Part shown: positions 1 through 44,456 of the stretch, piece by piece | Layout of the letters: the number at the start of each line of letters is the position of its first letter | How positions within the stretch are numbered: position 1 is the stretch's first letter | NCBI GenBank assembly: GCA_026996295.1 | Contig: JALWLL010000057.1 | Span: 1 to 44,456, forward strand | Length of the DNA stretch: 44,456 nucleotides | Direction of reading: 5' to 3' | Source of the DNA: Sulfurimonas sp. | GTDB taxonomy: Bacteria > Campylobacterota > Campylobacteria > Campylobacterales > Sulfurimonadaceae | Notes under the pieces: model-generated | What the model saw: the letters and a program-made list of their open reading frames with translations, nothing else | The model's database searches: none | What the model was told of the DNA's origin: nothing | Program-made: the position numbers and the translations under genes

Positions 1-2
1 AC

Positions 3-686
3 TATAAAGTTGCATTTGATAAGCTTAATTATCTTTATAGGGAACTGTACAGTATGTATGGTCCGCAAGGCTGGTGGCCACTGCTTGGGCATGGTGGTTA
101 CCATAAAGGGGACTACACACTTCCAAAATCACAGGATGAAGTGTTTGAGGTCTCTTTGGGTGCGATACTCACACAAAACACAAGTTTCACCTCTGTTGTA
201 CAATCATTAGAGAACTTGGAAGCACTTGGGGCTTTGAGTGTCGAGGGGGTGAAAAAACTTCCTGTAGAGGTGCTCAAAAATGCCATCAAACCCTCAGGGT
301 ATTATAACCAGAAGGCTCGCTATATTTTGGCCTTTGTTGCGTTTTTTGAAACATTAACAAAAGTACCCACGAGAGAGGAACTTTTGTGTGTTCTTGGCAT
401 TGGGGAAGAGACAGCAGACTCCATACTTTTGTATGGATATAAACAAAATGAGTTTGTTGTAGATAGCTATACCAAAAGGATATTTTTTCGTTTAGGGCTT
501 ATTGAAGAGAGGGCAAAGTATGCTGATGTGAAACATCTTGTGCAGCAAAGTTTTCAATCTGTAGAAGATACAAACAAACTATGGATAGAGTATCAGGAGT
601 TTCACGCTTTGTTGGTAGAACATGCAAAAAGGTACTATTCCAAAAGGCCCTATGCGAGAGGGTGCCCTTTGGTGAAATTATTATAA
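3..686 (+). CDS. HhH-GPD DNA glycosylase, MagIII/endonuclease III-like, 5' end cut by the window edge
   Basis: Predicted base-excision repair glycosylase. Numbering from the ATG at 54, a helix-hairpin-helix lies near residues 112-125 (core LGIGEETAD), followed by VVDSY with the expected catalytic Asp at 137. The Lys that gives endonuclease III its lyase activity (GxGRKTA) is Glu here, and the C-terminal four-Cys iron-sulphur loop is absent. Both traits resemble the Helicobacter 3-methyladenine glycosylase MagIII, so a monofunctional alkyl-base glycosylase is the best guess. The frame stays open to the left edge, and the residues before the ATG (FDKLNYLYRELYS, then MYGPQGWWP) look like the family's usual N-terminal helix. 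The true start is therefore probably outside the window and the ATG at 54 internal. The 3' end overlaps the convergent next gene by 6 bp. Substrate is inferred. Confidence 0.85.
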   Translation, partial: YKVAFDKLNYLYRELYSMYGPQGWWPLLGHGGYHKGDYTLPKSQDEVFEVSLGAILTQNTSFTSVVQSLENLEALGALSVEGVKKLPVEVLKNAIKPSGYYNQKARYILAFVAFFETLTKVPTREELLCVLGIGEETADSILLYGYKQNEFVVDSYTKRIFFRLGLIEERAKYADVKHLVQQSFQSVEDTNKLWIEYQEFHALLVEHAKRYYSKRPYARGCPLVKLL

Positions 687-947
687 TTTTTGCGGAGTAA
701 ATCCAACTTCTGGAAGTTCTAAGAAGTGGCGCAGTTCAACAAGTGTGTCTTTTGAGAGCGTATGCCCCTGATGTGGAAGTGTCATAAAAAAGACTTTTTC
801 ATTGACCTTTATCTTAACATGGTTGTCTTTTGTCATCTCGATCTCTGCGCCAAAATGCTCCAACGCTTTTAAGAGTTTTTTTACATCTATGTTTCCGGAT
901 AAGGGATGTTCAAATACTTTTGCTATTTTTTCTTTGTGTTTACTCAT
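681..947 (-). CDS. HicA-like (YcfA/dsRBD-fold) small protein, no HicB partner
   Basis: 88 residues. The C-terminal half (residues about 22-80) has the HicA-like pattern: a helix ending LEHFGAEI, a strand with KDNHVKIKV, then FMTLPHQGHTLSKDTLVELRHFLE, which matches the HicA beta-strand, PH and C-terminal helix order. A His sits near the position of the HicA catalytic His (N-H-V rather than the usual S-H-H). HicA proteins are mRNA interferases paired with HicB antitoxins, but no HicB-like gene is adjacent, so a housekeeping RNA-binding relative is as likely as a toxin. The ATG has a good AAGGAG site upstream. It is the last gene of a leftward group after the small protein at 1032-1241. The fold assignment is by eye. 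Confidence 0.6.
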   Translation of the reverse strand: MSKHKEKIAKVFEHPLSGNIDVKKLLKALEHFGAEIEMTKDNHVKIKVNEKVFFMTLPHQGHTLSKDTLVELRHFLELPEVGFTPQKL

Positions 948-1031
948 GTAAATCTCCTTGTATTTATGGTGTAACCATATACTATTATCACTCTTTATTG
1001 ATTAAAAATCTCTTAGTAAGGGAGTGAAAAA

Positions 1032-1241
1032 TCAGTTTGATTTTATACGTTTTTTTATCTCTTTTGGAAGATGTGCAAAAGGGATGTTTTGCATCCCCTG
1101 TTTCGTGTTGTCCTCAGCATAAACCATGACATCAACTGTCATTTGAGAAGGGTAAAAACGGATCGCTTTGTACGATAGTTTTTCTATTTGAAATTTTATA
1201 TTTTGCGCTGAGAGTTCTACACTTTTTTTCTTTTTTGCCAT
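1032..1241 (-). CDS. small conserved-looking basic protein, unknown function
   Basis: 69 residues, starting MAKKKKSVELSAQ and ending KEIKKRIKSN. It is Lys-rich at both ends with a more hydrophobic centre (KAIRFYPSQMTVDVMVYAED). No signal peptide, membrane segment or metal motif is seen. The ATG lies two bases after the stop of the S1-domain protein upstream, and its ribosome site (AAGGGG) overlaps that gene's last codons, so the two are probably translationally coupled. Linkage to an RNA-binding S1 protein and basic composition suggest an RNA- or ribosome-associated role, which is only inference. I do not recognise the family. Confidence 0.7.
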   Translation of the reverse strand: MAKKKKSVELSAQNIKFQIEKLSYKAIRFYPSQMTVDVMVYAEDNTKQGMQNIPFAHLPKEIKKRIKSN

Positions 1242-1243
1242 AC

Positions 1244-2092
1244 TTACCCCTTTAGATAGATACCGGTATCTTTGATCTCAATTTTATTAGCATCTTGAAG
1301 CGTTGTCAAGGAGCGTTTGAAATCTTTTTTACTCATACCAAAGGTCTCTTTGATCAATTCGGCATCACTTTTATAGTTGTAAGGCATGATCCCGTTGTTT
1401 TCTTTGAGAAGTGCAAGTACTTTTTCAGATGCGGAGGTAGTGTTTTTTGCACCGCTTTTTCGCAAAGAAAGGTCTATATTGCCATCTCGGCGAATCGTTT
1501 TAATAAATGCTTTTTTAGAAGCGCCGAGCTCTATGTTTTCAAAGATTTCATTATGGTAGATAAGCCCCTCATATTTTCCCTCAACAATACATTTGTAGCC
1601 AAGTGGGGTTTTTGCAATGATGAGGATCTCAACCTCTTGATCTTTTTTGAGCCCCTGCACACGTCTTTGAAAAAAATCACCGAGTTTTTCACTGCCGACA
1701 AGGCGGTGTGTTCTTTCGTCATAAACTACTTTGATAAAGCGTTTCTCACCTATATGAAAAGGTGTTTTTTGCAACATGTTAGGTACAAGAAGATCTTTGA
1801 GAAGTCCCCAGTCCATAAAAGCGCCAAAGGGTGCTACATCGACCACTTCCATCAGTGCAAAGCCATCGAGCATCGCTTTTGGTGTTTTGGTTGTTGCGAT
1901 GAGTCTGTCTTCTGAGTCAGTGTATAAAAAGACATCTATAAGAGTATCTTCAACCATATCCTCTGTGACATAGGCTTGAGGTAAAAGAACATCATTTGTG
2001 TCCCCTGCCATTAAAAACAGACCGTGGGGTGTTTGTCTGTCAACTCGTAAAGTGTTTATGTGTCCTAGTTCTAAATGGGGGCTTAGTGTCAA
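1244..2092 (-). CDS. CvfB/YitL-like S1 RNA-binding protein
   Basis: 282 residues with the CvfB layout: S1-like modules in tandem (about 1-65, 70-140 and 145-215) and a C-terminal winged helix (about 220-282, ending KIEIKDTGIYLKG). The second module carries VVDVAPFGAFMDWG, the third VEILIIAKTPLGYKCIVEGKYEGLIY, then GNIDLSLRK, all typical S1 strands. Family members bind RNA; CvfB of Staphylococcus affects virulence gene expression. The start codon is TTG (TTGACACTAAGC on the minus strand), supported by an AAGGA site six bases upstream and by no better ATG. A minus-strand -10 box TATAAT sits at 2122-2127. It heads the leftward group with the two small genes that follow. Confidence 0.85.
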   Translation of the reverse strand: MTLSPHLELGHINTLRVDRQTPHGLFLMAGDTNDVLLPQAYVTEDMVEDTLIDVFLYTDSEDRLIATTKTPKAMLDGFALMEVVDVAPFGAFMDWGLLKDLLVPNMLQKTPFHIGEKRFIKVVYDERTHRLVGSEKLGDFFQRRVQGLKKDQEVEILIIAKTPLGYKCIVEGKYEGLIYHNEIFENIELGASKKAFIKTIRRDGNIDLSLRKSGAKNTTSASEKVLALLKENNGIMPYNYKSDAELIKETFGMSKKDFKRSLTTLQDANKIEIKDTGIYLKG

Positions 2093-2121
2093 TTGTTTTC
2101 CTTGGTAATTCCGTTTGGGGT

Positions 2122-2127
2122 ATTATA
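2122..2127 (-). promoter_or_regulatory. -10 box for the CvfB-like gene
   Basis: TATAAT on the minus strand, 29 bp before the TTG start at 2092, with an AT-rich upstream stretch and no good -35 box, as usual for the Campylobacterota housekeeping sigma factor. Confidence 0.5.
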
Positions 2128-2228
2128 TCTTTATATCGATAAAATTTACATTTGCATAAGTAAATCTATGGCAAAATACTCAAGATTAGTATATAACGAT
2201 CATAGTGATATTTGAGTAAAGGTGCAAA

Positions 2229-3581
2229 ATGAATAGTATAAAATTGAGTTTGGCGGCGTTTGTTGTGGTTGCAACATTTAGCGGGTGTGGTGGGGGTGCC
2301 ACATTGACCCCTCAGCAACAACAAGAGGTGCAGCAGTTTGATCTTTCAAAAATAGATCACTTCGCTGAGAAGCTGCATGAGGGGATGAATACAGATGAGT
2401 TACTTGTGTATGCTCCTTACAGCATAGAGTTGGCACAGGAGTACTATCAGGATGCGCTCGATGCCGAAAAAAAAGATGAAAAAATGCAAGCGTATCTGCA
2501 GGCAAAAAAAGCACTTGAAGACGCTTATGAGACAAAAAAAATGGTGAAAAAATATCTCTCGGATGTTGCAGATATAGATAAGCGGATGCAGGCACAAAAT
2601 ACAAAAGAGATCTTTGCAGACAGATACGATAATTTTCAAGATGATTACAAAGACTTAATCGTTCTTATAGATAAAAGAGAGACATCACAGGCTTTAGAAG
2701 ATAAAAAAACAGTTATGGAAGAAGCCAAAGATCTTTATGGAGACGCTGTTGTTTATAGAAATATAAATCGCGCAAAGATCATTTTGGAAAATATGGAAGA
2801 TGATGATCTTGATGAGTTGGTACCGCTGCATTTTGAAAAAGCACAAAAACTCTATGACTCGTCACGTTTGAGAATAAAAAAAGAACCTGACAACCGTGAA
2901 ATGGTGCAACGGCTTGCCAAAGAAACAAATGACGCTGCTAAGTATGCACAAACATTGGCAAAGGATGTTTTTCATCTTAGAGAGCTCAATGAGGATGAGC
3001 AGGAGGCCTATTTTGCAAAGCTTCACAGAAGACTCGCAGAACTTAACTATAAAGAACAAAGCAGAACTATCTTGCCGCTTCCAATATATGAAAAAATTGA
3101 CTACTTGCAAGAGCTTCAAAGGGTGCAACCAAACGCAGAGGAGCAAAAGGTTGTTGCAGTGCAGAGCATGGAACCCGTTGTTGAGAGTACAGAGATTCCA
3201 GAAGCTAAGGTAGAGGTGGAAGTCATACAGGAGAATGTCAAAGAGGCTGATAACAATGCAACAGTGCAAGAGAGTGTGGAAGAATTCGACAATAATGCAA
3301 CACTGCAAGAAAATGTAGAGGAGGTCGATAATAATGCAACACTACAAATACCGCAAGAAGATCTAACATCTCAAGAAGTAAGCTCAGAAGTTGATGCAGC
3401 AGAGCTGCAACCAGATCAAAAGAGCCCTACCGGTGTTGACGATGAACTACAACAGCCAAAAGTTGAAGAAGTTAAAGCTGTTGAAGAAGTAGTTGCTCCA
3501 CCGCAAAGCACACCTCAGGAAACAGGTACTCAAGAGGTTCAGAGCCCAGAAGAGGAACCGGCAGTAGAGGTCGTTGAGTAG
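2229..3581 (+). CDS. lipoprotein with helical body and acidic repeat tail
   Basis: 450 residues. The N-terminal signal ends in FSGC, a lipobox with the lipidated Cys at 20, so the protein is predicted to be exported and membrane-anchored. Residues about 30-300 are charged and helical (many KK, EE and coiled-coil-like stretches such as AYLQAKKALEDAYETKKMV). From about 315 the sequence is acidic, Gln/Pro/Val-rich and probably disordered, including three 13-residue repeats at 334-372 (consensus QENVEEVDNNATL) encoded at 3228-3344. I recognise no family; a surface or periplasm-spanning structural lipoprotein is possible. The gene stands alone. A weak -10 (TATAAC, 2192-2197) precedes it and a hairpin at 3587-3605 follows. 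Confidence 0.85.
   Translation: MNSIKLSLAAFVVVATFSGCGGGATLTPQQQQEVQQFDLSKIDHFAEKLHEGMNTDELLVYAPYSIELAQEYYQDALDAEKKDEKMQAYLQAKKALEDAYETKKMVKKYLSDVADIDKRMQAQNTKEIFADRYDNFQDDYKDLIVLIDKRETSQALEDKKTVMEEAKDLYGDAVVYRNINRAKIILENMEDDDLDELVPLHFEKAQKLYDSSRLRIKKEPDNREMVQRLAKETNDAAKYAQTLAKDVFHLRELNEDEQEAYFAKLHRRLAELNYKEQSRTILPLPIYEKIDYLQELQRVQPNAEEQKVVAVQSMEPVVESTEIPEAKVEVEVIQENVKEADNNATVQESVEEFDNNATLQENVEEVDNNATLQIPQEDLTSQEVSSEVDAAELQPDQKSPTGVDDELQQPKVEEVKAVEEVVAPPQSTPQETGTQEVQSPEEEPAVEVVE
3228..3344 (+). repeat. three in-frame 39-bp tandem repeats
   Basis: Three copies of a 39-bp unit encode QENVKEADNNATV, QESVEEFDNNATL and QENVEEVDNNATL inside the lipoprotein tail. The unit length is a multiple of three, so copy-number change would alter length without a frameshift. 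Confidence 0.9.
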
Positions 3582-3586
3582 TCTTT

Positions 3587-3605
3587 ATCACCTCTTTGAG
3601 GTGAT
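3587..3605. terminator. hairpin between convergent genes
   Basis: ATCACCTC, loop TTT, GAGGTGAT: an 8-bp perfect stem filling the gap between the lipoprotein stop (3581) and the NnrS stop (3606). There is no strong T-run on either side, so a modest bidirectional terminator is inferred. Confidence 0.6.
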
Positions 3606-4802
3606 TTAGAGTTTACTTCCAAAGATTAACACTTTTGCGTAACGTGCTCCCCATGCTATAAACAAAAGAAGCCACGCACTAAAAGCGATATCAAATAAAA
3701 AGCTCACATCCCATCCAAAAGCGATGTTAACACTATACAAAGCTCTCATAGCGACCACCACCTGCACAAACCAAAAAAGATTTGTAGCAAAAGAGTCTGC
3801 ATGTGGAGACTGCCCCGCATGACCAAGTGTTACTCTCGTACCAAACCCTATGAGTATAGTGGTTAAGAAGCCAATGGCGATCAGATGGATATCTAAAAAG
3901 TAAAAACTTGTATCTAAAAATAGTTCAGCAATAAGGCTTAGTGAGCCAACAAATAGCGCACTCGGCAACCAAAACAGACCAAGAAAAAGTACCCACATAA
4001 TAGACTGTGACGTAAAAAGCGGAAGCTTCCATCTTAAAAATTCGTTGAGCAGATACAGGGCTAAAAGAAGATCGAGAATGATCTCGGCAACTTTGATGAA
4101 AGTGTACTCGTTAAAAAGCATGAGAAGTGATTTAGCAAGAAATAAAACAAACACAGTACTGACAAGCCTTGGATCTTTTTGCTCAAAAGAGTGAGCAAAA
4201 AACGGGATCATTCTTTGTGCAACACTGAAGGTTAAAAAGATAAGGTACATATAAAAAGAAAGTGTAACAGCAAGGTTTTGCAGACCCTCAAACCCAAGTG
4301 AAAGTAAAAAGAGCAGATGGGAAAAAACTCCAAAGTACTGAGCCATCATGATCCAGTACTGATCCTCTTTTGCAGGAACTACAGAGTGTGTATAGATAGA
4401 GTATAGTTTGTACACTATAAAAGCTTGAAAGGTAAATAAAATGAGCATAGAAGCTATAACGATGTAGAAGTTTAGCAAAGCACCCACAACAAACAACAGT
4501 GTGCCTAGAGTATTTCCGTAAAATATTTTTGTGTAGTAGGCTTTATCTATGGTTGCACTTTGGCAAAAGCGGGGGAATGTCGTAAACAAAAAACCTGTAA
4601 AAACATTGGTAAATACCATAAAGATCATGGTATATACATGGATGTTGAGCGTGTTTGTATGAAGATCTATAACACCTTTGTAGTTGAGTGCAAAAAGAAG
4701 CATAACAACAATAGCGTTTACAATCCCAAGTACGAAAAAGGGTTGATGAGGTTGTGATAAAAAATAGTTCTGCTTTTGCGTTTGTGTTGTTGAACAAGAC
4801 AT
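3606..4802 (-). CDS. nnrS: NnrS family haem-copper membrane protein
   Basis: 398 residues, mostly hydrophobic, with about 12 predicted membrane helices. Family traits seen are a PFFVLGIVNA start, HVYTMIFMVFTNVFTGFLFTTFPRF in the first third, RMIPFFAHSF mid-way, and the C-terminal DIHLIAIGFLTTILIGFGTRVTLGHAGQ block with His residues suited to haem ligation. NnrS proteins are linked to nitric oxide stress and denitrification in other proteobacteria; the exact activity is unknown. The ATG follows an AAGGA site. The gene lies 10 bp after a spore-photolyase-like radical SAM gene and is probably co-transcribed with it. No nitrite or nitric oxide reductase gene is in the window. Confidence 0.9.
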   Translation of the reverse strand: MSCSTTQTQKQNYFLSQPHQPFFVLGIVNAIVVMLLFALNYKGVIDLHTNTLNIHVYTMIFMVFTNVFTGFLFTTFPRFCQSATIDKAYYTKIFYGNTLGTLLFVVGALLNFYIVIASMLILFTFQAFIVYKLYSIYTHSVVPAKEDQYWIMMAQYFGVFSHLLFLLSLGFEGLQNLAVTLSFYMYLIFLTFSVAQRMIPFFAHSFEQKDPRLVSTVFVLFLAKSLLMLFNEYTFIKVAEIILDLLLALYLLNEFLRWKLPLFTSQSIMWVLFLGLFWLPSALFVGSLSLIAELFLDTSFYFLDIHLIAIGFLTTILIGFGTRVTLGHAGQSPHADSFATNLFWFVQVVVAMRALYSVNIAFGWDVSFLFDIAFSAWLLLFIAWGARYAKVLIFGSKL

Positions 4803-4812
4803 GTGTTTCCTT

Positions 4813-6063
4813 TTATAACAAATAATCTATACCGATCTTGTGGCAGTATGCATGCAGCATAGCTCTTTCAAAATCGTTGTTGGTGGCATACTGGTAGCCA
4901 AAGCTCTCTTTCCACATAGCATGCTCTTCCATACAAAGATAAAAAAAGACATCTTTATGCCAGGGTTGAAAACTCTCATAAGCATGTTTGAACATCTCCA
5001 CTTTAGTAGCATAGGGGTAAGAGCTTTTCCCGCTGGCATCTTCAAAGGGCATTTGTGTTATTTTACTTTTAAACTCTCTTTCTCTGAGTTGTTTGATCAC
5101 CGGTTTTATAAATGTAAGTGTACCAAAACTTACGAGTGCAACCTCTTGAGGGGTAAAAGTTTGCATAAGCTCTGTATAGACTGCCTCGTATTCATTTAAG
5201 TAGTTTTCATACTCCACTATGGGATGGAAGTGAAAACCCACCTTGACACCTTTGTCGGCTACTTTTCTGGCGGCTTTCAATCGTTTTGTAAGTGAAGCAC
5301 TTAAATGTTCTTCATTTTCGATGATCGTTGGGGTGTTAAGACTCCAGGTGCAGAGTATGTTTTTAGGAACATCGTTTTGCAAAATATATGTGATATTGTC
5401 TGATTTAGTTTTAAACTCCAAAATAACATTTGGATTTTCTTTGGCAAAGGTGAACAAGGCATCTAAAACACCCTCTTTGTTGCCAAACATAAGCGAGTCA
5501 GAAGCTTGCCCCGTACCGATATGGTAGGTTTTGTTTTGATCAAGATTGAGATTTTTGAGTTTTTGGGCAAAACTACTGTCAAAAGTGATGGTGTTTTGGT
5601 TGTAAAAACTTTGAATGGAGCAATAAGAGCAGTCAAAACCGCAACTCTCCACAGCATCTAGTGTCAAAAGGTTGCAACAGCGTGTTTTTTCACTTGCTAC
5701 GGGACAGAGTCCAAGACCAAATCCCTCCTTTTGAGCCACTTTGAAAGTATATTTTTGTTCCTGCGCAATATTTTTTGGTGTAAACTCCTCGTAGGAGTTT
5801 GGCTTGCTTCTGAGAGCTTCATAGTTTTTTTTAAGTCGTGAGAAAACAACTTTTTTATGCTCATGCTCGGGAAATATTGCGTGAAGAGTGTGTTCATCCC
5901 ACATTTGCAGGTCACGTGCCATATCTATGATCTGTTTGAGTTCTTGAAAAGAAAACTTGTAAAAAAATGCTTTTTGTTTTATGAACTCTTGTTCAGAAGT
6001 TGGCAGTTTTGAGAACAAAGTATGTGTAATGGCAGTATTAAATTTATCGGCATATGAATTCAT
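4813..6063 (-). CDS. spore-photolyase-like radical SAM protein
   Basis: 416 residues. The radical SAM cluster motif CX3CX2C is at Cys141, Cys145 and Cys148 (CGFDCSYC), preceded by a conserved Cys-rich stretch (LGLCPVASEKTRCCN). The order of the following segments (YHIGTGQASDSL, VILEFKTKSDNI, LCTWSLNTPTI, GFHFHPIVEYENY) matches the SPL family, whose founding member repairs spore photoproduct in Bacillus. This organism shows no sign of sporulation, so the substrate here is probably another DNA or RNA lesion or a different target. Transcription is leftward into nnrS. The ATG at 6063 starts MNSYADKFN. An upstream 14-bp-stem hairpin separates it from the Sel1 gene. Confidence 0.85.
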   Translation of the reverse strand: MNSYADKFNTAITHTLFSKLPTSEQEFIKQKAFFYKFSFQELKQIIDMARDLQMWDEHTLHAIFPEHEHKKVVFSRLKKNYEALRSKPNSYEEFTPKNIAQEQKYTFKVAQKEGFGLGLCPVASEKTRCCNLLTLDAVESCGFDCSYCSIQSFYNQNTITFDSSFAQKLKNLNLDQNKTYHIGTGQASDSLMFGNKEGVLDALFTFAKENPNVILEFKTKSDNITYILQNDVPKNILCTWSLNTPTIIENEEHLSASLTKRLKAARKVADKGVKVGFHFHPIVEYENYLNEYEAVYTELMQTFTPQEVALVSFGTLTFIKPVIKQLREREFKSKITQMPFEDASGKSSYPYATKVEMFKHAYESFQPWHKDVFFYLCMEEHAMWKESFGYQYATNNDFERAMLHAYCHKIGIDYLL

Positions 6064-6107
6064 AACGGAATTTTAGCGAAACTTTACACAAGTGTGTGGC
6101 AAAGATT

Positions 6108-6141
6108 GTAAGCTTGCCATAAAATAGTATGGCAAGCTTAC
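6108..6141 (-). terminator. 14-bp perfect stem downstream of the Sel1 gene
   Basis: GTAAGCTTGCCATA (6108-6121), loop AAATAG, TATGGCAAGCTTAC (6128-6141). It lies 12 bp past the Sel1-gene stop and before the radical SAM gene's start, so it probably ends the Sel1 transcript. The T-run is weak. Confidence 0.65.
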
Positions 6142-6153
6142 GCTATATGCGTT

Positions 6154-6669
6154 TTATATATATTTTTTGAGATTGTATTGGGACCATGCTTCTTTAGCCT
6201 CTAAAAGACCGGCATCTTTTGCTTTTTTAATAAGCGCAGCACCTTTTTTCATGTTTTTTATATCTGCAGCACCGGTTATAAAAAGCATACCGAGATGGTA
6301 CTGGGCAATGCGCCCTTGTTTGTCAATGGCTTGTTCAAACTGCTCTAGAGCTTTGATGTCTGCCGGGGCATGTGCCTTATTCTTGTAATATGCAAGAGCG
6401 ATAGTGATTCTTATGGTTTCACTTCCATGATCGAAAGCTTTTGCCAAGAGTGTTGCTGCTTTTTGTGTATCTTGTGGAATATCTTCTCCTTGAAGATAAA
6501 GAAATCCTAGCATAAACTGTGAATCAACCTCCCCGTATTTAGCACCGGTTTTCCAAAATGTAACAGCTTTTTTAATATCTCCGTTCTCATAGGCATCATC
6601 ACCTCTTTCATAATTGTTTGCAAATAGAGTTATAACCAAAGCCGATACAACTAAAATATGTTTTAACAT
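6154..6669 (-). CDS. exported Sel1-like/TPR repeat protein
   Basis: 171 residues. Residues 1-18 (MLKHILVVSALVITLFAN) form a signal peptide. The rest contains Sel1-like repeats: YERGDDAYENGDIKKAVTFWKTGAKYGEVDSQFMLGFLYL, then a degenerate unit, then QFEQAIDKQGRIAQYHLGMLF and KKGAALIKKAKDAGLLEAKEAW. Such alpha-solenoid proteins usually mediate protein contacts in the periplasm; in Helicobacter related proteins include the Hcp family. No Cys pairs are present, unlike the Hcp proteins. It appears to be a single-gene unit between a hairpin at 6108-6141 and an AT-rich 210-bp region upstream. Confidence 0.8.
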   Translation of the reverse strand: MLKHILVVSALVITLFANNYERGDDAYENGDIKKAVTFWKTGAKYGEVDSQFMLGFLYLQGEDIPQDTQKAATLLAKAFDHGSETIRITIALAYYKNKAHAPADIKALEQFEQAIDKQGRIAQYHLGMLFITGAADIKNMKKGAALIKKAKDAGLLEAKEAWSQYNLKKYI

Positions 6670-6880
6670 AGAACTCTCTCCCTTGTTTTTTTGACATTAT
6701 ACATAAGTTAAGCCAATTAAGTAAATTAATTTTATAAAAAACTATTAATTTTTTATTCAGCATTAGCTTTTGAGTTCGCTACAGAAAATAATATTGCACA
6801 CAGCAATAAAATAAAAACAAAAGCTGATTTTATTTTACAATAAAAAAGATTTCAATCAAATAGATAGATGGAGATAAAGT

Positions 6881-7225
6881 ATGCTTCTTGGTAAATGCCC
6901 TTATTGCGCAGATGGTCACATAGAGGTACGTGACAAAGAGGTTCGTGGAAAGAAAGTGAAACTGTATGCATGCACAAATGCCAAATGGAAAACAGAAGAT
7001 GGTGAGATGTACGAACTTACAGAAGATGCAAAGTGTGATTTTAGAATTTGGCAAAACTCACTAGCACGCTATGGGAAATGGCTTTCATATAAAGAAGTGA
7101 GAACACTTTTAAAAGAGGAGAGCTTGGAAGTGGAGCTATTGAGCAAAAAATACGGTAAAAAGATCTACTACAATAAGCATATAATTTTACATAGTGAATA
7201 CGGCGTGAGTGTTTTATGGGACTAA
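6881..7225 (+). CDS. zinc-ribbon protein, topoisomerase-type zinc finger
   Basis: 114 residues. CPYC at residues 6-9 with later Cys at about 31 and 52 forms a CxxC...C...C zinc ribbon like the C-terminal fingers of type IA topoisomerases (pattern CPYC-DGHIEVR-ACTN-CDFRIWQ). The remainder (RYGKWLSYKEVRTLLKEESLEVELLSKKYGKKIYYNKHIILHSEYGVSVLWD) resembles the short beta-rich topoisomerase-associated extension. There is no catalytic domain. A nucleic-acid-binding role is inferred. The ATG at 6881 is preceded by TGGAGAT. The gene is alone and just upstream of the alpha operon promoter. Confidence 0.7.
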   Translation: MLLGKCPYCADGHIEVRDKEVRGKKVKLYACTNAKWKTEDGEMYELTEDAKCDFRIWQNSLARYGKWLSYKEVRTLLKEESLEVELLSKKYGKKIYYNKHIILHSEYGVSVLWD

Positions 7226-7302
7226 ATGCTATAAATTTACTTAAAATGTAATAAAACTAGACAAAAATAATACGCTTAATAAATCTTTTACATTGTATTG
7301 AG

Positions 7303-7308
7303 TATAAT
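7303..7308 (+). promoter_or_regulatory. -10 box of the alpha (rpmJ-rplQ) operon
   Basis: TATAAT in GAGTATAATACGCG, about 127 nt before rpmJ. No clear -35 box is present. Confidence 0.6.
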
Positions 7309-7314
7309 ACGCGT

Positions 7315-7435
7315 CCGCTTTGCTGTTTTAACATAAAAGTTGAGTGTTTTTATCTATATATTTTTATATAGTTAAAAGTATTGGCAAGGTATTAACTGCC
7401 TAAAAGCAGCGAAGAATTAAATTCAGGAGCTTTCT
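7315..7435 (+). promoter_or_regulatory. leader of the alpha operon with small hairpins
   Basis: About 120 untranslated bases. Visible structures are CTATATA/TATATAG (7354-7360 with 7365-7371, loop TTTT) and GGCA/TGCC (7383-7386 with 7397-7400) just ahead of the AGGAG ribosome site. The length suggests regulation, possibly by ribosomal protein S4 as in other alpha operons, but the known Escherichia pseudoknot is not recognisable. Confidence 0.35.
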
Positions 7436-7549
7436 ATGAAAGTACGTGCTTCAGTTAAGAAGATGTGTGATGATTGTAAGATCGTCAAGAGAAAAGGCAT
7501 TGTTAGAGTGATCTGCAAAGTTAAAAAACATAAACAGAGACAAGGATAA
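7436..7549 (+). CDS. rpmJ: 50S ribosomal protein L36
   Basis: 37 residues beginning [15 protein letters not shown], the standard bacterial L36 length. It is the zinc-binding form, with Cys at 11, 14 and 27 and His at 32 (CDDC...C...H). L36 is a small late-assembling large-subunit protein near the 23S rRNA core. An AGGAG site lies seven bases before the ATG. It is the first gene of the alpha operon here; infA and secY, often found upstream, are not adjacent. rpsM follows after 2 bp, with its ribosome site inside the rpmJ end. Confidence 0.97.
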
Positions 7550-7551
7550 TC

Positions 7552-7914
7552 ATGGCTCGTATTTCTGGTGTTGATTTACCTAAGAAAAAACGTATAGAGT
7601 ATGGTCTAACATATATCTATGGTATTGGTCTTCATGCTTCTCGTCTAATCTTAGACGCTACAGGTATAGACTATAACAAAAGAGTTTTCGAACTATCTCA
7701 AGAAGATATCGCAGCTATCACAGCTGAGATCCGTGCCAATCATATGGTAGAGGGTGATCTTCGTAAAAAAGTTGCAATGGATATTAAGGCACTTATGGAC
7801 TTAGGTTCATACCGTGGTCTTCGTCACCGTCGTGGTCTTCCATGTCGTGGTCAAAAAACTAAGACAAATGCGCGTACTCGTAAGGGTAAACGTAAAACTG
7901 TCGGCGCAGCGTAA
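7552..7914 (+). CDS. rpsM: 30S ribosomal protein S13
   Basis: 120 residues, close to the family norm. It starts [26 protein letters not shown] with the helix-hairpin-helix-like YGIG motif and ends with the basic tail [21 protein letters not shown] typical of S13. S13 sits in the head of the small subunit and contacts the P-site tRNA and 50S bridges. It is 11 bp from rpsK within the alpha operon. Confidence 0.98.
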
Positions 7915-7925
7915 GGATATAATAG

Positions 7926-8318
7926 ATGGCAAAAAGAAAAGCTGTTAGAAAAAAAGTAATAAAAAAGAATATTGCTCGCGGTATAGTTCATATCGCTGCA
8001 TCATTCAATAATACTCTAGTAACAATTACTGATGAAATGGGTAATATGATCGCTTGGAGTTCTGCTGGAAGCCTTGGTTTTAAGGGTTCTAAAAAATCTA
8101 CTCCGTTTGCAGCACAAGCAGCTGTTGAAGATGCGGTAGAAAAAGCAAAAGTTCATGGTATTAAAGAACTTGGTATTAAAGTTCAAGGTCCTGGTTCAGG
8201 TCGTGAAACTGCAGTTAAGTCTGTAGGTGCAATCGAAGGTATCCGTGTTACATTCATGAAAGATGTTACACCATTACCACACAACGGTTGTCGTGCGCCT
8301 AAGCGTCGTAGAGTTTAA
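7926..8318 (+). CDS. rpsK: 30S ribosomal protein S11
   Basis: 130 residues with the S11 signatures [20 protein letters not shown] (as [16 protein letters not shown]), [39 protein letters not shown] and the C-terminal [19 protein letters not shown]11 forms part of the 30S platform near the E site. The ATG has an AAGGAT site. It is 11 bp from both neighbours. Confidence 0.98.
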
Positions 8319-8329
8319 GGAGATTACTG

Positions 8330-8956
8330 ATGGCAAGATATAGAGGTCCAGTAGAGAAAATCGAAAGAAGATTTGGAGTAAGCCTTAACCTTAAAGGTGA
8401 GCGTCGTTTAGCAGGTAAGTCTGCATTAGATAAGCGCCCATATGGTCCAGGTCAACATGGTCAGCGTCGTAAAAAAGTATCAGAGTACGGTTTACAGTTA
8501 AATGAAAAGCAAAAAGCGAAATTCATGTACGGTGTTTCTGAGAAACAATTCCGCGCATTATTCGTAGAAGCTAAACGTCGTGATGGTAATACAGGTACAA
8601 ACCTTATCACATTGATCGAGCAAAGACTAGATAACGTTGTGTACAGAATGGGATTTGCTTCAACTCGTCGTTTCGCACGTCAGCTTGTTACTCACGGTCA
8701 CATTTTGATCGATGGTAAAAAAGTGGATATCCCTTCTTACCGTGTGAAACCTGGTCAGAAGATAGAAGTTCGTGAAAGTAGCAAAAACAATGTTCAAATT
8801 ACTCGTGCTATCGAGTTAACAAACCAAACAGGTCTTGCTCCATGGGTTGATATCGATGCAGAGAAAGTGTTTGGTATCTTTACTCGTTTACCAGAGCGTG
8901 AAGAGGTTGTTATTCCAGTTGAAGAACGTTTAATCGTTGAACTTTACTCGAAATAA
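8330..8956 (+). CDS. rpsD: 30S ribosomal protein S4
   Basis: 208 residues, typical of S4. It starts [16 protein letters not shown], has [12 protein letters not shown] near 43-54, and an S4 RNA-binding module at about 98-160 ([42 protein letters not shown]). The N-terminal zinc-binding Cys residues of some S4 proteins are absent (C-minus form), in contrast to the zinc forms of L36 and L33 in this window. S4 is a primary 16S rRNA binder and in other bacteria represses its own operon. Confidence 0.98.
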
Positions 8957-8980
8957 TAAGTAAAAAAAAGGCGTTTGAGA

Positions 8981-9979
8981 ATGAAAAAAATTAAAACTAC
9001 TCCACTAGCTCCTCAAGAGTTTGAGGTAGAACAAATTAGTGAGAATGAAGCAAATATAATAGCATTTCCTTTTGAAACAGGATATGCGATTTCTTTAGCT
9101 CATCCACTTCGCCGTTTTTTGTTAAGTAGCTCAGTTGGTTATGCTCCAATAGCTATTAAAATCGAGGGTGCCAAGCATGAGTTTGACTCTGTACGCGGTA
9201 TGCTTGAAGATATTTCAGACTTTATCCTAAATCTTAAAGAGATCCGCTTTAAGCTTTTAGGTGAAGCTACTGAAGCAGAAATAAACTATAGCTTTGCGGG
9301 TCCTTGTGTTGTAAAAGGATCTGATCTTAGTAATGATGATGTAGAAGTTGTAACACCGGATGCACATTTAGCAACACTAAATGAAGATGCGACACTTAAC
9401 TTCAGCATAACCATTGCTCAAGGTATCGGTTATGTACCGAGTGAAGATACTCATGATGAATTAGAAGATGGATATATAGCTTTAGATGCTTACTTCACTC
9501 CGGTTCGTAGTGCAACATATAAGATAGAAAATGTTCTTGTTGAGGACAATCCTAACTTTGAAAGAGTTATTATAAATATTGTTACAGATGGTCAGATCAC
9601 ACCACTTGATGCGTTTAGAAACTCACTAGAGGTTATGTATGCACAATTAGCAGTATTTAACAGTGAAATTAGTATTAAGGCTCCTGCAACGATTGAGATT
9701 GTTGAAGAGAATCCGGATATTAAAAAACTGGCAACTCATATTGATAGTTTAGGATTAAGTGCTCGTAGTTTTAACTGCTTGGATCGCTCAAACATTAAAC
9801 TTATAGGTGAGATCGTTTTAATGAGTCAAAATGACTTAAAAAATGTGAAAAACCTTGGTAAAAAATCATATGATGAGATTGTAGAGAAAGTGCAAGAGTT
9901 TGGTTTTGCAGTTGGTTCTGATCTTGCAGATGATGTTATAAGTGCATTAAAAAAGAAAATAGAAGCTAAAGAAGCTTAA
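8981..9979 (+). CDS. rpoA: RNA polymerase alpha subunit
   Basis: 332 residues. The N-terminal assembly domain (about 10-230) includes [17 protein letters not shown] and the [24 protein letters not shown] stretch that contact beta and beta'. The C-terminal DNA- and activator-binding domain is at about 250-320 ([44 protein letters not shown]), with helix-hairpin-helix features. A TTG at 8975 would extend the frame by two codons but lies too close to the AAGG site, whereas the ATG at 8981 is correctly spaced, so I start there. It follows rpsD and precedes rplQ, the usual alpha operon order. Confidence 0.97.
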
Positions 9980-9993
9980 TAAGAGGATAACAG

Positions 9994-10344
9994 ATGAGAC
10001 ATCGTCATGGATACCGTAAACTAGGTCGTACAAGTGCACACCGTGCTGCTTTGTTAAAAAACCTAAGTATTTCGTTAATTGAACATGGTAAAATTGAAAC
10101 TACTGTTGAGAAAGCAAAAGAGTTACGTTCTTACATTGAAAAACTGATTACAGTTGCAACTAAGAATGATTCTAATGCTCACAGAACAGTATTTGCGGCG
10201 CTTCAAAGCAAAGAAGCTACTAAGAAACTAGTCAATGAAATCGCACCGACATATGTTGATCGTGCAGGTGGTTACACTAGAATTACTAGAACTCGTATTC
10301 GCCGTGGTGACGCTACTACTATGGCATTTATTGAATTAGTATAA
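9994..10344 (+). CDS. rplQ: 50S ribosomal protein L17
   Basis: 116 residues. The start [20 protein letters not shown] and the end [24 protein letters not shown] are L17 signatures. L17 lies on the solvent side near the exit tunnel. It is the last gene of the alpha operon, 14 bp after rpoA with a GAGGATAAC ribosome site, and is followed by a 16-bp palindrome. Confidence 0.98.
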
Positions 10345-10362
10345 CTAATCAATATCTTAATT

Positions 10363-10378
10363 ATGGGCATATGCCCAT
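10363..10378 (+). terminator. 16-bp perfect palindrome after rplQ
   Basis: ATGGGCATATGCCCAT, 18 bp past the rplQ stop. As RNA it would fold to a 6-bp stem with loop AUAU. No T-run follows, so it may be a weak terminator or a protein-binding site. Confidence 0.45.
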
Positions 10379-10434
10379 GATATCCCTCTTAGACTTTCCC
10401 AATTCTAAAATACTTAAAATTAAAGTGAGTTTTT

Positions 10435-11652
10435 ATGAGTAATTTCGCATTTGGAACCTATAGAATCAGTGAGCACAATGCACAGCATATAGAAGCGTTG
10501 AAAGAAGCAGTTCGTTGCGGCATCAGAGTGATAGACACATCCTCAAACTACACAGACGGCGGAGCAGAACGAGCTATAGCGCTGGCACTTAGAACTTTTG
10601 ATGATGATATAAGAGAAAGTGTTGAGATCATTAGCAAGTTTGGTTATATACAAGGGCACAACATGCTCAAACATCAACAGGAGAATTTTGATGGTGTTGT
10701 TGAGTTCTCCCCTGAATGTTTTCATAGTATTGCCCCTTCGTTTATGCATGAACAGCTTACCCTTTCACTGCAAAGACTTGAGATGGACACTATAGAGTGC
10801 TATCTTATACATAATCCGGAGTATTATTTGTTAGATGCTATAAACAATGGCGTGGATGAAGATGAGAGACTAGATGAGATGTTTAGAAGGATATATAATA
10901 CATTTGTAGCCTTGGAGCAAGAGGTGAAAAATGGGCGCATAAACTCTTATGGTATCAGTTCAAACAGTTTCTCAAAACAACACAACTCGCCTGAATTTTT
11001 GCCTTATGAAGATCTCATCACCATTGCAGAGGAGGCAGCGTATAGTGCAGGAAACCAAGAGCATAGCTTTACAACGATAGAGTTACCTATAAATATGCTT
11101 GAAACACAGGGGCTTCAATGCGCCAAATGGGCAAAAGAGAATGGCTTGCGTGTACTTGCCAACCGACCTCTCAATGCGCAATTTCAAGGAAAAATGTACA
11201 GGCTTGCCGAGTATGATGAGAGTAGAGAGTATTATCATCATCTCAATGAGCTTTTAGAAGTGTGTGACAACGATCTTCTCAGAACACTCTACAATCTTTT
11301 AGAACAACTTGATGAGAGCAAGCATAAGTTTGGATGGGTAGGAGATTATGAAACATTTTTGTTTACACAGATCATTCCGCACATGAAAAAGAGTCTTGAG
11401 GCGATAGAGGAAACAAACAGGGATACTCTGCTGCATTACATAGATATGTTTTTAGCTGAGTATAAAAAAATGGTTGCATTTGAGTGCTCAAGACGAACAA
11501 AAACAGAACTCAAAGCGTTTTTTCAAGAGTGTCATACAACGATGCAGGAGTGTGCATTAAAGTTTTTGATGCAAATAAACGAAATAGATTATATACTCGT
11601 TGGAATGAGAAGATCGTCGTATGTAGATCAGGTTTTGTCGCTAAAAGCTTGA
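10435..11652 (+). CDS. aldo/keto reductase family oxidoreductase
   Basis: 405 residues, a TIM-barrel NAD(P)H-dependent reductase. The catalytic tetrad is visible: Asp34 and Tyr39 in DTSSNYTDGGAE, Lys68 in EIISKFGY and His126 in YLIHNPE. It is about 80 residues longer than standard members (320-330); the extra length comes from charged helical inserts after residue 230 (such as EYYHHLNELLEVCDNDLLRTL and MKKSLEAIEETNRDTLLHYIDM). The end, NEIDYILVGMRRSSYVDQVL, is the usual cofactor-proximal C-terminus. Substrate is unknown. It is probably a single-gene unit between the palindrome after rplQ and the hairpin at 11677-11695. Confidence 0.85.
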   Translation: MSNFAFGTYRISEHNAQHIEALKEAVRCGIRVIDTSSNYTDGGAERAIALALRTFDDDIRESVEIISKFGYIQGHNMLKHQQENFDGVVEFSPECFHSIAPSFMHEQLTLSLQRLEMDTIECYLIHNPEYYLLDAINNGVDEDERLDEMFRRIYNTFVALEQEVKNGRINSYGISSNSFSKQHNSPEFLPYEDLITIAEEAAYSAGNQEHSFTTIELPINMLETQGLQCAKWAKENGLRVLANRPLNAQFQGKMYRLAEYDESREYYHHLNELLEVCDNDLLRTLYNLLEQLDESKHKFGWVGDYETFLFTQIIPHMKKSLEAIEETNRDTLLHYIDMFLAEYKKMVAFECSRRTKTELKAFFQECHTTMQECALKFLMQINEIDYILVGMRRSSYVDQVLSLKA

Positions 11653-11676
11653 AACTACAAAGATAATTAAAATTTT

Positions 11677-11695
11677 TATCGCTTGTTAAGCGATA
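11677..11695 (+). terminator. hairpin after the aldo/keto reductase
   Basis: TATCGCTT, loop GTT, AAGCGATA: an 8-bp stem followed by TTGTCATATTTTA, a T-rich but broken tract. Confidence 0.5.
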
Positions 11696-11736
11696 TTGTC
11701 ATATTTTATGATATGAATAACTTCAAAGGATAATAT

Positions 11737-12012
11737 ATGATCCCATTTACTGATGAAGAGCTTATGGCCCCAGTAAAAAATGTAATTGATAAGGTTCGCC
11801 CCTCCTTGGCACTTGATGGTGGTGATATAGACTTTATAACTGTAAAAAATTCTAAAGTGTATGTCCAATTAAAAGGTGCATGTATAGGGTGTGCCAGTAG
11901 TGGAAGTACCTTAAAGTATGGAGTTGAAAGACAACTGAGAATGGATATACATCCCGAACTTGAGGTTGTTAATGTACCGATGGGTATGGAAAATGATATA
12001 GAAAATTTATAA
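11737..12012 (+). CDS. NifU C-terminal domain (Nfu) iron-sulphur carrier
   Basis: 91 residues, essentially a lone Nfu domain. The cluster-binding CxxC is Cys49-Ile-Gly-Cys52 (GACIGCASSGSTLKYGVE), preceded by the conserved VRPSLALDGGDIDFI. Nfu proteins receive and deliver 4Fe-4S clusters to target enzymes. An AAGGAT site precedes the ATG. It leads a likely operon with the TPR-type gene (15 bp away) and murE; the functional link to those genes is not obvious. Confidence 0.93.
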   Translation: MIPFTDEELMAPVKNVIDKVRPSLALDGGDIDFITVKNSKVYVQLKGACIGCASSGSTLKYGVERQLRMDIHPELEVVNVPMGMENDIENL

Positions 12013-12027
12013 AACGGTGAATGCAGT

Positions 12028-12621
12028 ATGAGTGGTATGAGTAAATATAAAACATTAACACAGGCTAAAGAGAGTTTTTCCAAAGCAGATTTTAAAAATG
12101 CTTTAGAGAAGTTTGCGGCTGTACTTCAAAACTATCCAAATTCCAAAGAGGCTTACAATGGAGTGATTCTCTCAGAGATGGCGATGAGCGGAGAGGGTGG
12201 TGCTGAGGCTTTGTTTGACTACTACGAAATACTCAAAGAGGAAGACAAAGAGGAAGCTGATAACATAATGAGTGAGATACTTCAAAATATGGATGGCTCA
12301 TTAGAGAAGCTGAGTGAAGTATTTGCCGAGCCTTTACGTGATAGATTGGAACTTGAAGACGGTATCTTATATAAAGATTTCAAAGCTATTGTAGAAGATG
12401 GAAACAGCTTTAGGGAGACCTTTGAAAATATTATGTTTTCCACAAGGGTTATTATTACCAAAAAAGAGGATTTTGTTGATTTTTTAGAGAATCTTATAGA
12501 GCATGATTTTGCCGAGATGGCTTTAACATATTTGGAGAATGCACTGAGTGTCTATCCAAGTGATGAGCTTCTGAGAAAACTCTTAAAAAAATTGGCAAAA
12601 GGTGACCTTAGTGAAGATTAA
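12028..12621 (+). CDS. TPR-like cytoplasmic protein upstream of murE
   Basis: 197 residues, all helical in appearance. The N-terminus contains a tetratricopeptide-type unit (TLTQAKESFSKADFKNALEKFAAVLQNYPNSKEAYNGV, about residues 9-46). A second TPR-like element lies near the end (DFAEMALTYLENALSVYPSDELLRKLLKKLAK). The middle is acidic and unfamiliar. There is no signal peptide. It overlaps the start of murE by 11 bp, implying translational coupling. A scaffolding role with peptidoglycan synthesis is a guess from context alone. An alternative ATG is three codons downstream. Confidence 0.8.
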   Translation: MSGMSKYKTLTQAKESFSKADFKNALEKFAAVLQNYPNSKEAYNGVILSEMAMSGEGGAEALFDYYEILKEEDKEEADNIMSEILQNMDGSLEKLSEVFAEPLRDRLELEDGILYKDFKAIVEDGNSFRETFENIMFSTRVIITKKEDFVDFLENLIEHDFAEMALTYLENALSVYPSDELLRKLLKKLAKGDLSED

Positions 12622-13909
12622 ACTCCCAAATCAGGATTTTACTTATGTAAGTGAAAACTCCGCTGAATGTGATGCTCAAACCGCTTTTGTTCTCACTGCC
12701 CAAAATGAAAAATACCTCCAAAATGCAAAAGACAATGGTGCTCACTCAATCATAAAGATAGAAGATATTGCCGAGCTCTTTGGAGTTGATCAGATTAAGA
12801 TCATAGGTATTACGGGAACAAACGGCAAAACTACAACAGCAAGTGCTATATACTCATTTTTACTCGATCTTGGCTATAAAACAGCGATGCAGGGAACGCG
12901 CGGCTTTTTTATGAATGATGAAGTTATAGAGGGAAAATCACTCACAACACCGAGTGTTTTACATACTTATAAACATATCTATCAGGCAGTGGAAGCGGGA
13001 TGTGAGTTTTTCATAATGGAAGTGAGCTCCCACGCTATAGTGCAAAAACGTGTTGAGGGTTTAAACTTTGAGTTGAAAATATTAACCAATATTACACAAG
13101 ATCATTTAGACTATCATAAAACACTCGGTGAATATATAAGTGTCAAGAACAGTTTCTTCCAAGATGAGGGGAGAAAGCTTATCAATAAAGATGAGCCAAA
13201 AGCTGCATTTAACATAAAAAATACTTTTACATACGGTATTGAAAATCCGGCAACTTACAGACTGATGGCATACTCACTCAATGATGCCTCAAGCGGTATT
13301 ATCCAGCATTTTCAGGAGATAGTTCCCTTTACCGCATCACTCCATGGTTTTTTCAACCTTTATAACCTTATGGCAGCTATATCGGCGGTGCATATTGTAA
13401 CTGCCAAGAAGCTAGAAGAGGTTGCTGATGTTGTAGATAATTTTGCTGGTGTGAGCGGAAGAATGGAGCAGGTTTGTGAAGCTCCCAATGTCATAGTAGA
13501 TTTTGCACATACTCCAGATGGTATGCAGCAGGTACTTAACGCACTCAAAGAGAAAGAGTTGCTTGTAGTCTTTGGTGCGGGTGGAGATCGAGACAAAGAG
13601 AAACGTCCGCTTATGGGAAGAGTTGCTGCAACTTTGGCAAAAAAAGTTTATATCACGAGTGATAATCCGCGCAATGAAGACCCTGAACATATCGTAGAAG
13701 ATATCTTAGAGGGGATACAAGACAGAAGCAATGTCGTTGTGGAATTAAACAGAAAAAAAGCTATACAGATGGCACTTGATGATCAGGAGGGGGAAGAGGT
13801 TGTTGTTGTCCTTGGCAAAGGTGATGAATCTTATCAGATCATCTATGATCAGAAGCTCCCTTTTGATGACAGAGAGGTTGTGAGAGAACTGCTTAATCTC
13901 TCAGAGTAG
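12611..13909 (+). CDS. murE: UDP-MurNAc-tripeptide synthetase (m-DAP adding)
   Basis: 432 residues. It ligates meso-diaminopimelate to UDP-MurNAc-L-Ala-D-Glu in the cytoplasm. The ATP loop is GTNGKTT at 69-75. The central ligase domain follows (MEVSSHAI, LTNITQDHLDYH, DFAHTPDGMQQVL), and DNPRNEDP at 351-358 is the signature for diaminopimelate, as in Gram-negatives. It is shorter than Escherichia MurE (about 495), as expected for Campylobacterota. A GTG at 12602 would give three more codons, but the GTG at 12611 has AAAGGTGA correctly spaced and gives the MKIKLP start, so I prefer it. It overlaps the upstream gene. Confidence 0.95.
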   Translation: MKIKLPNQDFTYVSENSAECDAQTAFVLTAQNEKYLQNAKDNGAHSIIKIEDIAELFGVDQIKIIGITGTNGKTTTASAIYSFLLDLGYKTAMQGTRGFFMNDEVIEGKSLTTPSVLHTYKHIYQAVEAGCEFFIMEVSSHAIVQKRVEGLNFELKILTNITQDHLDYHKTLGEYISVKNSFFQDEGRKLINKDEPKAAFNIKNTFTYGIENPATYRLMAYSLNDASSGIIQHFQEIVPFTASLHGFFNLYNLMAAISAVHIVTAKKLEEVADVVDNFAGVSGRMEQVCEAPNVIVDFAHTPDGMQQVLNALKEKELLVVFGAGGDRDKEKRPLMGRVAATLAKKVYITSDNPRNEDPEHIVEDILEGIQDRSNVVVELNRKKAIQMALDDQEGEEVVVVLGKGDESYQIIYDQKLPFDDREVVRELLNLSE

Positions 13910-13915
13910 TATCTT

Positions 13916-14554
13916 TTAGTTGATGATAAATGTTTTGGTGACATTGTAGTCAAATACGCTCGCCGTTATATTTGTCTCCCCTGTATTAATTATTTCAACT
14001 TCTACCAAATTATTATCATCTATAGTGATAACTGCGTCATTGGTTGTGCTCCAGAGAATATTGTTGAGTATAGTTCTGTTGGTATCTACTGTAGCATTTG
14101 TGTCTATATCTATAAAGTCACCTTTTGCTTCAATGCTAAATGTCCCGGTTGTATTGATATCATTCGTGGTAAAAATGGCCAGTGAATTGCTTTTGAGTGC
14201 ATATACTTCTATATCAAGAGAGTCATAAAAGTTCCCATACTCTATGCTTATCGTTGATTTGCCGCCGTTAGCAACAGCGGAGTATTCTCCTCGGTACATA
14301 CTTAAAACATCAAAGTTTGAGTTTTTCCAAGTGACATAATCACTGGCATCTAGCGATGTTCCATCTTGATAGTGTACTGTAGCTTTAAGTGTTTTGTTTG
14401 TATCGGTTGCGTAGATAAAGCCACTTGTAGTGCTATTATCATCGATAGTTATGGAAAGAATATCTGAAGTAACGGGATTTTTGGTGTTTTCACCACATCC
14501 AATAAAGAGTAAAGTGATGAGTATGAAAGGTAGTGTTTTTATAAAGTGCATCAT
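13916..14554 (-). CDS. lipoprotein with Ig-like (Big_2-type) repeats
   Basis: 212 residues. The signal peptide ends LLFIGC with the lipidated Cys at 20. The mature part is Thr/Asn/Asp-rich beta sequence with two bacterial Ig-like modules: about 35-118 (LKATVHYQDGTSLDASDYVTWKNSNFDVLSMYRGEYSAVANGGKSTISIEYG) and about 120-212 (ILWSTTNDAVITIDDNNLVEVEIINTGETNITASVFDYNVTKTFIIN). This pattern is common in surface adhesins and envelope proteins. It starts 6 bp after the outer-membrane gene upstream with AAGGA overlapping that gene's stop, so the two are co-expressed. It is convergent with murE with only 6 bp between. Confidence 0.8.
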   Translation of the reverse strand: MMHFIKTLPFILITLLFIGCGENTKNPVTSDILSITIDDNSTTSGFIYATDTNKTLKATVHYQDGTSLDASDYVTWKNSNFDVLSMYRGEYSAVANGGKSTISIEYGNFYDSLDIEVYALKSNSLAIFTTNDINTTGTFSIEAKGDFIDIDTNATVDTNRTILNNILWSTTNDAVITIDDNNLVEVEIINTGETNITASVFDYNVTKTFIIN

Positions 14555-14560
14555 TATTCC

Positions 14561-15106
14561 TTAAAATCGAACATTGAAGCCAAAATAGGCTGAGTTTAGA
14601 TTTGATTTGTAGCTTATTTGCCGGGCTATAGTATCTATTGCTTCATATGTCATATATTTATAATCATAGGCAAGTTCAAAATCAAAGTGGGGATTTACAG
14701 GTATAAAAAAACCAACTCCAAGGTTAAATGAACCATAGTTGAGCGTATCTTGAGTTGCTCTGTCAATCTTTAAATAACCCGCACCAAATCCTGCCTTAAA
14801 GAAGGGATTGGCAAAGAGGTTGAAATCAAAAGCTTTGATGAGCTCAACATTTAAGCCTATTTTCTCAGAATCGTTTGCAGAAAATATATTGGATTCGTTC
14901 TTGAGCTTGTCAATGGAAAACTCTATAGCATACGCATCTATATCTCCATAGCCTGCTTTGATCTTCATAAAACTGCTGGAGCTTTGGGCTTTGTTTCCCT
15001 CTATGAAGTTTTCATCGTATATGCCATAGCTGAAGCCGGTGTAGAGTTTTGCTTCTGCGTACAAAAAAGAGGAGATAAGGAGTAAAAAAAGTATGATTTT
15101 TTTCAA
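14561..15106 (-). CDS. small outer-membrane beta-barrel protein
   Basis: 181 residues with a signal peptide (MKKIILFLLLISSFLYAEA). The mature part has alternating beta strands (TGFSYGIYDENF, FMKIKAGYGDIDAYAIEFSID, FFKAGFGAGYLKI, YGSFNLGVGFFIPV, HFDFELAYDYKYM) and ends in FNVRF, the C-terminal aromatic signal of outer-membrane barrels. An eight-strand OmpW/OmpA-like barrel is likely. The start codon is TTG at 15106, and a minus-strand TATAAT lies at 15139-15144. It is co-transcribed with the downstream Ig-like lipoprotein. The ligand is unknown. Confidence 0.8.
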   Translation of the reverse strand: MKKIILFLLLISSFLYAEAKLYTGFSYGIYDENFIEGNKAQSSSSFMKIKAGYGDIDAYAIEFSIDKLKNESNIFSANDSEKIGLNVELIKAFDFNLFANPFFKAGFGAGYLKIDRATQDTLNYGSFNLGVGFFIPVNPHFDFELAYDYKYMTYEAIDTIARQISYKSNLNSAYFGFNVRF

Positions 15107-15138
15107 TGTAAAGCTCTTTCAAATTTAAAATATTCGCA

Positions 15139-15144
15139 ATTATA
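15139..15144 (-). promoter_or_regulatory. -10 box for the outer-membrane/lipoprotein pair
   Basis: TATAAT on the minus strand, 32 bp before the TTG start at 15106. The nearest -35 match (TAAACA) is weak. Confidence 0.5.
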
Positions 15145-15198
15145 TCTTAAATATTTAAACTTGTTTACCATCTTGATATTTTGCAACCAGTTTTTTGA

Positions 15199-15204
15199 TA
15201 TAAT
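15199..15204 (+). promoter_or_regulatory. -10 box for the 2Fe-2S/panD/ebfC run
   Basis: TATAAT in TTGATATAATTGC. A transcript from here starts near 15211, which rules out the TTG at 15204 as a start and favours the ATG at 15231. Confidence 0.6.
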
Positions 15205-15230
15205 TGCATAAAAAATCAAGGATAATTTTT

Positions 15231-15605
15231 ATGGGAATTCCTCAACCGGCATTTTATATGTTTAAGTGTGAGCAATCAGCTCCTCCAGGCATGCCAAAAC
15301 CTTCATGTGTAACTCCTCAGACGCAGGATTTATTTCAGTATTTGGCACAAACTCTTATGAAAGAGGGTATCATGGGTACAGTGCAACCTATTCGTACTTC
15401 ATGTATGAACCGTTGTAATGCCGGACCGATTATGTTGGTAGAACCGGGTCACACAATGTATGCGGGTCTAACAAAAGAAAAAATAGACAGAATTGTTGCG
15501 GAGCATATTATTGGCGGCAATGTAGTTGAAGAGTATGTTATCGATTCAGAACTCTGGGATGAGCCGATAACTCCGGCAGAGATGCAAAAGCAGATGGGCA
15601 GATAA
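15231..15605 (+). CDS. thioredoxin-like 2Fe-2S ferredoxin domain protein
   Basis: 124 residues. Cys13, the Cys in KPSC (26), and CMNRC with following [11 protein letters not shown] form the four-Cys pattern of thioredoxin-fold 2Fe-2S ferredoxins (also seen in NuoE-type domains). The conserved end [24 protein letters not shown] fits the family. It may be an electron carrier or cluster sensor; partner unknown. The ATG at 15231 has AAGGA eight bases upstream. panD begins 4 bp after its stop, so it leads the panD-ebfC-PDZ-ispA-tkt run. Confidence 0.88.
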
Positions 15606-15609
15606 TACC

Positions 15610-15975
15610 ATGACTATAGAGATGTTGTACAGCAAAATTCATCGTGCTACGGTGACTGATGCCAACCTTAATTATGTTGGATCCATTACTATAGATGAGG
15701 AGCTTTTAGAAGCTTCCAAGATGAGAGTTGGACAAAAAGTAGAAATTTTAAATATTAACAATGGTGAAAGATTTTCAACCTATATCATTTTAGGCGAGCG
15801 TGGTAAGCGTGATATCTGTTTAAACGGTGCTGCCGCACGTAAAGTGCATAAGGGTGACAAGGTGATTATAGTGGCTTATGCTACCTATGATGAAAAAGAG
15901 CTGCAATCTTATAAACCAAGAGTTGTTTTACTCAATGATGATAATAACATCGATGATGTAGTAGAGAGCATATAG
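15610..15975 (+). CDS. panD: aspartate 1-decarboxylase
   Basis: 121 residues. It makes beta-alanine from L-aspartate for pantothenate and CoA synthesis. The self-cleavage site is Gly24-Ser25 in YVGSIT, where the Ser becomes the pyruvoyl group. Other conserved parts are [24 protein letters not shown] and [20 protein letters not shown]. Length is normal for the family. It sits between the 2Fe-2S protein and ebfC with only a few bases between each, so they are one transcript. Confidence 0.97.
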
Positions 15976-15978
15976 GCG

Positions 15979-16296
15979 ATGTTTGGCAACTTGGGTGATA
16001 TGGGCAAAATGCTTGAGGGGATGCAGGAGAATGCACAAAAACTTCAAGCAGAATTAGAAGCCAAGACCTTTAGTGTTAAAAGTGGCGGTGGTATGGTTGA
16101 AGTGGTGATCAACGGAAAGGGTGAAGTGATCGATATCACTATCGATGACTCCCTTATGGATGACAAAGACTCACTTCAGATCTTACTAATCGGTGCGATT
16201 AATGATGCCTATAAAATGGTGGAAACAAACAAACAAAACAGCGCTCTTGGGATGCTCGGCGGTATGGACGGGCTGAACCCTTTTGGAGCAAAGTAG
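15979..16296 (+). CDS. ebfC: YbaB/EbfC nucleoid-associated protein
   Basis: 105 residues with a start MFGNLGDMGKMLEGMQENAQKLQAELE, the coiled helix of YbaB/EbfC, then the VKSGGGMVEVVINGKGEVIDITID core and MLGGMDGLNPFG tail. The family forms DNA-binding dimers affecting nucleoid structure and expression. It lies 3 bp after panD, and its stop codon abuts the GTG of the PDZ protein. Confidence 0.93.
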   Translation: MFGNLGDMGKMLEGMQENAQKLQAELEAKTFSVKSGGGMVEVVINGKGEVIDITIDDSLMDDKDSLQILLIGAINDAYKMVETNKQNSALGMLGGMDGLNPFGAK

Positions 16297-17277
16297 GTGC
16301 TACGCCTATTTTTTGCTTTTCACCTTCTCGTCTTTACTCTTTTTGCCTGCCAAGGCGGATATGAATCGTGTAAGCAAAAGATCATCGATTCGCAAACTAT
16401 TATTGATCAAAGCCTTTATATCCCAATCAATAAAACCCAAAGACTTGTTTACTCAACACAACTTCCAGAAGCTAAGGTGCTTAAAGCAGATCCTTTTTTA
16501 GCTCTTTATCTTGTGCAAGATCGTGAAAACTTCCCATACCCTTTTCGTATGAACATCAACGTCCCATCAGGCTATGCATCGGTAAATGCCGAGTGTGCAA
16601 CCGAGGGTATTATCAAGCAAGAACAAATTGGGCTCAACCATCTCGCCGTATTTAATGAAGCTGTATCTACCCCCTCACTGCTTCTGAACAGTTGCTGCTC
16701 TTTTGAGGGGATTGTAACACCAAGAGGGATTATTACAAAAGAGTATATAGAAAATTTTTTAAATAGTGCAAAACCTGAGTATGCAGATATAGGGATTCGG
16801 GTGCAAGATCGTAACGCTACACTTTATGTGGCATATGCGGATCCTTTTTGGGAAGAAAACCCTTTTATGCGGGGGGACATTCTTTTACGTCTTGATAATC
16901 AGAAGATCAAAGATGCCGCTTCGTTTATGAAAACTGTACTTTTTGCAAAACCCGGCATACTCCATACAGTGAAACTTCAAAGAGATCACCAGGTTTTGGA
17001 AGTAAGTGTGAGAAGTAAAAAAAGATATGGTGGAGGTTTTTTAAGCGATACCTTTTTAGAGCAAAAAGGGATCTATTTTGATGAAAATCTTGCTATCACA
17101 AAACTCTCTACGGGAGATGCGTATCATGGGCTAAAACTGGGCGATAAGCTTGTAAGTGTCAATGGCAAAAATGTCAATAATCAACAAGAAATAATGAAAA
17201 ATATGCCACATACGAACAAGTTTACAATCTTGCTCTTTCAAAGAGATGATTTTCAGTTTTTTATACGTGTAAAGTAG
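16297..17277 (+). CDS. exported PDZ-domain protein
   Basis: 326 residues. The N-terminus (MLRLFFAFHLLVFTLFACQGG) is a signal peptide, with FAC a possible but imperfect lipobox. Residues about 30-155 are a domain I do not recognise, holding Cys pairs (NSCCSFEG). Two PDZ-like modules follow: about 158-240 (GIRVQDRNATLYVAYADPFWEENPFMRGDILLRLDNQKI) and about 255-326 (LAITKLSTGDAYHGLKLGDKLVSVNGKNVNNQQEIM). No protease domain is present. The GTG start directly follows the ebfC stop, with GGAG at 16285-16288. From memory, the order ebfC-PDZ-ispA-tkt is also found in Campylobacter, so the linkage is ancient; function unknown. Confidence 0.85.
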   Translation: MLRLFFAFHLLVFTLFACQGGYESCKQKIIDSQTIIDQSLYIPINKTQRLVYSTQLPEAKVLKADPFLALYLVQDRENFPYPFRMNINVPSGYASVNAECATEGIIKQEQIGLNHLAVFNEAVSTPSLLLNSCCSFEGIVTPRGIITKEYIENFLNSAKPEYADIGIRVQDRNATLYVAYADPFWEENPFMRGDILLRLDNQKIKDAASFMKTVLFAKPGILHTVKLQRDHQVLEVSVRSKKRYGGGFLSDTFLEQKGIYFDENLAITKLSTGDAYHGLKLGDKLVSVNGKNVNNQQEIMKNMPHTNKFTILLFQRDDFQFFIRVK

Positions 17278-17289
17278 GTAGAATTCCGC

Positions 17290-18135
17290 ATGCAAAATTT
17301 TGAAAACTTTTTACTCAAGCATCTACCGACTTCTCAAAGTATCCATCCAACATATGAGCAGGCACTGCATAAAATGCTCAAAGCCGGCGGAAAAAGATTT
17401 CGTCCGGAGCTTTTGCTGGGTGTTGTAAACGCTTATAACCCACTCCTCAGGGACGCTGCCATGCATGCGGCATATGCTATAGAGCTTTTACATACCTACT
17501 CGCTTATCCATGATGATCTTCCGGCAATGGACAACTCACCGCTTCGTCGCGGAGAGCCGACACTTCACGTCAGTTTTGATGAAGTTACAGCTATTTTAGT
17601 GGGTGATGCTCTTAACACCTATTCGTTTGAGGTGTTAAGTGAAGCGCCTTTTTCAGACTATACGAGAGTAAAACTTATTCATGAGTTGGCAAAAAACGGT
17701 GGGCTCAACGGTATGGTTTTGGGGCAGGCGATCGATTGTTATTTTGAGAACAGGCCTTTGAGTGTTGAAGATATTAAAACACTCCACACAAACAAAACTG
17801 CCAAACTGATAGCGGCATCACTGAAGATGGGTGCGATCATTGTAGGTAAAGAAGAGCTTGGAGAAAAGTTATATGATTTTGGTATCAAGCTTGGTGTTTT
17901 ATTTCAGATTCAAGATGACATTTTGGATGTTACACAAAGTTCTCAAGAGGCTGGAAAGCTGACCAATAATGATGAAGATAAAAACTCTTTTGTAACGGTC
18001 TTGGGTTTGGAAGCATCTTTACAAGAAGCAAACCTTTTTGCAGAGGAACTTCTCAAAGAGATGGCAGGTTTTGATGAGGGCTTACAAGAGGAGCTCTCCT
18101 CTTTGTTGGTCAAATATATAAACAGACATAAATAA
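17290..18135 (+). CDS. ispA: short-chain polyprenyl (geranyl/farnesyl) diphosphate synthase
   Basis: 281 residues. It condenses isopentenyl diphosphate with allylic diphosphates. The first Asp-rich motif is DDLPAMD (75-81) with following NSPLRRGEPTLH, the two-residue-insert form typical of bacterial farnesyl synthases; the second is DDILD (209-213). KAGGKRFRPELLLG and the GQAIDC region are also conserved. It feeds quinone and undecaprenyl lipid synthesis. It is located 12 bp after the PDZ gene and 15 bp before tkt. Confidence 0.95.
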   Translation: MQNFENFLLKHLPTSQSIHPTYEQALHKMLKAGGKRFRPELLLGVVNAYNPLLRDAAMHAAYAIELLHTYSLIHDDLPAMDNSPLRRGEPTLHVSFDEVTAILVGDALNTYSFEVLSEAPFSDYTRVKLIHELAKNGGLNGMVLGQAIDCYFENRPLSVEDIKTLHTNKTAKLIAASLKMGAIIVGKEELGEKLYDFGIKLGVLFQIQDDILDVTQSSQEAGKLTNNDEDKNSFVTVLGLEASLQEANLFAEELLKEMAGFDEGLQEELSSLLVKYINRHK

Positions 18136-18150
18136 ATTTAAGGAAAATAG

Positions 18151-20070
18151 ATGAGTAACGATATGCGTCAAAAGATGGCAAACACGATAAGATTTTTAGC
18201 AGCAGATATGGTTCAGCAGGCAAACTCAGGTCACCCGGGTGCACCTATGGGACTTGCAGATATCGCTGTAGTTCTCAGCGAACACTTCAACCATAACCCT
18301 AAAAACCCTTCATGGTTAAACCGTGACCGTTTGGTATTTTCAGGGGGACATGCGACAGGTCTTATCTACTCACTCTATTATCTTTGGGGATACGGTCTTG
18401 AGATAGATGATCTGAAAGCTTTTCGTCAGTTAGACTCAAAAACTCCCGGTCATCCGGAGTATGGACATACAAAAGGTATCGAGATCACGACAGGTCCTCT
18501 TGGTCAGGGAGTTGCCAATGCCGTAGGTTTTGCAATGGCTTCGAAGTTTGTCGGTGCACAGGTTAACTCTGAGACTGCAGAACTGATCGATCATAATGTG
18601 TACTGCTTATGTGGTGATGGTGACCTTGAAGAGGGTATAAGCTATGAAGCATGTTCTATTGCGGGGCATAACAAACTGAACAACCTTATTGTTATCTATG
18701 ATTCTAACCGCATAACTATCGAGGGAAATACAGATCTCTCTATCTCAGAAGATATTCGAGCTAGATTTGAATCTCAGGAGTGGGAAGTTTTAGAGTGTAA
18801 CGGGCATGATTATGATGAGATAGATGCAACGATCACTCAAGCAAAAAAAGCTGATCGACCTGTTTTGATCATAGCCAATACGATTATTGCAAAAGGGGCA
18901 GGAGCACTAGAGGGCTCACACCACTCTCACGGCGCGCCGCTTGGTGAAGATGTGATCGCTGATGCAAAACGGGGTGCTGGATTTGATCCTGAGAAAAAGT
19001 TCTTTGTGCCTGAAGATGTTATGGCAAGATTTCGTTGTGCGGTTGAGAAGGGTGATCTTTTGGAGCGTGAGTGGATACACAGACAAAAAACACTGCCGCT
19101 TATGGAGCAAAACGAGGCTCTTGAGGCGTTGCAAAATCATGATTTTGATCGTATTGAGTGGCCTGTGTTTGACAAAGCAGAAGCAACACGCAGCACAAAC
19201 GGTAAAGTGATGAATGCCATCGCAAAAGCGCTGCCAAGCTTTGTAGGCGGTTCAGCAGATTTAAGCCCTTCAAACAAAACAAATCTCAATGATATGGGAG
19301 TTTTTCCAAAAGGGAGAAATATCTACTTTGGTATTCGTGAACATGCCATGGCTTCTATAGTAAATGCTATGGCTCTTTATGGTCCATTGCTTCCGTTTTC
19401 TGCAACTTTCTTTGTGTTTTCAGATTATCTCAAGCCGGCTGCTCGTATTGCGGCACTGAGTGGAATTCAAAACTTTTATATCTGGACACACGATTCTATA
19501 GGTGTAGGTGAAGATGGACCGACCCATCAACCTATAGAGCATCTTTCACAGTTTCGTGCCTTGCCAAACTTTTATGTATGGCGCCCCGCAGACGGTGCAG
19601 AAAATGTAGAAGCATGGAAAGTGGCACTGAGTATGAAAAGATCACCTTCTGCTTTTGTATGTTCTCGTCAAAATCTCTCAGTGCTTCCAAAGGCTTTCAA
19701 AGGTGAAGCGGCGAGAGGAGGTTATCTGTTGGCCTCTGATGAGCATGCCGTGATCACATTGATGGCGAGTGGTTCGGAAGTGGAGCTTGCACTGAAAGTG
19801 AAAGAGGCACTCAATGAAAAAGATGTACCTGTAAATGTTGTTTCAGTTCCATGTTATGATCTTTTTATAGAGCAAGACAAAGAGTATATCGATTCTATTG
19901 TTGTTGATGGAACAAAAAAAGTTGCCATAGAAGCAGCTCGCGGCTTAGAGTGGTACAAACTGGCTGATGAAGTGATCGCTATGGATAGTTTTGGTGCTTC
20001 CGCTCCGGCAGGGAAGCTTTTTGAGAAGTTTGGCTTCTCAGTTGACTCGATCTTAGAAAGAATCAAGTAG
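18151..20070 (+). CDS. tkt: transketolase
   Basis: 639 residues, near family length. It is a thiamine-diphosphate enzyme of the pentose phosphate pathway. The cofactor motif is GDGDLEEGISYEACSIAGHNKLNNLIVIYDSN (about 155-186), with GHPGAPMG near the N-terminus, GIREHAMASIVNAMALYG and HDSIGVGEDGPTHQPIEHL in the pyrimidine domain, and a C-terminal domain from about 510. It starts ATGAGTAAC after AAGGAAAATAG. It is the last gene of the rightward run, ended by the strong terminator at 20079-20113. Confidence 0.97.
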   Translation: MSNDMRQKMANTIRFLAADMVQQANSGHPGAPMGLADIAVVLSEHFNHNPKNPSWLNRDRLVFSGGHATGLIYSLYYLWGYGLEIDDLKAFRQLDSKTPGHPEYGHTKGIEITTGPLGQGVANAVGFAMASKFVGAQVNSETAELIDHNVYCLCGDGDLEEGISYEACSIAGHNKLNNLIVIYDSNRITIEGNTDLSISEDIRARFESQEWEVLECNGHDYDEIDATITQAKKADRPVLIIANTIIAKGAGALEGSHHSHGAPLGEDVIADAKRGAGFDPEKKFFVPEDVMARFRCAVEKGDLLEREWIHRQKTLPLMEQNEALEALQNHDFDRIEWPVFDKAEATRSTNGKVMNAIAKALPSFVGGSADLSPSNKTNLNDMGVFPKGRNIYFGIREHAMASIVNAMALYGPLLPFSATFFVFSDYLKPAARIAALSGIQNFYIWTHDSIGVGEDGPTHQPIEHLSQFRALPNFYVWRPADGAENVEAWKVALSMKRSPSAFVCSRQNLSVLPKAFKGEAARGGYLLASDEHAVITLMASGSEVELALKVKEALNEKDVPVNVVSVPCYDLFIEQDKEYIDSIVVDGTKKVAIEAARGLEWYKLADEVIAMDSFGASAPAGKLFEKFGFSVDSILERIK

Positions 20071-20078
20071 TTTTAGAG

Positions 20079-20113
20079 CTAACTTCTAAGTTTTAGAAGT
20101 TAGTCTTGTTTTT
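20079..20113 (+). terminator. strong intrinsic terminator of tkt
   Basis: CTAACTTCTAA (20079-20089), loop GTT, TTAGAAGTTAG (20093-20103), then TCTTGTTTTT. It is an 11-bp perfect stem plus a T-rich tail. The right arm overlaps the stop codon, and the T-tail the last codons, of the convergent gene. Confidence 0.85.
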
Positions 20114-20396
20114 GTGCCTGCTCTTTCATGTGAGCGATATAGGCATCAAGATTGCTCTCGATCATCAGTGTATAGTCTTTTAAAAGAGCCTCTTTTACAG
20201 CTTCTTTTTCTGCTTCCAAATCCTGTGCTATGGTTGATGCTTCAAATGCACTAAATCTTGCAGCGGCAAAACGCAGAGCTGAACCTACCGTTCCTGAGGG
20301 ATCTTTTTGGTTTAGCTCGTTGGCTAGGTTGATAAACTTATCTGCAGTATCGTAGAGTGCTTTGATACTCTCTTCTTGACTCATCTCTTGACTCAT
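20100..20396 (-). CDS. DUF3144-like small protein
   Basis: 98 residues, helical. DKFINLANELNQKDPSGTVGSALRFAAARFSAFEAS matches my recollection of the DUF3144 family, whose function is unknown. There is no signal peptide or membrane segment. The first eight residues are a direct duplication (MSQEMSQE), giving two possible starts; the first has a good AAGGA site so I use it. The 3' end is embedded in the tkt terminator. Confidence 0.75.
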   Translation of the reverse strand: MSQEMSQEESIKALYDTADKFINLANELNQKDPSGTVGSALRFAAARFSAFEASTIAQDLEAEKEAVKEALLKDYTLMIESNLDAYIAHMKEQAQKQD

Positions 20397-20449
20397 TTGA
20401 ATTCCTTAAAATATTTTCTTCATTTTACACTATTGGCTGTTTACTTCAC

Positions 20450-21358
20450 TCATAAATAGTTTAAAACTTCTACACCGATAAAAATAACACCCAAAAAAAG
20501 AACAGAAGAGATAAATACCAGAGCCGTTACGATTTTTGGTTCACAGTCATACAAAGAGGCAAGGTTGACATTGGCGACGGCAAGGGGCATCAGAAGTTCT
20601 ATAAAGATCACACCCTTTATCATAGGGTCAAGTGTAATGTTGTAGAGCAGTGCAAAAGCCAGCAGAGGCAAAAGAACAAATTTAAACCCCACAACCCAAG
20701 AGATAAGGGTTGTGTTTATCTCTTTGATCTTGGTTCCATAGAGGTAGATCCCAAACAAAAAAAGCTGCATGGTCATCGAAGCATACGCTCCCATCATCAA
20801 CATCTTCATAATTGCTTCAGAGGGTTTGTATCCATATACACTTAAGGTGATAGCGGCTATAGCAGCCCATAAAATGGGAAGTTTTACGATGTTAACAAGA
20901 GATCTCTTGACATCAAAGCTTCCCCGTGAGTAAAAATAGACACCGATAGTATAGACCACAAACACATTGACGAGATTGACCACCGTCGTATAGGGGATCG
21001 ATGCCTCCCCGAAGATAGCTATGTTGAGCGGGATACCTAAGTTGCCTGTATTGCCTATGATGGCTGCCACCATGGCGATGGAGTACTCTTTTTTGTGCTT
21101 AAAAAGCCTATGAGCAAAAACAGCAGAAGCGATAAGCGCAATAATCACAATAGCCAAATAGATGCTCGGAGCATACAAAAGTGTTATATCTACTGGGTGG
21201 ATAAGTAATCCCCAGAAGGTGAGAAACACCTGTAAAAAATAAACATTGAGAAGTGTTATGGTTTTATCATCGATTTGTTCTTTAAAACTACGTTTGGCAA
21301 GATAGCCCATAACAATAAAAACATAAATACTTATAATGGAGAAGATAATGGAACTCAT
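20450..21358 (-). CDS. AEC (auxin efflux carrier) family transporter
   Basis: 302 residues, about ten membrane helices. IISIYVFIVMGYLAKRS at the start, an IGNTGNLGIPLNIAIFGE signature near 110, and PLAVANVNLASLYDCEP toward the end are typical of AEC permeases, which export or import small organic anions. The frame runs further upstream to 21475, but that would be antisense across the thioredoxin-like gene and the extra residues look non-coding. The ATG at 21358 gives the family-like start and falls exactly at the edge of the shared palindrome at 21355-21389. It has no ribosome site, so a leaderless mRNA is predicted. Substrate is unknown. Confidence 0.88.
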   Translation of the reverse strand: MSSIIFSIISIYVFIVMGYLAKRSFKEQIDDKTITLLNVYFLQVFLTFWGLLIHPVDITLLYAPSIYLAIVIIALIASAVFAHRLFKHKKEYSIAMVAAIIGNTGNLGIPLNIAIFGEASIPYTTVVNLVNVFVVYTIGVYFYSRGSFDVKRSLVNIVKLPILWAAIAAITLSVYGYKPSEAIMKMLMMGAYASMTMQLFLFGIYLYGTKIKEINTTLISWVVGFKFVLLPLLAFALLYNITLDPMIKGVIFIELLMPLAVANVNLASLYDCEPKIVTALVFISSVLFLGVIFIGVEVLNYL

Positions 21359-21389
21359 AGTGCAATTATACTGTATAATTGCACTATGA
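21355..21389. promoter_or_regulatory. 35-bp palindromic divergent promoter
   Basis: TCATAGTGCAATTATAC (21355-21371), centre T, then its exact reverse complement (21373-21389). It covers both start codons (CAT at 21356-21358, ATG at 21386-21388) and two symmetrical TATAAT boxes (minus strand 21365-21370, plus strand 21374-21379). Start sites six to seven bases downstream fall on the start codons themselves, predicting leaderless mRNAs both ways. It may also be an operator. Confidence 0.8.
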
Positions 21390-21706
21390 ATACTATAGAA
21401 ACACTCCAAGAGACTATAAAAGAAAATATGGCGGTGATGATCTACTTCTCGGCTCCCTCGTGCAATGTATGTCATGCGCTCAAGCCAAAACTTCTAGAAG
21501 CGATAGAGCACAATTTTGAGAAGTTTACAATTATCAGTGTAGATATATCAAAAGAGCAGGAGATCGCAGCACATTACAGCGTTTTTGCCATACCTACCGT
21601 TTTAGTGTTTTTAGAGGGCAGAGAGTTTTTACGCAAATCGCGTCATATGTCGGTTGAAGAGGTGATCCGTGAGATCAAACGCCCTTATGAGATCATGCTC
21701 TCATAA
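21386..21706 (+). CDS. thioredoxin-family protein with CNVC active site
   Basis: 106 residues with a thioredoxin fold. The redox pair is Cys26-Asn-Val-Cys29 (FSAPSCNVCHALKPKL), and the cis-proline segment is FAIPTVLVFLEG. There is no signal peptide, so it is cytoplasmic. The dipeptide between the cysteines (NV rather than GP) suggests a specialised, less reducing or different-partner protein. A longer frame back to 21275 is rejected because the family start fits MNTIETLQE at 21386. It is divergent from the AEC transporter across the palindrome. The 3' end overlaps the convergent trmH-like gene by 14 bp. Confidence 0.9.
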   Translation: MNTIETLQETIKENMAVMIYFSAPSCNVCHALKPKLLEAIEHNFEKFTIISVDISKEQEIAAHYSVFAIPTVLVFLEGREFLRKSRHMSVEEVIREIKRPYEIMLS

Positions 21707-22448
21707 AAGCGATCAGTGCAGCGCTGATGGCAACATTTAAAGACTCCACATCTCTTTGCATGGGGATGATAAGCTTTTTGTTGCACAGCGCTTCAACCTC
21801 ACTACTGAGCCCCTCGCTTTCATTGCCCAAAACAAAAACAGAGCGTTTGGAGGGTTGTATATCGTATATACTCTCTTTGGCATCAAGTGAGAGTGCATAT
21901 ATATCGGTGTTTGAGAACTCCGCTAAAACCCCTTCAAGTGTGTCACAAAAGTAGATAGGGAGTTTAAAGAGTGTGCCGGCACTCGCTTTTACGACCAAAG
22001 GGGAAATTTTTGCCGAGTTCTTTTTGGGTAAAATAATGCCATCGATATTGCCCGCTGCACAGCTTCTTATGATCATACCGAGATTTTGAGGGTTGTGTAT
22101 GCCATCAAGAGCAATAAGTCTAAACTCTTGCATCGTGTATAACTGTTTTGCGTGTTGGTAGGTTTTTGAGTAGATATCGATCGCTACACCCTGATCTTGT
22201 TTGGCGTTTTTACTTATACGCGAGAGGGCACTTTTTTCATGGTAAGTGATCTCTATATTGCGTTGTTTTGCCAGTGTTAGAATCTTTTTTATAGCACCGT
22301 CAGGTTTGTTTGTTTGTGCCAAATGAAGCTTATGAATCTCAATAGAGTTATCTTGAAGCATCTCAACAACCACATTACGCCCATACAGGGTAATGATCTT
22401 TTCAAAAAAAGCTTTTTTCTCTTTATACTCTTGGGAATCTTTCATCAT
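21693..22448 (-). CDS. TrmH/SpoU-family RNA 2'-O-methyltransferase
   Basis: About 251 residues. The SPOUT trefoil-knot motifs are present: LDGIHNPQNLGMIIRSCAAGNIDGIIL, FVLGNESEGLS and IPMQRDVESLNVAISAALIAF. An N-terminal substrate-binding part (about 10-95, YGRNVVVEMLQ...) resembles RlmB-type proteins that methylate 23S rRNA, though a tRNA target is possible. The start is one of GTG 22451, ATG 22448 or ATG 22445; ATG 22448 shares one base with the yaaA stop (TGATG), so coupling is likely. It lies downstream of yaaA on the minus strand. Confidence 0.88.
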   Translation of the reverse strand: MMKDSQEYKEKKAFFEKIITLYGRNVVVEMLQDNSIEIHKLHLAQTNKPDGAIKKILTLAKQRNIEITYHEKSALSRISKNAKQDQGVAIDIYSKTYQHAKQLYTMQEFRLIALDGIHNPQNLGMIIRSCAAGNIDGIILPKKNSAKISPLVVKASAGTLFKLPIYFCDTLEGVLAEFSNTDIYALSLDAKESIYDIQPSKRSVFVLGNESEGLSSEVEALCNKKLIIPMQRDVESLNVAISAALIAFMRA

Positions 22449-23176
22449 CACTCCACTATATTGTAAACTATTTCAGTTTTGTTTTTTATCTTTTTTATCT
22501 CATGAATTTGAAGTGTATCTATCTCCAGACTCATAAATGCCTCGATACTCTCAATCCCGTTTTTTGCAATTTCACGCAGCACTATGCCCCTGTAGGCTTT
22601 TGCCCAGTGACTCACTGTTTTTTCATTTTTTAAAAACTTTAACGTTGTGTAGGGCTTTGTAGCTTTGTAAAACTTCTCATAATAACCTGCACGCAAATCA
22701 AGCACTTCGTGGGAGGCGAGATACAAATCTATTTGATAGGAGAAACGCTCTTTGTAAAATTTCTCCGGTGCAATATCGCCAATAGAGTTGCCCTGTTTTA
22801 CTTTATAGTTGGCAATGGTGTCACCGCCAAGTAAAGGACCGTAAAGATTTGAGAAGATAAGTGTGTTCTCTTGTAAAAACTGCTGAGCATCTGCATCAAG
22901 TTCGTTATATTGAAGATAATCATATGCAACACCCTGATAGCGTTTTATGGCAGGCATAAGCTGTGCATTGAATATATCACAGATATACGGTTCACATTCG
23001 CTGAACTTTTTAAAGCCAAAGAGTTTTTTGATGAGCTCTTTATCTTTTGAGAGCACAATTTCATTGTATCTGCTTAGTATCTCATCTCTGGCACTGAGTG
23101 CTCCAAAGATATCTTTTTTTGCGGCATTGCCGCCGCTGTTTTTTCCTTCTGAGGGGGAGAAAAGGATCTTTAACAT
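22448..23176 (-). CDS. yaaA: YaaA-like peroxide stress protein (DUF328)
   Basis: 242 residues, the family length. The N-terminus MLKILFSPSEGKN matches the YaaA start, and the end of the core (VSHWAKAYRGIVLREIAKNGIES) matches the conserved C-terminal part. In Escherichia YaaA limits free iron during hydrogen peroxide stress and binds DNA. The ATG is preceded by a minus-strand -10 (TATAAT, 23212-23217). It overlaps the trmH-like gene by one base. Divergent from the GAF/HD-GYP gene. Confidence 0.9.
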   Translation of the reverse strand: MLKILFSPSEGKNSGGNAAKKDIFGALSARDEILSRYNEIVLSKDKELIKKLFGFKKFSECEPYICDIFNAQLMPAIKRYQGVAYDYLQYNELDADAQQFLQENTLIFSNLYGPLLGGDTIANYKVKQGNSIGDIAPEKFYKERFSYQIDLYLASHEVLDLRAGYYEKFYKATKPYTTLKFLKNEKTVSHWAKAYRGIVLREIAKNGIESIEAFMSLEIDTLQIHEIKKIKNKTEIVYNIVE

Positions 23177-23211
23177 ATCTGTTGCCTTTTGTAGTGTAAA
23201 AATCTGATCGT

Positions 23212-23217
23212 ATTATA
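23212..23217 (-). promoter_or_regulatory. -10 box for yaaA
   Basis: TATAAT on the minus strand, 35 bp before the yaaA ATG. Confidence 0.5.
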
Positions 23218-23296
23218 CCCATACCTTTCATAGAATTTTAACCTATATAGAGTTATATCTATTCTATGGTATCATACAAAATATAGGAGAACACAG

Positions 23297-25210
23297 ATGC
23301 AACATACAGGGACACTCAATGCCAATGAGATACTTGAACTGATATTTACCTACCTGACAGAGGTGTCTTCGGCAAGAGATTATGATGATATTCTGATCAT
23401 ATTGGCAGATATGGGTCGTGCACTTACAAGTGCAGACAGATGTAGTGTATGGATTGTCAGTGATGACAAAGAGCATATTTGGACCAAGGTCGCTCACGGT
23501 ATAGATGCGATAGAGTTGCCTATCAACTCGGGAATTGTCGGAAGTGCTATCGTCAGCGGCGAGAAAATCATTATCGAAGATGTATATAAAGATGAAAGAT
23601 TTAACCAAAATATAGACAAGCAAACAGGGTATGTAACAAAAAGTATGATGGTGATACCGATGTTTGATAATGAAGATCATATTATTGGAGCATTTCAGGT
23701 GATTAACCATCAGGGTGAAAAGGGTGTGTTTGATGCAAGAGATATGCAACGCCTTATGCTCGCAAGCACTTATGCAGCAGAAACTTTGGTGTCTGCTGCA
23801 CTCACACAGGAGATAGAAGATACCCAAAGAGAAGTTGTCTTTACTATGGGTGCTATTGCCGAGAGCAGAAGTAAAGAGACGGGAAATCATGTAAAAAGGG
23901 TGGCAGAATATTCTAAAATAATGGCATTGGCGTATGGCATAGATGAGAAAGAAGCAGAACTTCTCAAACAGGCAAGCCCGATGCATGATATAGGAAAAGT
24001 TGCTATCCCAGATGCGGTGCTAAACAAACCAGGACGTTTTAATGAGCAAGAAAGAGCCATCATGAACAGGCATGCCGAACTTGGATACAACATGATTAAA
24101 AACTCCGAGAGACCTTTGCTCAAAGCTGCTGCGATCGTAGCCTATGAACATCATGAGAAGTGGGATGGAACAGGATATCCAAGAAAAATCGCTGGTGAAG
24201 ATATCCATATATATGGAAGAATCACAGCGCTAGTTGATGTGTTTGATGCACTTGGAAGTGACAGAGTCTATAAAAAGGCGTGGGATGATGAGAAGATTTT
24301 TAATCTTTTTAAACAAGAGAGGGGAAAACATTTCGATCCAAAATTGGTAGATCTGTTTTTTGAGAATATAGAAAAATTTCTTGAGGTGAGAGAGAAGTTT
24401 AAAGATCCTTACGTAGAAAGCAAAAAGATAAGTGCAGAAAGTATCAAAATACTTGGAGCTTACGGAACAAAAGCAAAGGGTTTTGGAACAAGTGCTTTTT
24501 ACCTGAATGAAAAAAATGTTATAGATGCAGGAAATTTGTTGAATCCTTTAGAGGAAAACTCAGCGAAGATAGAAAATATCTGGCTGACGCATTCCCATTT
24601 GGATCATATATGTGATATAGCTTACATTTTGGATAACTATTTTTCTTTAAGAACAAAACCATTAAACATTATCGGCTTGCCACATACTATAGAGGCACTG
24701 AAAACACACTTCTTAAACGATGCGATCTGGCCTGATTTTTCCTCTATTGCACTGCCTGATTCAAAAGAGATGAGTGTAAAGTATGTAACACTTGAACTTG
24801 GAAAATCGTATGCAATATCTGACAATGAGTTTATAGAAGCATTTCAAACAGATCATACCGTTGATAGCTGCGGTTACATATATACAAAAAATAAAACTTC
24901 CATATTGATAACCGCAGATACGTATGATCTAAAGCATATACTTGAAATTGTTGATCAAAGAGCTGAGATTTCATCTATGGTGATAGAGTGCTCTTTCCCA
25001 TCAGCGATGGAATCTTTGGCAAAAGAGAGTAAGCATCTGACACCTAAAATACTTTTTGAGCAGCTGCAACGCTTACACAGAGAGGATGTTAGGCTGTATA
25101 TCAATCATATAAAACCTTTGTTTTTTCAAAAAGTCACAAAAGAGATTGACAAATACAGGGGTACTTTGGCACCAATAATTCTAAAAGATGGAGATATTTT
25201 AGAATTTTGA
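23297..25210 (+). CDS. GAF-HD-GYP-class II cyclic nucleotide phosphodiesterase fusion
   Basis: 637 residues, soluble, three domains. The GAF sensor (about 12-165) includes CSVWIVSDD, GIVGSAIVSGE and MMVIPMFDNEDHIIGAFQVIN. The HD-GYP c-di-GMP phosphodiesterase (about 180-365) is canonical: HDIGK at 230-234, NKPGRFNEQERAIMNRH, HHEKWDGTGYP at 285-295 and GKHFDP. The C-terminal metallo-beta-lactamase-fold domain (about 385-637) has THSHLDH at 431-437, an HTVDSCGYIYT segment, ADTYD and IECSFP (563-568) with KHLTP, the pattern of class II 3',5'-cyclic nucleotide phosphodiesterases. Both active sites look intact, so it may hydrolyse c-di-GMP and a cyclic mononucleotide. The ATG has a GGAG site. Single gene, divergent from yaaA. 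Confidence 0.92.
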   Translation: MQHTGTLNANEILELIFTYLTEVSSARDYDDILIILADMGRALTSADRCSVWIVSDDKEHIWTKVAHGIDAIELPINSGIVGSAIVSGEKIIIEDVYKDERFNQNIDKQTGYVTKSMMVIPMFDNEDHIIGAFQVINHQGEKGVFDARDMQRLMLASTYAAETLVSAALTQEIEDTQREVVFTMGAIAESRSKETGNHVKRVAEYSKIMALAYGIDEKEAELLKQASPMHDIGKVAIPDAVLNKPGRFNEQERAIMNRHAELGYNMIKNSERPLLKAAAIVAYEHHEKWDGTGYPRKIAGEDIHIYGRITALVDVFDALGSDRVYKKAWDDEKIFNLFKQERGKHFDPKLVDLFFENIEKFLEVREKFKDPYVESKKISAESIKILGAYGTKAKGFGTSAFYLNEKNVIDAGNLLNPLEENSAKIENIWLTHSHLDHICDIAYILDNYFSLRTKPLNIIGLPHTIEALKTHFLNDAIWPDFSSIALPDSKEMSVKYVTLELGKSYAISDNEFIEAFQTDHTVDSCGYIYTKNKTSILITADTYDLKHILEIVDQRAEISSMVIECSFPSAMESLAKESKHLTPKILFEQLQRLHREDVRLYINHIKPLFFQKVTKEIDKYRGTLAPIILKDGDILEF

Positions 25211-25219
25211 GAAAAACTC

Positions 25220-25248
25220 TTGACATTAAAAATATTTTGCACTATAAT
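25220..25248 (+). promoter_or_regulatory. consensus sigma-70 promoter of the tRNA-tuf cluster
   Basis: TTGACA (25220-25225), 17-bp spacer, TATAAT (25243-25248): both boxes are perfect, with the start about 12 bp before the first tRNA. It is the best match in the window. Confidence 0.85.
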
Positions 25249-25265
25249 TCTGGCTCAAATTCGAT

Positions 25266-25342
25266 GCCGACATAGCTCAGTTGGCTAGAGCAGCTGATTT
25301 GTAATCAGCAGGCCCGGGGTTCAAATCCTCGTGTCGGCACCA
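25266..25342 (+). tRNA. tRNA-Thr (UGU)
   Basis: 77 nt with encoded CCA. The acceptor stem GCCGACA/TGTCGGC is perfect. The anticodon arm is GCTGA TTTGTAA TCAGC with anticodon TGT, and the T-loop is TTCAAAT. It is the first of the Thr-Tyr-Gly-Thr set, as upstream of tufB in Escherichia. Confidence 0.97.
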
Positions 25343-25385
25343 TTGAATTCGAGATATTAGAAACAGTGTTTGACCAGATATATGT

Positions 25386-25470
25386 GGTGAGATAGTCAAG
25401 TGGCCAACGACGGCAGACTGTAAATCTGCTCCCTATGGGTTCGCAGGTTCGACTCCTGCTCTCACCACCA
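25386..25470 (+). tRNA. tRNA-Tyr (GUA)
   Basis: 85 nt with CCA and a long variable arm (class II). The acceptor stem GGTGAGA/TCTCACC is perfect. The anticodon arm is GCAGA CTGTAAA TCTGC, anticodon GTA. Confidence 0.97.
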
Positions 25471-25484
25471 CTTCAATGGCATAT

Positions 25485-25561
25485 GCGGGCGTAGCTCAGT
25501 TGGCTAGAGCGTCAGCCTTCCAAGCTGAGGGTCGAGGGTTCGAGTCCCTTCACCCGCTCCA
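25485..25561 (+). tRNA. tRNA-Gly (UCC)
   Basis: 77 nt with CCA. The anticodon arm is TCAGC CTTCCAA GCTGA, anticodon TCC. The acceptor stem GCGGGCG/CACCCGC has a C6-A67 mismatch; a T at position 6 would pair. Confidence 0.95.
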
Positions 25562-25696
25562 TTGAACTTTTTATTCTGGAAGCTGAAGTACAATTTCAAC
25601 CTACTTCATAACTACTATATATTATTTTATATAAATAACTATATAGCAATCAAACTAACTATTACTAATATGTAAAATTATTCATTTATTGTTTGT

Positions 25697-25702
25697 TATA
25701 TT
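25697..25702 (+). promoter_or_regulatory. possible -10 box in the 151-bp gap before tRNA-Thr (GGU)
   Basis: TATATT, 10 bp before the tRNA, in a very AT-rich gap (25562-25712) that otherwise shows only a weak CTATATA/TATATAG inverted repeat. It could allow separate transcription of tRNA-Thr and tuf. Confidence 0.3.
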
Positions 25703-25712
25703 TTACCAATTT

Positions 25713-25787
<75 letters not shown>

Positions 25788-25794
25788 TTTTATA

Positions 25795-25822
25795 TTTGTA
25801 ATTTGCAAATGTAATCTATAAT
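25795..25822 (+). promoter_or_regulatory. possible promoter of tuf
   Basis: TTTGTA (25795-25800), 16-bp spacer, TATAAT (25817-25822), leaving a leader of about 60 nt before the tuf ATG. Confidence 0.45.
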
Positions 25823-25889
25823 TAAGCAATAATTGAATAATTTTTTGGTACAATTCCATTTCTATTCACAAATTAAGTCGGAGGACACT

Positions 25890-27089
25890 ATGGCAAAAGA
25901 AAAGTTTGAGCGTAATAAACCGCATGTAAACATTGGTACTATTGGTCACGTTGATCATGGTAAAACAACATTAACAGCAGCGATTACTGCAGTATTGGCA
26001 GTAACGAACGGTGCAGCACTTATGGACTATGATCAGATTGATAATGCTCCAGAAGAAAGAGAGCGTGGTATCACGATCGCTACTTCACACGTAGAGTATG
26101 AAACTGATAAACGTCACTATGCACACGTTGACTGTCCAGGTCACGCGGATTATGTTAAGAACATGATTACAGGTGCGGCTCAAATGGATGGTGCTATCTT
26201 GGTTGTTTCTGCAGCGGATGGCCCAATGCCACAAACTCGTGAGCACATCCTTCTTTCTAAGCAAGTTGGTGTTCCGTACATCGTTGTTTTCATGAACAAA
26301 GAAGATATGGTTGATGATGAAGAGTTATTAGAATTAGTTGAGATGGAGATCCGTGAACTTCTTGATGCTTACGATTTCCCGGGTGATGATACTCCTATCA
26401 CTGCAGGTTCAGCTCTTAAAGCTCTTGAAGAAGCAAAAACTGGTACTCTTGGTGAGTGGTCAGATAAAATTATTGCACTTATGGCAACAGTTGATGAGTA
26501 CATTCCTGAGCCAGAACGTGAAACTGATAAAGATTTCTTAATGCCTGTTGAGGATGTTTTCTCAATCTCTGGTCGTGGTACAGTTGTTACTGGTCGTATC
26601 GAGCGTGGTGTTATTAAAGTTGGTGAAGAGGTAGAGATCGTAGGTATCAAAGATACTCAGAAAACTACTGTAACTGGTGTTGAAATGTTCCGTAAAGAGA
26701 TGGAGCAAGGTGAAGCAGGTGATAACTGTGGTATCCTTATCCGTGGTATTGCTAAAGATGAAGTTGAGCGTGGTCAAGTTCTTTGTAAGCCAGGTTCAAT
26801 CACACCTCACACTAAATTTACTGCTGAGATCTATGTACTAAGTAAAGATGAAGGTGGTCGTCATACTCCATTCTTTAATGGTTACCGTCCACAATTCTAT
26901 GTACGTACAACAGACGTAACAGGTGCTATCACATTACCAGAAGGTACTGAGATGGTTATGCCAGGTGATAACGTAAGTATTACTGCTGAGTTGATCTACC
27001 CAATTGCTATGGAAAAAGGTACTAAGTTCGCTATCCGTGAAGGTGGTAGAACAGTTGGTGCTGGTGTTGTAGCTGAGATTATTGCATAA
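25890..27089 (+). CDS. tuf: elongation factor Tu
   Basis: 399 residues. GTPase that brings aminoacyl-tRNA to the ribosome. P-loop GHVDHGKT at 19-26, effector [17 protein letters not shown] and NKEDM (NKXD) are all present, followed by domains 2 and 3 ending GVVAEIIA. The reading frame is open upstream, but the conserved [14 protein letters not shown] start at 25890 has GGAGGA nine bases before it. Arg codons are almost all CGT, a sign of very high expression. It lies downstream of four tRNAs and followed by rpmG. Confidence 0.98.
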
Positions 27090-27106
27090 TTCGGATTTTC
27101 CGAATT
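27088..27106 (+). terminator. 8-bp hairpin at the tuf stop codon
   Basis: AATTCGGA, loop TTT, TCCGAATT, beginning inside the tuf stop codon. There is no T-run, so it is more likely a partial terminator or mRNA 3'-end stabiliser. Confidence 0.45.
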
Positions 27107-27135
27107 TGCAATAACCATTTAATAAGGTTAATAAC

Positions 27136-27288
27136 ATGAGAGAAGCAATCCACTTAGGATGTGAGAAGTGTACACGTCGTAACTATCACACTACTAAAAA
27201 CAAAAAAACTCATACTGAAAAATTTTCAGTAAGAAAATATTGTAAATTTTGTCGTGAGCATACAGTTCATAAAGAGATGAAATTATAA
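27136..27288 (+). CDS. rpmG: 50S ribosomal protein L33
   Basis: 50 residues, MREAIHLGCEKCTRRNY to HKEMKL. Zinc-binding form with CxxC at 9-12 and CxxC at 36-39. L33 sits near the E site of the large subunit. The AATAAGGTT region supplies the ribosome site. It lies between tuf and tRNA-Trp, as is usual in Campylobacterota, and is flanked by hairpins on both sides. Confidence 0.97.
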   Translation: MREAIHLGCEKCTRRNYHTTKNKKTHTEKFSVRKYCKFCREHTVHKEMKL

Positions 27289-27294
27289 TAGGAC

Positions 27295-27322
27295 TTTAAA
27301 GCTAAGTTTGCTTAGCTTTAAA
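27295..27322 (+). terminator. 12-bp perfect stem between rpmG and tRNA-Trp
   Basis: TTTAAAGCTAAG (27295-27306), loop TTTG, CTTAGCTTTAAA (27311-27322), ending 4 bp before the tRNA. It could terminate or, more likely, guide cutting of the tRNA from the mRNA. Confidence 0.55.
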
Positions 27323-27326
27323 CTTT

Positions 27327-27402
27327 AGGCGAATAGCTCCAATGGTAGAGCGCCGGATTCCAAATCCGATGGCTGGGGGTTCGAGTCCCTCTTCGCCTGC
27401 CA
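27327..27402 (+). tRNA. tRNA-Trp (CCA)
   Basis: 76 nt with encoded CCA. The acceptor stem AGGCGAA/TTCGCCT is perfect. The anticodon loop is TTCCAAA, anticodon CCA. The outer pair of the anticodon stem (C27-A43) is mismatched. Located directly before secE. Confidence 0.97.
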
Positions 27403-27463
27403 CATATATTATCAGTAAAGCTTTAGAGCTTTATTTATAATAAATGCAGTTGGGATGATAATA

Positions 27464-27643
27464 ATGAATATAGGCACACATATAAGAAATGCAAGAGCAG
27501 AATTAAGCAAGGTGATCTTTCCTACAAAAGGTCAGGTGAAACAAGCTTACATTGCTGTTATCATAGTTGTAACAGTTATAGCTGCTTTTTTAGCGCTTGT
27601 TGATCTGATCATGTCATCAGTTATGTCTGCAATTTTAGGTTAA
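27464..27643 (+). CDS. secE: preprotein translocase subunit SecE
   Basis: 59 residues, the short single-helix form. The amphipathic helix NARAELSKVIFPTKGQVKQ is followed by one membrane helix (AVIIVVTVIAAFLALVDLIM). It clamps SecY in the Sec channel. An ATG at 27455 would add three residues, but GGGAT lies at the right distance only for 27464. It is 11 bp from nusG, the standard pair. Confidence 0.93.
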   Translation: MNIGTHIRNARAELSKVIFPTKGQVKQAYIAVIIVVTVIAAFLALVDLIMSSVMSAILG

Positions 27644-27653
27644 GGAGAGATTC

Positions 27654-28181
27654 ATGGCACACCAATGGTATTCTATTCAAACCTATGGAAGTGAACGTGC
27701 AGTTCGCGAAGCAATTTTAAATATGATTGAAGAGTATAAACTTCAAGATGCAATTACAGATGTAATTGTTCCGACAGAAGATGTTATAGAAGTAAAAGAG
27801 GGTAAGAAAAAGGTAAGTGAACGTTCACTCTATTCAGGGTATGTTTTTGCCAATATAGATCTTACTACAGAGATCCAGCATATGATCCAGTCACTTCCAA
27901 AAGTTTCTGGTTTTATTGGTGAAGCAAATACACCGACACCATTAAGTGAGCATGATATCAATGTTATACTTGATCGTGTTAATAACCGTGCAGCACCAAA
28001 ACCAAAAGTATTTTTTGATAATGGTGAGATGGTGCGTATCATTGATGGGCCATTCGCAAACTTTACAGCGACGGTAGATGAGTATGATTTAGAGCATGGT
28101 ACACTTAAACTCAATGTTTCAATCTTTGGTAGAGCTACACCTGTTGATATCTCGTACACTCAAGTTGAAAAAATAATTTAA
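27654..28181 (+). CDS. nusG: transcription elongation/antitermination factor NusG
   Basis: 175 residues. The NGN domain (about 1-115, MAHQWYSIQTYGSERAV...YSGYVFANIDL) and a C-terminal KOW module (about 122-175, GEMVRIIDGPFANFTATVDE) are present. It binds RNA polymerase beta' and links it to Rho or ribosomal S10. It is preceded by AAGGAGAG and followed after 20 bp by rplK. Confidence 0.97.
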   Translation: MAHQWYSIQTYGSERAVREAILNMIEEYKLQDAITDVIVPTEDVIEVKEGKKKVSERSLYSGYVFANIDLTTEIQHMIQSLPKVSGFIGEANTPTPLSEHDINVILDRVNNRAAPKPKVFFDNGEMVRIIDGPFANFTATVDEYDLEHGTLKLNVSIFGRATPVDISYTQVEKII

Positions 28182-28201
28182 ATTAAAAAAAGGAAGCAAA
28201 C

Positions 28202-28627
28202 ATGGCAAAAAAAGTTATGGATTATATCAAGCTACAAATTGAAGCTGGTAAAGCAAACCCGGCTCCACCGGTAGGACCTGCACTAGGACAACGTGGTGTT
28301 AATATCATGGAATTCTGTAAAGCATTCAATGAAAAAACAAAAGACAAAATGGGATTTAAAGTTCCTGTTGTAATTACTGTTTATAATGATAGAAGTTTCT
28401 CATTTATCACAAAGCAACCACCTGCATCTGCACTGCTTATGAAAGCTGCCGGACTTAAAAAAGGTACTGATAACCCGCTTAAAAACAAAGTAGGTCAAAT
28501 CACACGTGCTCAACTGATGGAAGTTGTTGAACAAAAAATTGAAGATCTCAATACTGACGATAAAGAGATGGCTGCGAACACTTTAGCCGGTTCTGCTCGC
28601 TCAATGGGTATCGAAATAGTAGAGTAG
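28202..28627 (+). CDS. rplK: 50S ribosomal protein L11
   Basis: 141 residues, starting [39 protein letters not shown] and ending [19 protein letters not shown], both L11 signatures. It forms the GTPase-associated centre with 23S rRNA and the L10-L12 stalk. It shares its transcript with rplA after a 66-bp gap containing a small ATCAC/GTGAT hairpin. Confidence 0.98.
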
Positions 28628-28693
28628 ATAAAAAACTATCACCGACCACAGTGATATAAAACTTTGTGGCAGAATTTATAGGAGAATTTGAAA

Positions 28694-29386
28694 ATGAGTA
28701 AAAGATATAAACAATTATTAGAAAAAATTGACACAACGAAAGCATATACGATTGTAGAAGCTTCTGAAAAAATTAAAGATTTAAAAAGTGCTAAATTTGA
28801 TGAAACTGTTGAGATAGCGATGAACTTAAATGTTGATCCTCGTCATGCCGATCAAATGGTTCGTGGTGCTATCGTTCTTCCACACGGTACAGGAAAAACT
28901 GTTCGTGTTGCTGTATTTGCCAAGGGAGCTAAAGCTGATGAAGCAAAAGCTGCCGGTGCGGATATCGTTGGAACAGATGATCTTGTAGCACAAATCAAAG
29001 AAGGTATTTTCAACTTTGATGTAGTTGTTGCTGCACCTGATTGTATGGGTCTTGTAGGTCAAATTGGTCGTATTTTAGGGCCAAAAGGTTTAATGCCTAA
29101 CCCTAAAACTGGTACTGTAACTCCGGATGTTGCAACAGCAGTTACAAATGTAAAAGGCGGTCAGGTAACTTTCCGTGTTGATAAAAAAGGGAATATTCAT
29201 GCAGGCATCGGTAAAGCTAGTTTTGATGCTGAGAAAATCTCTGAAAACATTAAGGCATTTGTTCAAGCCATCAACAAACAAAAGCCGGCATCAGCAAAAG
29301 GGCGTTACATTAAAAACAGTGCACTATCATTAACTATGAGTCCTGCAATCAAATTTGATCTCAACGAATTAGCTGATATTAAATAA
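28694..29386 (+). CDS. rplA: 50S ribosomal protein L1
   Basis: 231 residues. It forms the mobile L1 stalk at the E site and in other bacteria represses the rplKA m[31 protein letters not shown] and [19 protein letters not shown] are conserved. The ATG at 28694 is nine bases after GGAG; a TTG at 28688 is too close to it. Confidence 0.97.
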
Positions 29387-29389
29387 TTT

Positions 29390-29584
29390 TTACACCAAGT
29401 TTTCTTGGTGTAAGTAGATGTAAAATCTTTACTTTGGGATTTGTGTATCTTAAAGTAAAGATTTTCGTTTTGAAAATCTGAATTACTTGGACTAAAGATA
29501 GTTGGGGGTATCTACCGTGTCGGTAGTTAGCTTAATCGTTACCTTTTCGCCCCTCTTGAAGTTATGTCTAGAAAGGAGAACTCT
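29390..29584 (+). promoter_or_regulatory. rplJ leader, putative L10 autoregulatory RNA with competing hairpins
   Basis: About 200 non-coding bases. Hairpin A: TTACACCAAG/CTTGGTGTAA (29390-29399, 29404-29413). Hairpin B: 14-bp stem AAAATCTTTACTTT/AAAGTAAAGATTTT (29422-29435, 29452-29465). Hairpin C: GATTTTC/GAAAATC (29460-29466, 29472-29478), which uses the 3' arm of B, so B and C exclude each other. Hairpin D: CTACCG/CGGTAG (29512-29526). Leaders here bind L10-L12 in other bacteria. Confidence 0.6.
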
Positions 29585-30067
29585 ATGCTTAAGTCAAAAA
29601 AAGTTGAAGTAATTGAGCATTTAACTAACTCATTTGCTAATACTACGGCAGTGGTTATATGTGACTACAAAGGTTTGACTGTTGGTCAACTAGAAGAGTT
29701 ACGTAAAGCTGCTCGTGCAAAAGACACAAGTGTTCAGGTTGTTAAAAATACTTTGGCAACAATCGCTTTAAACAATGCAAACATGAGTGGTGTTGAGATC
29801 AAAGATACAAATATTTTTATTTGGTCTGATGATGTTATCAATGCTGCAAAAATCGCTGCGGATTTCGCAAAAAATAATGATAAGTTTGTCATTAAAGCCG
29901 GTTACTTGGATAAAGAACCTGCAGACGTAGCTAAAATCGAAGCATTTGCTAAACTTCCGGGTCGTGATGAGCTTCTTGGTATGCTTGCTGCTACTTGGAT
30001 GGCTCCAGTTACAAACCTTGCAATTGGAATTGATGCTTTACGCAAAAAGAAAGAAGAGGAAGCTTAG
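29585..30067 (+). CDS. rplJ: 50S ribosomal protein L10
   Basis: 160 residues. KKVEVIEHLTNSFANTTAVVICDYKGLTVGQLEELRKAAR matches the L10 rRNA-binding domain, and the C-terminal helix binds L7/L12 dimers. The frame extends seven codons upstream, but the ATG at 29585 has AAAGGAG well spaced. It is followed by rplL after 55 bp. Confidence 0.97.
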   Translation: MLKSKKVEVIEHLTNSFANTTAVVICDYKGLTVGQLEELRKAARAKDTSVQVVKNTLATIALNNANMSGVEIKDTNIFIWSDDVINAAKIAADFAKNNDKFVIKAGYLDKEPADVAKIEAFAKLPGRDELLGMLAATWMAPVTNLAIGIDALRKKKEEEA

Positions 30068-30122
30068 TCTTCACTTCTTAATCTGTGAATTATTCACAAA
30101 AAATAAATAATAGGAGCTTAAT

Positions 30123-30494
30123 ATGGCTGTAACTAAAGAAGATGTATTAGAGTTTATCTCAGGACTTTCTGTATTAGAACTTTCTGAATTAGTAAAAGAA
30201 TTTGAAGAAAAATTTGGTGTTTCTGCTCAACCTGTAGCGGTTGCAGGTGTAGCTGGTGGCGCTGGTGAAGCTGCTGCTGAGCAAACTGAATTCAATGTTG
30301 TTTTAACTGATGTTGGAGCTAAAAAAATCGGTGTTATTAAAGCTGTTCGTGGACTTACTGGTCTTGGTCTAAAAGAAGCTAAAGAAGCATGTGAATCATT
30401 ACCATCTACAATCAAAGAGGGTGTAGATAAAGATACTGCTGAAGAAGCAAAAGCTGCTCTAGAAGAAGCTGGTGCTACAGTAGAAGTTAAGTAA
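30123..30494 (+). CDS. rplL: 50S ribosomal protein L7/L12
   Basis: 123 residues. N-terminal dimer helix ([26 protein letters not shown]), an Ala/Gly-rich hinge (about 38-55), and the globular C-terminal domain with [21 protein letters not shown] that recruits translation GTPases. It is followed by the attenuator-like region before rpoB. Confidence 0.98.
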
Positions 30495-30513
30495 TTTTAA
30501 CTTAGCTGAATGA

Positions 30514-30535
30514 GAGGGTTTTTCCCTCCATTTTT
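30514..30535 (+). terminator. partial terminator between rplL and rpoB
   Basis: GAGGG, loop TTTTT, CCCTC, then CATTTTT: a short stem with a T-tail. Partial termination at this junction is known in Escherichia, so RNA polymerase genes would be expressed below ribosomal genes. Confidence 0.6.
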
Positions 30536-30579
30536 GGGCGCTTTTACAAAGAGAATTTTATCTCTTGGTAAAAGTGCCC
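30536..30579 (+). promoter_or_regulatory. long two-part hairpin, candidate RNase III site
   Basis: GGGCGCTTTTAC (30536-30547) pairs with GTAAAAGTGCCC (30568-30579), with one G-T pair; inside it AAGAGA/TCTCTT (30549-30554, 30561-30566) extends the stem. Escherichia has an RNase III cut in the same rplL-rpoB gap. Confidence 0.6.
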
Positions 30580-30707
30580 TTATGTCGTTTATAAGCACTG
30601 TAAAATATAGCTCTAATTTCGAGCTCAAATCTATCCAGGGACGCTTGGATATGATACTGCTTAATTGATAAAATTAAGCCCCTAATTAACAAAACTCATC
30701 GAGGTAG

Positions 30708-39369
<8,662 letters not shown>

Positions 39370-39378
39370 CTTCCGTTT

Positions 39379-39412
39379 AGAGAGTAAAAGTACATATACA
39401 CTTTTACTCTCT
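39379..39412 (+). terminator. 13-bp perfect stem after rpoC
   Basis: AGAGAGTAAAAGT (39379-39391), 8-nt loop, ACTTTTACTCTCT (39400-39412), nine bases past the rpoC stop. No T-run follows, so a partial terminator or RNA-processing site. Confidence 0.6.
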
Positions 39413-39458
39413 CTCCTAAAATCTCTCTATATTTCTCACATAAATTTATAAATATTAA

Positions 39459-39517
39459 TTGACACTTAAAATAAGCAAACTTTAATCACTATTTCTATAT
39501 CATTACGCGTTTATAAT
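39459..39517 (+). promoter_or_regulatory. tandem promoters for rpsL-rpsG-fusA
   Basis: P1: TTGACA (39459-39464), 16-bp spacer, TTTAAT (39481-39486). P2: TATAAT (39512-39517) without a clear -35. A CTCTAA/TTAGAG hairpin (39519-39534) lies at the 5' end of the P2 transcript. Confidence 0.5.
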
Positions 39518-39573
39518 TCTCTAAAAAATTAGAGGATTACATTCTACTGGAAAAAATTAAGTAAAGGAATTGT

Positions 39574-39948
39574 ATGCCTACAATCAATCAATTGATTCGT
39601 AAAGAGCGTAAAAAAGTGATTAAAAAATCTAAATCACCAGCTCTAGTAAGTTGTCCGCAACGCCGTGGTGTTTGTACTCGTGTTTATACGACTACACCAA
39701 AAAAACCAAACTCGGCTTTAAGAAAAGTTGCGAAAGTTCGTTTAACTTCTGGATTTGAAGTTATTTCATATATCGGTGGTGAGGGTCACAACCTTCAAGA
39801 ACACTCTATTGTACTTGTACGTGGTGGTCGTATTAAAGATTTACCTGGTGTGAAGTATCATATTGTTCGTGGTGCACTTGACACTGCCGGTGTTGCTAAC
39901 CGTACTGTTGCGCGTTCTAAATACGGAACGAAAAAGCCTAAAAAATAA
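39574..39948 (+). CDS. rpsL: 30S ribosomal protein S12
   Basis: 124 residues. [19 protein letters not shown] at 39-57 has the wild-type, streptomycin-sensitive lysine; [20 protein letters not shown] holds the second resistance site and the Asp that is methylthiolated in some bacteria. It ends [10 protein letters not shown]. It acts in the decoding centre. First gene of the str operon, 74 bp before rpsG. Confidence 0.98.
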
Positions 39949-40019
39949 TTGGTTAGTTTTATACAGAGATAGTGATATCTTTGAGTAAATTAATTATAAT
40001 TGAAGATTAAGGAAAATAA

Positions 40020-40490
<471 letters not shown>

Positions 40491-40514
40491 TCTGTAAGTA
40501 ATTATGTTGGACTC

Positions 40515-40589
40515 TCCCAACCTTAAGTGGTTGGGAATCCTCAAATGACCTCTTTTACAAGTAGAGATTCTCTATTTATAAAAGAGGTC
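40515..40589 (+). promoter_or_regulatory. double hairpin between rpsG and fusA
   Basis: Hairpin 1: TCCCAACC/GGTTGGGA (40515-40522, 40529-40536). Hairpin 2: GACCTCTTTTA (40547-40557) with TAAAAGAGGTC (40579-40589), enclosing TAGAG/CTCTA (40562-40566, 40570-40574). The second resembles the rplL-rpoB hairpin in size and layout. Likely processing or S7-control region. Confidence 0.5.
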
Positions 40590-40624
40590 CAACTCTATAA
40601 ATCAATAACTAAGGCATTGTAAAG

Positions 40625-42715
40625 ATGGCAAGAACACATAAATTAGAAGATGTAAGAAATATCGGTATTGCTGCGCATATCGATGCAGGTAAAACAACAA
40701 CAACAGAAAGAATTCTTTTCTACACTGGTGTTGAGCATAAGATAGGTGAGGTTCATGATGGTGCTGCTACCATGGACTGGATGGAACAAGAACAAGAGCG
40801 TGGTATCACTATTACTTCTGCTGCAACAACTTGTGAATGGCAAGGAAAACAGATCAATATTATTGATACTCCGGGCCACGTTGACTTCACCATTGAAGTT
40901 GAGCGTTCTATGCGTGTACTTGATGGTGCTGTTTCAGTATTCTGTGCTGTTGGTGGGGTACAACCACAATCAGAAACAGTGTGGAGACAAAGAAACCGTT
41001 ATAAAGTTCCTTCTATTGTTTTTGTTAACAAGATGGACAGAACTGGTGCAGACTTTTATGAAGTTGAGCGTCAGATCCGTGAGAGACTTAAAGGGAACCC
41101 AATGCCTTTTCAACTACCAATCGGTGCTGAAGAGAATTTTGAGGGTGTTGTTGATCTTGTTAAGATGAAAGAGATCGTGTGGGATGCTGATGCTGCAATG
41201 GGTTCTGCATATCACGAGCAAGATATTCGTCCGGAGTTACAAGAGATTGCTGATGAATACAGAGAAAAGATGTTAGAAACACTTTCAGAAGTTGATGGCA
41301 ATGATGAATTTGCTATGAAATTCTTAGAGGGTGAAGAGATTTCTCAAGAAGAGATCAAAGCAGCTATCAAATCAGCGACTATCGGCATGGCTGTTGTGCC
41401 AATGACTCCGGGTACTGCATTTAAAAACAAAGGTGTTCAGACTTTACTTGACGCTGTAGTTGACTATCTGCCATCACCTGTAGAAGCACCACCGATCATG
41501 GGAACCATGATGGATGATGAAAGTGTTGAAGTGGAAGTTCCTTCAACTGATGATGGTGCATTTGCTTCATTGGCATTTAAAATTATGACAGACCCGTTTG
41601 TTGGTGTGCTTACATTTATCCGTGTATACAGAGGTTCATTAGAGTCAGGTTCTTATGTGCACAATACAACAAAAGATAAAAAAGAGCGTATTGGCCGTAT
41701 CTTGAAGATGCATGCTATTAAGCGTGAAGAGATTAAAGAGATTTATGCCGGTGAAATCGGTGCAGTTGTTGGTCTTAAATCAACAACAACAGGTGATACT
41801 TTATGTGACCCTGAAGAAAAAGTTGTACTAGAGCGTATGGATTTTCCTGAGCCGGTTATCTCTGTTGCAGTTGAGCCTAAAACAAAAGCTGACCAAGAAA
41901 AAATGGGTATTGCTCTAGGTAAACTAGCAGCTGAAGATCCATCTTTTAGAGTACATACTGATGAAGAAACAGGTCAGACTATTATCTCCGGTATGGGTGA
42001 GCTACACCTTGAGATTCTTGTTGACAGAATGAAGCGTGAGTTTAAGGTTGAAGCAGAAGTTGGTGCTCCACAGGTTTCATACCGTGAGTCTATCAAAAAA
42101 GAGGTTGAGCAAGAGTACAAATATGCTAAACAATCCGGTGGTCGTGGTCAGTTTGGTCATGTTTACTTACGTGTTAAGCCGGGTGAAGCGGACACAGGTT
42201 TTGTTTTCAACAATGAGATCAAAGGTGGAGCTGTTCCACGTGAGTATATCCCTGCAGTTGAGAAAGGTTGTGAGGAAGCTATGCAAAACGGTGTTCTTGC
42301 AGGTTATCCTATGGAAGATGTTGAAGTTACACTTTATGATGGTTCTTACCATGATGTCGATTCAAATGAGATGGCATTTAAACTTGCTGCATCAATGGGA
42401 TTTAAAGAAGCTTGTCGTAAAGCGAGCCCTTCGATCTTAGAGCCGATGATGAAAGTGGAAGTTGAAGTTCCTGAAGACTTTATGGGTGATGTTATCGGTG
42501 ACCTTAACCGTCGTCGTGGACAGGTAAATAACATGGGTGACCGTTCAGGTAACAAAATTGTTGATGCATTTGTTCCACTTGCTGAGATGTTTGGTTATTC
42601 AACTGATTTACGTTCTGCAACACAAGGGCGTGCTACATACTCAATGGAATTTGATCACTATGAAGAGGTTCCAAAAAATGTTTCTGAAGAGATTCAGAAA
42701 AAACGCAACGGCTAA
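40625..42715 (+). CDS. fusA: elongation factor G
   Basis: 696 residues. Translocase GTPase: P-loop [10 protein letters not shown] (17-26), [19 protein letters not shown] and NKMDR are present, followed by domains II-V, with GGRGQFGHV in domain IV and the [25 protein letters not shown] block in domain III. A full-length canonical EF-G. Separated from rpsG by 134 bp of structured RNA, and followed by a hairpin at 42729-42753. Confidence 0.98.
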
Positions 42716-42728
42716 TCTTATGCCATCC

Positions 42729-42753
42729 ATGCACTTCCAGCCCGGAAGTGCAT
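42729..42753 (+). terminator. 10-bp perfect stem after fusA
   Basis: ATGCACTTCC, loop AGCCC, GGAAGTGCAT, 13 bp past the fusA stop. No T-run, but it is the only termination-like structure before the next gene. Confidence 0.6.
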
Positions 42754-42788
42754 AACACTACTTTCCACTTATATTATTTATAATCTGA

Positions 42789-42794
42789 TATAAT
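42789..42794 (+). promoter_or_regulatory. -10 box for the exported coiled-coil gene
   Basis: TATAAT in CTGATATAATTAGC, 28 bp before the ATG at 42822. No clear -35. Confidence 0.55.
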
Positions 42795-42821
42795 TAGCAA
42801 AACAAAACAATAGGTGATACT

Positions 42822-43487
42822 ATGAAAAAACTACTCATTTTATTTATTTTTTCAACACTTCTTTTAGCACAAAATCCACTAGCCTATTCAGCATTGGGAG
42901 ATGTGATATATGACAATGCAAAGGGGATTGAAAAGCTACAAAACATAAAACTCTTTGAGGTCTTTCAGCCAAAAATACAAAAATATCTTTTGGATGTCTC
43001 ACAAACAAAAAAATATGGTTTTGCCCTAGATAACAGTGAGAAGGGCAGCACAAAAAAAGAGTATCTAAATAAATTACGCGAACTTTCAAAAACAAATGAT
43101 TTTTTTCTTCGCAGTGTCAGAAACAGTTATCACTCTGCAATACAAAATAATGATTCCCAATTGTTTTCACAATTACTCAATACGGGACTTATCGATATAA
43201 AAAGTAATATTGTGCAGATTAAAACGTACTATGAACAACATAGTGATGAGATAAATGCTACCGAGTATGTCAAAAACTTTTTCGATGAAGATGCAAAAAT
43301 AAAACAACAAGAGCAAAGATTACAAAAGCCGAGTTTAACCAAAGAGCAGATCGAAGAGGAACGAATCAAAAGAATCAGAGCCAATGACAGAGCAAAACGG
43401 GAAGCTTTGAAAAAAACTCTTGATGACGAGGCGATAAGAAAAAAAATACAGATTAGAGAAGAGCAAAAAAAAGAACTACTTTACTAA
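42822..43487 (+). CDS. exported helical protein, unknown function
   Basis: 221 residues with a signal peptide (MKKLLILFIFSTLLLAQ). The middle is helical with Tyr and Asn-rich stretches. From about 155 it becomes a highly charged coiled coil (KIKQQEQRLQKPSLTKEQIEEERIKRIRANDRAKREALKK) that runs to the end. No Cys in the mature part. I do not recognise the family. The start is supported by AATAGGTGATAC upstream and a -10 at 42789-42794. A single gene convergent with bpt, 6 bp between stops. Confidence 0.8.
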   Translation: MKKLLILFIFSTLLLAQNPLAYSALGDVIYDNAKGIEKLQNIKLFEVFQPKIQKYLLDVSQTKKYGFALDNSEKGSTKKEYLNKLRELSKTNDFFLRSVRNSYHSAIQNNDSQLFSQLLNTGLIDIKSNIVQIKTYYEQHSDEINATEYVKNFFDEDAKIKQQEQRLQKPSLTKEQIEEERIKRIRANDRAKREALKKTLDDEAIRKKIQIREEQKKELLY

Positions 43488-43493
43488 AACTCC

Positions 43494-44207
43494 TTACTTC
43501 CAAATATACTCTTCATATATTCCAGGTCTGCCTTGGAGTGTTTTGAAGGGTTTGTACTGTGCCTTGTATGCCAAAGAGGGGCAATCTTTTACATAATATC
43601 CCAGGTATATCCATTTTTTAAAACTTTCCTGTGCAAACTTGATTTGAAAATACAGCGACAGCTTTCCCAAAGAGTAGTGCGCATAATCGGGATCATAATA
43701 AAAATAGATAGAAGAGACACCATCTTCTAAAATATCGATCAGATCTACTGCTATGAGCTTCTCTTTATCATAATAAAGGATCTCATAGCCAAAATCGTTA
43801 TGCCCACTTACAAATGAGGCATAATAGCTTTGTGCAGAGGTTGGGTTGTACTCCCAGTTTTTTTTCTCTTTCATAAAAAGATGATACTTCTCAAACAGAT
43901 CAAGGTGTGCCTGAGTCACTGTAGGCGTTTGTATAAAGCTTCTGATATGGGAGGCCTTTCTCATAATGCGTCTCATAGACTTTGTAAATACAAAATTCTC
44001 TACATCAATTTTAATACTTTTGCACTCATCACATTCAGAACATACAGGTCTAAAGTACATTTTTCCAAATCTTCTGTAGCCTCTTTCAATAAGCTCTTGG
44101 CACGCAGAGGCTGTGCACTCATCTATCACTTTGTAGTGTGTAAGTTGTTCTTTGTTAGCAAGGTATGAGCATTTGTCATTGAGTGAAAATTCTTTAAGTA
44201 AATTCAT
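43494..44207 (-). CDS. bpt: aspartate/glutamate leucyltransferase (N-degron)
   Basis: 237 residues. Family features: an N-terminal Cys-rich part (KCSYLANKEQLTHYKVI) and YRRFGKMYFRPVCSECDECKSIKID, with the central acyltransferase-like (GNAT-fold) region (YEILYYDKEKLIAVDLIDILEDGVSSIYFYYDPDYAHYSLGKLSLYFQI) and end YLGYYVKDCPSLAYKAQYKPFKTL. Bpt adds Leu from Leu-tRNA to proteins with N-terminal Asp or Glu, marking them for ClpS/ClpAP degradation. Single-gene unit on the minus strand, divergent from the partial gene at 44258. Confidence 0.93.
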   Translation of the reverse strand: MNLLKEFSLNDKCSYLANKEQLTHYKVIDECTASACQELIERGYRRFGKMYFRPVCSECDECKSIKIDVENFVFTKSMRRIMRKASHIRSFIQTPTVTQAHLDLFEKYHLFMKEKKNWEYNPTSAQSYYASFVSGHNDFGYEILYYDKEKLIAVDLIDILEDGVSSIYFYYDPDYAHYSLGKLSLYFQIKFAQESFKKWIYLGYYVKDCPSLAYKAQYKPFKTLQGRPGIYEEYIWK

Positions 44208-44257
44208 ATCGGAAGTCTGACATAATTCATATTAGATATGTATATAAGAAGTGATTT

Positions 44258-44456
44258 ATGATAAATATTTTTATGAAACATCAGAATATCATCATCAGAT
44301 CTTTGGGTGCTTTGATGTTGATCGTTGGTTTTGTGATCCATTTTTGGGCTTCCCCCGATACTACGATGACAAAAGCGGAGATCGCCGCTGCAAATGTAGC
44401 AAGGATGGAAGCAAGTGTCAGTGGCGCAAATACTCCAAGTGCAAAAACAAAACCGG
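44258..44456 (+). CDS. membrane-anchored protein, N-terminal 66 residues only
   Basis: The frame is open to the window end. After a short basic start (MINIFMKHQN), one membrane helix is seen (SLGALMLIVGFVIHFW), then an Ala/Ser/Thr-rich exposed part (KAEIAAANVARMEASVSGAN). The start could be ATG 44258, with AAGAAGTG upstream, or ATG 44273. A periplasmic or inner-membrane protein is likely; the family cannot be named from this fragment. Confidence 0.7.
   Translation, partial: MINIFMKHQNIIIRSLGALMLIVGFVIHFWASPDTTMTKAEIAAANVARMEASVSGANTPSAKTKP

Follow-up and report, generated by a model that had tools for sequence, protein, structure and literature searches.

The genes for an AEC (auxin efflux carrier) family permease and a thioredoxin-like protein (Trx) of a Sulfurimonas sp. 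diverge from a gap of 27 bp (21359-21385), and this gap, together with both start codons, lies within one perfect palindrome. Is this symmetry the mark of a regulator that controls both genes, does it work as a switch between them, or does it follow from the way in which two promoters are packed together? We approached this question in the window, that is the whole stretch of 44,456 nucleotides that was analysed, and in related loci. In our best reading, which we consider highly probable, the gap holds two abutting divergent sigma-70 promoters that give two predicted leaderless mRNAs, and the perfect palindrome would be a lineage-specific by-product of them, not an operator.

Table 1. Features of the divergent locus (window coordinates)
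Feature	Position	Strand	Basis or remarks
AEC family permease, 302 aa	20450..21358	-	PF03547 Mem_trans, E 3e-19; start backed by relatives
Permease start codon (ATG)	21358-21356	-	
Putative start of the AEC transcript, on the A of its ATG	21358	-	inferred from -10 spacing; T at -1, A at +1
-10 box (TATAAT) of the permease gene, with 6 nt to the ATG	21365..21370	-	sequence; relatives
Perfect odd palindrome with both start codons and both -10 boxes inside	21355..21389		sequence, inverted-repeat scan
-10 box (TATAAT) of the Trx gene, with 6 nt to the ATG	21374..21379	+	sequence; relatives
Putative start of the Trx transcript, on the A of its ATG	21386	+	inferred from -10 spacing; T at -1, A at +1
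Thioredoxin start codon (ATG)	21386-21388	+	
Thioredoxin-like protein (Trx), 106 aa, CNVC active-site motif	21386..21706	+	PF00085, E 9e-14

The two genes and the palindrome

The predicted start codons of both genes are supported by relatives. Across compact loci the gap measures 24-29 bp and falls into all three frame classes, and in-frame stops within 27 nt occur in 17 of 30 compact loci for Trx and in 10 of 30 for AEC. Residues C26, C29 and P70 of Trx are among the invariant columns of 29 homologues. The protein is strongly conserved in the genus; its score of 53.8 bits is far below the curated thioredoxin cut-off of 96.8, and it perhaps forms a distinct subfamily. In four relatives (L066, L091, L110 and L113) Trx appears directly behind a gene with a YaaA-like end (peroxide-stress protein; judged by eye), and in the window yaaA (22448-23176) lies two genes from Trx. 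The vicinity of a YaaA-like gene in some relatives suggests a link to oxidative stress.

The palindrome reads TCATAGTGCAATTATAC T GTATAATTGCACTATGA, i.e. two 17-bp arms around T21372. The initial annotation had recognized the arms, the single central T and the presence of both start codons inside, all of which stand; its description of the palindrome as near-perfect was too cautious, since the arms are fully complementary. When imperfect extension is allowed, the arms reach 24 nt at 88%. The palindrome is far beyond chance within the window: in 30 simulated first-order Markov windows of the same length and dinucleotide statistics, the largest perfect arm measured 11 bp and was seen once, the other 29 held no arm of 11 bp or more, and none of the shuffled sequences equalled the palindrome. 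It occurs a single time: in the 2.1-Mb genome, a search that tolerated up to 3 mismatches returned no second copy.

Two further roles were considered for it and rejected. As an RNA element, the palindrome matched microRNA precursors alone in Rfam, with 19-28 bits against a gathering score of 88-89, as any hairpin would. A terminator was discarded as well, as the terminator scan finds none there and divergent genes have no need of one. Elsewhere in the window, two more inverted repeats are present, at 20079-20103 (perfect arms of 11 bp) and at 27295-27322 (12 bp); the former, placed between convergent genes and with a T-rich tail, may be a terminator.

Two predicted back-to-back promoters

Each strand of the gap carries one TATAAT hexamer, and 3 bp (21371-21373) separate the two, which gives the layout ATTATA-3 bp-TATAAT already noticed in the first reading of the locus. 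The symmetric core of the palindrome is explained by these two -10 boxes, which face away from each other. No Shine-Dalgarno sequence precedes either ATG.

This arrangement suggests two separate sigma-70 promoters placed back to back. With each -10 box 6 nt before its own ATG, RNA polymerase would start on the A of each start codon, both mRNAs would be leaderless, and ribosomes would bind the 5'-terminal AUG without a Shine-Dalgarno sequence. Since the footprints of the two polymerases overlap, the two directions would never be occupied at the same instant, but expression of each gene would probably be independent of the other at ordinary firing rates. Selection would act on the identity of the box and on its spacing to the ATG; in this lineage alone, chance or local mutation would have made the TGCACT outer arms match, which turned the conserved core into a 35-bp palindrome. 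The predicted leaderlessness of both mRNAs is well supported by the comparison given below; the start sites, leaderless translation and the independence of the two genes are inferred.

Conservation in related loci

For the comparison we used 110 related loci from a whole-genome search and from named genome contigs, in which some species are repeated. They come mostly from Sulfurimonas or Sulfurimonadaceae and mostly from metagenome-assembled genomes; the cultivated S. indica NW8N (L045) is among those in which the gap is compact. The distinct loci comprise 59 with an AEC side and 82 with a Trx side (the 59 beside AEC and 23 without an adjacent AEC), and the counts are not independent because the loci are related by descent. 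Shine-Dalgarno sequences were sought as simple motifs in the short stretch from -17 to -5 before the ATG, which partly overlaps the space of the -10 box.

On the AEC side, a -10-like box lies 5-7 nt before the ATG in all 59 distinct loci, at exactly 6 nt in 49 of them and with a box score of 6/6 in 50, and a Shine-Dalgarno motif was found in none (0/59). The box is kept even where the Trx box has moved away (L016, L018, L022, L054 and L057). In four AEC-side loci it has changed to TAGACT or TAAACT with the 6-nt spacing unchanged; TAAAAT is another of the boxes that replace TATAAT at this distance.

On the Trx side, the close box and the Shine-Dalgarno sequence are nearly exclusive. Among the 82 distinct loci, 44 have a close box without a Shine-Dalgarno sequence, 33 the reverse, one has both and four have neither, and in the Shine-Dalgarno type the -10 box is mostly found 22-28 nt upstream. 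Beside AEC (n = 59), the close box stands without a Shine-Dalgarno sequence in 32 loci, the Shine-Dalgarno sequence without a close box in 26, and one locus has neither; without an adjacent AEC (n = 23), the respective numbers are 12, 7 and three, and one locus has both. Since 12 loci in which no permease was found directly upstream (in L073 because the contig ends there) also have the close box without a Shine-Dalgarno sequence, the Trx signal is independent of the palindrome. On the AEC permease tree the Trx state changes at least six times, a number that is approximate, as the tree is a quick one with many weak forks and its starred branches alone force four changes. T at -1, which fits a T(-1)A(+1) start, is present in 42 of 59 AEC loci and in 31 of 44 leaderless-type Trx loci, but this signal is weak because T also stands at -1 in 20 of 34 leadered Trx ATGs.

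The comparison thus backs sigma-70 -10 boxes 5-7 nt before the ATG, and with them the starts at the ATG that had been predicted from box placement; the claim that neither gene has a ribosome binding site likewise agrees with the permease side of all relatives. Conserved are the identity of the box and the box-to-ATG spacing; the outer arms of the palindrome are not. Among the loci compared, complete outer arms (TGCACT on both sides) exist only in the window and in its sister L041, and the 17-bp core AATTATACTGTATAATT recurs in many relatives. L041 is the nearest locus (96% identity over the permease gene, 95% over the thioredoxin gene) and its palindrome differs from that of the window in the centre base alone (A for T). 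At an identity of 95-96%, its arms cannot tell constraint from recent descent. We also matched the six spacer bases of one side with the reverse complement of the other side in 31 distinct compact loci, and the mean agreement was 2.71/6, compared with 2.55 for shuffled partners (P = 0.22). With outer arms neither conserved nor symmetric in relatives, the functional unit that the initial annotation had seen in the palindrome is not supported.

The same annotation had proposed to look for the palindrome in other genomes. Of 399 genomes sampled from the order, two contain the exact double pattern CAT-N6-ATTATA-N3-TATAAT-N6-ATG, both times at this locus (L179 included); the pattern takes no account of shorter gaps or of other boxes. 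It is worth stressing that divergent genes can be separated by a perfect palindrome that is no operator, and that most of the symmetry arises here from two abutting -10 boxes with equal spacing.

Candidate leaderless promoters elsewhere

In a 428-kb sample of this genome with 387 predicted genes, leaderless candidates form a minority: there are 14 cases of TANAAT at 5-7 nt from a candidate ATG, some of them by chance, and TATAAT has its main peak about 25-30 nt upstream. A genome-wide leaderless excess, considered for the flanks of the relatives, was rejected: the 6-nt peak of 83 was mainly the locus itself and fell to 13 once this was masked. Two further leaderless candidates are present in the window. 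In the polyprenyl synthetase gene (17290), TAGAAT precedes the ATG by 5 nt and no clear Shine-Dalgarno sequence is seen; in relatives L044 and L049 the same gene has TATAAT at 5 nt. The other candidate, a 416-aa ORF on the minus strand at 6063 (MNSYADKFNTAITHTLFSKL...), has TAAAAT at a distance of 6 nt from the ATG.

The one-sided pattern (ATTATA, 0-6 bp, TATAAT, 5-7 nt, ATG) was counted 194 times in 60 genomes of the genus versus 52 times in the reversed control, with the contribution of this locus included. In L173 (1057-1080), a second divergent pair, encoding a response-regulator-like protein and a P-loop ATPase, has -10 boxes 5-6 nt before both ATGs; in L175 (1124) one side of the same pair shows 29 nt instead of a close box. 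One could go further and propose a Sulfurimonas promoter class of divergent leaderless pairs that share a 24-29 bp gap, in which polymerase competition would link the permease to the thiol-redox protein and of which the pair in L173 would be a second case, a hint that the arrangement recurs, although we regard this extension as quite unlikely.

Alternative explanations

As to the origin of the perfect arms, a template-switch (quasipalindrome) correction during replication, with one spacer copied onto the other, seems unlikely. The spacers of L042, TGCATT and TTCACT, do invite this idea, as each is one base from TGCACT and each change makes the arms alike. On the AEC tree, however, L042 is not the closest relative that the window has, and no special process is needed, since a spacer match of 6/6 is reached in 29% of shuffled pairings.

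A mutually exclusive switch, in which polymerase at one promoter shuts the other and the permease and the redox protein are expressed in opposition, is in our view very unlikely. A pair that fires only one way at a time had been suggested at the outset, and its geometric part holds, as predicted starts 28 bp apart mean that the footprints must overlap. Strong activation in one direction can indeed repress the other at E. coli bidirectional promoters, but all five of the promoters tested fired too rarely at basal level to compete (PMC12825309), and for this reason we do not adopt the switch. Nor is the coupling conserved: many relatives have boxes further apart (gaps 42-57) or a split gene pair.

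It is highly improbable that the main promoters lie further upstream, inside each other's coding sequence, so that the mRNAs are leadered and the close boxes minor. Within the permease gene, the Trx strand does hold a promoter-like ATAACA-17-TATAAT (21309-21337) from which a Trx mRNA with a leader could arise, but its TATAAT is found in one of 30 compact loci, that is in the genome of the window alone. Such a leader would carry no Shine-Dalgarno sequence, and in its RNA the palindrome would probably form a hairpin that covers the start codon.

Least probable of all is an operator for a dimeric symmetric DNA-binding regulator of both genes, which had also been raised at first and which the two-fold symmetry over 35 bp, the core shared by many relatives and the symmetry retained in L041 would favour: the outer arms of the 31 compact loci are no more symmetric than shuffled pairings, the centre varies in length and sequence (gaps 24-29), the core is just two -10 boxes, the genome has one site, and the scanned neighbours (enzymes, transport or signalling proteins) include no regulator gene.

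Comparison with known systems

Palindromic operators between divergent genes resemble the locus in having two-fold symmetric DNA at that place. Here, by contrast, symmetric half-sites are not conserved among orthologous loci, and neither further genomic sites nor a linked regulator gene accompany the palindrome.

The bidirectional promoters with a symmetric -10 element described by Warman and Grainger (PMC10268837, PMC12825309) are a second related kind. As in our two-promoter reading, divergent sigma-70 transcription arises there from a very short, nearly symmetric, AT-rich element that RNA polymerase binds either way round. In those promoters the starts are 7-25 bp apart (typically 18; PMC10268837), one -10 element is shared and T stands at -18, whereas this locus has two separate TATAAT boxes, predicted starts beyond that range and A at -18 from the predicted start in both directions. 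Those relatives whose gap is 24 bp would come just within this range.

Both overlapping divergent promoters and leaderless mRNAs have been described before; a literature search with one narrow phrase returned no paper that joins them. Leaderless mRNAs of Campylobacterota (C. jejuni, H. pylori) are a further parallel, and the locus behaves like a pair of leaderless promoters. In C. jejuni, dRNA-seq established those with TAnAaT boxes, and a published prediction has Sulfurimonas hold more leaderless mRNAs in common with Campylobacter than with other Helicobacteraceae (PMC3847290). In the portion of that study considered here, neither the AEC nor the Trx gene is named as a leaderless example, and our locus differs in that two divergent genes, leaderless by prediction, have abutting promoters. 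The published signal, gnTAnaAT 5-9 nt before the ATG, is matched by TATAAT-N6-ATG on both strands and in relatives, apart from the weakly conserved g of 'gn', which is missing on both sides; an ATG start and the lack of a Shine-Dalgarno sequence are shared too. Finally, orthologues switch between leaderless and leadered forms in that study, as they appear to do here. The permease keeps its leaderless arrangement in every relative examined and Trx has changed between the leaderless and the Shine-Dalgarno form about six times or more, which makes the locus a natural series for the gain and loss of leaderless mRNAs.
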